The notes under the pieces: generated by a model | The model's input: the letters and a program-made list of their open reading frames with translations, nothing else | Databases searched by the model: none | Told to the model about the DNA's origin: nothing | Shown here: piece by piece, positions 1 to 64,000 of the stretch | Position numbering within the stretch: position 1 is the first letter of the stretch | How the letters are laid out: each line of letters starts with the position of its first letter | Origin: Acholoe squamosa | Lineage: Eukaryota; Annelida; Polychaeta; Phyllodocida; Polynoidae | Length of the DNA: 64,000 nucleotides | Reading direction: 5' to 3' | Assembly: GCA_949317995.1 (NCBI GenBank) | Contig: OX439040.1 | Span: forward strand, 25,105,830-25,169,829 | Program-made: the position numbers and the translations under genes

Positions 1-299
1 CTGCGGGCTATCCAGTGTATAGATAGATTCACGTCAGGTTGAACCCTACCCCTCCCCCGACACCATGCTTGTACATGTAGTAACTAGATTGATTGTGATA
101 ACTAGATCTATATGAGAAAAGAATGCATATATATGTGATGCCATCTGGTGTATGCCTTACAAACTACTCACTGGTTGATACCTTTTCATATCATGCTGAA
201 GGCTAACTTTTAATATCTGTGATCCAGCTGCACTTGTAATTTTAGGTATCAACATAGCGCCAGGATATCCCTGGTGGTGTACGGTATGTGCTCCATTCA

Positions 300-382
300 G
301 TGCTGGGCATGACCAAGAATCGAACTCTCAAACTTTAGATGCAAAGTCAAACAGGATACCACCAGATGACAGAGGCCTGTGT
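300..382 (-). repeat. possible tRNA-derived SINE head or tRNA pseudogene
   Basis: Read on the minus strand, the segment has an A-box-like TGGTGGTATCC, an anticodon-arm-like stretch and, further on, the B-box-like core GTTCGATTC at a tRNA-like spacing. The T stem does not pair cleanly, so this is not a functional tRNA gene. It could be a tRNA-related SINE head or chance. Low confidence. Confidence 0.25.
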
Positions 383-1558
383 AAGAGTCCTGTGTTAAGG
401 CCTCTACATATAGACCACTTAACACTATTCATTACATTTTTTATTGCGAATGCCGAAAAACTTTAAAATATGACTGAAACCATTGGTTTAACATACCCTT
501 TATGGACCAGTAAGGTTCACAGCTACAATTTGAGTAAGTCATAGACATGTGTAGTTACTCTTATATATCTTTCTCTCCATATTTGTTCAAACACTATGTA
601 ATCTTATGATAAGGTCACTCAAACTTCAAGGTAAAGTATCTTTGAACTGGGATCTTCTATGTTTATTAGTCAAATAGATATGACATGCAATCATATAGAG
701 TACTTTGGTAAAAGCGTGGTCAAGATTTAGGTACAGTGTACTTTTATGCCATGGGAATGGTCCACCATTATCATATGGTTTTCTCATATTATTGAGGACA
801 TGGTATAACTACATTGTATATGTTTATGGCAGACGAAGAAACGTCCTTGTTAAAAAGTGAGATTGTTGCCTAGGGATAGGGAAACTTTATCCTTTTAAAT
901 ATGGCATGAAATCATTCTAGATTCATTTTGCCTTTACAACGCACAATTCGTGATTAACCCTCTTACAGTACATCATGCTTTTAGCTATATCAATCTGCCA
1001 TTGCCAATATCATGCATTTTTGCAGCTCGTGAGTTACTTACCTCTACTAGGTTTTTACATGTCAGATACATAGATTTAGACACTTTGTTGCCCTTCAAAT
1101 GTCTGTATATTACCTCTGGACATAAGGACTTTAAACACAACCTCTCATTTTATACAAGCAGAAACTGGCTAAATGTCTATCACTGTCTATTGTCTCAAGA
1201 TTTGAGCTGAAATCATGGGAAATATGCCGATGTTCTATTATTGGGTAACCATGCAGAAAGCTGGCCAACGCTTGATTGCTTCCCTTCTTTTCTTATGTTC
1301 TTAAATTATCTTTCTTTTAGTAGCCTTTGCTATTACTTGATAAAATAAGTTAAGTAAGGTGAGCAGGCGAAATAATTGTGCTCTCCCGCTAACTCGTCCC
1401 CTACAGTTGACAGTGAATAGGCATAGTAGTACAAGGTACCCCGATATGAATAGGCAGGGGGTATCAACTCATCAGATCAAGCTGGATTATCTAGGCTTAT
1501 CTCTAGAACTATGGATGACAGGCATGGGTGGCATGGGAGTGGCCGATTTTACCTGTGA

Positions 1559-1566
1559 AAGAGAGC

Positions 1567-1622
<56 letters not shown>

Positions 1623-1706
1623 GACAGAGACAGAGACAGAGACAGACAGAGACAGAGAGAGACAGAGAGATACAGAAACAGAGACAGAGACAGACAGACA
1701 GACAGG
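1559..1706. repeat. GA / GACA microsatellite
   Basis: A pure (GA)n run passes into GACAGA and GACA units and then runs into the duplicated unique sequence that starts near 1705. The long Arg/Glu and Ser/Leu frames across it on both strands are translations of the repeat and not genes. Confidence 0.95.
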
Positions 1707-1740
1707 GCCAAACCAAACAACACTATCCTCATTGTGTAAC
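1672..1740. repeat. 69-bp direct duplication, copy A
   Basis: Identical over 69 bp to 2466-2534. It covers the 3' part of the GACA microsatellite and the unique tail that begins GGGCCAAACCAAAC. Copy A is followed directly by the 380-bp repeat; copy B is followed by unrelated sequence. The local order is therefore a mosaic, not a simple tandem duplication. Confidence 0.9.
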
Positions 1741-2117
1741 ACTTTGTGTGTCACATGCCACTTGTATAGCCATGGCCCATGTTGATCTATAAAGAATATG
1801 TTGTCCATGAATGATGTATGTAAATATAGCACGAGAAATAAACAAGTATAGTAGATGGGAAAGGACTTAATTAGTTGGGAGACAGTAACATATCAGGTCC
1901 ATACCATATGTACGTAATCTATACAAACAATCAGTTAAAAGACCTTACTCAAAATACCCTCCCTTGTCAGGAAGTTAGTGGTCATCAGTTCAAAGACCCT
2001 CAAATTAGTTAATGAAGGGCCTTAAATCCTGGAGTTGTGAATTCATACTCCACGAATACACTGGAGGGAATAGTTTATCCACCTGAACCTAGGTTCTGAG
2101 GTCCGTACCCAGTATAT
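1738..2117. repeat. 380-bp direct repeat, copy 1
   Basis: About 97 percent identical to 4741-5122 in the same orientation. It begins AACACTTTGTGTGTCACATG and ends near CCCAGTATAT. I see no terminal inverted repeats or target-site duplication, and no coding frame. It is either a segmental duplication or a copy of an unclassified dispersed repeat. Confidence 0.9.
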
Positions 2118-2465
2118 TGTAATGGTTTGTATTACTATTTCGGTGGTTCGGGCCTTACTGATCAGGAAAGAAGGAGTAAGGCGGTAATTCAAGTGTATGC
2201 CAACGGATGTTTTATTACTTTAGACACTTAACGGCTACCCGGAAGATGATGAAGGGGCAGCTAATGTTAATCAAAGATGTTACATGGTCAGAGGCCAGGG
2301 GGGCCTCTGACGTAGCGGCTGAGCCCCGGTCTTTATATACGGACCTTGGTGTTCGTCGTCAGATGTCCCCACAGGCCCGGATCGGTGCAGCCACCTATCC
2401 GGAACCTGAGGAACACCCAACGACTGGACAGAGACAGAGAGAGAAACAGAGAGAGACAGAGAGAG
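2118..2465. other. unique segment between duplicated blocks
   Basis: A moderately GC-rich stretch with no convincing ORF. It holds a palindromic AGAGGCCAGGGGGGCCTCT near 2290 and a TATATA motif near 2335. It separates the two 69-bp duplicates. An LTR or promoter remnant is possible, but I cannot support it. Confidence 0.3.
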
Positions 2466-2534
2466 ACAGAAACAGAGACAGAGACAGACAGACAGACAGG
2501 GCCAAACCAAACAACACTATCCTCATTGTGTAAC
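2466..2534. repeat. 69-bp direct duplication, copy B
   Basis: Exact match to 1672-1740, preceded by its own short GAGACAGA microsatellite from about 2428. Confidence 0.9.
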
Positions 2535-3838
2535 TGTGAAACCTGGTGTACCAAAATCGCCGGACCAACCCAAACATAATTCAATTCTGAGATTTGGGTC
2601 CACCTTACGTTCTGAATTCCTAATCATAATGCATGTTTATACAGGTCAATGCCCTATAAATACCCCATCCTCAATCCAGTGTCATGAACTGTTACCTGTG
2701 TCAAGGTCGTCAATCCTATATGACCTTCAAAGAGGAGTCAATTTTCAAACACTTAATTTCCTCTTTATATCATGACATTCTCCTAGTTAACCGGGGGCAT
2801 GCCTAGTCACCTCCCTGACATATCGGACCAAAAGCTGTGGTTTATGCGACCAGCCTCTTATGCTCTAACTGCCCCTTTTAATTCATAGTCTTATATTGAT
2901 AGGATTTATTTTTAGCAAAGCTAAGAAAAATCGGAATCAATTCGAGGTTTGTAAGAAAGAAAACTCCCGGAAATATCCTGTTCCTGTCAGTATAGTAGCC
3001 CCTTTGTGCAGACTTTTACTGACATATGATTGAGAAAAACGTAGACATCTTTATTGCTGTCCTACACGTGGGAACGTCCTGTAGGCGTAAGCCCTTAAGG
3101 GCAACAACATATTGACATATTTATAAGATACATAACACGATCAAAGTGATCTGACAACAATGATGATATACAGGGATATATGATGAACGAAATCATAATA
3201 CTGTCAGAAACTATTTTTATTATATGATTAATGTTACATGGGCATTGAAGCTGTTATTAATGTCTAACCTTCTTCTGACCTATGTAAATATTCAATACAA
3301 GTTGACCAAGGCAAAGCAGGTCAGTTTGAATAAGTAAATCCATAACAATATATCATGTGTGACGTTGTCTGTCTTGATAACGCGGTCACATCATATGGTT
3401 GGAAAAAATCACAATGTATCACATACAACATATAAATCTTAATCAGAATATACTGATGTCCCATGCTTTCCAGTCTACCAATGGCGCCTTGGGGCTCTAT
3501 ATATGTGTCGCCATGATGAGATAATGGGCACTGGTGCATGAATGCAGTAATCGTGATATGCTAACCTGTGGAAAGCTTACATTTTTTTTGGCTTAGTGTC
3601 TTTGGTTTTAAAATAATGCTCTTTATCCTATTCTTTTTCCCATTCTCAATAACTAATTCGAATAGAGGAGATTTACAGTACAGCATTTTTGTGTATCCTA
3701 CAGCAGGATTTTCATGCCGTATTTATACTCTCATAGAGTGAATCAAATGCAAATGGGCAAATGAAACACTGCTTTCAAAAGGTATTTTACAAGGGCCTGT
3801 ACCTTAAGGTTTACCTGACGTGGGCTTGACACCTGTAA
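2535..3838. other. no gene or repeat recognised
   Basis: AT-rich sequence. Short frames lack coding character and there are no paired splice signals that I trust. Confidence 0.4.
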
Positions 3839-3885
3839 GACACACCTGTAAGATCCTCTACCTTGGATCCCTGCCTACCTGGCAG

Positions 3886-3943
3886 CTGTACATCAGACCA
3901 GTGTGACCCCCTGATCTCTGACCTCAAAAAGGTCAAGATACAG
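3886..3943 (+). CDS. possible small internal exon, unrecognised
   Basis: A pyrimidine-rich acceptor (CCCTGCCTACCTGGCAG) precedes an open segment that ends in ATACAG|GTAACA, a fair donor. In the open frame (incoming phase 2, outgoing phase 0) it encodes about 19 residues including CDPLISDLKKVKIQ. The frame is open from 3839 and would also read through the donor to a stop near 4006, so a longer terminal exon is an alternative. A second acceptor-like site lies 48 bp downstream, before another open stretch. I recognise no family. The short length makes chance a real possibility. Confidence 0.22.
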
Positions 3944-4740
3944 GTAACACTTTGTGTCTACCCTGTTTCACCCCTCACTTTCACTTTCAGTCTATACCCC
4001 TGACTGATATTACCACTGACACCTACCATTACCTAAATTTTAAAGATGTATATGTAGGAATGTGGGTTTAGGGGTGAAAACAATCCTTATTATTCAGAGA
4101 GGAGCCTCACTGAGAAAACATAGGCACAACAGTCAAACAGACAGAGAGGGAGACAGAGGTAGACAAACCAAAACTGGACAAAGTGATAGATACTGGGAGT
4201 GTACGTGGTAGAGTTATGGACAAGGGAAAATATATATGTCAAAAATGAAAGACAGGAAATTCGAGTCTCTGTGATCAAAAATCCCTTTTAATAGGCGCAC
4301 TCCAACCTGAAAACTGCATCCCCTATAGGCTAGAATAAATCAGTACACATCCCTTCAGGACCACACCCAGATGTACATCGATCCCAACATCACATACACT
4401 CACAATAACAGACCTACCACAGTCCTTCTCAGTTCATCTCTAGCGTAGCAAAAGTCAAAATGGTATGTGATAATCTCAACAGATAGTGAGTGTAAATAAC
4501 AAGAGGTGAATTGATCATAAATTGCAAATAGCAGTTGGGTAGAGTAAGCAGCACCGACTGAAGGATAACGCAAAAGGCGACCATTGCAATTGTAGTACCA
4601 CTTGACAGGAGAGAATTACCACAGGGGTTTGTGGATTTCGGTGCGTCTGCAAGCAAATTCATCAGGCTCCTTCCTTGCAGTGGTTAAATAATCGTAAACC
4701 TTATTGTGACGTTGATACCCTCCATGTCACAGCTTTTAAA

Positions 4741-5122
4741 AACACTTTGTGTGTCACATGTCACGTGTATTGCCATGGCCCATGTTGATCTATAAAGAAT
4801 ATGTTGTCCATGAATGATGTATTTAAATATAGCACGAGAAATAAAAAAGTATAGTAGATGGGAGAGGCCTTGCGTAATTAGTTGGGAGACAGTAACATAT
4901 CAGGTCCATACCATATACGTAATCTATACAAACAATCAGTTAAAAGACCTTACTCAAAATACCCTCCCTTGTCAGGAAGTTAGTGGCCATCAGTTCAAAG
5001 ACCCTCAAATTAGTTAATGAAGGGCCTTAAATCCTGGAGTTGTGAATTCATACTCCACGAATACACTGGAGGGAATAGTTCATCCACCTGTACCTAGGTT
5101 CTGAGGTCCATACCCAGTATAT
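4741..5122. repeat. 380-bp direct repeat, copy 2
   Basis: Partner of 1738-2117, with scattered substitutions, a 4-bp insertion near 4868 and a 2-bp deletion near 4915. Its left flank is unrelated to the microsatellite that flanks copy 1. Confidence 0.9.
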
Positions 5123-5494
5123 GATGGGTCCGTTGGACACTGTCAGGTGCCTGGCCCACTTACAGATAGAGATCACAGACCTTACCCACTCAGCGTCCGC
5201 TGACCCCTACCGGTAAATCTAGCCTCAGTTCACAGCCAAGCCTATTTATCACTATTTGATTCCCTCCACTACATCTATCTTCGTCTGAAACATGAACAAA
5301 ACCACAAAGAGTACGTAAAGGTCCATTGGAAGCAATTTTTCCTTTAATCATGTTTTCCCCTCTTTTTTCTTTTTTTTTTGTTTTAAACAGATTTAACTTG
5401 ATTGATGAACAACAGCTTTAATAGGTGCAAACGTCAAAACAATTAAAGTTTATATGAAAAAAAAGTGTTTTCATTCCTCCTATGTTTGTATGAT

Positions 5495-5607
5495 ATAGAG
5501 AGAACTAAATAACCGTGGTGTACAAGGTGGCCGATCCACCACGAGGGAGACGACTCCCAAGGGGTGGATGGGCCACCGAGGACAACAGGGGAGTTTAGTT
5601 CTCTATG
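5495..5607. repeat. small foldback element
   Basis: Outer arms ATAGAGAGAACTAAAT and GTTTAGTTCTCTATG are inverted. Inside them GGTGGCCGATCCACC and GGTGGATGGGCCACC form a second inverted pair. The nested palindrome of about 113 bp resembles a MITE. No target-site duplication is obvious. Confidence 0.6.
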
Positions 5608-6237
5608 TTTTTAGAGGTTTTAGATAAGAAAAAAATCAACAAACTTTAATTGTCGAAGCGACGCTTTAGTCTTCTCGTCTGCCATGACAGTTGTATTCAT
5701 CCGCATAGTGATGCACCACTCAGCCTCCGCGCTGGTTTCGTACTTTTCGTACGGGGAAGATGATCCAACTATAAATTTATGTTTTTAAGCCCGTAATAAC
5801 CTGTAATTTCTCTGTAATATCTAAATATTTTAAATGCCAATATGATTATGTGTTGAGGGAGTGTTATAGTTACCACGGCGTGTCATCTTCTTAAGGGACT
5901 ATGTTTTTTCTGGTAGATGTTCATGTCTTTGAGTTTCATACTTTTCATCGTTTTTTATTTATATTTTTATATATAGAATTTAATCGTCTTAATTAGCACT
6001 TTTAACATACATTTCTCATCAGATTCAAATTAAATAAACACAAATTCAGCTTTTTTTTAATGAATTCGAACGCCTTAAACTTTATTTTGGAAATGAGGCC
6101 GTTGACCCAGTTAGAAATTGAAAGTGAACATAACAAGATGGCCATGCCCTGTCTCCCACGTGAGATTGTTTTTAATCATCATTCATCGGCGGGATTTTTG
6201 GAGATACATTCACGTTGGACTGCCTGTTTGAACTTAC

Positions 6238-6405
6238 ATTGTAATTGACATTTAAATGGATATTTCCTGTAATGCTGGCCCCAGCGAACATGCCGGTAGT
6301 CGCCACAGCAAATCGATCAAAAGAGACCGCTGTGCCTGAAGCACCTTCCCCTGCATCCCCCCTCCTTGTCCCGGCTGGAGTACCATGGGGGCAGGATCCT
6401 GAAAC
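6238..6405 (-). CDS. internal exon candidate, Gly/Ala-rich protein, unrecognised
   Basis: On the minus strand a strong acceptor (pyrimidine run ending TTTTCAG) opens a 168-bp segment that closes with AAT|GTAAGT, a consensus donor. The frame is open across all 56 codons with phase 0 at both ends, so the exon could be skipped without frameshift. The product is rich in Gly, Ala and Thr, with a stretch like FDRFAVATTGMFAGASITGN followed by IHLNVNYN. It is a GC-rich island in AT-rich surroundings. The plus strand also has an open frame from an ATG at 6272 to a stop near 6407, but it lacks splice signals. I do not recognise a domain. The paired consensus sites and phase favour the minus strand. Confidence 0.42.
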
Positions 6406-7020
6406 CTGAAAAGAATATCATCTCAATGCATCATTACAATCACCATACAATCATATATGCAACTAGAGAGCAAGACAGACAAGCATTGCGACAGGAAACC
6501 AGCAGCTCTGTCAATCAATGTATACATATGAGCAGGGTATCAGATTTTCCCATGGATGTATAATTCCCTCATCATTTCATGGTGGTTATACAACCCTATA
6601 TATCAATCACACACACCGGTGCCCTATGTAGCTTCCTACACAACCCCTACCCCTGCAGTCCCAATAATAGACCTTCACACCTGGCCTCCCCTCTGCATCA
6701 TATCATGCAGAGAGCTGCCTGGTTGTAGGATCATCACACAGCAGCATCCTAGGAGGGGCGTAGTGGGGCATACGGTATTGAAGGGTATTAATAACGGCTG
6801 GTTGGTGGGGCTCTGAGGCAGTTAATTGGTGTCACCTTGGTCTGGAGGTCAGGGCAGCTGTGTATGTGAGCTAAGAGATTAGATATGCGGATGGATGGTA
6901 TGGTCAACTGATGCATAGATATTGGTGATTTATATCACGCCATTCTGATTCATGGCCATTCTGATTCATGGGAATAGAAGGAATGAGTGTAGTATGCATA
7001 TCCCAATTCCACAATCCGCC

Positions 7021-7437
7021 TAGAGCATGCTTCCTGACCTTTCCTGTCATCCTCAATACCCCCTCTCTCTACCTGCCTGGCTACTCGCCCTCCTCCCCTC
7101 CCCTCTGTTTCCTGGTTCCCCGCCCTCACCCCTTTAATATTGACTATCTACTCCTCTGCCAGCGCCCCCCCCCTCCCTCCTCCCCATTCCTCAGTACCTC
7201 CATGCCTCAATCCACTCCATCTCTGTCTGTCACATTGCCTGTCTCTATGATTGCCTTTCACCTACTATCCTAACTCACTCCTTGTCTATCGTTCTTTCTG
7301 CTTCGTCACTGCCTTCCCTGTCTTCACCTTGATAGTATCATCCCAACTCCCATATCGAGCTTTCCTGCCTCCCTTCATCCTTCACCTCCATACCTGTGTG
7401 ACTCTCGCCTCACCCTCAGCCCTCGCCTCACGTCCAC
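7021..7437. repeat. pyrimidine-rich low-complexity tract
   Basis: The plus strand is dominated by C and T over about 400 bp, with runs such as CCTCCTCCCCTCCCC and an eight-base C run. Apparent Pro/Ser/Leu-rich frames follow from composition. No gene is supported here. Confidence 0.7.
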
Positions 7438-7441
7438 CTGA

Positions 7442-10400
7442 GAGGAGAGAAAAATTTGATTGAACTTATTATGATTGAACTGAATGAAGTTTGCTTTGGC
7501 TATGACTCCTGTTATAGACATTTCACGTATAGACATTTCATTACAAGGAGCAAATGGCCACTTTTGCCTCCCGCATGAGTCCAAGTGTAACGCAGGCTTT
7601 ATACTTACAATGCTGTGTTGTGCTGGCAGGCTGATGGTAGTTAATACCATGTTACAATGGCACACCTCAGGCAGCAGTCTATGTGTCTACATACATTGAG
7701 TGATACTTCCTCCTGTGAGTGAGTCTTAGGCCTTTGAGGACAGCATTATAGATGTAACATGTAGAATCACCATTATGATGAACAATGCACTTCTAGCATA
7801 ACTATAAAAACAGATCATCATACAGATCTTTGAGAGTGCATCGTTCATGTATACCATTGGGAGGATTTACAGTTAACATTAGTGCGCTATATATACCTGA
7901 AAGGGTTAATGACTATACATGATACATGGCAGAGTGCAGCACCTAGTTAACCATGGGACAGGCCTGTCCTTCAATAGACTAGGTCGTCATGCCTGGAGGC
8001 ATCCCCCCCTACACATCCCCCAGCTCAGCACACCTCACACCTCCCTGGCCACCTGTCCTCTACTCACACCGACAACATACCTCCACACATGGCCTCCAGA
8101 CTGTGGACATGGTGGACATGGAACCTGGCCATCATTAACTCAGGTGTTTACCTGAAGTGACTACTATAACACGCACTATAACTGGATATCTAGGTTACTC
8201 TATGTGCAAAATCTTTACTGAAAGTGGATTTATTGTGAGTGCAGTTGCCAAGTCTGTTGTCATGGCTTCATGAGGTAATTCTCCTCCTACCATGGGGGAT
8301 GTTCGATGGATTGTGTAGAGTTGTGTATGCATGACCTGGGAATGGTCAGTGCCCATGTTAACGAGATACTATGGCAAAGGGCCATAGCAAAGCCACTGAG
8401 CTTGATATGGAAGAAGGGCATAATTATTTATATTTTGAGAGTATAATATGATAATCATATTTCTTCATATGACCCAAGAGAAGAGGATTCTGCACTTTGA
8501 CAGCCATAACAGTCTCTGGATGCATTGACATCAGAGGCTCATCATAATATTGAGGTAGCCTGGATACCTTGCCACAACAGGAATCAATATTATTGACATC
8601 AGTGTGTATTTATATAGATATAGAAAAATACTAACATATGTTTCACACTAGCTGTTATGGCCAGGATCACTCTATAGGACATTACAGCACACATTTGGGA
8701 CTCAGGGGCATTCTCCAATGGATTTAGGGCATCTCCACTACATATAATCCCTGATGTCCAGAATAATAGCAATGTCACTCTATGACTACTCAGCATAATT
8801 TACAGAAGTCATCTCGTCAGACATTTCCTTCACCTCTCAGTGCCAACGGTGGTTGTTTAGTTTTTATACAGTCACCACGTGGTTGTACCCACACGAGACC
8901 ACATGGAGGACAGGAATACAGCCCTGCACATAACATATAGGATGTATTCAGGAAGGTGCAATAAGTACAGAGATAATATAACACACCAAACCAGTGAATA
9001 ACATACCCTATTGTGTAAACACTCAGCAGGCCACCAATCACACAATGTCTACCAGATTTATTTGTGATTAGGATTTGACATTTTTAAACTACCGTGGAGA
9101 ATGGAGATGTGTATATAGCGTTTTTATGTGAAGGCGTGTTGGCTATTACTCTATGTAACTAGGACACTGGTGTGTAAATGACTATGAGAGGACAGAGACG
9201 TGTGGGAATGTATGTGTACTCAAGTGGTGCCTAGAATAAAGGCAATGGGACAGGCATAAGGACACTCTGCAGACATGTCCTCACCTCTGATCTTCTACCT
9301 TTTTAAGTCTCTGCTAAAGGTTTAATCCTCCCTGTATTAAAAGGGGAAATGGACCTTACAATGCTTGTTAGCAGGAAGAATTAACAAAGAGCATTTATAA
9401 TAACCACCCTTCACCTTTTGGGGAGATCTTGAATTTCCATCTGATCCCCAGAACTAAAGTTTGAATGATTCACTATAAACTCGTTGTGTGCTCATCACGC
9501 ATATTAGCATCGTATCCATACCTACCCAATCATGAGCAGACACTTCCTTTTACATCCGCGAAGTCAATAGCCTAGAGCAGAGACTGAAATCGAATGGAGA
9601 ATACAGGGGCGGCTGGCATATGATCAGTATCAATCACCAGGTGGAAATAGTCTTCTTGTCTTGAGTGAGCTTCCAAGACATACATCATGGGGCAAAATTG
9701 GGTTCGTTTTATAGGGAGGACTGGGCATGGCATACTCACATGTAGGCACCATGGAGGCAATGCTAGAGTATTGGGGTTTAATATGTCAGGACAGAGGCAT
9801 ATAGGCGACCACAGCTGAACCTCTCAGCTACCTATAACCAACACTGTGTGTCTACCATTGATGTACAACCCTTCAGGTTGAGGGTTTCTAAATGCAGATC
9901 ACTACGTATGTATGCATGCCATGTACAGAGCAGGAAAAGGACGCACTTGGAGTGTAAATAAGACTTGGAGGAATACCTTTTACCTCCCAAGGCCCTTGTA
10001 GGATGTAAAGAAAGCCAGAAAAGGGAGACTCCTCCGCGTGATATGGTTATATCTATGGGTCTAGACGGAGTAAATCTAGTCTATCTACCACCATGACCTG
10101 AGGCAGGAGATATATACTTTAAATGGTTGCCACTTGTGGGAATGTACATTCCACCATTAGCTATATAGCCGATAGCAGATACTTCAGAGTAAAGGAAAAT
10201 GGGAACAGCAAAGTAAATGAGCCCAGCTATTGTCAACACAGCTACTTGAAAGTCAACAATACACCATGCATACTCCAAAAGCAACGGACATTGCTCTAAG
10301 GGAACTTTTCAAGACCCCATCCAGGGTTCCAGATGGGTGAAGGATGTGTGATTATATCCTGCAATGTCAGGCAGGAATGATAACAATATACAGAGCTTAT

Positions 10401-10949
10401 TTTACCACCAAAGACCACCCTTACAGCAACCCCTGACAAAGGAAGGAGGATCATATACAAACACACTGGATCCCTGTCCCTGACCTTAAATCTACAATGG
10501 GATCCCAAAGTCAAAGGTTACTACAGTCAGAGGTTGAACGTCCCCAGTGGTTGCACCTGCCCCTCCTCCACACCATAGGTGCTTGGAACCCCCTGATGGT
10601 GACACCCCGTAATGGTAGGGACAATGGATACGAACCAAAGAGGATCCGGAATGAACAAAATGAGCTGCACTCTACCAAAGTGCATTGTTTAAATTATAGG
10701 ATATAACTAAAGCAAATATAGAACATGATGAATATATTATTTTATTCATATTGTAGTCATTCTGAAAAGAACGTTTTTCCATGCACCGAAAGTTGAACTA
10801 CATTCACCATTCACACTTTGGTGCTGAATATATATGATTCTTCTAGTTAGATCTTCGTTACAACCACGGTATACAGTAGATAGTTACTCAGCCCATTTTG
10901 TAGTACACTATCTCATGAAGTATCAGGTGTACAGCAGGCCAATCATAGG
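7442..10949. other. no gene recognised
   Basis: AT-rich non-coding-looking DNA. Minus-strand frames near 9.6-9.76 kb and 10.08-10.51 kb include hydrophobic stretches but lack convincing paired splice sites. No terminal-repeat element is seen. Confidence 0.4.
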
Positions 10950-10955
10950 GATGAG

Positions 10956-11560
10956 CTATAGCAGCTTATCAATAGCTGACTTAACTCTTCTCAAAGTTGG
11001 TAAACGCTGTACATCTATGGGTAATTTGTCCCATAGTGTAACACCCCTATAATAGGGCCATTTCTCATAGAAGGCACCTTTTGCCCTTATTTTTGCAAAA
11101 TGTATTTTCCGATCACCCCTTGTCCTAACTTCTGCCTGCTGTAGAGCCTCATCCCGGTTTGCCTTTCTCCACATGATGCATAGCATGCGATTGCTGTTTC
11201 CTGCGTATTTCAGGGGTATCTACCTTACATCTTTTATGCAAACTTATAATACTAATCTCTCGTACTCTTTTGTTTTGACAAACTTGCAAGGCCTGGTTCT
11301 GCATCATTTGCAACTTATTAAGCTCACCAACATTACAACATCCTGTATAGAATGGACAATATTCAACTGTGGGAACAACCATTACCTTATATATATATAT
11401 ACACAAACTTACATCAACAGACATACTTACAAAGTCTGCATAGTTTATAGAGCTTATTTCCTAGACCTTTCTTGACTTTTGCTATATGAGGCTCTATATA
11501 GTTAATTTGCAATCTAACTCAGCACCCAGGTATGAGTAGCCATCACAAATTGGCAGCTGA
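10956..11560 (-). pseudogene. LINE (non-LTR retrotransposon) 3' fragment, RT C-terminal region
   Basis: Minus-strand frames broken by frameshifts read, in order, the GYSYLGAELD strand that follows the RT catalytic region, a KVMVVPTVEYCPFYTG thumb-like segment, a QALQVC helix, and a C-terminal EVRTRGDRKIHF ... YRGVTLWDKLP block. This order is typical of the end of ORF2 in the Jockey/CR1-like LINE group. The C-terminal block closely matches the fragment at 61.6-61.85 kb (both share VRTRGDRKI and the pattern LPT-RR-K-A-DK), so both belong to one family. The catalytic core is missing, so this is a 5'-truncated, dead copy. Confidence 0.8.
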
Positions 11561-11769
11561 TTAATTATGAGTATGCATCTACTGTGCCCATTCAGCTTGC
11601 CTCTGATTTCACAAATTCTAGCCAGGCACCACACTACCACACTGTATGACCAAACGGATCTCACAAAGGATGTGCTAGTCCCAGAACCAGTTACCTTTCC
11701 TAGTATCTTTGCATGACACACGTGTGCCACACACACCCTGCTTGTGTCAGCTGTATAGGGCATTGATCC

Positions 11770-12734
11770 AATCGTTAAATGGAGCTGTGGCTTATGAAGG
11801 GCGTGACTGCATGGATATAGCTATACAGTGTGAGTAGGTGTGGTCTCCCTGTCTCAGGAGCAACTGGTAGTCACCTAGAGTCTGTCTTATACTGCTGTAT
11901 GAGCTGCCCTGTGAGCTGCTCAATGACATGCTCTATACTGCCATTCAGTGTTATGCTGGAGGAGGTGCGTAACCGGCACCAGCCTGGATTGTATTTTGTA
12001 TAGGCCTATAGGTTACTGCCCATGGAATACACACCACACTGCATGTTGCCTATAACAAAATGAAGGATATTTGAAATCAATAATTGTGTATATCAATGTG
12101 GATTATATAACAGGTGTCTACACGTACAAGGGAAGAGTGATCTAGATATATATTCATTGATACAAAATGGAGTCTTACAGTAGAGGAGGGAAAACTCACT
12201 GGAGCAAGGCTCATTTGCTGAAATTTGGAATGTCATGAAAATGATTGCATTTAGAACTAGGCAGTGTAGATATGGATATAGACTTGCAGTACGTGTATGA
12301 GGGAAACTGAGTGCTCTTATTAGATATGGAAGGAACTGGTGACACCTCAGGGAATATACAACATATCACCACACAATTGGAATAAGTAATTACCTTATCC
12401 TCTAAATATCTTATATCGGCATGTGAATTCTGAGTTATGCTAAATAAAACGGAAAAGAAGGGTCTGATTCTAAGCCCCTCCAGGATAATCCCATCTTTCT
12501 GCAATGATCTCTCTAGTCCTCACAGATCTAATTCATGTACGGATTATGAAGACATATTTTTCAAAGTATGGCCATCAGCTCCGTAGGGAATGTCTTACAA
12601 TATGGCCGTAGTATGACCCATACCTTGCAGAGTAGAATGGCGGATAAGTAACTAAATATTAGCCTAGGATTGACACCACTGACCATGTTAACTACACAAA
12701 GTGGCCAGGTGGTGTAGACAGAAAAAGCTGAGTC
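11770..12734. other. no gene recognised
   Basis: AT-rich. No repeat with recognisable ends, and no coding frame with splice support. Confidence 0.35.
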
Positions 12735-12880
12735 ATGATGATCCGGAAGATGTTTGGCTTCCACAGGAAGTTGAAAATTCACGACCCTGCTGGGAAGCCT
12801 GGGAAACGTGCGGACATGACATCTAATTTGCTGAAGATGTCACGTAAAACGTCCAGGTCTATGGTGGAATTACGGATCAT
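12735..12880 (+). CDS. candidate first coding exon, basic N-terminus, unrecognised
   Basis: ATG ATG at 12735 follows an in-frame TGA at 12729. The frame runs 48 codons to ATC AT|GTAAGT, a consensus donor at 12881, so it ends in phase 2. The peptide is strongly basic and begins MMIRKMFGFHRKLKIHDPAG, with a later KMSRKTSRSMVELRI segment whose SRKTSRS could be a kinase-type site. The outgoing phase fits the phase-2 start of the exon at 18128; the join would create an Ile codon. The ORF is too short for ordinary length filters. I recognise no family. Chance is possible, but the codon composition and donor support a real exon. Confidence 0.4.
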
Positions 12881-14142
12881 GTAAGTTAGTCAACCATGTA
12901 CAGTTCACATATTGCTTAAAAGTACCCTCTATATCAGAGTGCATTAATTCATCACTAGTAGTATCTCGTGAATGTAGCATGCATGCATGCATGCATTATG
13001 CTGCCCCCATATAGGGAAACGTACCCAAAGTAACATTAGGTCCACTTGGAAACGTTGAGGGGTAATATTATGGAAAGCATGACCAAAATATATATATAGG
13101 CAAAGGTTTGCGAGAATTGTGTCGAGTGAGTGTTACCCAAAGAGACAGAGTGAGGTGGACGTCAGTGGGACCAATACGAGGGAAACCTTGTATCTATTTC
13201 ATGTTATCTAAGTTAGGAATATTCTATTTAATCGCTGTGAATGATTATCTTATCCCAATTAGATTGCAATTTAGGATGCTATAATTGGTGGGGAGATACT
13301 GAGCGACGGTCACATTGCTTGGGGTGTGAGATACGGAGCTCCAGTGTTAAACATATGGGAATGTCGTATACAAATAGGAAATAAATATAAATATCTAAAT
13401 ATCTTGAAGTCAATCTACCATAAAGGGCTGATAAGTAATGTTAATGCCCGTATACAATACCAATGCATTGCCACCTAATGTGGGTAACCCCTGTTCCCAC
13501 GGTATAACTCAGTGGGGGTACATAACAGGTATACAGGGGTCATGACATCCCCATCACTACACATCACTCTCACCATCCAACCACCACCTCCACATCATCC
13601 CTCGCCTCACCTACTTATTGCTCTATATTCTAAATATGACCATTAACCTTCATAACAAAACGTTACAGTTTAGCCTCTAAGTTGTTAAAGTAAATCACTA
13701 ACGTGGATGATACAAGAAAAAAAGTCAAATTTGAACTTGAACTTTATTGCATTGCACTTCATCATTGCAAAGAGGGGCTACATGAATGCAGCCCTGGCGA
13801 TCGGACGTTAGTTCAATCTTGTGATCCTACAAGTATCATTATGATATATTCTCTAAAGGGCAGCATGATGCACCATTTAATATTCAAATGTCTCTCGGTG
13901 AAAATCTGATGATACCATTTCAAATTCAGACAACAATTTATACTTTAGACTTATGAATATTTTAGCGAGTCAGTATTAGATGTTAAACGCCATTTCGACA
14001 GTTAAGGTCCTATTCATGGCAAGAACTACATTACACAATTTCACGGAGGAATATGTTGGTGCCCATGCATATGTGCACCACGCAGCACCACACACATCTG
14101 AGGTGATAGGAAAGAGGAGATGGAGACTGTTTTAACAGTTGT
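12881..14142. other. probable intron; ATGC run
   Basis: Nothing coding is supported. A short (ATGC)n run lies near 12977-12996. If the exon model is right, this is intron sequence. Confidence 0.35.
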
Positions 14143-14637
14143 TTAAGGTACGGTTCCAGGGTAATTCAGCTCAATACATTTTAGTGCATTATTTGTCACA
14201 GGTGTGATGGAATCACATGTTATGTACACCAATATGACCATAGTTGATGTCTTTTTCAAATGAGTTCCATTTTATAAGGCGTTGCTAGGCATGGAATGAA
14301 AAAGGAACAAAAACATTCCTTTTTAGCTTCTTTTTCTTTGAATTGCATTATGGGATAAAAATCCAGCATGGTTTTCAGATCTGGTGATTGGAGAATTATC
14401 ATGAAGTCATTTGCTGGAGACGTTTTTTTCATTTTGTCCATATACCAATTATCAAGGTCAGGAGAACTGTACAAAGTTGCCTAGTTACTAAAAAAGTGTG
14501 ATTTTCACCCATTTTCCTTGGAAATTTACCATTTTTTAGTAACTAAGCAACTAAGTCTCCAGGAAATTCCATCCTACCTGTGACAATTATTGCACTGAAA
14601 TTGTGTTCAGTTGAAGAACCCTGGAACCCTACCTTAA
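14143..14637. mobile_element. foldback / MITE-like element, family F1
   Basis: The two ends are long imperfect inverted repeats: TTAAGGTACGGTTCCAGGGT at the left is mirrored by ACCCTGGAACCCTACCTTAA at the right, and pairing continues for about 75 bp through GTCACAGGT. A second nested hairpin (TAGTTACTAAAAAA with TTTTTTAGTAACTA) lies near 14482-14545. The core AAAAAGTGTGATTTTCACCC resembles the core of the 16.9-kb foldback, so they are related. It has no coding capacity. Confidence 0.8.
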
Positions 14638-16934
14638 GTGGGCTAGGGAAGCCTGAATATTTGGGAGTCAGGGAGACAGGGAGAGACACACAGGGACACA
14701 CAGAGCCAGATTGACAGGGCAGGTATGGGGAGGAGGGTATAGAGAAAATTACCTTGTATACTAGTTTTCCTATTGGCTCATTTAACCAGTTCTCATGGGC
14801 ATAGTTCCCTGTTTTGCAAAAGGTGTTTCAGAGCTCGAATGGTGGCGGTCCTATCTCCTTTCTCCCTAATATCTATTTATCATATTCACAATAACATTAT
14901 ATGTGTCGTGCAGAATCTTTCAATTTTAAGCACATCGCAAAGTGTTGTTATGATGTAGGCTTAATTTGGGCTAACAAACAGATCAGCCTAGGCTACAGTT
15001 TGAGAAATGATGTTCCCCAGATGTTAATCTTAAATTACACACTAGAATAGACGAATGGTTTTCTCACTTATTCCTCACACCGTGTGTAATTGTATCATGC
15101 ATGGCACTGCAGGGGTTAAGTATTCAATTAATCAACCAGATCTCTACACATCATCTTTTAAGTTGTCAGCATACAGCCCATGATAAATGTATACGTTTAT
15201 AGTGGCGTGCTAGGCATGGAGGTTCCAGCATTCCAAATCCAAACTCTAGGTCCCAAATTTAACAGCAAAAGAGGCCACCCCACTCCGTTTTCACGATGAT
15301 ATATATACTGCTCAAGTCGCTGGATAATTGCACAAAATGAAGTGTTAAGCTCACTCTCCACTATAAAGGGAGAAGGCGCCTTGAGTTCGATCACTGACAT
15401 ACCTGCCTGCTAAGAGATCCATTTCTGTACAAGCACTACGGTAAAAGTGGCATTAGTGCACACATCCTACCACCTGCTAGGTAGGTTTGTGTGTTACCAT
15501 GTGTACAGGTAATACAATAAAAGTACACAACCCAACATACAGGTGTTTGTCTCTGTCCACAGTTTGAGGCTATTCAGCTGTGAAATACTTGACCCATGTC
15601 GACATGGGGGCCCCTTCAACAAACATAGCAGAGACATTCTTTACACCAATTGGGACTCTGCATAACATTGAATGAAGCGTAAGATGCGCAATTATTTGGT
15701 TATATAGTTGGTAGAAGCACTTCGTATTTCAGGTAAAGTGAATCATAAGATTCTGATCGTTCGATAAGAGATGTTCCTATCTGAGCAATCTTTTTTATAC
15801 TCACACAGAAAGATATACACCATTCTGTATTCGTCCATCCCTACTAAAAGAACCGATCTTTTACCTGTGCCTCAAACCCGACATTTAGAATCGGCTCCTC
15901 AGAGCCTTGACAAATGTTAAATTATAGGTAGCCGGTTCCCTCAGGACTGCCCTCTGGCTGCTTTATTATACGATGTTTATGCCCATGGCTCGAATCAAAG
16001 ATATATCATATCTTATACCAGCCCCTGAGCTACATTCCTGTAAGTCAGATTGTAGCAACTTTCTTTCAGTCAGGTTGTAGAAAGGTGACATCAAGGATAC
16101 TCCATGCACGGTAAATGCAATTGGAAAACAATGATACTAGCTAATGTTTATCACTAGATGTACGCTAGCTGCTATAAGGCCATTTTGATATGGTTTAACA
16201 AAGATATCTTCATTGAAATCTAATAGTTGAGATAACACATTGATCATCTTCTGATATCTGGTTCGGAATATTACATAGGATGTGAGCATTTTAACTATAG
16301 CAAGATTCTGGCACAACCTTGGCTGGATATCCTAGATAGAATTGGGGCTTAGAACTGTAGAGAGTTGAAGAAAGCTTCGCTAGTGCAGTCTCATAGGCAT
16401 AGGTAAAAACTCTGCTTTAGAGAACTCACCACCCTACCTGTCGATAAGTAATGACCACACCCTTATAAATAAGACGGACCTCTTCACGGAGCGTTTACTG
16501 TAAATGGTGTGTCCATGTTAATGGTTGGCTCAATAACGTGAGATTTACGTCCTGTACACAACACACATGAATGTTTGACTGCGGGTTAAGAGGCTTATTC
16601 TGCATCAAGTAATGGCATGGTGATGGTTCATTAATAAAAGCATTTAAGAAAAGCATAATGCAGTGCTGCATTTTCATCTATTGGTATGATTCACCAATGC
16701 AGCCTAGATGAGTTCCTGTGCTGTGTTCAATCAGTGCGTCAGTGATTGCCATGCCCAAATCTTGATCACAAAATAAGGTATATGAGACTCTGTACTTTCC
16801 AGGGAAGGTTATATCGTAGATTGTGCTACAGCCAGCAGGTTGTGTGTTAAATGTTATATTAAGGGATCGTAAGGGGCAGCCTCCAAAAACAATCTGACAT
16901 GTAACACATATTATGTGTTACTTCTAATGAGTTC
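14638..16934. other. no gene recognised
   Basis: AT-rich, presumably intronic. A perfect GTAACACATA palindrome lies at 16899-16920, immediately left of the next foldback. Confidence 0.35.
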
Positions 16935-17180
16935 ATATCAGTTTTGGAGGGATATCTGAGGGCACATTCTTTTTTCTTTTCTTGATACTCCAATCATTAA
17001 GGTCTACAGAGCTGTTCAAAGTTGGCATGTCATTCAAAAAGTGTTATCTTCACATATTTTCGCCCATTTTCACTTGAAAATTACACTTTGAACAGCTCTG
17101 TAGACCTTAATAATTGGAGTATCAAGAAAGGAAAAAAAAGCTGCCCTCGGAAATCACCTCAAAATTTGTCTCCACTCATC
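16935..17180. mobile_element. foldback / MITE-like element, family F1
   Basis: Arms of about 85 bp pair almost perfectly: CTTGATACTCCAATCATTAA on the left is mirrored by TTAATAATTGGAGTATCAAG on the right, with AGGTCTACAGAGCTGTTCAAA also paired across a loop of about 60 bp. The loop (AAAAAGTGTTATCTTCACAT) resembles the F1 core at 14.5 kb. The strong palindrome implies a stable hairpin transcript if transcribed. Confidence 0.85.
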
Positions 17181-18127
17181 AAAACTGAGAATTATTCCAT
17201 AAACAATAAAATGCTAAATTATTGAAGAAATTGGATGGAGGCATGGATTACACTTCCAACCATGTATAATATGTACAGGTCTGATGTGTATTATACTTAT
17301 TTTACATGGAAAATTGTTTTTCTGGAATCCCCCTCTTACGACCCCTCAAATGACAGCATGGTGCGACAATACTAATTATCACATGTCATTTAATATACCA
17401 TATCCCATGTCACCTCTAGGATCAGTAGGCAAACCCTCATGGATATCTCTAGAGGCAATACAGGTACAGCTCCAAATGTTTGTACAGGACATATCACTTT
17501 TCGCCACTCTGCACTTGCCACTTTAGTCTTATGTCACCATGCCGAATTTAGTGGTCCAAACCTATTTCATTGCCCCTCAGGATCAGATGTGCACAAATCC
17601 AAATGATAGGACTGAGCTGAATTGATTAATCATCCACAGCTAAAGGGGAAACAGACGGACTAGGGTGTTTCAGACATGCAGAGAGGAGAAATCGGGATGG
17701 TCTTAATATGATAATTTCCAGTATATCATATTGGTGAAGGATATCCTGACACAAGATCTCACCTGTACATATAGCCTGATATCCCCGCTATATAATATAA
17801 TCAGATTGGGATGTTGAGCACCTGCCAAATGTATGGTATATCCTATACTCTGTCATTTCTTGGGATGGTAGCTGAGTAGGGATTAAACAAGTGGACATGG
17901 ATAACGGCCAGTTATGTATACATAGAGCATTATAGTGTGTAGGTGTTGAGGAGCTGTTAGGGTTATAAACACAGGGTTTGGGGGGGCAAGGAGTGGTCGC
18001 AAAAGCGAAGGTGCATAAGCCTGAAAACTACTGGCATCTATACCGTTGCCTGTATTCTCATTTCTTCCTATCGAAGTTCTCTAAAACTAATATGTTTTTT
18101 TTCTATTTTTTCTGTGTATTCCCGCAG
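17181..18127. other. probable intron
   Basis: No ORF with support. It ends in a good acceptor: TTTTTTTTCTATTTTTTCTG followed by TGTATTCCCGCAG at 18115-18127. Confidence 0.4.
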
Positions 18128-18301
18128 TGATACGGCTGGTCAGGTGGAGATGTACGACTTTGAGGACTTTGACGCCTCTCCAATAACGCCAATGGCTCTC
18201 ATGACTCCGCAGGAGGAGGGCTACAGTAATGGCTTACGGCAGCAGGAGCCGGAATGGAAATATGGCATATACGGCAGCTATACGACACTCAGTGATACCA
18301 G
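18128..18301 (+). CDS. internal exon candidate, acidic/Tyr-rich segment, unrecognised
   Basis: A long pyrimidine tract and CCCGCAG acceptor precede a 174-bp open segment that closes with CCAG|GTAAGT, a perfect donor. Incoming and outgoing phases are both 2, giving about 57 full codons. The peptide is acidic and aromatic at the start (GQVEMYDFEDFDASPITPMA), continues with TPQEEGYSNGLRQQEPEW and ends KYGIYGSYTTLSDT. It contains SP/TP sites and no membrane segment, so a cytoplasmic, probably disordered region is likely. Codon choice is coding-like. This is the best-supported single exon in the window. I cannot name the family. Phase fits the candidates at 12735 and 56348. Confidence 0.6.
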
Positions 18302-18775
18302 GTAAGTCCAACAACATATTGGTATCTTATAGCAGGGAATAAATACTATTTTTCTAGCCTTATGTTGTTTTATGACCAGGAACGATCTTGCATCATTACC
18401 CCTTGAGGCACTGCAAAAACTATCCTCCCCTACAGTCAATAAGCTGTGTAAGTCACTGACTCGAAACTCTCAGAGGTGATACATCCCTCCACACGGCTCT
18501 TGCTCAGACTGTCTATAAACATGACCAGGTGTCGCTACCTGGACAGCCTGAGTGAAACTACAAAAACACTGTGGCTGATCACACCAGTCACTCAGTGCAG
18601 TGACATTTGGGTATTTTCCCCTCTTCTCAACCTAAACCCTGATTTATTATCACTTAGCCATCATAAAGATAGATTATACACGCCAATGTGAAGCTGTATT
18701 TCTATTCTACACATACATGAAGTGTTTGTTGTAATTTGTGAAATATCAGTTGTACTTTTGTGTAAAGGAGTATTA

Positions 18776-18991
18776 GGGAGTGGTCATTATTTATCAACAG
18801 GGGAGGGTGGTGGGTTTGAGGGGGGCGTAAAATTTTCACACCCCTCCCGAGGGGGGGCTAAAAAAATTCACCCTCTTTTTAGCAAAAAAAGCCTGCGTGC
18901 TACTATAGATCAAGGGGGGGGGCGTAAAAGATTTTCACGCATCCGCGCGAAAACCCACCACCCCCCCTGTTGATAAATAATGACCACTCCC
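18776..18991. mobile_element. MITE, GGGAGTGG family (Harbinger-like by TSD)
   Basis: Perfect terminal inverted repeats begin GGGAGTGGTCATTATTTATC and extend about 27 bp. The flanks are TTA on the left and TAA on the right. The interior has G runs, CTAAAAAAATTCACCCTC and a CTACTATAGATCAA motif that recur in the 37-kb copies. At 216 bp it cannot encode a transposase. A TTA/TAA target suggests the PIF/Harbinger superfamily by inference. Confidence 0.88.
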
Positions 18992-20807
18992 TAAGGGGAA
19001 GTGGGTGAAAAATAAGTTGGCAGTTTAGAGACATGTTTTACCCAATACTCAAAATAAATTCTAAAAAGTAGGCATACACCCATCCTCTAGGGTCTCCATC
19101 GTTTCCCATTTGGTCTACCCTCTCTACTTTAGAGTTTTCAACCCTTCCCCAATGATCTGCAACCATTTTCTTGAATCTTACATCCCTCTTCTAGTGACTT
19201 GGAGTGACTCCTCCAGGGTGTTTTCATTTCTCCTCCAGTGTGTCCAAAATCCTCCTGTAGGCTGTCTCATCCACACATCAACATCTGGATATATTGTCTA
19301 CCATTTCTAAACCATGTTAGGGCATTAAAATGTTTCACCATGCACTGTTTTCTCTAAGTGAAATTTAATACCCTTGTCTTGATTACAGTAATTAGCTGCC
19401 ATCTTGGATTTTCAGTCATCTTATTGACTGAAGTATCACAGTTAATTAGATTAGTACATTAGCTTTCAGAATATACATACATTCATAAAGTTTTATGCTT
19501 AGATCCCAATCAGGCACAGCCACTTCCCCTACATTCACATATGCCTAGATCTTGACCAGAAGAATGAATCACTTGCTATAGCTCAAAGGGCCTCTGTTTG
19601 TCACCTTAAAACCCCTGACTTTTTAAAAAGAATATTCAATTAAAGAAGAACCAATGATAGTAGAATCACAATTCTTTCAGCACTTTATTACTGTAGATCC
19701 CCTTTATCCATCTAAGTTTTCTGTGTTTTCTAATAATAGCCTGAACACCCTAATATATGTTAAAGATTGTTCATGTTGATAATTCATTGATCATTTCCTA
19801 TTCCTGTATACTTCTTTTTGCAAAAAGGTTTTGTGTATGCGATAAGGTCAATCAGACACCAATTGAACAAGGGGCATAGGGACAGCATACTACACGGTAG
19901 TAATAAGCCTAATTTTATGATATGGACACTTTCTTTCAGGTAGTATTACAGGTTGATGATTTTAATTCTGCATTTGTATATACCTTGAAAAAAAAATACC
20001 CTTTTCTGGGTTTTCGTGTCAAATAGCGGTCTATTCATGAGGCTTAGATCTACCTCCAGGCACAATATAAGTGCACATCTACACTGTAAGAGAAACCTGT
20101 ACTACCAGGTATCCTTGTAAAAGTGAACAGTGAAGCACCTAATTTTAGTGCACTGAAACTGTGTCATTTCTATAATGAAGCCCCAGATGAAAGTTCTGAG
20201 AAATACTGTGGCACAATGAATATGTTTAAAAATAACTGTGAACTCCTTGTTCCAAAGTTGACCCATGTTATTCTAGTGACCTACCGGTAGTACTGCATTT
20301 CCCTTTTCCTATCAAATGGACAAAGACTCAAGGAAAGAGCAAGGCACTATTCTTAACCCCCTAGATTCCCCATGTTCACTGTAATTCACATAATATAATA
20401 CCCGGCATTTGTCTAAAAAACTAGGTGAAGCAGAGGCTACAACCAACAAAAGTAAGAAGCAGCTATGACATTAGTTTGAAGTAACAAGCATTGACCAGAT
20501 CTTAAGTTTGTGCATGTGTAGAACAGCATGTCACATAATACACCTATAATAAAACTTATCTGCACTGCAAATGGACACCACATGATAATTCACAACCACA
20601 ATACACTGGCCAGTATTCAAGCTGCCAGGGATGTACGAATAAAACATATACATACTCAGCATATGCATTTTGCAGTCTGAACAATTAAAAAGTCTCTACT
20701 CTACGAGTGCATGTAACGCATAAATGTGAATTCCACCAAAACCAGTGATTTTGTCGGGCTGATAGATGGCTAATTTCTAAAATTTCCCCTATCGGCTTCC
20801 TGTCAGG
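18992..20807. other. no gene recognised
   Basis: AT-rich, with no element ends or supported exon. Confidence 0.35.
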
Positions 20808-20820
20808 CTGATACATTCGC

Positions 20821-21057
20821 GGGCTTCCCTAGCCCACTTAAAAGGATCTATGTCTCCTCTTTTCTATCCCCTTGGCGGGTTTCCCTAGCCCACTTAAAAG
20901 GGTCTATATCTCGTCTTTCCTTTCCCCTCGGATGTGTGTAGTGCACATATGCCCGGGCACACACACATTCCTCTGTGTAATGTTGTTCTCGCCATGAATA
21001 TGACCTCAGCTGTCGAAATGGTGTTAAACACCTATTACTCACTCACTCACTCACTCA
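20821..21057 (+). mobile_element. SINE, TTAAAC/ACTC-tail family, copy 1
   Basis: It matches the copies at 43570 and 48120: GGGCTTCCCTAGCCCACTTA at the 5' end, CGCCATGAATATGACC in the body, and GTTAAACACCTATTACTCAC with an ACTC tail. This copy carries an extra diverged repeat of its first 65 bp. Imperfect target-site duplications flank it (CTGATACATTCG at 20808, CTGATATATTGG at 21058). No clear pol III A/B boxes are seen, so the head may be truncated. Confidence 0.88.
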
Positions 21058-21299
21058 CTGATATATTGGCCTGACAAAAAATCTGGCCAACAGGGACCCG
21101 ATAGGAGGGATTTCAGTGAAAAGAAATCACATTTCTGAGCCGATATTCCATAGAGGCAGACAGGTGGCCGATGAAATCAAATTGATTTGATCTTGTCGGC
21201 CACCTTTTGTGAACCATCGTTTTTGCATCGGTAATGAAAAACGATGAAAAACAACCCAGCAAATTGTGGTGACTCCTCGTCACCCTGTGTGAAGTGGCT

Positions 21300-21995
21300 C
21301 ACACATGTCGCTAGATGGAATACAACGTCGCTATAGCACAAGATCACCAGGAATGGCAATGGTGATCACATGGCCTCACCTCAGATGGCCAGGATGGTGA
21401 TCACTCAGACTCACCAGGGATGGCGATGTTGGTGATCACTCACTTTGCTAGATGAAACACGCCATAGCGCATGTTCACCAGGGATGGCGAGGATAGTGAT
21501 CATTCATCCTCACCAGGGATGGCGACATGAGTGATCACTCACTTCGCTAGATGAGACGCACACCACGTCATAACATACATTCACCATGGATGGCAAGGAT
21601 CGTGATCACTCACACTCACGGGGGATGATCACTCAGGTGATCACTCACCTCGCTATATGAAACTGGTACCTCGTGATAGCACAGGTTTACCACAGATGGT
21701 GAGGATCTTGATCACCCAGACTCACCAGGGATGGCGACACGACTGATCATTCACCTCGCTAGATGAAACGCACACCATGCCAAAGCGCACGTTCACCACG
21801 ATTGGCGAGGATCGTGATGACTCACACTCACCAGGGATGGCAAGGCAGTTGATCACTCATCTCGCTAGATGAAACGCGCACCACGTCATAGCGCAGGTTC
21901 ACCATGGATAGCGAGAGTGGTGATCACTCAGACTCACCAGCGATGGTGATGCTGGTGTGATCACTCCCCTTGTTAGATGAAAAGCTCATGATCAT
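21300..21995. repeat. satellite array, about 106-bp period
   Basis: The motif CGCTAGATGAAAC recurs at about 21310, 21447, 21546, 21652, 21758, 21864 and 21972. The last five intervals are close to 106 bp. Each unit also carries TTCACC-TGGATGGCGAGGAT, GTGATCACTCA and CTCACCAGGGATGGCGA. Units are diverged, so this is an older array. Confidence 0.92.
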
Positions 21996-22329
21996 TGACA
22001 TTGGTAATCATGCAGCCTCACATCTGCCAGATCAAAGTATGTTTTGCCAGAGAAGGTATTGCCATATGTATCTTCCCTCTAACCACAGACAAGGTGTTCA
22101 TGTAGATATATCTCTATGTATTTTTACTGTAACCAGAGAAAAGGTGTTTAAGGATAGTTGCTTTCATTTTAGAGATACCTCTATCTAAATTCAATTGATA
22201 TTTTCTCTATATAATCTTGTTTGATTCAACTCTGAAGTATTATATGATAATCATTGTGAAACAAAGCACATTTGATACGTATGGGACTTATACTTCATGC
22301 CCACACTTCCTAGATTGGCTACATGTTGA

Positions 22330-22865
22330 AAAGTGGTGCTGTCTCAACAACTTTGGCAATGGTGGTGATAAGTTGCCATTCTGAGTGAGAGTGAGTGACA
22401 GATGATGCAATCCTCAAAGAGCATTGACTTGGAGTGACACAAATTCATGCATTGAGTGAGACCAATGTTGGCAATGGTGGTGATAAGTCGCCATTTTGTG
22501 TGAGAGTTGATGACAGTGGCACACACTCACACAGCGAGTGACATCCATGTCAGCGATTGTGGTGATAAGTCACCATTTTGAGAGAAGATTAACTAGGAGT
22601 GACACAAACTTACGAAGTGAGTGAGAGCCATGTGGCAATGCAGGTAAAAAGTCGCCATTCCAAGTGAGAGTTGACAGACAGTGGCACATATTGACTAAGT
22701 GAGTGAGATCCATGTTGGCGATGGTGGTGATCAGCTGCCATTCTGAGGGAGGGTTGACTGGGAGTGGTGCATACTCACGCAGGGAGTGAGATCCTTATTA
22801 GCGATGTTGGTGATAAGTCGCCATTCTGAGTGAGACCTGACTGGGAGTGGCACATAATAGGACCA
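22330..22865. repeat. satellite array, about 83-bp period
   Basis: GGTGGTGATAAGTCGCCATT recurs with spacings of 115, 82, 82, 83 and 83 bp, followed each time by a GAGTGAGAGTTGAC-like block and a GTGAGTGAGATCCATGTTGG-like block. It differs from the 106-bp array, although both use GCGATGGTGGTGAT-type words and may share ancestry. Confidence 0.9.
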
Positions 22866-25800
22866 TGTTGACCCTATAACCCTATAAAAGCCAAGTAATA
22901 TGTATGGATCTGTAGGCGAGTGGGAAAAGCATTAAACTAAGATATGAAACTGGATAATTCTAAAAGAGCACATACATTGTAACCTTATCATAACTGGAAT
23001 AGTTATAATATCTCCATTTGGATTGAGAAGCTGTTCATTTTTCTCGTCCTTACAGAGGCTTTAAAGTATAATATTATATAGATCTAGAGTTTAAGTATAA
23101 TTATATACCCAAACTGCAATGCATATATCCTAAACCTGAATACCTATCCTGACACACCTTGCTGTATAGCATGTCCATGCCTACCTCCAGCTACATGCAT
23201 ATGGTATTACTATTGACTACATGGACTTTGATACCTCAGCGGCACCCATATGGGAAAAAAGGTAATAACCCTTCCAGTGTAGCACAGACCTCTAGTACAG
23301 TATGAATCTCTGGTGGCATAATGCTCAAATGCAGCAGCTTAGAGTAACCCATCAGTCAGTATGAGTAGCTCCTCAGTACTGCATTTGTGCATCGTGCAAA
23401 GCTTTCATGTCAGCCACCCAGATATTGCAGTAAAATTATATTCAAAACTTTGAGCTATAACGTCATCAAAGGGTTAAGGATCTGTCATTGTTAATGGGCA
23501 CCAATCATACAATTAGTATAAATGTAAACCACAACCATGCATACCTCATGCCTACAGCACCTAGAGTATAAGCATTATCAGTCATGATACACAAAGCCAG
23601 CAACCTGAATGACTGCCATGGGGGAGTTCAGAAATTTGTGGAAATCTTATTGGCTACTGAGCTGGTTGCTCTAATCTAGAGTAGGTTAAGAGCGTTCTGA
23701 CATCAGAGCCACATTACGTAGAATGCAGGGTGGCGCTGTAAACAGTACGGGTTAAGAGTTACCATCAAGGACGCTGGTTCCGGTGTGTTACGGTACTAGC
23801 ATTATTACCGGCACCACTGTGTGATATATGTGGAGCTAGGTGGCAAATCCTGTCGAGATGGTCAACAAAATGGGTAACGTGTAGAAGCCCGTAGGCAGTC
23901 TCAGGATAGGCTCCTGGCACCTATAGCTCTGTACCTAAACCAATTGACAGCTGACTTGTGGGTAGTTGGCACTCTGACCTAAGGGCAGGCTTAGGGGGGT
24001 CCCAGGACCATGTTGACATTACTTAAGTCAGGATTAGGGCACCACAGGGCTGCCTCTATGTTGGTATTGTGGACAAATGGCACTGGAGGAGTTTGTGTTT
24101 GACTGTGGAGATTTGTGTTTGACTTATAGACACTTTGTAACTGTTGGAGGTATGGTGAAGTGGTTACATTCTGAACCTATGTCTAACTTAACACTTCCCA
24201 AGCCAAATGGCCTATTAAAACATCTGAAGCCATGATGCATACATGCATCCATCTGGGCTGTACTCCATTCATGCACCAGGGTATAATTGGGATTTGAGAC
24301 ACTCTTGTTGTTATGGCATCACCTACTAGTTAAGGTACATGAGTCTATCATGACAACATACTATCTGATCACAAACCTGGAAAGTCCATGTGGTCCTTAC
24401 ATGGTTACGGTGCAGCAGTAGAAAGCATGTGCCATGGTGAATTTAGCAGTTTTTATAGGCAACATAAGCGCCTCTGTGCCCGTTACATGGTGCATTAGGA
24501 TGTTCTAATGGCTAAAGGCTGTATGCAGGGAGGGCATATTTCATTGATCTGCCACCAGGAGGCTCGCTAGGTGCTACAGGGAATGAATGGAATATGACCA
24601 TGCCTATCATGCGACGGACAACTTGTCTTAAAGCAGACAATAGTGAAGAAAAGGAGGGAACACGATTCAAGGAAACTATGGAATGAGACTGCGGACCTAC
24701 ATGCATTAGCTCTATTATGACCAAGAAATCTATGCGATATTGTAGACTAATTGCCAGCTACAAGGACCGTTGGAACAGTGTATAACTATAAACCCGAAAT
24801 GTTAAGGATTGAAAACTTTGCTGGGTCTAATCATAAAGCATCTGTCCAAATCCCTTGTTTAGTCGGTTGGTTTCTAAATAATTGAAACCCAGACCACTTC
24901 ATTCCAAAGGATATGGGCTGACTGCTTGGACTCATCAACTTAAATGCACCTCCAGTGTAGTGCATGCACAAATATGACTCCAATATCGTAGTCCATGGCA
25001 GCTTTAAAACCATAATGCTCATAGATTATCTCAGCTTTACGCGGATCACGAGGATTATGAATTGGATTACTGATTCCCTCACACCATGGATTTATATGCA
25101 CATCACCCCTTGAGTACACTTGGAGTCGATTATCTCTTCCTGCACTGATATGGAGGGAACTGTGGTAGACTGAATAAAGACTTATACATACAGATTCTGG
25201 GGATTAATCAACCCACAGAAGGTTATAGTTCACATTGTTTTACGGTAGATATACAAACGGACAGAAATTGTAATTTTCCAGCATAAACTGTTAAATTGAA
25301 GATGAAGTACAAAGACATCATCTTGGCAAATGGTGACATGTAAACTTAGAGAAATTGCGATGGAGCGATAGACAGCTGACAGACAGACTGATAGAGATAG
25401 CGTATTTTATCATCACTCTCTGCTCATGTTCTTCAGTGTTGCTTACAAGAGTTTAGCCACAGAGGCCTTACACGCTGCAGGCCAGACCGGTTTGTAAATG
25501 AATGATCAAACAAGGACACGGCGATTTACAGTTCAGAACCAGTGTAGCAAATGCCATTAACAACACAAACTGCCCATAAATGGTGGCCACAAACCAATTA
25601 AAAGACCTTAATGCCTGTTCACCTGTAACGTGTGGAGGATTGGTCAGCTTTAACAGCAGGTGTTATGGCATAAGTCAAAGATTACATGGCGGTACACCAT
25701 CTCCCTCACTATACCAGCATGGAGCGTACAATTAACACGCCTAGAATATCTAATATGTATATGGAATGTGTCACATGAGAGGCAGAATCTATTCTAGCAT

Positions 25801-25908
25801 TTGTAGTATTATTAAGACCTACATATATACCACCTGCTGGACCGAGTAGCTGTATCAAAGAAAGCCGTTAAATTTAGGAAATTAGCTTAACATTGAGTGA
25901 AATTTCAG
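22866..25908. other. no gene recognised
   Basis: AT-rich and presumably intronic. Minus-strand frames near 24.5 and 24.9 kb have no splice support. Confidence 0.35.
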
Positions 25909-25929
25909 AGATCTTGGATTAAGAAACGC

Positions 25930-25937
25930 TATAAAAA
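25930..25937 (+). promoter_or_regulatory. TATA-box-like element
   Basis: TATAAAAA lies 36 bp upstream of the ATG at 25973, placed so that a start site about 25-30 bp downstream would leave a very short leader. It could be chance in AT-rich DNA, but its position supports a separate promoter for the 25973 exon. Confidence 0.3.
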
Positions 25938-25972
25938 TCGGAGTAAGTAAGGGACATTTGGATACGGTCACC

Positions 25973-26094
25973 ATGTCTTGTCAGCCAGTAAAGGGACGCT
26001 GCATGCTACGATTTCTACTTCCGGGTCACAAGTACCGAGTTGACCCCCAGGAGGAGCCACAGTCGACAGAAGTACTCATTGCATGGGATGACAG
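25973..26094 (+). CDS. candidate alternative first coding exon, unrecognised
   Basis: The ATG sits in an excellent initiation context (GTCACCATGT) and opens 40 codons that end GATGACAG|GTAAAA, a good donor at 26095, in phase 2. The peptide includes MSCQPVKGRCMLRFLLPGHK and ends with TEVLIAWDD. The frame is also open back to a weak acceptor at 25908 (TTTCAG), so an internal exon 25909-26094 with phases 2/2 is an alternative. The start context and the TATAAAAA upstream favour a first exon. The outgoing phase equals that of the 12735 and 18128 exons, as expected for alternative N-termini joined to one downstream exon. I recognise no family. Confidence 0.42.
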
Positions 26095-26180
26095 GTAAAA
26101 CTGATTTTATGAGACTGTAATTATGACAATCCCCTTCAAAAGCAGCTAGTCGGCTAGTTTCCCCAATAGAGAGCTCATTA

Positions 26181-26322
26181 AAGCGGGTGTTCCACTGCCG
26201 TCGGCCGGCCGAAATTATGCTAATTCGATCATTTTTAATAATTCAAAAACTATTTTTGAATTATTAAAAATGATAGGATTAGCATAATTTCGACCGACCA
26301 ACGGCAGTGGAACATACCGCTT
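26181..26322. mobile_element. near-perfect palindromic foldback
   Basis: Arms of about 70 bp meet with almost no loop: AAGCGGGTGTTCCACTGCCG on the left is mirrored by CGGCAGTGGAACATACCGCTT on the right, and the centre is AATTCAAAAACTATTTTTGAATT. A few mismatches show some age. It lies 87 bp inside the intron after the 26094 donor. It has no coding content. Confidence 0.88.
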
Positions 26323-28339
26323 CAAACCTTGATTTGCATCACCCTGGCGATGACGAGGACTGAACTGCTTACACGTACATTACAGCATCATGACCACCTT
26401 CTGGTGGTGATTCTGTGGTGCATCATATAGGTCAAAGAACAGCCGCCTAATGCCAACATTTCTGTAAACTGCCATTGTTTTCAGGACTTTTTAAAGAGCA
26501 AGTAGCCACATTAACAAAAAGGTGTGCATGTCTAATGTATGCCAAAATGAAGATCTATGGCCTTCGAAATGAATTCTATATTCATATTTTGTCACTCTAA
26601 ATCAAATGATACAGACCTCCTTCATCAGCCAGAGGATCCCTTTTCTTAAAAAAGAAATTAACCTGTTGTCCCTGGCCGAGGTAGCGGCAGGGAGTGTTCA
26701 TTATGAAATGGTGGTATCATGTACCACCTTATGTCAGCAAGGTGGACAATGAGTTAAGTTTTAAAGTTTCATTCTTTCATTAAGACAAACAAAGAAGTCT
26801 TAAACAGTTTGATAAGAAGCAAGGATGTGTTTAAATTACCTGAATCCACCAAGCAAAAACTGTACTGGCCTCAGAGCTGTTCTAAACCTTTAGGTATTAT
26901 GTCGATATAAACTATATTGATGTGCGACACCTAGTGCAATGTACTCCTTTAGAATCTCCCTCCTCCAGATTACTATGAGGACAGCTCGTGAACTACCACA
27001 ACCCAATACAGATTATTGTGCTGATAATATGCCATGTGTATATTATATTGATCCTAATGTGTTGAAAGAGAGAAGGTTGATTAATAGTGCTATATGAATG
27101 AGATCTGACATCTGGCTGTATGCCATTGAGCGAGGCCTGGGCTCAAATTACCGTTAACCCCATCTGCTCTCTTAACCCTTTGATGGCTACATAGTGCTTA
27201 AATGTGTTAATCTCATTGCAAAATGCATGGATGTAGCAAGTGTTGCTTGAAAATATCATGATGAATGTCATTAACAACTTTTCAAATGATCAAATTGTTC
27301 ACTAATGTACCATCGATGAAGCAATGCATTGCTGCATCAGGGCGACCAATGAACATGAAGCCGAGCGGATCATTTTTAGTACACTCAGGCCTGCGGTTAT
27401 GACCTCTATATTCTAACTGAAATTTTATTAATTTCTGATTTATTATATATGATCAATAGACACATATAGCCAAATAGAGACACTGTCCCACAAGGATTTA
27501 TACAGATAATTCGACTCGGTTTTTATTAGAAGTTCAGCCTCTTGTTATATACATTTATTTTTCTGTTCCTCCAATTCCACTGAAGTGGGTGTTTGATAGG
27601 CACGATCAATGAATGACTCCTGAAACAGTGCGCAGACTATAAGTTCCCCCTGGGTGTACGTTATACCTAGAGGTTGGATAGTATCCATTATTAACACAAG
27701 GTGGCATCACATCTCCGCATGGGACATCTGTTTAGAGGTTATAGAGTAGACATTGTCCCCTCCCCCATTTAGAAAAGGACAAATGCCCTTCGTCGATGTT
27801 GCTGAAGGCAATTAGATGTATGTTTTGGAAGCAGGTTCCAACCTCTGCATATTGTAGGTAATGTTACCATTGCAAATGCTGTGGCAGCAGACACCAAAAC
27901 CTGCGACGTTTGGTTTAACAATCCCTCACTCAACATGCAGACAAACGCGCCCCCTTTGCAAAAGGGCATATTGCAAAATCTTTGAACTTTCTATTATGTT
28001 AGTAGCCAACTACAAATGACGCCATGCAAGGGGGATTACCATATTTCTACTTGATACTTATACCATAGAGCTGTGCAGTGCTAATAGCGTTTGGTTATAA
28101 ATCTTTAAATTCTCATGTTAATAACAGGTGCACATTTGATAAGTATTCTTTCTCCTCAACGTATGTCTCTTCCTATCTGTGTTTGTACACGAATCGGAAT
28201 AGTATATATGGCCATGTAGACATGATAAACCAAAAGTCTGGACTCATCATAAAGCATGCCCCATCTTTTTGTACTCAAGTTCTCAGCCTTTCACTTTTAT
28301 CTAACACAAACACATAGGAACCTGGCCTGAGTACTAGAG
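26323..28339. other. no gene recognised
   Basis: AT-rich DNA up to the DIRS-like element. The minus-strand frame at 27.77-27.97 kb is not supported by splice signals. Confidence 0.35.
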
Positions 28340-28411
28340 ATAATTGAATATTAAACCTTACAATGTGTGGTTTAATATGAATTATTCCTAAGAGTTATGG
28401 CATTAAGCCAT

Positions 28412-28457
28412 AGGGGTAGCTATGGTATATAGCAGGACCTTGCTTGCAGGTTGTCAT
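28412..28457. repeat. DIRS inverted terminal repeat, 3' side
   Basis: AGGGGTAGCTATGGTATATA through TTGTCAT, 46 bp, identical to the inverse complement of 33800-33845. A further 72 bp of outer sequence (28340-28411) has no partner in the other terminal repeat but pairs with the internal complementary region. Confidence 0.9.
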
Positions 28458-28524
28458 GTATTCATCATAGCCGTTTTTGAGTTAGATTATCCCGTAAAAT
28501 AGGGCAGGTAGAGAGTATAGCGAA

Positions 28525-28626
28525 TGGGTGGGCTACCCCTATGGCCTAATACCACAACTCTTAGGAATAATTCATATTAAACTACACATTGTTAGGCTTA
28601 ATATTCAATTATTTTACAGAGTGGCA
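28525..28626. repeat. DIRS internal complementary region
   Basis: Positions 28532-28612 are the inverse complement of 28340-28420 with few mismatches. Positions 28608-28626 are the inverse complement of the right end 33854-33872. In the inverse the two parts are contiguous, so the region copies the junction of the circular DNA intermediate. In DIRS elements this region is thought to template joining of the ends. Confidence 0.85.
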
Positions 28627-29118
28627 GCTCAGGGCAGATATCCTAATTGAAGGACCACAAGTCATAGATTCATATTGTCTGCTCAAGCAGAGTAGGTATA
28701 CATGTTTGTATGGCTTTTGATCGTAAATGCTTTATGTATTATATGTAGGTCTCATGTATAGTCTTTTAATCTATGTTTGTGGGACAAAGTGTTTCCACTG
28801 TTGATGTCTCTCCCCCCCCCCTTCTTCATGAAGAGAGGTGGTCAGGGCCACCTTTGATGGTGGTCCCCCCCCCCCTTTTCTATGTACATGTTAAGTGGCA
28901 TGTATCAGAGAAGGGTGTTAAGATGTCCATGTGTGTCTCTAGCATGAGAGTGCATAAGTATATATGTATTCTGGGATAAATACTTTGATAATTAATATGA
29001 GTGTTTTGAGACTCTGGTTTATAAGACCACCACTCTCTAGGCATGTTTAGTGTGTACTGTCTGGTTGGTGGTTTAAGAGTCTGTTTCACGGTTCATGATG
29101 GCAGTTATAAAGTTAGTC

Positions 29119-29940
29119 TCATGTGAGGTTCCTCTGTATCTTCCAGTAGAGGTCTGTTGTATAGAACCTGGCAAATGTATTGGTTCTCGCCCATCCTGCT
29201 GAGCTGAGTATGTCATTTATTGGTACATTTAGCCTGTCCACTGCACTGGTTGCAGCCTGTCTTGTGCTATATGCCCCAAAGTGTTCCTGTATGCCTGTGT
29301 CCTTTAGGGTTACCTTGATGTATCTTGATAAGGTGACTGCGCTGGCTGTGGAGGGTGTTTTTATGGTGCCAAACACTCTGGGGTGTGCTCCTTTTGTGTC
29401 CTCTCTGTCCAGGTAGGCTTTCAGGTGTGAATTGACACATGTTCATGTGTCGTCATGTTTGTCAAACCTGAGGAGTAGTGGGTTCTTTTTGGGATGGTAG
29501 TCTGAGGTCAGTTCTTAGCAGGGCATAGGCACTCTGTATCCTCTGACCTGTTGCTAGCATGAAGAGTAGTGGGGTTCTCCTTGTTGGCTTATCCAGATCT
29601 AGCTCCTCTATGTCGCCCCACTGTGCCAGTTTGTGTATTACTGGTGCTGGGTCCCAAATGTATTCATAAGGTTCCTTTGGTGGGTTTAGAGCTTTTGCCC
29701 CTTTTACTAGTTTTTGGGTCAGTGCGGTCTACTTTCTATGTAGATGAAGCATGACATTAGCGACCTGGTGGTGGCTGCTGATGAGTGTCCCACCCCACTG
29801 TTTGAGATATCTGTTAGGAAATCTATACATTGGTGTATTGTGGGATGGGTAACGCTAACGTTGTTTTTGCTTGTGTGTTTTAACCACTCCCTTGCTGCTG
29901 TTGCGTAGCTGGCTATGGTAGATTTTGACCATGAAGCCAT
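29119..29940 (-). pseudogene. DIRS tyrosine recombinase (degenerate)
   Basis: The enzyme would integrate the circular cDNA. The N-terminal core-binding part starts near 29940 (WSKSTIASYATAAREWLK, a typical SAM-like helix set). The first catalytic Arg lies in LATGQRIQ near 29540. The C-terminal block (29119-29376) carries the second Arg in AYSTRQAATSAVDR and the nucleophile in TFARFYTTD (Tyr 72 of that block), with Trp in GWARTNTF at the usual His/Trp site. The His usual two residues before STR's Arg block (HSTR) is Tyr here. At least one stop near 29720 and a frameshift near 29440 break the frame, so it is inactive. Confidence 0.88.
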
Positions 29941-29999
29941 GAGGAGTTCCCAGGAAGCCTTGGATATTCCTATGTGATCACACCAGATGATTTCCAGGG

Positions 30000-30345
30000 G
30001 TGCTTGTCATTCATAAGGGCAGGCATAGGAGCCTCATCCTGTTGGCCATGGGGAAGATTTTCTTCTGGTTGCCTGGCCACTGCAGCATTGATGGGTCCAT
30101 CTGTCCTTGAAGGTGGGCAGTCTCCTGAGGTCGGGGTACCAGGGTTATGTCTTCCACTCCGGTATGAGCAGTAGCCCTCTGGGTTTGTCTTCCTTCATTT
30201 TCCTTTGTGTCCTGCCAATGATACCAAAGGGTGGAAATATGAGTACAAACAAGCCTGACCAGTTTATGGAGAATACATCGGCGTAGTGGTGTAGGCATAC
30301 AAAGTGTTTGCATATCGCATTGGAAGGTGAGGCAAATAGGTCAAT
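30000..30345 (-). pseudogene. DIRS post-RNase H region (DLFAS / FPPF segment)
   Basis: Continuing from RNase H, the minus strand reads a DLFASPSNAICKHF stretch, then INWSGLFVLIFPPFGIIGRT and LLLIPEWKT-PWYPDLRRLP, with internal stops. This block is standard between RNase H and recombinase in DIRS polyproteins. The PPF motif has been compared with DAM-type methyltransferases; I treat that only as a family association. Confidence 0.7.
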
Positions 30346-30346
30346 G

Positions 30347-31041
30347 TCAGGTTTTGGGAACTTTTTTTAATATTTTCTGTTGGCTTTCAGGGCTCAGTGT
30401 CCATTCTCCCGCTGTGGAGAAGGCTCTTGAGGCCCTGTCTGCCTCAACATTGTCTTCTGATGGAATGTATGTGGTTTTGAATGTTATGTTCATTTCCCAG
30501 GCCAATCTGAGTACACTTTCACTGGCTTTGTTGCACAGAATGGATTGGTTAGAACCCCCTTTGTTGAGGCAGCTGATGGCTGTGGTGTTGTCTATGAACA
30601 CATGTATGTGTTTCCCCGGGGCTTTTTGAAGTGTAGGAGTGCCCTGTGGGTTGCTAGGATTTCTTTTATGTTTATGTAGAGGGGTTCTATCTCTCCACAC
30701 TATTCTTCCCCATATTCAGAGTGGGTTTCAGGTATGTATGCTCCCTACGCTGTGTCTGAGGAGTGTATAGGGTTATCTGTGGGCACTTTTCTGTGCATGT
30801 CTTTTTTGCCCTGTGGCAGGTACTGTAGGTTTTCTCTCAGGGTTGGTTTTATGAACCCTCTAAGGGGAATGAATTTGTAATAATTACCCTGTGGCGTTAT
30901 TAGAGCCTGGTCTTTTGCAATGATGAGATTTTTGGTCAGTACCTTTGCTCTGTCATTTCCAGGTTCTGTGGCTGCTAGGGCTCCTAGAACCTGCAAGAAT
31001 TTCCTTATGGTACATATTTGTATCTTAAGGATATCCTCCAC
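30347..31041 (-). pseudogene. DIRS RNase H domain and RT connection (degenerate)
   Basis: Two minus-strand segments, 30745-31041 and 30347-30700, in different frames. The first reads the connection helix KIQICTIRKFLQVLGALAA. The second holds the RNase H core: HIHVFIDNTTAISCLNKGG with the catalytic Asp, and IPSEDNVEADRASRAF with the final Asp. The domain would degrade RNA in the RNA:DNA hybrid. A frameshift near 30700-30745 separates the parts. Confidence 0.85.
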
Positions 31042-31062
31042 CTTTTGTGAGATATCGGCCTG

Positions 31063-31890
31063 TTATTTGTCTGGTATCGGCCTGTTTTTGTCTGGTATCA
31101 TAAGTGTTAGTGTGGGTGAGTGCAGTGTGAAGCCCAGGTACTCAATGGTTTGCGTTGGCTCTAGTACTGATTTGTCAAAGTTGTTAGTGAAGCCTGCATT
31201 TTGCAGCACCCTAAGTGTGGCTATTCTGACTCCCATTTTTGTTTTTGCATAAACTAATGTGTCATCTATGTAAAAGACAAGGTTTACCCCGTGCTTTGTT
31301 CTCAGGTGTGCCATAAGTGCCTTCATAATTTTTGTAAAGGTTTTGGGCCCTGGGGAGTAACCATTGGGGAGGCAGGTGAACCTATATCTATTAGCATGAT
31401 GTATTAGTTGTAGGAGGTCCCTGTCCCTAAGTTTCACCGGTAGTGAAAAGTAAGCCTGGGTTATGTCTATGCTGGTTAGGTAGCTGTCTTTTGGGACTGT
31501 ATTCATAACCACTGACAGATGGTCCATTTTGAAATGCTTGTATCACATGTATTCATTTAAGCTAGACAAGTTTAGTATGGGCCTGTATGTTCCGGTGGAT
31601 TTCTCTTTTAGGAACATGTGTGAGACGAAGCCTCTTGGTGATGGGAAGGCAGGTTCTATTATGCCTTGTGATAGCAGTTTCTCAAGTTGTTCACTCATGA
31701 TTCTGTCTTTCACTGGGTCCAAGCATCCAGAGTCAGGTTGTCTCAGCTGGGTGGGCAGAGAGCATAGACTTATAGGTAGGCCCTTTACCGTGTCCAGTAC
31801 CCATCCTTCTGATGTGTATTATAACCATGTTTCTACTTCTCTGCCCAGACCACCTGCCTGGAATGTGGGACTTGTATGTGTCTAGGAGGT
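31063..31890 (-). pseudogene. DIRS reverse transcriptase (degenerate)
   Basis: It reads WVLDTVKGLPI, then EKLLSQGIIEPA, FVSHMFLKEKSTGTYRPILN and LSSLNEYM, then an in-frame TGA at 31543-31545, and resumes with YLTSIDITQAYFSLPV (first catalytic Asp), the fingers/palm block FTCLPNGYSPGPKTFTKIM and the catalytic FYIDDTLVYA (YIDD). Motif wording and order match the DIRS-type RT branch. A second stop (TAA near 31819) lies upstream. The catalytic residues remain but the frame is broken. Confidence 0.92.
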
Positions 31891-31910
31891 GGGTGAACTT
31901 ACTTTTGTTT

Positions 31911-33193
31911 TCAGTGCCTGTTGTTGGTGCTGCCTCCATTGCGCTGGCGTTTGTCTTGCTTGTTTTTGTATTGTTTGCTATGGTTGTATTGGCCTCCGTT
32001 GGTGTGTTGTTTCCTCTTCTCGTCGTACTTCCCTTGGTGGTTGTTGTTTCTGCATGACTGTTGGTTGGTTTGGTGGTACCTGTTGTTCTGTTGCTGTTGG
32101 TGCCCTCGCTGTTGACCCCGGCCCTGGGCTGGGCCCTTGGTGGAGTTTCCCTGATTTGTGGGCTTCCTATTGTCCTTGGTTGTGATAAAGACTTCCTTAA
32201 AGGTGTCATGTAGCTTTCTGCATGTGGTGACTTCCTCCTTTAGGTTGTCACCCAGTAGGTATTGGAAGCCTTGGTTATTGTTGTCCTTGGCCAGGCGTGA
32301 GGTAGGGCCTGCAACAGTGTTCTTGAGGAGTGATCTCATGTTGTTGAATATCCAGGAGGTTTTGGCGATCAGCTTTAGAGAGTCAGATATTTTTACCGCC
32401 TTTTCCTTTGGGGTCTGTGTTTTTGCGTCCAGACTGTTGAGTGCTAATATCAGCAGTCTGGCTGGAAATTGGAGGGCCCATTGCATAGACTTATGGTTAT
32501 GGTGTGGTAGGGTGCTCCTGTGTGTGGCAGTGTGTTCTGGGTCCACTTGGAATCTAGGGTGCAGGTAGTATTCCATGTCTGCCTCTGGTGATATGGAGTG
32601 TGTTGGCCTTCTTGGCCCTTCCTCCTGTAGGTTGCTGTGGTGTTGGGCTGGATAGCCACCTTGTCTGTGGTCGAAGGTGATATCCTTGTAGCGATTGAGT
32701 GACATCCTTGGGTAGTGGTCCTCAAAGGTAGGTCGCCTCACCTGGTAGGCTACCATACCTCTAGGGTCATCTGCAGCTGGGGAGTCAGGTGTGTACCTGG
32801 TGTACCCCGTTCTAGTGTGGTGGGGTTGGTGCTGTATGAGGTGTAGGTGTCTAGGCCTCTTCCATTGTACTCCAGTGTTTTCTGCTGCAACTCCCACCTC
32901 TGTTTTGCTAGCCTTTTGATGGAGTATCTTGGGTTAGGTCCTACTTCCTGTGGCCACCTCACCAGTGGTACACGTTGAAATTCTATCGGGTTCTGCAGTG
33001 GTTGCAGTAGGGGCATCTCCCTCCCATATTTCCAGAGGATTTGTATATGATCCTCCGCCTGACCTGGCCTGCCGGCGTTGGGTTGCTCAGTTTCTGGTTC
33101 TATCCCATCCTCAGATATTGAGCCAAATTGTTGTGTTGGGATGTTACCCTGAGCGTCAGTGCTGTTGTCAGATGTAAAGCTGGATTGGGACAT
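31911..33193 (-). pseudogene. DIRS ORF1 (gag-like), frameshifted
   Basis: The N-terminal part starts at ATG 33193 and reads to 32750. The C-terminal part lies in another frame, 32897-31911, so a frameshift falls in the overlap. The middle has helical segments (ALQFPARLLILALNSLD, KAVKISDSLKLIAKTSWIF) that resemble ORF1 proteins preceding DIRS RTs. The last 80 residues are Gln/Asn/Gly/Arg/Lys-rich, suited to nucleic-acid binding without a zinc knuckle. Function is inferred from position. Confidence 0.75.
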
Positions 33194-33799
33194 ACATTCC
33201 CTGTTTACAGCTATAATGTCCTCCAGGATGCTCTGACTGAACTCTGTAGCTTGGGTATGATCCCCCTGGGGGTACTCTGTCCGTCAGGAATTGTGGAGTC
33301 CGAGCTCGGAGTGGTAGCGCGGTGCTCGATTTTTTAGAAGTGATGCTGAACGTCTTGTGCTCAGCTTTTTATACATCTTCTCTGCCCCATTCATTGTTTT
33401 AATTGGGTTCCTCATCCTCCAATCACATAAGTTTTTGCATATCTGATCTGATCAGGAGGAGGAGGGGTGGGGCCTCAGGGCAGTGTGATGTGCAGTTTTA
33501 TGGCCCTTCGCTCACTCGCTCTGTTTGCTCAGAGCGGTGACTGTTGGTCACACTTGGGTGCACACACAGTGTGTGGAGGCGTTTTATGGCCTCTAGGCAC
33601 TTTGAAGCCGGTCCACTTTGTTGTAGGGTTGTATAGGGCTAATCCCTATAGCCCTCTTCCGACCCTGGAGCCCGGCCCCTACCGGCCTAAGGCCATGTAG
33701 GCTCTGTTGAGGCCGCCATGTATGGCCGGCCTCCTGCAAGCTTTGTGCCATGGAGGGGGAAGGATCCTAGCTCCTACCTCCATGGCAGTCGCTTTAAGA

Positions 33800-33845
33800 A
33801 TGACAACCTGCAAGCAAGGTCCTGCTATATACCATAGCTACCCCT
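33800..33845. repeat. DIRS inverted terminal repeat, 5' side
   Basis: Perfect inverse of 28412-28457. The outer extension 33846-33872 (GGCATAAATGCCACTCTGTG...) is complementary to 28608-28626 only in its last 19 bp. Confidence 0.9.
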
Positions 33846-33872
33846 GGCATAAATGCCACTCTGTGAAATAAT

Positions 33873-36861
33873 GATGGAGGGGCGGCAGGCACCTGACAGC
33901 CTCCTTTGAACTTGTCCTGTTTGTTTGAAAATAATCTCCGGCAAAGTCTCACAGGGGACAGCATGGTGAAAGTAATAACTATCATTGTGTTGATGCTCAT
34001 TGTTGCACTGTAGGTTATACGGCACATGGCTATTGTATTATTGACCAATGGGAGGCATCCCTGGCATATACTGCGGAGTCGGGGGCTGAAGGTGTTAGTC
34101 ATAGTGCCGTCGGGGTCTAATGGCGGCCCCCAGCTGATAATGTCTATGTGAGCTATAATAGCGCCATGCAGTCATTACAGGGTTGAAACACACTAATGGG
34201 TCAGAATGTTACATCGATCTGGTGTTGCCTGAAGAGTATTTACTTTAAGACCCGGGGTTGCAAATTGCGGGGGGGAAAAAAGAAGAATAAAAGAGGATGA
34301 GAAAAGTCGAGAGGACCAACTCGAGTAGAGAGAGAAATGAATGAATCTTGTAATGGGAGGCAATGAGCTTCCTCAGGACGGCTTGTTGATTGGGGAGTGA
34401 TGGCAGTGGAGTGAGTCTGGAATAGAGCAGGTGGAAATGGTATAACATATCGCCGATACTGTAGGTTGAAGTGAAGTTAGAAGGGGGTAGATGTAGAGGT
34501 TGGTGCGGAGTAAATGAAGGGTAAATGAAGGGTAATTGGAAGGTGGGGGGGGGGTGAAGTTGAAATTGAAGGGGATTTATAGGAAGAAGGAAAGTGGCTT
34601 GGAATGATCAAGAGGGAAGAAGGAGGGAAGAGCAGGATGGCAGATGGAAGTGATGCAGCTCTCAAGTTTTCTGACGAGCGTGGAGGTCCAAGGAGTAGGG
34701 TGGCTGATTGTTCTGACAATGACTCAAAGTGAGCAGGACTTTAAACATACAAATACTGTCACCGACAACAGACAAGACCTACTCTCGTGTGGTGCGGAAA
34801 TCATGCTAATCACAGCTCAGGCCGCCATGTCAGATTTATCTAAAGCCAACTGCGGTATGTTCCAAACAAGACATTTTCTCCTAGTACTCTCCAGAGAACG
34901 TGAGCCTGTCTTAAGATTGTAGAACGTATGATTAGTCTGATCACAAACTCTCAAACGATACATATAATCTATCATAAATTCATACATTCCCTCCGCCTTC
35001 CCTACAAGGGCATCATATCATTTCAGCATGCTTTGCACTAAGATAGGGATGAAACACACGTTCCTCAGTGCTAGATTCGTGCATCATGCTGAACATGATC
35101 GGTCAGTATGCTCTGTAGCTAAAACGTACATAGAGTTCCAAGGCAATATGTTGCCCTTAAAGAGTCAGGGAAGGCAGCAGATTGGAAAACAACATGTCTA
35201 GATGAACGTACGAAGTTCTGAAAAATGTGTCAACATTCGAACTCTTAGAAACCAGCCTCAGAAATAAGGTAATGATCCTGACAGGCCGCCAATGTAAGGA
35301 GGATTAATCAGCACAAGGAGGAACCAATTTGTCACACCTTCAGAGCCCTAGCAAAAACAATTATTATTTAAGGGAATTAAAACAGACAAAATTTAATGAT
35401 TAGTTTCAAGAAAATCGATAAGATTAAGATAAGTTCTTTTGTCCATGTGTAAGATTATCTAAGAATTGGAGGAAATCCTTTTGGTTGTGCTGCCTCAGAT
35501 CGAGAATTGAGTTTTGAATCGAGCCGCTCACAGAGGCGATCGATATCAGAAAGGTGGCCAGACGTGCCTACCAGAGCTGTCAGAGGTCATCAACCGGTTA
35601 CTGACAAAAAGTCATCCACTCTCTCACAGACCAACCCCCTGCATTAAACCTTAAGGCCACCTTCCATATAAAACTGATTATGTAACTCTGTGTTCAATAT
35701 CAGTCATTGTGTGAGTCATTTTGGATATATGTTAGTTTCATATGAGTAGCTATAATCAAATGTAGGCTGAAAAGGAAATCTCCTTCAAGAAATCTATAGT
35801 CTATTAAGATAGAACTGTAAGAAGAATATTTAAATTTGTATGCGTTAGTATATAACCATAAGACTAGGAAATGGGATCATGTATCAAACACTTCCTGTAT
35901 GCCTGATTACTCCACGAGACGGATAATCTAATCCTAATTTCACAAAATCCTTTCACAATACTTGGCTTTGGTGCACAAACAGGATGTTTTGTGGCATCGT
36001 TACTTATTGGCCGAGCAGTGTGCTAGACAATATTAAAATTGTATTTCAATGGAATCATTACTTATGTGGGCGTTGTTTGTGAAGAGTTGCAGAGGGTACA
36101 GCCTATGTGAGGGTGGACGGGCACGGTGAATACCAGATGAAGGTTTCTATAGTAAATGTCTTAGGGCCATTGGAAATCTTGCACTAGACGTCGATTCACC
36201 AAGGTGAAGCTTAACCATTTAGGATTTGAAATAGAGCAATTGGTATGTTAAACAGTACTGTACTGTACATGTTGCAGCATCACAACAAATGTCTGAAACC
36301 TCAATGCATCATTCTACCCTTAAAGAGTTCAGGGCTATACGAAGATAAGAACATAACATGAATTAAACATGTTGCTAGATCGCCATGCTTTAAACAATGG
36401 TCTCAATCAAGGTAAAGGATCCAGAGTATATTTGTTGATTGCTGCCAGGAAAGGGATATATATATATTGTCTATCTCCGTTACTTTGATAGTCGCCTCTA
36501 TCTCCATGCTGAACTTTACTTAATCGGCAACCATGATTCACAGAACTCCTCATCTTGGGTGGCTGGAGGTGAAATCTTTCGAGTATATATTAAGCTTTAT
36601 ATATGTATGAGATACATTTTTATCACTTCAAGGACATAACCACACCTTATTTTGACATAGTATAACTAGTCTGCTAGTACTATATATAACAAGAGGTCAC
36701 CAGCTTTGTAGCACCTCAATAAAGTCTGATCCTTTAAAGAGTGTATTGACCACATACGGTTCTTCATAGCGTATACTAGGCGACTCACAACTTGCATTAA
36801 ATACATAATCATGGCGCCTTATGGCCAATGCATACTAAATCACTATGCTACCCATAAAGGA
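33873..36861. other. no gene firmly recognised; purine-rich tract
   Basis: 34255-34640 is purine-rich on the plus strand (GGGGGGGAAAAAAGAAGAAT and similar), giving spurious Ser/Leu/Pro frames on the minus strand. A strong initiation context, GCCGCCATGTC at 34822-34832, opens nine codons before G|GTATGT at 34856; this is too short to call. The rest is AT-rich. Confidence 0.35.
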
Positions 36862-37017
36862 TTAATTGGTACAACTAATGGCGTCGTGGGTGCTAGAAGA
36901 ACTAAGTGGATTTCTTGGCTTCCAACGTGGTAAGGCTTCCCTGTAGTCTACATTTGTCTCTGACTCAGTAAGAGTGCTGCCACCTGGTGTGAATGTATAG
37001 GGCAATGATAAGGATGT
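36862..37017 (-). CDS. candidate terminal coding exon, Ser/Thr-rich C-terminus, unrecognised
   Basis: On the minus strand a strong acceptor (ACTATTTCATCGTCTCAG) is followed at once by an open frame in phase 0 of 51 codons and a TAA at 36862-36864. The peptide starts TSLSLPYTFTPGGSTLTESE, contains REALPRWKPRNPLSSSS and ends SCTN. Its composition looks like a disordered cytoplasmic tail. No AATAAA is seen just downstream, so the end of the transcript is not supported. The MITE at 37077 would lie in the intron just upstream of this acceptor. I recognise no family. Confidence 0.35.
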   Translation of the reverse strand, partial: TSLSLPYTFTPGGSTLTESETNVDYREALPRWKPRNPLSSSSTHDAISCTN

Positions 37018-37076
37018 CTGAGACGATGAAATAGTGAGGTTTTTTGTGCTGTGGGCCCACGACAAACACATCCTTA

Positions 37077-37558
37077 GGGAGTGGTCATTATTTATCAACA
37101 GGGGGGGCGGTGGGTTTTCGCGCGGATGCGCAGAAATTTTTTACGCCCCCCCCTCGACGGCAGTCAAAATTTTTTACGCCCCCCCCCGCGCCGGAGGCGC
37201 GGAGAGTTTTCGCGCCCCTCTTTGATCTATAGTAGCGTGCGGGCTTTTTTGCTAAAAAGAGGGTGAATTTTTTTAGCCCCCCCTCAAGAGGGGTCAAAAT
37301 TTTTTTAGCCCCCCCCTCGACGGCAGTCAAAATTTTTTACGCCCCCCCCCCCGCCCCGGAGGCGCGGAGAGTTTTCGCGCCCCTCTTTGATCTATAGTAG
37401 CGTGTGGGCTTTTTTGCTAAAAAGAGGGTGAATTTTTTTAGCCCCCCCTCAAGAGGGGTCAAAATTTTTTTAGCCCCCCCCTCAGGACGGGTCTGAAAAT
37501 TTTACGCCCCCCCCTCAAACCCACCCTCCCCCCCTGTTGATAAATAATGACCACTCCC
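37077..37558. mobile_element. MITE, GGGAGTGG family, internally expanded
   Basis: The same terminal inverted repeats as the 18.8-kb copy (GGGAGTGGTCATTATTTATC...), flanked by TTA on both sides (37074-37076 and 37559-37561). It is 482 bp rather than 216 because a 163-bp interior unit, starting TCGACGGCAGTCAAAATTTT, is tandemly duplicated at 37154 and 37317. Confidence 0.9.
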
Positions 37559-38342
37559 TTAGCTTGCTAATTACGTACACAGAAACTTAGATACCTGCAG
37601 ACAAAGTGAACATAGTATTTCCATCCACATCATCGCTCGATCGACACTCGTTCACATATACACCAATTGAGGTAAGGAGTACTTAGAGTACCATCATCAT
37701 GACTGGGGCTATTTGAAGATGACTCTAAATAATTCTTCTGATTCATTTAGGCCACTATGGTATTTCGGCTCTTATTACCATTATGATTTACAAATTTATC
37801 AATGTGTAAATTCAGCAAATGCAAAAGAGCATTGTAAAAACTGGCAAATCTGTCGAGAGTTTTCGCGCCCCTCTTTGATCTATAGTAGCGTGCGGGCTTT
37901 TTTGCTAAAAAGAGGGTGAATTTTTTTAGCCCCCCCTCAAGAGGGGTCAAAATTTTTTTAGCCCCCCCCTCAGGACGGGTCTGAAAATTTTACACCCCCC
38001 CTCAAACCCACCCTCCCCCCCCTGTTGATAAATAATGACCACTCCCTTAGCTTGCTAATTACGTACACAGAAACTTAGATACCTGCAGACAAAGTGAACA
38101 TAGTATTTCCATCCACATCGTCGCTCGATCGACACTCGTTCACATATACACCAATTGAGGTAAGGAGTACTTAGAGTACCATCATCATGACTGGGGCTAT
38201 TTGAAGATGACTCTAAATAATTCTTCTGATTCATTTAGGCCACTATGGTATTTCGGCTCTTATTACCATTATGATTTACAAATTTATCAATGTGTAAATT
38301 CAGCAAATGCAAAAGAGCATTGTAAAAACTGGCAAATCTGTC
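37367..38342. repeat. 488-bp tandem duplication spanning MITE and flank
   Basis: 37367-37854 and 37855-38342 are nearly identical. Each unit holds the right half of the MITE plus about 296 bp of flanking sequence ending CTGGCAAATCTGTC. Differences are a few substitutions (GTGTGGGC/GTGCGGGC, ATCATCG/ATCGTCG) and C-run lengths, so the event is young. The second unit therefore has a MITE right end at 38046 without a left end. Confidence 0.93.
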
Positions 38343-38445
38343 GAATATCATGAAGATGAATGGATTTGAAATAAATAAGAAAAAAAGGTGTCTCAGCATG
38401 GTGCGGTGAAATAATTGTTGATCAGGACGACAAATGCATGTTATG

Positions 38446-38675
38446 CCCATAGTCCACTTGACCTCTGTTGTGCGATTGAGCCATACATTTCATATATAGA
38501 TTTCTGCGACAGAGGCCTAGTGGACTAAGTTACTTGAACAAATTGATGGCGGTGCTGTGTGTTCATACTCACTTTAAATAGATCTAACACCCATAGTCCA
38601 CTAGGCCTCTGTCGCAGACATTTATATGGGAAATGTATGGCTCAGTTGCGCGACAGAGGCCAAGTAGACTATGGG
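38446..38675. mobile_element. compound foldback, CCCATAGTCCAC family (two inverted copies)
   Basis: 38446-38528 runs from CCCATAGTCCACTTGACCTC to GAGGCCTAGTGGACTA and is itself a hairpin. 38590-38675 is a second copy in the opposite order, CCCATAGTCCACTAGGCCTC to GTAGACTATGGG. Together they form a nested palindrome. A third, diverged copy is at 43404-43498. Confidence 0.82.
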
Positions 38676-41615
38676 TATCAGAGTATTAACCTTGGTGTGT
38701 AGCCTAGTTTAGGAAACATACAACAAATACTGTAGGGATCTGCCGGACAGCTTTTGTGAATAACGTAAGGAATGACTGATTAATCTTTTTCACTTTAATT
38801 TCAGGTGAGTCACAATTTGTCTGTGGTTACAAGGAAGGACCTCACAGGTAAGACGTAATCTATCAATCAACCATTTAATGGAGGCATATCGGCTTATCAT
38901 ATTCACGTGTAATCAAGATGCAGCAATGTGGCACTGGGGAATGATTCATCAAAACTGCATTGGTACGCCAAACCGACAATTCAGAAGTGTATTGTGCCCT
39001 TAGGGGTTAAAGTGGCTTCTCGTTGTTCTTTGTGAAACAGGTATAAGAGGCACTACTCCTATGTTTGCTTTAAGACAAAGATAATATGGTGGATTTGGAT
39101 AAAAGAATGCTTTGTTGCCGTTCGTTCCTTATAGGAACGATCGGCTGTGTACTTGAATGGACCCTTCTGAAACACATGCCAGTAGACTTGATCCAAGTCC
39201 TAGCCCTCTAGCACCATTATTCATAGTTTGACCTGGGTTTCCTCACCCAGAACCACTGCACCACCCCTATCTTGAAGACCATTGCAGGTCCAAAGTGATG
39301 CTTGCTCACTCTCCCTGTATATCCCAGTCCTATAGGTACAGTATGGTTTATACCTATACTTGGAGTGATTTATGCAAATTAGTGCTCTTGCTTGAGCTAT
39401 GGTGGTGCTGGTGGTGAATCCTGGTCGCTGAAGTGGTGGCAGAGGCCACAGGAATAGCCCTGTGTTCTTATACAAAGCACTGCTCCCTCATAATCCTCTG
39501 CATTGGTCATTGACCCCCTCCCACCTCTGAACAAACCTGGTTCTACAGTGGTGAATGTGGTGGTTATAGTCCACCACCTCCATGTTTCTAAATATGTAAA
39601 ACCTATCCCTAATGTCCCCTGGCCTACAGCTAATACTAGCTGTAGGCCATGGGTATAAATACAACAGCCCAATTTTGGGCTTACAAAGTTATTAGATAGG
39701 CCTACCTGATTCTATTGTTTCCCATGAAAAAGTTATTAGGTGGATGTTAGTAGCCATAGGGACACCTCAACTACCAAATTCTATTGTTTTCCATGTGTGT
39801 CGGCCATCTTGGTGTTTGGAAACACAGGGATCCAGGCCATACATCATGAATTTTGATCTTCAAAAGATATCAGATGTTAGCATGCTGGTATATGAGTCCA
39901 CCACCTCCATGATAAAGTTTGAATGTTTTTCCTTTACAATCTTGGTTGAATTTACCTTAATCATAGCTCCTAATTATCTTAGTATTAATGCGTACGGCAT
40001 TAGAGCTATGCTTCATATTTCTGTGATTACAATAATTTGGTTTTGAATTATAAAATACCATGAAACTACCAGATTAAATTTTGAATCAGTATAATGTACG
40101 GCAATATAAAAATGTCTGCTATTAAGACCGTGGCAATGTCAAGTCCTAAAATCTGATCCTAATATCCTGATCCTAGATATGGACCCTAAGATTTCAGCTG
40201 AATCAATATCCTGATCCTAATATCCTATCTATTGCCCCCTCGTTATTTAGAGGGTGTGCGCTGATGGCACACATGCATACATTACCATATTTCTGGTCCA
40301 GTCCTGTATCACTTCAAGACTACATTCAAGTTATACACCAGTGCGTGCATTGGTGTACACATAATACTGGCAGATGAAAATGAAGCCTCAGGGCATCATG
40401 GTGTAATCAAAGGGTTAACAAGTTTAGAATTGAGGCCGTGTTTACCTTAGAAAACATCTTAGAATGCAGACGAACTGACTAAGCCTGGTCCAGGGCCCAC
40501 CCACCTCCGAGGAGGGCCATGGTGACATGCACGGGCAGGGTTGTGGTCCATGTTGTTTGTGGGCAGGTTCTTCTCAGGGTGTTGCATGTGAACATCCAAA
40601 TACCTCCAAAACATGTCGACATTTTAACACACACGGACCGTCAGAAGGGCAACGAGGTTAAATGGAAATGCGCAGAGAGAATGCTAGATAGGGATAAACA
40701 AGGCAGGATAAACATGAGGACAATAAATTTTAAGAAGGAAGAAATGAGTGAGAGAAGAGAGAGATGGATACCTGGATGCTCTCCAGCTAACACACTGGCC
40801 TTCACACCTAATCTACTGGGAATACACACTCTATAGATTAACTAATTGGCACCCGCCATGCAAAGCCATTGGCTGACCATCCTAGATCAGTTCCTATCTG
40901 AAAGGGCCTATTATAGTATGTTGATAGGTCACGAGACTTGCTAAACCAGACATATTAATGTCTCTGGTTTAACCATTCCCAGCTCGTGACTTCCTGCCCC
41001 AGACCTTGTCTAGACCTTGGTGTTCGTGTCTGAACAAATTCATCAGTCCTGCCTGGACCTTTTCAACATCAAGGTAGGGCTCCTGAATGTGTGCCTGAGC
41101 CCCCAAAGGCAGGATACATCATGGCATGGTACTTCAAGCATAATTTTCATTTATGTTCCCGTCCTGATGCACCAGGATGTGTATGAATTCATCGCAGACA
41201 GTAGCCAGTGCTGTTTTGATAGGACTGTAAGTCAGATTAACTTTACTAGTTGACTAAATGGCTACGGTGACACTTTTTGGACGGGGCTTCCTACTTTTCA
41301 GCAACGTTATTGTACCAGACCCACAGTCAGGTCGATACCAAAGCCTTTAATGGGTGAAACACAAGATTGGGAAAAAGCATAATTTTCAAATCTTGGCAAA
41401 AATGGTTACTTTAAAATGGCGCTGAAGTAGTCGTTGCCTCACATGTAAGCAGTAGAACAGGGTGACTAAATGACTGCATGGGACAACAATGGGACAACAT
41501 GATATCTTGTGGCTTAATTTCACTTGGGGAGAGCATCAATTCTGGGGTGGATTGGGTATTTACCAGCAATGCATTTCTGCATCAGGACGACAATTGTCAT
41601 TATAAGGCACCGTGT
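38676..41615. other. no gene firmly recognised
   Basis: A strong acceptor (TTCACTTTAATTTCAG, ending 38804) and a donor (CACAG|GTAAGA at 38848) bracket 43 bp that is open in one frame only (incoming phase 1, outgoing phase 2; ESQFVCGYKEGPH). This is too short to call alone. Short AATATCCTGATCCT repeats lie at 40155-40230, and a two-step hairpin at 40928-40990. Confidence 0.35.
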
Positions 41616-41970
41616 GATCCTTAAATGGCTAAACATTAGCCCTGGCTGGAGATCCTTAAATGGCTAAACATTAGCCCTGGCTGGAGATCCTTAAATGGCT
41701 AAACATTAGGGGCTGGAGATCCTTAAATGGCTAAACATTAGGGGCTGGAGATCCTTAAATGGGTAAACATTAGGGGCTGGAGATCCTTAAATGGCTAAAC
41801 ATTAGGGGCTGGAGATCCTTAAATGGGTAAACATTAGGGGCTGGAGATCCTTAAATGGGTAAACATTAGGGGCTGGAGATCCTTAAATGGGTAAACATTA
41901 GGGGCTGGAGATCCTTAAATGGGTAAACATTAGGGGCTGGAGATCCTTAAATGGCTAAACATTAGGGGCC
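41616..41970. repeat. minisatellite, about 11 units of 32-35 bp
   Basis: The unit is GATCCTTAAATGGCTAAACA followed by TTAGGGGCTGGA. The first two units are 35 bp (TTAGCCCTGGCTGGA), the rest 32 bp. A C/G variant (ATGGCTAAAC or ATGGGTAAAC) is arranged C C C C G C G G G G C, which shows block expansion. Units abut without spacers, so it is not a CRISPR array. Confidence 0.96.
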
Positions 41971-42553
41971 GCGATGTGAGAGGCCTACTGCAGTGTGTCT
42001 TCGTGCCTATGGCTGGCTTGCTAATGAAGCCACTGTTTATGGCTTCGTTTTAACTACACCTTAGGTCTCGCCTTTTGATTCCATATCTGCTATAGTCAGA
42101 CAGTTTAACAATAGAAGAGACTAGATGAAGATAGGTATTTCCCTTCGATTTGATAATTTAATGATTTTTTCTACAATCAACTTCACTTTGCCCTCTGACA
42201 AATATGTCATATTGTATTGGTAAAGCAGGATACTACCTTGAGCCTCATTCGAGAAGTATAACTATGGCCTTGGGATATTACATAGCTACAGTGTTAGAGG
42301 TTTGCTATGGTTATGTGGGATAAAATATACCTACACCTGTTGATAAGACAGAACTGAGCCAATACCCAAAAGCCAGAACCAATAACCACCATGAATCAAC
42401 GGTTCGAGGTATATTCACAGACATAAGATTCTCTTTCTCATACAGCTAGTAATGATACTATGATACTATAATACAATTATTACTGACCATCAATACAATA
42501 CTCCCTACCACGTGCATTGATCATCTATTCTCTTTCTTGTATCTGGCCTTAGC

Positions 42554-42786
42554 ATCTGGCCAATCCTGTTACCATCCATATGTCTACAGTAGGAAAAGTC
42601 TTTATACATGCAATGCTAGCCTCTCTCTCCTACCTCCACAAGGGACTGATTACCAGTCACTGCTGGGCCTTTACCATTTATGGTGGCATATTGCACCGAT
42701 GCGTGGATGTCTTTGCTTTGAATATCCCACCAAGTCCCCAACACCGAGATAGGAATCCTAAGAACCTTGACTTTATAATTCATTAG
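42554..42786 (+). CDS. possible terminal exon, unrecognised, strand uncertain
   Basis: A strong acceptor (CTCTTTCTTGTATCTGGCCTTAG) is followed immediately by an open phase-0 frame to a TAG at 42784-42786, about 77 codons, with HLANPVTIHMSTVGKVFIHA at the start and IPPSPQHRDRNPKNLDFIIH at the end. The minus strand is also open over 42616-42816 (ending near a weak donor), so the true strand is uncertain. No polyadenylation signal follows closely. I recognise no domain. Confidence 0.28.
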
Positions 42787-42999
42787 GAAGTAACTCCAAA
42801 ACATGGATTCTTCCATGCAGTTCCACTCTTAACACAATGTTTGCCGCAGGCTATCTGCTTCTCTGCAGTCTCACTGTTGGAGATCGGGTACGAGCAGATA
42901 TGATAATGCTGTTAGGCCTACCACCTAGAACTTACATATCAGTTTTCCCAGCCTATCTCACTCTTGGCTACGTTTTAAGATGCTGACTGGCTGAGGCTT

Positions 43000-43294
43000 T
43001 ACACTGAAAATATGGAAGATCCAAAACTAGTCACTTTAGGTCCTCAAGTTGACGATACCTAAAACAGCTTTAGGTAGTCAAAATGACGACTTTAGGTCGT
43101 CATCCTGATGACCTGAGTCGTCAGGATGACAATACTGACAGTACAGAGTCATCATATTGACAACTCAGGTCATCAGGATGATGACCTAAAGTCATAATTT
43201 TGACTAGCTAAAGTTGTAGTTTTAGGTATCATCAACTTGAGGACCTAAAGTGGTCATCGCTGACTAGTTTCGGATCTTCCATATTTTCAGTGTA
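43000..43294. mobile_element. MITE, TACACTGAAAA family, copy 1
   Basis: Terminal inverted repeats TACACTGAAAATATGGAAGATCC pair with GGATCTTCCATATTTTCAGTGTA, with one mismatch in the left arm (GATCCAAAAC against GATCCGAAAC). The interior continues the palindrome through CTAGTCA, CTTTAGGTCCTCAAGTTGA and repeated GACGACTTTAGGTCGTCATC words. TA at each end suggests a Tc1/mariner-type target by inference. No coding capacity. Confidence 0.9.
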
Positions 43295-43403
43295 TCTGCT
43301 TATCGGCATTTGTAGTCACCACGTACATGTGTTTGGCAGTTACCAATATGTATTACCTTGGTGCTTCACTGTGCCTATTCAAGAGGATTATCCAGCCCTA
43401 TAC

Positions 43404-43498
43404 TCATAGTCTACTAGGCCTCTATATCCAGATGTTATATAGGCTTTGGATGGTTGATTCGCGTGATAAGGACCAAGTGGACTATGGGTTTTAGGTGG
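43404..43498. mobile_element. foldback, CCCATAGTCCAC family, diverged copy
   Basis: TCATAGTCTACTAGGCCTCT at the left and CCAAGTGGACTATGGG at the right match the ends of the 38.4-38.7 kb copies. The middle is diverged. Confidence 0.7.
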
Positions 43499-43569
43499 TC
43501 TACTTGGTGTGTGAATTAAAAACTGGTCGTGTACTCACCAGGACTACATCCATTGTCCAGATATTCATT

Positions 43570-43756
43570 GGGCTTCCCTAGCCCACTTAAAATGGTCTAT
43601 ATCTCCTCTTTTCTATCCCCTTAGGATGTGTGTGGTGCACATATGCACGGGCACTGATACATTCCTCTGTAAATTTGTGTAATGTAGTTTTCGCCATGAA
43701 TATGACCATAGCCGTCAAAATGGCGTTAAACATCTATTACTCACTCACTCACTCAC
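43570..43756 (+). mobile_element. SINE, TTAAAC/ACTC-tail family, copy 2
   Basis: Bounded by a perfect 14-bp target-site duplication TCCAGATATTCATT (43556-43569 and 43757-43770). The body shares GGGCTTCCCTAGCCCACTTA, CGCCATGAATATGACC and GCGTTAAACATCTATTACTC with the other copies and ends in ACTCACTCACTCAC. LINE-dependent insertion is inferred from the duplication and tail. Confidence 0.93.
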
Positions 43757-44531
43757 TCCAGATATTCATTTATGTATTCAGGGTAATGAGAACTATTGCA
43801 CGGATGGAAACAAGAGAGAAGGGGTCTGCTAAAGGTGAATGCCATTTCCTACCACTGTAGAAGCAATTGTAAGCCTTGCCACCACACCTTGATAATTAGT
43901 TCAGATCAGGACATTTGGCTTAATGTAAGTCAGATGTGGACTCATACATGGTAAGTGTTCCGCCCTGCAATATGAGAAATCTAATTAATACAGAAGTTAA
44001 TAAATCAGGATCACACACTGTGACCGTGACAGAGATGGAGGACTTGACAGTTGATAAATTGATCGATGAGGAATGGTATTTCTATCAAACCAACTCTCAC
44101 AACCATTTACAGTGTAGCCGTCCTTATCATCACCCCATAAGTGATCAAAGGATTTCAGTAAACATACAATACATTATACTGTGACAATGATGCATGTTCC
44201 CTTATGAAGGTGCCAGATATAGCAATAGTGATTGCACCCGCCATTGTACTTACCTGATATCTCATATTATCTATGACATGCTACCTGCTGGTACCCTGAG
44301 AAGGGTCAGAGGGGTGTAGGGCTGGGAAATTGCAAATAACTTGGTGCAACTCTTTGGATACTGCATTGCATTTGTATCTATCAAATAATTGACATCAGTT
44401 GGACGTGTTATGAATCACAGACAATGCATTTGCGATCCCTTCTTTTCTCAGGGTAGTCCCGATCAGATCTCCTCCTCTGCAATACCCCTCCCATCACAGA
44501 TGGTCCCATGCGAATATTTAGTAGGACTACT

Positions 44532-44766
44532 TACACTGAAAAACTGAGAGGCAAGAAACTAGTCAGTGCAAATGACTTTAAGTCCTCAGGTTGACGATAC
44601 CTAAAACTACAGCTTTAGGTCGTCAAAGTGATGACTTTAGGTTCACATCCTGTCAGCATGACGACTTTCCATTGTCAGTATGACGAATTTAGGTGGTCAT
44701 TTGACCTTGACTACCCTTAACTCGTCCGTATTGACGAGTTTTAGGCAGAGGCAGGTTTTCTGTGTA
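44532..44766. mobile_element. MITE, TACACTGAAAA family, copy 2
   Basis: Left end TACACTGAAAAACTGAG and right end GGCAGGTTTTCTGTGTA are inverted with some mismatches. The interior shares TTGACGATACCTAAAAC and GTCGTCA/GACGACTTT words with the 43.0-kb copy. It is more diverged and shorter. Confidence 0.82.
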
Positions 44767-44884
44767 TTCCCCAGGCCTTGCTATGACTAAGACGATCTCC
44801 AGAGACCACTCCGGTTCGTCATGCTGACTTCTTAGATAATATTGCAATGATTCGAAGACAGCAAGGTCCCTGAAGCTGTCAGAC

Positions 44885-47800
44885 ATAGGCAATGTATATG
44901 TAGAGTCTGCCTGTAGTACATTAAAGTGGTACTCTCTAAGTATCTCGTGCTCCTATGTATAATATTCATGTATTATGGCAATACCCCTGTCTTGATATAC
45001 TTTCACATTCTGCTAGCGGGATGTATGACACATTATACATTGCCTAATGCATGCACATCACCATTTTTAATCAGGGCAGTAAGCCACCATAAAAGTTCAG
45101 TTTCTATATGCTACTCATATCCCACGTTCCTGACTAGAGAGTCAACTGACTCTCTTTACTGTCATATTTTGAAGAAGCTCTTTGAAGAAGTAACAAAGTA
45201 TTCTTTGTTTCTATTTTGACATTCACAATTGTTCCACCCGTTACAGCATAGGTGCAGCAAATCTGCTTTAACCTTTTGAGGGTGGTCCCATTTTGCTCAG
45301 TGGCAATGGAGAATAAAATCCAGTACCAGCAAACAACTTGCTTGATACATCATTTATAAGGACTTGGTTGTTTAACTACCCAAGTCTATGCAAACATATG
45401 CTAGGACATAATTGTAGAATTAGAAATCAGTTTTTATACACTTACCATCACATACTTTCCTTATATATATACACATGTACTTATATATGGCTTTGTGATA
45501 GAGGGTTATGAGGCTTCATACATAGCAGAATGAAGCCCACAGATTAAAACCTTTGTAAGTGAAAACGAAAACGTCATATCCACAAGGCAATGTCAAGGTT
45601 GGAGTCTATTCTTTCGCTTTCCCTTTATCAGAACTTGATTCTGGACATGTACGTAGGCACGGCAATTTCTAATGCCGGGGAGGGAGGGTAATAGGAAGCA
45701 CTGAGACTTTACGGCAGTGATTTCCAGCAAAGCTATATAAAACCTTTAGGCAATCTTCTTGAAAGGATTGGCCTTTAAGTTCACGTGGAGTATCGTGCTT
45801 TAAAAACAATAATGTTCCCATAAATGATTGAGTGCAATATTGAAAACGGTAGAAATAAGCTTTCCCTCAAGCTTTCCATGTACGTACGTAGGTATGAGGC
45901 ATTTTCTGAACGTTTTTACTTCAAGGTAACATTAAAAGTAAGAGTAATATTTCCCAATCCTCCACACACAAAATGAAGCCCTGTCTTTCTGCTGAGAGGG
46001 ATGGATCTAATACATATGGGAGCCTTTGCATCACCATGGTCATAGACATCTAGCTGCCAAAACAATTAAGATACTGACATGTGTCAGTGCCAAATACATT
46101 AGTCAGACATCATCGATGTATACAGCAATTGCCAATACTTTTCAAGTGGAATTGATTCATGTACAGACTATGTCTCATTAATATTCTAATTCATCTATCT
46201 ACACCGCCAAGTATTACAAGACAGTTCTACCCAGATTAGCTGATGTTGCGAAATTCGATTCTTCACCTTTTTTTTGGTTTCAAATTGTACAGTACACCTC
46301 ACAACCAAAAAAATGGTGTGAAGCTAATACACTAATTGAATGGGCGAGACCGGTCTTTCAAGGAGTACAATGACTTTAATAGAACCATACACAAATTGAA
46401 AAAAGTCTATTGAAGCACTAATAAAAGTAGGATTATGCCCATCTTTTCATATATACCTAATAGCTTATCAGACCATCCCGTTCCAACATAAAATGGGATA
46501 TAATAGGCCGGTTCAATGTATTTGATTCTAAAGTTCAGGTTACACTTCATCCCGGCTTATCAAGCATATAAAGGGACTACATTATCTGACGTATGAAAAC
46601 TGTATGTCAGCATTTACAGTATCCATCTCTGCATGGGCTTACTTGTGAATTAGAAAGAGGGAATATAGGGTTGCATATTTTTACATTGGTGAACATAGCA
46701 AACCAATTAAAAGTAACCAATGTCCAGGCACCTCATGATTATTCATGACATAGTCTACGCATCATGCGTGGTCAGAATCCAGATCAGGCACCCAGAAGGC
46801 AACTCTTTAGAGTAGCCCTTAGGGAGAGGATACTTTCTCTAACTAGCCGTGTAAGTTAAACAGTGATCGGTCCCTTGATTCAGGGACTGCAGTATGGAGC
46901 AGTGACTGACATGACAGATTTTGCCTCCACCCCCCAACATCCCCTGCACATCACATTTACTTCTTAATGTGTCTTAAATGGGACCTTTATAAACAATATC
47001 AATCTGTAACAGAAAAAGAACCAGACTATTGAATTTAGGTCCATGCAGACAGCAATGTGTGCAGGAGACTCGGTCTAATGCAGATCCTCAGTTTAGAAGA
47101 CATGGTGGTTCCCTGACCTTTATACTTACACTGATGTCCCACGGGTGTTGGTGCAACAGAAAGGGCAAATGATCATAAACCATCAGTTCCTATATAAGGC
47201 ATAGCAGGAGTCATTTTTCCCTAACCAGGGCGTTAAGATCTAGATATTTTTTTCCTCACGGCCTTATTCTGTAATATGATGTCCCCCAAAATAGCCTGAA
47301 ACCGCTCAAAACCACGTTTTTAGGACTTTTTACTAAGATAACATGAAATAGATAGAGTGATACACTTGAATCGCTTCAAATTGAATATTTGTACACTTGT
47401 TACCCTCAAAGTAGTATTCCACCCAGCTGGAACCCAGCTCCACCTCATGGAATCATGCTTTGGTGCTACCTCATGAAAAAACACTTCGTTTGGAGCAGTT
47501 CTTGTGAAGCTCTGTCTATACCTTGATACAGATGATGGTAGATGAATAGGCCTGATACGGGATCCTTGAGCAATACTAGTATTTCATCAAGGAACACACA
47601 AATGCATCTATGTATATTACCAGAGTCACCACACTGCCATAATCACCGAGAGAACAGAAATGTCCTCGTATTGAATTTCCTATTGTGAGCAAAAGAAAAT
47701 GACAACAGTTTTATAAAGACAATAGACAACGATCTTCTTCACATATTCTCTAAGTAATTTACCTCAGGGGTCGGCCCCTAATGCTTTGGTCTTCTCGACT

Positions 47801-48105
47801 ACAAACGCATTTAATGTAGACTGGCGTGATTATACCCATCTTAGATAATGACAAAGATGCCACTGAATCCCTCCCCCCCAAGAAAAAAAAATATTAATAG
47901 ATAATTCACAGTCTTATAGCTACTGATGGCTCCTTCCTGATATGACAAGGTAAAGCTGATGTAATCTTTAATGGTATGTACTTGTTCCAATTATGTCATT
48001 AACTGAATCAGACAGACACAGACTGGCTCCGGTAGTTAAAAGAGTAATCACTGCCGATCACTCATCATTGGTCTAGGATGATAATTAAACAGCAGAGAAT
48101 ATCGA
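44885..48105. other. no gene recognised
   Basis: AT-rich. A 63-bp hairpin with CTTCACCTTTTTTTTGGTT arms lies at 46261-46323. There is no supported exon or element otherwise. Confidence 0.35.
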
Positions 48106-48119
48106 CACATTCTCTGATA

Positions 48120-48298
48120 GGGCTTCCCTAGCCCACTTAAAAGGGTCTATGTCTACTCTTTCCTATCCCCTCGGATGTGTGTGGTGCACATATGCGCGGG
48201 CACCGACACATTCCTCTGTGAAATTGTGTTATGTTGTTCTCGCCATGAATATGACCTTAGCTGTCGAAATGGCGTTAAACATCTATTACTCACTCACT
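48120..48298 (+). mobile_element. SINE, TTAAAC/ACTC-tail family, copy 3
   Basis: Perfect 14-bp target-site duplication CACATTCTCTGATA (48106-48119 and 48299-48312). Same head, body and GCGTTAAACATCTATTACTC end as copies 1 and 2. The intact duplication indicates recent insertion. Confidence 0.94.
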
Positions 48299-48654
48299 CA
48301 CATTCTCTGATAAGGTAGCTTTAGATTATAGTCAAACTGATAGCTGGCAGGCTCTAGCATCAAGTATAGACTGATACACCAAGGTGCTTGTAGAAACTAG
48401 AGGAGGTCTAACCTTACTCTGTCAACACGAGGGAAAACTAGCCACAGCTTCAAAGCCCGTGTCAGGATTGGACATAAACTGTGACCCTCCGGCTGGGCAC
48501 CTTAACAGATTGGTGCCTCTTGTAAGGGGTATTGGCATTGGGCTGGTTCTAAGCCCTCAAGGGCAGCATTTTAGTTTAACCCACTGTGTGTACGACACGA
48601 TGCCCTCAGTGATCCAGGCAGGGTAAGTCGCCTGTCTTGTATGTATACTCACCC

Positions 48655-48696
48655 TGTAAGATACATGGTCCATGATGATGGACCATGTATCTTACA
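48655..48696. repeat. perfect 19-bp hairpin
   Basis: TGTAAGATACATGGTCCAT is mirrored exactly by ATGGACCATGTATCTTACA across the loop GATG. The stem is shorter than a typical microRNA precursor. It may be a tiny palindromic insertion or a regulatory cruciform. Confidence 0.8.
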
Positions 48697-48699
48697 TTG

Positions 48700-51600
48700 A
48701 TGAGTTGCTCACTCACACTTCCTGGGTAAATGTTTAGATTACACACACCCGTGATTTCAACACCAAAGGGGTGAAAATTCTATTTCTCTGATCTCTCTTT
48801 TCTCTTTAATCTGTCGGTAGAATGCTGGGGGGCATAGGCAGGAGGTCAGATAGCAGAGAGAGAGGGACAGAGAGGGGGGGGGGGTCCAGCAGTCAGAGGA
48901 CCAGGAGAGATCTATCAAAAGGCAAATTTGTAATGGTCTATATGACCAGTTCGGCACTTTGCGATTTCATGTATCGACGTGGACGTTAGACGCAGAGCCT
49001 CTTTCAAAACCTGGTATCTTTGACAGGGTCGGATCCACCCCTACATCAAGACCCTTTCTGGCCTAGATATTGGGTTAAAAGATGAAAATAAACGCTTAAC
49101 TACAGGCAAAAAAGGAGGGGCGCGCGCCCCCGCGCCCCCAGTCTAAATCCGCCACTGTTCGATACCACATCGGTGCCTACACGGATACTCCTGTGAAGGC
49201 CGGTCATTTAACCAGGCCAATACAATTCAATAAGGTCCTTCCTATCGATGGACGATATAGTGACAAACTGTAGACAAGCAACGTTTAAATAAAAAGCACC
49301 AAAGAATCTTAGATATTTTCATATTTCAAACGTATTGGTCCACTGGTCCGTATGCCTACCATGAACACTACTTTCTACTTTATTGATCGATGCCTTAAAC
49401 AATTATGATGGATCTTTATATGACACCAACTGAGAAACGCTTAATTTCTATATTAATATTCGTGATTCATGTCATGTCAGAAACATAACTTTCTCATGAT
49501 AAACTTTGCTTTGTTGGGTTACACCGCCCTTAACGACCCCAAGGCAGCTTTCCTTCCTTTGAAATACACACACACAAAAACAGACATGTAATAAGTTGGC
49601 CAAAAAGGTGCATATGCCATGTTATTCATTTAAGTCTGGCGGGAGAAATCGCTAGGGATATTCCGCCATTCTTTTAATTTTTTTGCCATCACATCAGAGA
49701 CTCGAAAATTGTAAAGTTGAAATCAGTCCTATTAATTCACCTTTTAGAACAGTAATTTGTCTATAAGTATCATCGCTTCTATGTTTGAACGAGTTTGTGC
49801 TTTGCCCTCACAACCCATCCCTTCCTTTTTTGCTCATCCCCGACCAACATGCTCTTTGTTGGCAGTCACGGAATGCTTCTATTTCTGACTTGTGTCCTCC
49901 CAGCCAAACCCTGTGGACACCGCTCTGTGTGTCTAGGCCATGCTTTAAGCTTGCCGAATCCTTGGTCTAGCCATGGTTCTGTCTATTTGGGAGCCATGAC
50001 TCATATAGTCTGTATTTTTACCATGTATATCCCAAGAATGAGGCTTCTTTGGGAGCTGTTGTACTGCAGTCTAGTATCAACTACCTCTAAACTGACTGTC
50101 TAGGTACAGCCACTAATCACTAACTAGGAATGTGTTGGGTGGAATCATTGTTCACATCAACCAACAAGTTCAGCAGAAACATATCGAATTGATCTGATAG
50201 TTTAGAGTATGCCTAGTGGGGCTGACACCAAATTAGAGTTGAGCACATTCTTATAAATTTGATATGGTGTCTGATATTGGTGCCTGACTGATGGTTGATT
50301 GATCATTGAATTTTCCATAGATTATTGACTCTGTGCATTATTTCAAACTTTCATCTTTGTGTGATCTCAGTCTCAGTTTGCTACCTAGACGATGCGTAAA
50401 GAATCAATTCACTCGTGCCATGCAAGATGACTCAAATTCACGAAGTTAAAAGAGGAAATATACCTAAATTCCCCTTCAGGTCAGCGTCATGCAGGTCGAC
50501 GTTGCTTCATTTCATGCCCTGAGTGATGTAGAATATGTGGGAAGTAGAATTCATAGTCAGAACATAGTCAACTTGCCAGAACATTAATTAGGATGGGATG
50601 AAGTCGAATCGTGGTATCAGTGGAAATGACCTTAATTTTGGACTTGAGACATAGGTATTCCGCTGATGTACACATGGTAGACTTGTTACATGCTCTCCAT
50701 ATTTGCATGTTGGTATTTGAGGACTCAGGAAGTTCTGATCGAACATTTTGTGCATAGCATGTAACTCGTAGCTGTACTTCCGTGTTTTAGCATGCTATGT
50801 TATGACATGCCAAATATACAAACGTTTGCATAATCATCTTTGTTGATCTGACATTATGGCTTTGGCATTGATAATGTTCAAAGAAGAAATATAATGTCGA
50901 CAATTTGATGATATTACGTACAGAGCATAATACAGTATCAGTCTTTTGTTTTAAGGATGTAAAAGTAAAAAAAAAAACGAGTATTTTATTTGTCTGCACG
51001 GCGCTCCATAGCTGTCTCACATGTTATAGCATGCGACATGAGCAGCTCTGTATGTTCTAAGTACAGCCCAAGTGTATTTATAGCACATCTACTCCTCGCT
51101 GAGTAGCTCAAAGTACCCCTCTACATGAGACTGTATGCATAAGTTTTTTGGTCCTTTAAGGAGAGCACAGCTATAAATGCGCCATACCATGTCATGGTAT
51201 GGTGCATGCTTGGTAGAACTGTGAGTAACCTGGCACTGGTGCATAGGTTTATGTTTCATAACGACCCTTCAAGGGTGATGCACCCACAAGGAGTTGGCAT
51301 GATGCAAAAAGTAAAACTGTGTAATGGTGCATCATGTCAACAGATGCTGCCTTTAGAGAACTTTCCACCATCTTAAGGGATACAAAAGGAGCCATGTTTT
51401 AAGATCCTTGTTTATCCACTTGAGGCCATCATGCAATGGATTAGGATACTATCGGAACTTTCTGAGATGCACTCTAGCTCAGTTATTCAAATAGATTAGA
51501 CAGGGGGTATACGAAACTTCTTTAAGCATGAAAATCATGGCCCTTTGCACACGAGTACACAATGCCATAAAATAATGTCCAGGGGACATGCTACTTCATA

Positions 51601-53969
51601 ACAGGGTATGGAAAACAGTGATTACTGCATCAGAGCCTAGCTTATGAGCATGGCTATTATCGGCGATCCTATTTGGGGGGAGTTTATGCATTTTTATTGG
51701 ACCCCGTAACCCTTCTTACGATATGTGAGGCCTTCGATGCATTCTTCATATTATTGAAATCATCTGGAATATTCAAACTGAAAGGAGGCATGGAACCTTA
51801 TTAATTGCTTTGGATAATGAAAGCCTCGGCAATGAAAATTAACTGGTGTGTGAAAGTATTTCTTTCTTCTTTGATTTTGATTATAACTTTCATATTTGAT
51901 CCACTGCACGCACTGCATAACAAATGGTAAAATGACCAGACAAAGGAGGTTGCTATCACAATGTAAAATAAGATTCGTACGAGCTGAAATATATCATGCA
52001 GTTATGTGTCAATCCCTTCATAAACATTGCCTGTTACAACTAAAACTAACTGAATAGACATAGATCCTTTTTTATTACATCCAGAGTCTGAATAATAATT
52101 GATATTCAAGCAGAATCAAGCTTATTGACAAATAGCTCTAGTAATGATACTTTGCCATAATGAGACCTCACATATGGGTTTAGTTATTTTCTTGTGGAGT
52201 CACCAACATTCCTTAGTTGCAGAGACTAAACCCTCATTTTATTTTTGATTTATCATAATCTCATTTTGATTGACATTGCCACATGTTTAATGTGATTCCC
52301 TCCTTAATTAGAAAATATACTGTAACATACCACAAGCATTATATCAAGTATTATCGATTTCATTAGAGAGGTAGACACACAAAATGCTTAGTAGGCGGCA
52401 GCGATTTATGCATACCTAGATCTATGTTCAATGATGTCTGGAGGAGGAGAACAGTGTCTTGGACTAATGTGAGCACACAAAAAAAAGAGTTAAGGAGGAA
52501 AAAGGGTAGAAGTTATAAATATAAATGGGTGGGGCCCATACCGACACAGGGCTCCAATTATACGCACAGTGTTCACAGGGCGGTAGGTATAGAAAGGCGG
52601 CAGGATTGGAGCAGGGGAAGGAGGGATCTTCCCGAAGGTATATGCTGAGAAATCTAGCTTTGCAGTGGATATTTTTTCCTGGAAAGGGAGGGGGTCATTG
52701 ATTTATGTTTACTCCAAAAATAAACGCAATCTCTTACTCAAAGTTGCCACCTCCTCTCAATCACCACAGCCTGCTGCTCATCTCTCACACCTTCTACTTG
52801 TACTCTCCTATCTATACACCGACTTAGTGTGGGGTTTCACCGACCGGGATTTCCCGAACCTGTCTGTAGGGAAAGTCTGGACATTTCTACTTTCACTGCT
52901 ACACTATTGGTGTACATACATACCATTTAACCCTTCAGGGGCAACAACTACACTCCAATTCTTTGTCACCATATCGCAAGAATACTGACTCTTTACATGA
53001 GCTTCTTGTCAGACCTCTATTCAAGCATCAAGCCAACCCTATATGGGGTTGAACCTGAAATAGCCGTAAGATTCAGTTGAGATCCTTACTTGTGATACAT
53101 TGCTCAAATCAATGTAAACAGCTTTCACCAAGGTGCTGACCTCAAAGGGTCAATATAGAACTCCTACCTATGTGTCTGGAACTTAATTAGATCCAGACAA
53201 GCCCGACATCTCCCACACCTCACGGTGTATCCCCATCTGTTATACACGCCCTGTACACCTCCATGGTGCCTTAACCTTCAGACAGGTACAAGATTGATGG
53301 TACTTCTCCGTCAGGTCGTACCTGTCTCCTCCCTTCTGTTCTTAGGAGTAGCCTCCTCTGGTTTCTTTGGATCTCTGTATGGATTGGGGGCATAAATAAA
53401 CACATCATCAGTTGGCCACGCTACAAAATATAGGTATTTCTTTTTCAAAATAGCTCTCAATTTTGTTATAAAGTGACAGCATGCTCATCAGTACATGTAG
53501 GTGCTTCTATAAAAGATCTATTGAATAGTACTAACCAATCCCATGGTCATCCCTCCATGGAAGGAATTCATAATGACGCACGAGTTGATCCAGCTGGCCT
53601 TCTGTATTGATCCTTGAGCAGATTGAGCCGGTGGTTCACAGAGAGTTTAGACATCGGCCTGATGTCTAAACGGCAACAAACATGTACGCCTAGAATAGGA
53701 AATGTGTTAAGTGTTGCCATACACAACACAAGGGAGCCTGCTCTTTCACCTCCATATGTGGGTCCGAATGAACCTTTTGCTAATAAGTGAGAACTGAACC
53801 TTCTTATTGCTGTTGTTGAATTCTAGCCTAGTTCCAGATTTCTAAACTTACACACCGAGCACACTAGTTATTGGTAAAATATATTACAGATGAATTATGG
53901 CCTAACATGGTCCCCTGCCTCGGTGATTTGATAAAACGGGGTAGCATACAACCTCCAGGCTACATTTGC
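48700..53969. other. no gene recognised; small palindromes
   Basis: AT-rich. A GAGAGAGAGGGACAGAGA/G-run simple tract lies at 48856-48888. Short palindromes occur at 51179-51205 (GCGCCATACCATG with CATGGTATGGTGC) and 53645-53671 (GTTTAGACATC with GATGTCTAAAC). No exon has enough support. Confidence 0.35.
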
Positions 53970-53972
53970 TTA

Positions 53973-54143
53973 GGGGCAATCCACAAATGACGTCACGCTG
54001 GAGGGGGAGGGGAGGGGGTCAGGCTAGGCGTGACGGAATTAATTTTCCATATACCTTCAGCATTGCAAAGTTGGCAAAAAACGTGACAAGGGGGGGGGTC
54101 AAAAGTGGTCAAATTTTTCGTGACGTCATTTATGGATGGCCCC
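53973..54143. mobile_element. MITE, GGGGC-ATCC-AAATGACGTCACG family
   Basis: Terminal inverted repeats GGGGCAATCCACAAATGACG and CGTCATTTATGGATGGCCCC, 171 bp in total, flanked by TTA on both sides (53970-53972 and 54144-54146). The 3-bp TTA duplication points to a Harbinger-like mobiliser by inference. No coding capacity. Confidence 0.9.
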
Positions 54144-54492
54144 TTAGAGAGAGGTGCTTTCAGCCCGACTGGAAGGAACACTACGCCTACCCTTCCGGTG
54201 AGGAGACAAAAGAATTCTGGGAGATGTTCTGACGCCAGTGATGCCTTCACGGTTGAGCAGTCAGGCGGAGACCATTATTTCAATCATTATCTCGGGGAGA
54301 CAGACCTTTGAACTGCAGACTCAGAGAAGGAGAGAACGACTGAGTTTAGGTTTTCTATCTTTTTAGAATGCTCCATTGACATGGGTTACAGATGTTGAAT
54401 GAATGACTCGAGGTGGGAATAACATCAAAAATAAATAAATGAGTAGCAGAGAGACAATGAACTATTGAACGGAATAGAGGAAATGAGCGAGC

Positions 54493-54530
<38 letters not shown>

Positions 54531-54558
54531 TTAGTGGTGAAACAGACAGACAGAGAGC
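54493..54558. repeat. GA microsatellite and GACA run
   Basis: (GA)n with minor interruptions, then ACAGACAGACAGAGAG running up to the adjacent MITE. Minus-strand Ser/Leu frames across it are artefacts. Confidence 0.9.
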
Positions 54559-54561
54559 TAA

Positions 54562-54798
54562 GGGAGTGATCAGTTTTTCACAAAGGGGGGGGGGTGGTGG
54601 CTGGTGAGTTTGCACGCGGACGCACGAAAAAAATTTCGATCCCCCTCTCGAGGGGGTAAAATTTTTTCGACCCCCCCATAGGGGACAAAAATCACGTGCG
54701 AACGTGCCCTTTTACCTTATAGTAAGGCGCAGGGTTTTCCACTGTAAACAGGTGAAATTATTTTGACCCCCCCCTGTTGTTAAAAAATTATCACTCCT
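54562..54798. mobile_element. MITE related to GGGAGTGG family, diverged
   Basis: Left end GGGAGTGATCAGTTTTTCAC and right end TTAAAAAATTATCACTCCT are inverted. TAA flanks both sides (54559-54561 and 54799-54801). The interior has the same organisation as the 18.8 and 37 kb elements: G/C runs, AAAATTTTTTCGACCCCCCC, and a TATAGTAAGGC motif where the others have TATAGTAG. Confidence 0.85.
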
Positions 54799-54799
54799 T

Positions 54800-56324
54800 A
54801 AGTAGACACACAGAAAGATAGACAGAGATGGGCACACAAAAGATGGACACAAAGTAAACGGATAAATAGACGAGTATCCACTCAGAAGCCGAGGGGTGTT
54901 GGAATAACATGGTGACATCTACCCCCCCCCCCACTGGTAATAAATGACTGGGTTTTTAACCCATGATCTCTACTGTTGAAAATTATAAGGGCCACTCCCT
55001 TATATATTGTCAGACTGTTGACACCACCACATGTCCTCTCAGATGCGCATTGGAATTATGTTTATTTTGATATATAACATGCCTATATTGGACATGAGGA
55101 AGACTGCTTGCTTTCTCCAACCCCCCCCCCAAAAAAAAAAAAAAAGAAAAGAAAATCCGACCTACCGACCCTACCATTTCAGTTCATGTAACTGGAAACA
55201 CCTTTTTTATTTGCCTTATCTGAATCTGAATTCTTATTGATTTCTCTACTCATAGACCATGACCTCTGCCATAGACGCTGGAGGAGGATCAATGTAAATC
55301 ATACCTAAACCAGATTGATGCTGGGTTTTGTGCCCACATCTCACCGGCTACGGACCTCATTGCCTTAGGCGCATTGTTCACCATGATGCACCAAGGCAGT
55401 GCTACATGAATCCTCCGGGCCTATACTATAGGGCGGGCATGATGCATCCACAATGAGTGCGCGTTTGTATGGTAAACACCAAAGGGGCATATTGTGGCCC
55501 AATGTAGTCTGAAAGGGCTATATGTCACAGTGTGCTCACATGGAGAGCCCTCCCACACATTGCCCTTGGCTGTGGATCCCCAGATGCCCTACGCGTGGAA
55601 TAGCGTGGGCGTCATCCTGGTCCCTGGATACAGCCACCTGCAGCCACAGCCTGGGCATAATGAGAACATCGCTGTAAAGCTTCAACTTAGCACCTGCTTT
55701 TACCGATAAATGCCTTACAACAGGCCTATGCGTACAGTGGTAGTGAACTAAAGATCAGCCATCAAATAACAAAATAGTAAATTGACTATATATCTGGCTG
55801 TGGCTTCATCCAAGACTCATTATAGTCACCACTGGACTTCATTAGATCTGGCCTGGCCTGTCTGTGCCTGATTGGGCGTTGCAGCCATAGAACTCATTAA
55901 ATGAGCTTTACAAGTATATATGGATAATTTGTGGACTTGGTAATGGAAGAAGACAAGTTCGACCTCTCCCAACCTGTCAATATAATTATTAGCCCATGCC
56001 ACGAACACGTTCTTCCTTATCTCAGCCAAAAATATATGTGCTGGCTGGTGTACATTTTTACATGTTTATCATTCATGGACTATTCATATTCATATTGCTG
56101 CTGTTTTAGATAATACTTCACAAGTCTGGCCACTCTAGGTATGAAAGGTCTGATAATAAGCCATCTTGCTCATGGAACAATACAATTCCATAGACTCTGT
56201 ATAAGTCCCTTTCTCATCACACGACTTTCACAAGTCTAGGCGGTCTAGCTGTGTCGGGTCTGCTGTTGGTGGCAGTTCAGTGTCCTGTCAGTCCGTGGTG
56301 TGGCACTGACGGCAGCCCCTCCCC
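54800..56324. other. no gene firmly recognised
   Basis: C-run and A-run tract at 55123-55150. The open stretch 55540-55690 has coding-like codon use but lacks good splice signals. The rest is AT-rich. Confidence 0.3.
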
Positions 56325-56347
56325 ATGACGAGCTGCTCTGCCTTTAG

Positions 56348-56473
56348 TGAGCCCCTCCTCAGTGAGCCAGACCTGCTCCATAGCCTTAGCAACTTCCTCA
56401 AGCAGACCCGGGCTGCTCACAGCCTGAGCTACTCCCATCGGATTGCTTCCCCCTGCACCTCCCCCACATTGAG
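56348..56473 (+). CDS. internal or terminal exon candidate, Leu/Ser-rich, unrecognised
   Basis: A branch-like CACTGAC and the acceptor GAGCTGCTCTGCCTTTAG precede an open frame beginning in phase 2. It encodes EPLLSEPDLLHSLSNFLKQT followed by RAAHSLSYSHRIASPCTSPT, with codons strongly ending in C or G. A weak donor TTGAG|GTGCTC at 56474 would give phases 2/2; otherwise the frame stops at TAA 56493-56495. An ATG at 56325 is in frame, so a first exon is also possible. The antisense 91-codon frame is judged a shadow. Incoming phase matches the donors at 12880, 18301 and 26094. The LLHSLSNFLKQ segment is likely an amphipathic helix. I recognise no family. Confidence 0.45.
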
Positions 56474-56499
56474 GTGCTCCCCAGACTGCTGCTAACGAG

Positions 56500-59400
56500 T
56501 CGACATCAGACCAATAGGCTCCGAAGCAGTTGGAGAGGAGTATTAGGAACAATTGCAGGAATCTCTGCTGCGGGTAGTACGAAAGGAAAAAAGAAGTAAC
56601 AGTAAGAAGAAGACTTGCTAGACAAGGAGTGGGGAAGTACCAGAGAGGAGCCTGGTTCAGAGGGCATCAACAAAGACTTTGAACATGGAAATCACACAGT
56701 TTTCCATGGTTTCGAAATATTATTGCTGGTTAACATTGGCAAGAAGAGAGCTAGAAATTTAGGGGAATCTAACTGAATCATCAACAGGAAAACTGGAATC
56801 TGAAAGCATATTGGAGGGAGAAAGCAAGCGGTAGGGAGTAGTAGATGGAGGGAAAGGACCAACACGCTTCTGGAGGGTCATAAGAAACCTCAATTAGGAT
56901 TAACACCACAGGAAGATCGCTGCATAGGAATTGTTAGAACACTGCGATACGGGTGTGCGCAGAATTAATCAGGACACAAAGAAGGTAGACGTGGGGGAGA
57001 GATAGAAAGAGTGTGTAGTGACAATCTTTGTGACATTTACTAGGAGAAATAGACCGGAAATACTAAACAGGACACGAAACATGAAAAGAACAGGAGTATA
57101 AAAATATCAATGTTTTAAAGATGAAATGATTGGGGGTTAGTCAAAAACGCGTGGGAGGACAGCAGTAGAAAATTTGAAATCAGGACAAAGATGACACCCT
57201 ACATCACCCCCTCCTGCGTCTCTACTAGTACTACTTTACTGAGGTGCTCATGGGCTACTTAAATGGTGACAAGTGACCACATCCATTAACCTCCAGCTTC
57301 CTGTAGCCTCTCACCATAACACCCACCTACCTGACTCCTAGTCCTACCAAACACACACCAGGAGCTGTGAGGTCTGTGACTGCATAACTTCTACCCCCTC
57401 ATACTCCTGTGAATCTTAGTCCTGTCTTATACACATCCGCAATCGTCCATGACAGTCTACTGGGTACCATCTTTGATATTCAGCTAATTCTTGCCAAGCG
57501 GCCCCAGATCGGCGACCTCGGCAAATGAACGATGCCATATTGGCACGGTGTCTGACTATAACAGGCTGTAAGTTGAGGTTGATACGGGATGGTAGAGCCG
57601 GACTAAGTCAATGAGAACCCCCCACCCCACCTGTCCTACCTACCCACGTGACACCAAACCCTGCTGGTCTACAGAGTAAGTGCCTCTCACTCCCTACTGC
57701 TGAGCCACACACCTTCCCCACAGCAAATCACAAGTCAATACCTGGACCACTTGCCATCCTTAGTGAAATGCTCATAATTGCTCCTGTCAAAAAAAGATTT
57801 CAAGTCCCCTTTCACTGACCATTGCTGGTTGCTTGCGTGACAACTCTGACAGCGACACGGTAGAGCACCTCATGACATTGACACCAAAAGTAATTGGCCT
57901 ATCCCCAGGGGCTCCTAGAGAACAGCTCTCATACTAGGTATTTAATATCATCTGCTCATCTGCTGGAAGGAATGGAAAATGAATTGCCCATAACCTTATA
58001 GTATTACGAAATGGTTGAACGATTGCTGTCTGGATCAATTACCTTCTTATGATGACTCCCACATCATCTGGGATGATGCTTCTACTAGGAACCCATGGAA
58101 ATCTATTATTTAATGAATTGTAGAGGGTTATATATGGAGATAGCATGGGCAGATCTGGTACCCATGATGGTAATGGGGCCGTGAGAAACTTTACGAATTA
58201 GCTCAGTGTTTCTATGTCATTTAGCTGACATTTTGCAGCTCTAGTAAGTAACTGCTAGTAGGGCATCATTACAACCATATGCAGCAGTAAGTGTGGTGCA
58301 TTCACTATAAAACAAGTGATTAACTCGCCACTACTGCTTATTCACTTCTATTGCAAGATGGCATCGAGGAGTAGAAGAGTTAACAAGTATATTGGGTGGA
58401 TTAGGGTGCGGGACCAATTCAGTAAGTATGATGTGGGGCCTAGTGGTGGATGTTATCAGGGTACCATAGCAAAGATCCATATTCTAGATGACCAAGCTTT
58501 TACCAAGCACCATTCATTATCTGTAATTCAGCTTTTATTCACATTCAGTCGACTATAGGTAATTATCGGGTCAGCCTCCTGTGTCCATAGATGCATTTGA
58601 GGTATCTGCTCTCCCCTGTGCACTGGTAAAGACGCCCCCTATAGATTTTAAGAGTCCTACTAACATATAAAAATGGGACCTGTGATAATTTGATATCTCT
58701 ATTTTTAAGTGATCAGTTAATGTAGATCAGAATGATAGTTATTAGGGTGTGCCTGTTTTATATATAGATATATCTATATATATAGAGAAGGCACACCCTT
58801 ATTGGTGTTGGGGTGGGTAGAATGGTCTGAAATGGAAGATCGCTTCTGCTCAGAAAAAAGCTATGGAGAGGTAAATTATCTGTCCAATCTATCTGTCATC
58901 TAATGCTTGACATAGATGTCCTTCCTATTCTGGTTTCATTTTTTTGAAAATATTTATGAAAAAGATGTTTTTATGAGGGTTAAAATCAAAGACTAAATTG
59001 ATTGTCTGTATGGCCCTAGATTGCCTGCAGAGGTTTCCTGCCCGGGGGGGGGCACTCCCTATATATTTAATAGCAACCATGTGCGTACATGGCCCTTGAC
59101 TAGGTACCCCTTTTAGCAGGGGGAGATTCAACCTCTTTTGATGGGAATCAGATTGGAAAAGTACCTCTTTTGCTGCTGTTAGAGTGCAAGAAGACAAACT
59201 CACAATTTGAGCACCCTTTCAACAGATTTTTCACATAAAATGTACCCCTTTCCTGGCCATATTTTGAGATTTTTTGGAAAAAGATACCCCTTTTCCGGCC
59301 ATATTATGAGGATTTGCCTGAAAATAAATCAAGATTTCAAGGAAAAATATATCTTTTGATATCAAACTCTAACTTTGGTTCTAACAGGAATATTTGAAAA

Positions 59401-61620
59401 ATTCTTTCGCTGTTGAAAAGTCCTTTAAAAATGTTTCCCTTTTTGCCCAAATTGCTCCTAGGGTCCAAAAAGTACCCCCTTTCCTGCTCGCACGTATACA
59501 GACATGGTTTCCACATATCCACAAGTGCCCCCCCCCCCACCGGGTTTCCTGCCTGCATGGTCCTGAGCTACCCCCCTCCACACTGCTTGGTCATGGCTCA
59601 GCAGTCCCAGGTACCCCCCTTATACAATGCCATAACAATAATAGCCCTACAGGTGTGTCCGGGCCATCTGCACAGCTTGGTCATGGCTCAGTAGTCCCAG
59701 TTACTAGTAGTAGTACCTGTTCTTAACCCTTTAAAGGCTGCTAATGCTTTGGGGCCTTCGAGGGAATACCACACTTTGCCCCCCCCCCCACCCCCATAAT
59801 ATAGCCACAGTATGCTAGTATGCTATATTTTGTTATGGTTTCAAAATTCACTGCCAATCTTCCCTAGAATAGCAGGCACACCCTTCCAGTAAAACATGTG
59901 TTATTCTTATGTACAATGTAGTATTGAAGTGTTGTATTTTATTTAGATACAGTGCTTGTTGAAATATAATAGAAATGTTCTGTAAGGGGATTTTAAGAAC
60001 TATCTGGCTGTGCTTCTAAATTGTCTTAAGTCAGATTTCATTGATTAGTACAAGAAATATTATCTCTAGTACAGGGATTAATCAAGCTAATGCTGATTTT
60101 CTCCATGATGTTAATGAGTTAATATTTTCAACTTTTTAGCTTCTGTGATTGAGCCACTCACGCTTCCTAGAACTCGAACAGCTTTGAAAGTATTGATTCT
60201 TCTCTGAGGGCACAAACATAGTGATGTGAATGTGTATCCATTTAAAGTCTTTAAAGGCAGCACATTGGTTCTCCCCATAATTCCCATGTCTCCCTTTTTT
60301 AAAGCAGAAAACCACTATTTTTCAATAAAAAAAGCTTCTGACATATCTATTAGCACAACTGCTACTACAAGTATAAGGGAATAGAGCAACCGTCCTTGAT
60401 GCACTGTCTGACATCATAATAGACCAGGTGCACCCTAGTGGTGACTGCCTAATAGTGTCTTTCCAGAAATAAATGCAACCAAGAACAAAAATTTTCATAC
60501 ACACCTGTACACCGCACCAGTCAAGCGGTGTACAACAATTAATTGGCATTATAAAAGCTGTCTTCAGTTGATCCAAACTCACAACAGAGACCCCTTACGC
60601 TGCCTATGATATAGGAGATAGAGTAAGCTGACCATGGAAGAGGGAGTGAAGCTGACCTACGTACAGGCATTATTCCCCAGTGCTTAAAGAACATCGAACG
60701 TACACATACACAGGCCCTAAATGTGCACAAAAAATCTTGAGTCATTTTGGTCAAAATTGTGCAGTTTATGGCACTATGAAATTTTGGCATATCTACATCT
60801 GGATCTTTTCCATCATTCTCAGACATTCATTTGTGTCATATAATCATAACCCTCACATTAGATAAACAATGCTGTAGAAGTGAGAGGATGCTTGTAAACG
60901 GCGATTGAGGGCATATGATGAAAAACATTTATGCCAAGATATCAAACATTTTACCCAGCATGCAGTGCTTTGAATATGAATTTATATCAATTTCTACAAT
61001 ACTTTTTTTATTTAAAATGACCAAAACTACAAAAATATGCATGGGACCCCATATCAAAATTGTTCTTATTTAAAAGCAAATAATCTGTACAATGTTTTAG
61101 TAAAGTTTATGAAAAATCTAGTGGTTTAAAATATGAATTTTATTTGTTTTTGTTGTGAAATAATAGAAAATTAACCCATCTCTTTTCCGAAAAATGAGAA
61201 ATTTACCCAGAATTCCATGCTATGGAGTTTAGATAACAAATTCTTAATAAAAAAGGCTATCAGACCATTTACCATGCGAGGTTTCATATCTCTTTATTAA
61301 ACAGTTAAGACAGAAAACTTCTCACCTATATTATTATTATTTGTTGCACAGAATATTGTCCTCAGTTTTTCTGCGCACACATTTGGTACAGTACAGTTGT
61401 TCAGGGATGTGGCATATATGTCCTTGGTTGGTAGAACAATTCCAGTGCATATGTAACAACATAAGGCTAACACAGAGAACACAAATCTTACAAGTAAATG
61501 AATAAATGAATTCAGAGTATGTCAGTTCAGCGCGATCTGCAAGAAGGAGGTTATGGCTAGGTCTTCTTATTAATTTTGATTGCTGCAACGGTACTGATAA
61601 GAGACAATTATGCAGCCCAG
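56500..61620. other. no gene firmly recognised
   Basis: 56570-57180 is purine-rich. An ATG in strong context at 58358 opens 21 basic codons (MASRSRRVNKYIGWIRVRDQ) ending in TTCA|GTAAGT at 58422, a possible first exon. A small inverted repeat lies at 58741-58803 (AGGGTGTGCCT with AGGCACACCCT). 59240-59700 holds old short direct repeats, including GCTTGGTCATGGCTCAGCAG at 59585 and, with one change, at 59675. Confidence 0.3.
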
Positions 61621-61626
61621 ATGGTA

Positions 61627-62763
61627 TTACCATCGTAGGAATTTATCTGCGGCATGTTTGAATCGTCGCCTGGTTGGTAGGCGTTGTGTTTCATGGTTTA
61701 GTGTACCCCAGAGAGTGACCAACCGATAGTAAGGTGACTTCTGGTAGAAGCTAGTATTAGCTCTTCTTGTAGTGAATTTTATTTTCCTATCCCCCCTTGT
61801 TCTTACCTCACACTGAGCTAAAGCCTCTCCATTGACAGATTCTTCCACATTAGAATTAATAATTGTAGCTTTCTCCTATGCTCCAGCGAGTCTATTTGAC
61901 ATTGTCTATGAAAGTCAATAATGCTTATTTGCCTTATGCCAACCCTCAAACAGACACGCAGGGCATGGTTTTGCATATGCTGAACTTTAACTAGATCATA
62001 TGCATGGGCACTTCCAGTGTAAAATGAACAATGCTCGGTAGAATCATGACCTTGTAGACACACAGACTAATGTCCCTAGACATTTGCAGGTTCAGGCTAA
62101 AGTGACTGTCCAATTCCACACCTAGGTAGGTGTAGCTTTGGCAGTTGGGGAGCCGTACACCGTTTAGGAGGATATCAAGGTCACCTATATTTGCAAGTTT
62201 ATTTTTTTCTGCCAAAGAACATAGTCATACTTTTATGTGGATTAGCCGTCATGTAATTCCGATTACACCACAACCCCAATCTGTTCATGTCATCCTGTAG
62301 GAGGCGTTGAGCCACTACTGGGTCTGTATGGGAGACATAGATGACCACATCATCTGCATACATGGTAAAGCGGCAGTGTTATATACAGGTCGCTAGGTCA
62401 TTAATAAACAAAATAAACAACAAGGGACCGATCACAGAGCCCTGAGGTACACCAAAAGACACTGGGGATTGAGCAGATAGCTTGCCATTAGCCAAAGTAC
62501 TGTGCAATCTATGGGCAAGGTATTCCATGAGCCATTTCTTTCCGGTGAATATTCAATTGGCAGTTTTTGAATATACGAGTTGGGTGATGGACGGAATCAA
62601 AGGCCTTGCAGTAATCCAGATAACAGGCAGCAGTGACAAGGCCATCATCCCTAGCATCATAGAGACCCTTAACCACATTAAAGACAGCATCGCTGGTGCC
62701 CTTTTTATTTTTCAAAAATCTGAAAAAAAAAAATAGCTTGGCACCCCCAACTTTTCTTTTCAT
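61627..62763 (-). pseudogene. LINE (non-LTR retrotransposon) RT fragment with YADD
   Basis: Minus-strand segments in several frames read RT motifs in order: CYLDYCKAFDSVHH (motif A, catalytic Asp), GVPQGSVIGPLLFILFINDL (motif B, 62400-62460), CRFTMYADDVVIY (motif C, YADD, near 62360), then QSYTYLGVELDSHFSL, HNALRVC-type thumb helices, and the C-terminal VRTRGDRKIKFTTRRA ... YYRLVTLW block. This is the Jockey/CR1-like LINE order. Frameshifts and stops throughout show it is dead. The 10.96-11.56 kb fragment is a relative. An A-run at 62725-62735 is internal to the fragment rather than its tail. Confidence 0.88.
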
Positions 62764-62769
62764 ATTCTT

Positions 62770-63537
62770 ATTCTAGATGATTGTTTTGTACCTCTGGGAG
62801 AAAATCTAGGATCTTTGATTCAATGGTAGCGACCCACCTTAAGCCGATTAGCTCTCACAGAATAAAGTGACATATCTTCAGTCTTAATGATTTCAGAGCC
62901 CACACTGTCCCAGGTATATTCCCAGCTGACTTGTACATTGCCCTAACGGAGAAAACACAACTAGCCTTTTCTGGTGGTCTTGGTTGAGTCCTGCATGCAC
63001 CGGTAGATGGAGTAATTGGAAGAGGGAGAGTGGAAGTGGAAGATGCGCAGACAGAACATGAAAGATAGTGCTATCCTCTACTCCAAATTACTGTTCTGTC
63101 TATACAGCTGTAACCCTTTAACGGTAGTATGATGGTTCAAGGATTTCTGTTTATTTGCAGTCAGAATGTGCCAGGGCATGCGCATAGCTGCAGTCTGAGT
63201 ATATATACTCAAAACAAATACGCCATATCATGCAGTAGAATGGCTAAAAAGAAATACTGCCTCCACTCTGAAGCAACCGTACCTGGTGATGCCCCTGTTC
63301 TAGCTTTTTGAATCAAATTTCTGATTGCAATTTCATGGGTTAACAAGGTTCCACTTGGCACTCAATGAGTGAGTGTGTCCTGGGGGCACCCTTAATCCAT
63401 GAACTGTTTGCTACATAACAATGAAAGATTATTTGTGTTGACCATGTCGCCTGAAACGGACTTTTCATGCTGAAAGGGAGGGGGAGATTGAGGCTACATC
63501 TCCAAGGAAATTATAGCCTGAGTGGACTACACCCACC
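62770..63537. other. no gene recognised
   Basis: The part next to the LINE may be more of its decayed upstream sequence. The rest is AT-rich without support for a gene. Confidence 0.35.
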
Positions 63538-63768
63538 CTATAGATGAGAAGATCCCTGCACTTTATGAACTGGACGTTTTAAAGTAGACATCTGAGACCC
63601 ATAGAGGCTCTCCGCACCTGTGGCAGTTGGAGAGCGAAAAGCAGGAGTTTGTTTTGGAGAAGCACGAGATACAGATACAGAATTCCCCAATCTGTCTGCC
63701 TGCCTATTCTGTTCACCCTTCTCTCCTTGCCATGGATCCATATCCCTACTTTGAATTTCTATGACCAC
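63538..63768 (-). CDS. exon-like ORF at window edge, Ser/Gln-rich, unrecognised
   Basis: An open minus-strand frame of about 76 codons ends at TAG 63538-63540 and opens after a TGA just right of 63776. The peptide is hydrophilic: DMDPWQGEKGEQNRQADRLG, SVSVSRASPKQTPAFRSPTA, then LYGSQMSTLKRPVHKVQGSS. Its composition is that of a disordered, phosphorylatable protein region, not of random AT-rich translation. A possible donor, GCCACAG|GTGCGG, lies inside; the acceptor at its start is weak. No family is recognised. It could be a terminal exon of a gene that begins to the right of the window. Confidence 0.33.
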   Translation of the reverse strand: MVIEIQSRDMDPWQGEKGEQNRQADRLGNSVSVSRASPKQTPAFRSPTATGAESLYGSQMSTLKRPVHKVQGSSHL

Positions 63769-64000
63769 ATGTGTCTTTCATGAACACTGTCAGAACGCCT
63801 TCCTCAAACCCTATTTTCCCCAACGCACGACAGCCATCCTCTGTTAACAACTTCTATCATTTCAAATGCAGTTCTCATCACTTGGTTGGCAGTGTGGTTG
63901 CATCAATATACCATCTTTTCTATCACACACCTCCTCAGCCCTATTGTCCTGCATCAATGGCTGTTACCTAAAAGTTACCTATATTTCCTTAATTATCTAT

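Follow-up and report, generated by a model that had tools for sequence, protein, structure and literature searches.

The window, a 64,000-nt stretch of DNA from Acholoe squamosa, almost certainly carries a degenerate member of a dispersed DIRS1-like retrotransposon family, to which the published DIRS model is taken to apply. The element (28342..33872, minus strand) comprises 5.5 kb and is delimited by its repeat anatomy, its domain order and the edges of other genomic copies. Since the minus strand is the coding strand, its 5′ end lies at 33872. The DIRS-type identity proposed in an earlier note on this DNA, including an internal region complementary to the fused ends, was upheld by repeat anatomy and domain order. 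The element is an ordinary, decayed member of the DIRS1-like superfamily, and the trait flagged as unusual, a marked asymmetry of the internal complementary region (ICR), is damage to one copy. The element is thus of a known kind, and an internal copy of the joined ends is an established DIRS trait. A paper by Cappello et al. from 1985 reportedly names the internal circle junction of DIRS in its title already.

Domain order and terminal anatomy

The domains are arranged in the order gag-like frames, reverse transcriptase (RT), RNase H-like region, methyltransferase (MT)-like region, tyrosine recombinase (YR), ICR and a longer right terminus. The same order, from gag to YR, ICR and the longer right terminus, typifies DIRS1-like elements in PMC3266345. 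All coding remains are located on the minus strand, and the several breaks in the frames that had been reported were confirmed by the translations. Two overlapping, broken, Gln/Asn-rich frames (31914..33283) are gag-like by position only; one of the two scanned pieces matched Pfam only below significance (pYEATS, E 0.077). The RT is present in two pieces (31066..31818) and shows the YL/IDD-type motif as FYIDD in translation. Pfam RVT_1 matched 31063-31542 with an E-value of 1.6e-17 (64.3 bits, cut-off 29.6), and the RT piece also matched RT structures in the PDB. A search with it in viral contigs revealed no relatives. An RNase H-like region (30350..30715) without a Pfam match was assigned by its position and by FIDNTTAISCLNKGG, which we take to be the RNase H motif. 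Between RNase H and recombinase, an MT-like region (30148..30366) matched Pfam Dam below the cut-off (E 0.0064, 16.6 bits versus 28.1). The YR consists of three pieces in a broken frame (29122..30006), identified by YSTR...GWARTNTFARFY, presumably the tyrosine recombinase motifs, and by Pfam: the N-terminal domain Phage_int_SAM_1 scored above its cut-off (E 3e-5), the catalytic domain Phage_integrase below (E 0.0098). An Rfam search yielded no match, and none of ten flanking frames matched Pfam at E 0.01.

Both ends carry inverted terminal repeats (ITRs) with a perfect core and a longer divergent part. The 46-bp perfect repeats described earlier were found again at 28412-28457 and 33800-33845 (46/46 identical). 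The left (5′) terminus (33800..33872, minus strand) combines the conserved ITR (33800-33845) with a divergent part (33846-33872). The right (3′) terminus (28342..28457, minus strand) comprises the conserved ITR (28412-28457), a divergent part (~28381-28411) and an extension (~28342-28380), which is complementary to the ICR only and unpaired with the 5′ terminus. Alignment of end against end scored 103, with a maximum of 24 in 200 dinucleotide shuffles. A 39-base pattern from the 46-bp repeats, searched in the window with up to three mismatches, hit these two sites solely; a third copy of the element ends was not found within the 64,000 nt.

The ICR is located near the 3′ end and is complementary to both termini. 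Its arms overlap at the circular junction, also in other copies. One arm, rICR, pairs with the right terminus and spans 28532..28612 on the minus strand (75/81); the other, lICR, pairs with the left terminus and spans 28608..28626 on the same strand (18/19). Alignment with the ICR scored 132 for the left end and 33 for the right end, ends here being named by their position in the window; the maxima in 200 dinucleotide shuffles were 27 and 25, respectively. The block had been described as equal to the inverse of the fused right and left ends. Its complementarity was borne out; its bounds are 28532-28626 instead of 28525-28626, and 'equal' is slightly too strong because 88/95 positions match.

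The nearest known elements in terminal layout, compared by description, are the mollusc elements LgDIRS1, LgDIRS3 and AcaDIRS2 (PMC3266345, Table 3). They share with the window element ATT at start and end, an AAT junction, a conserved and a divergent ITR part, an extension on the right only, and a short stretch, AGGGGTAGC, common to both ITRs and both ICR arms. Their ICRs range from 39-86 to 44-88, compared with ~39 and 81 in the window family. The conserved ITR is longer in the window element (46 bp versus 31-36), the right extension of the family shorter (~39 bp versus 48-49). Xenopus DIRS-like families (PMC9210276) and Dictyostelium DIRS-1 (PMC5633606) likewise have ITRs, an ICR complementary to both ends, the order gag, RT-RH-MT and YR, and many degenerate copies. 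Longer ITRs distinguish the Xenopus families (~120 bp; PMC9210276) and DIRS1-2 (conserved part 304 bp; PMC3266345, Table 3) from the window element. PAT-like and Ngaro-like elements also combine a tyrosine recombinase with an RT, but they carry split direct repeats. The terminal repeats of the window element are inverted, and membership in either group was rejected.

Genomic copies, junction core and transposition model

The host genome was searched with 219 bases spanning ITR and ICR; the best 40 of 540 candidates were scored and all of them matched, so that the ICR is present at no fewer than 40 sites. Stretches were taken for the 39 other places, corresponding to 38 loci, as L017 holds two places. 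L017 is not a tandem element: its two matches, 5551 bp apart, result from duplicated surrounding DNA (3.2 kb at 99.8%). Both termini were present in 12 of the first 19 fetched loci at distances of 3.8-7.4 kb. The 159-aa RT piece had at least 152 matches in the genome (best 150 of 18098 candidates scored). Among the matches listed, several dozen showed at least 80% identity and others near 60%, many without internal stop, which indicates several DIRS families in the genome.

The edges of other copies were compared with the proposed boundaries. They coincide at 33872; the left edge, placed at 28340 by the earlier note, is located at 28342/28343 instead. Of 34 left edges read, 31 were kept, window copy included; L037, L040 and L041 were dropped because their match is the inner palindrome. 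Position 28341 is T in 26/31 and 28342 is A in 26/31 (P 3.5e-10 each against a background of 0.29), followed by A in 30/31 (28343) and T in 31/31 (28344); 28340 is mixed. This places an AAT core at 28342..28344, preferably preceded by T. At the right edge the core occupies 33870..33872 (A 14/14, A 14/14, T 13/14): 13 of the 14 right ends read AAT and one AAG. A 349-nt circle-junction query was constructed with its core at query 169-173. Among the matches listed, 36/38 right-terminus rows began at query 166-172, and at least 19 ICR rows crossed the junction on the opposite strand (query ~135-249). Edge letters and query starts together define AAT as core and TAAT as target preference; the additional AT is flank. 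ATAAT, formerly regarded as the shared junction, is therefore reduced to the AAT common to the 31 left edges; the two letters outside this core are flank. AAT is also the commonest junction in Table 3 of PMC3266345. A full-length match to the circle junction was not present among the best 40 of 704 candidates in the genome. Two early-starting matches were rejected as terminus-terminus junctions: L072 resembles the 5′ end only loosely and over a short stretch, and L073 not at all. No empty sites were found for the window copy, L009, L014 and L021; for L011, seven paralogues show the flanking repeat extending beyond the junction by ~3 bp, too short a stretch for a judgement. Because these five copies yielded no clean empty site, the putative absence of a target-site duplication is read from the flanks.

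According to the published DIRS model, the transcript would be devoid of parts of the termini, and the ICR would template the joining of the termini into a circular cDNA. The tyrosine recombinase would then insert the circle by exchange at the 3-bp AAT core into a similar target, preferably TAAT, and no target-site duplication would be formed. Unaided, the window copy can no longer transpose: the coding frames are interrupted, and a net 41 bp of the lICR are gone. A copy-specific match between each right terminus and its own ICR was not detected in 16 copies (divergence 0.052 within versus 0.054 between, permutation P 0.13). The result neither supports nor refutes templating because old, star-like copies would mask the effect. 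Templating by the ICR in this family is accordingly a deduction from the model, with a negative own-ICR test.

Lesions of the window copy and competing explanations

The 81-versus-19 asymmetry of the ICR is, judged by the other copies, a deletion lesion of the window copy: directly after 28626 a net 41 bp are missing, one letter replacing 42 family letters. One observation speaks for a functional short-lICR variant of the element lineage: Table 3 of PMC3266345 lists no lICR below 24 bp, and that of the window copy has 19 bp. The ranges given there are 24-110 and 36-89 bp; the family arms of ~39 and ~81 fall inside them, as does the element structure in general, and the 19 bp of the window copy alone lie below. 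Against such a variant, the short arm measures ~39 bp (34-39 bp) in 34/38 other loci. It is 22 bp long in L017, and the short-arm search gave no match in L033, L044 and L046. L046, read directly, continues like the family, so that 35/38 other loci possess the fuller arm. The short arms of L017, L033 and L044 are unlike that of the window copy and unlike one another. A functional asymmetry was thus rejected as very improbable, and the marked asymmetry that had been proposed as a property of the element does not hold. A gapped extension of the window short arm (16/1489 random segments equally good; p 0.24 in an earlier, smaller test) was set aside because the copies show much of the aligned stretch beyond a deletion. 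Very improbable as well is an independent palindromic MITE (28340-28626) adjoining a retrotransposon by chance. This segment by itself is a strong inverted repeat with 81-nt arms, and in 2/19 fetched copies (L017, L028) nothing else of the element is seen. However, the YR-side body adjoins the palindrome in the first seven loci, the 5′ terminus is also present in 12/19 fetched copies, and the distal side of the block matches the far terminus, 5.2 kb off, over 34-39 bp in 34/38 copies. The search for a MITE lacking the coding body, suggested beforehand as a refutation of the element, thus found the palindrome linked to body and 5′ terminus; a free-standing MITE is refuted in this genome.

The identity of the 46-bp repeats had been attributed to recent mobilization in trans or to selection or conversion on the ends. 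The window pair, with 0/46 differences, is indeed the sole perfect pair among 13 copies measured; in the 12 other two-ended copies, 32 of 543 aligned ITR positions are mismatched, and none of these copies has a perfect pair. At the divergence of these 12 copies, however, 0/46 differences are expected with P = 0.06. The right terminus and ICR of the window copy differ at 6/81 positions, a divergence of 0.078 versus a mean of 0.052 and above that of most copies. Selection, gene conversion or recent movement in trans is therefore an unlikely explanation. The perfect 46-bp repeat is unremarkable, and nothing demands recent movement or conversion.

An inverted repeat in the right extension

The right extension (~28342..28380, minus strand) forms an inverted repeat (ATATTAAACC / GGTTTAATAT) according to fold, shuffles and 31 copies. 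The DNA fold of 28340-28387 has a z of -5.7. Arms of 10 bp in the window copy were reached by 4/1000 shuffles, and nine inner pairs (ATATTAAAC / GTTTAATAT) are each kept in 24 to 30 of the 31 copies. Other DIRS families of the genome were reached through RT matches. The right extension of L077 has arms of other letters at a similar place (AGTCAGACT / AGTCTGACT; 2/1000 shuffles equally good), and its adjoining control segment folds too (z -3.98). L080 also has arms of other letters at a similar place (AGTTATTTTA / TAAAATAACT; 12/1000). In L075, by sequence of the L080 family, the repeat is present in the ICR (5/1000) and absent from the terminus (736/1000). The extension of L074 is weak, with 6-bp arms (221/1000); one set of L074 rows refers to a different inverted repeat and was left out. 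L078, possibly not a DIRS end, has no inverted arms (967/1000), and a suitable terminus was not found in L076, L079 and L081. The candidate inverted repeat thus appears in three of the four or five families assessed in one genome, and for this reason the pattern is regarded as a lead, not as a result.

To our knowledge, descriptions of the DIRS right extension have hitherto been confined to its complementarity to the ICR. A search of the freely accessible literature found no description of an inverted repeat in it, and neither PMC3266345 nor PMC2685390 uses the words 'palindrome', 'hairpin' or 'stem-loop'. Tentatively, and as a rather doubtful reading, the conserved geometry may represent a binding site of the recombinase, or a hairpin by which recombinase or RT recognizes the single-stranded end. 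The repeat would be located just inside the junction, with arms of 9-10 bp, a spacer of 6-13 and, in most cases, the outer arm ~7-8 bases from the core-inclusive end. Under either variant, the letters would vary between families and the pairing would stay.

Taken alone, the window copy is of little weight, since elements of this type are known and it is one decayed representative. Comparing many copies is useful in that it separates the family traits (AAT core, TAAT preference, lICR of ~39 bp, rICR of ~81 bp) from the lesions of this copy. We know of no mapped recognition site of a DIRS recombinase; if the inverted repeat held true across DIRS elements, it would provide a testable one.

Related copies in the host genome

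In L019 (G000:C10:71005000-71013400), the internal complementary region (ICR) lies only about 0.7 kb from the 5′ terminus, and this copy is therefore a strongly shortened, non-autonomous member of the element's family. At L017 (G000:C1:37084000-37093900), host DNA has recently been duplicated locally: a 3.2-kb segment including an ICR fragment recurs 5551 bp downstream with 99.8% identity. At L072 (G000:C6:20158800-20159500), a locus obtained with the circle-junction query, the flank directly beyond the copy's right terminus bears a loose similarity, possibly by chance, to the final 20 bases of the element's own 5′ end.

Other repeats in the window

Tandem repeats at 37134-38344, rich in C runs, comprise a 165-bp unit and a 488-bp unit (98% matches for the latter) and have inverted relatives near 18773-18996. 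A near-perfect array of a 32-bp unit is located at 41616-41969 (about 11 copies, 97% matches). Direct repeat pieces at 1738-2117 and 4741-5122, spaced by about 3.0 kb, share 95-100% identity; they may stem from a recent duplication, or be long terminal repeats belonging to a different element.

Inverted repeat of the right extension

The right extension, the outermost part of the element's 3′ terminus (28342-28380), is an inverted repeat. The right extension likewise contains inverted arms at the DIRS-family loci L077 and L080, and at L075 they were observed within the ICR. The pattern thus recurs in several DIRS families, between which the sequences are unrelated. The repeat may serve as a recombinase site or form a hairpin.
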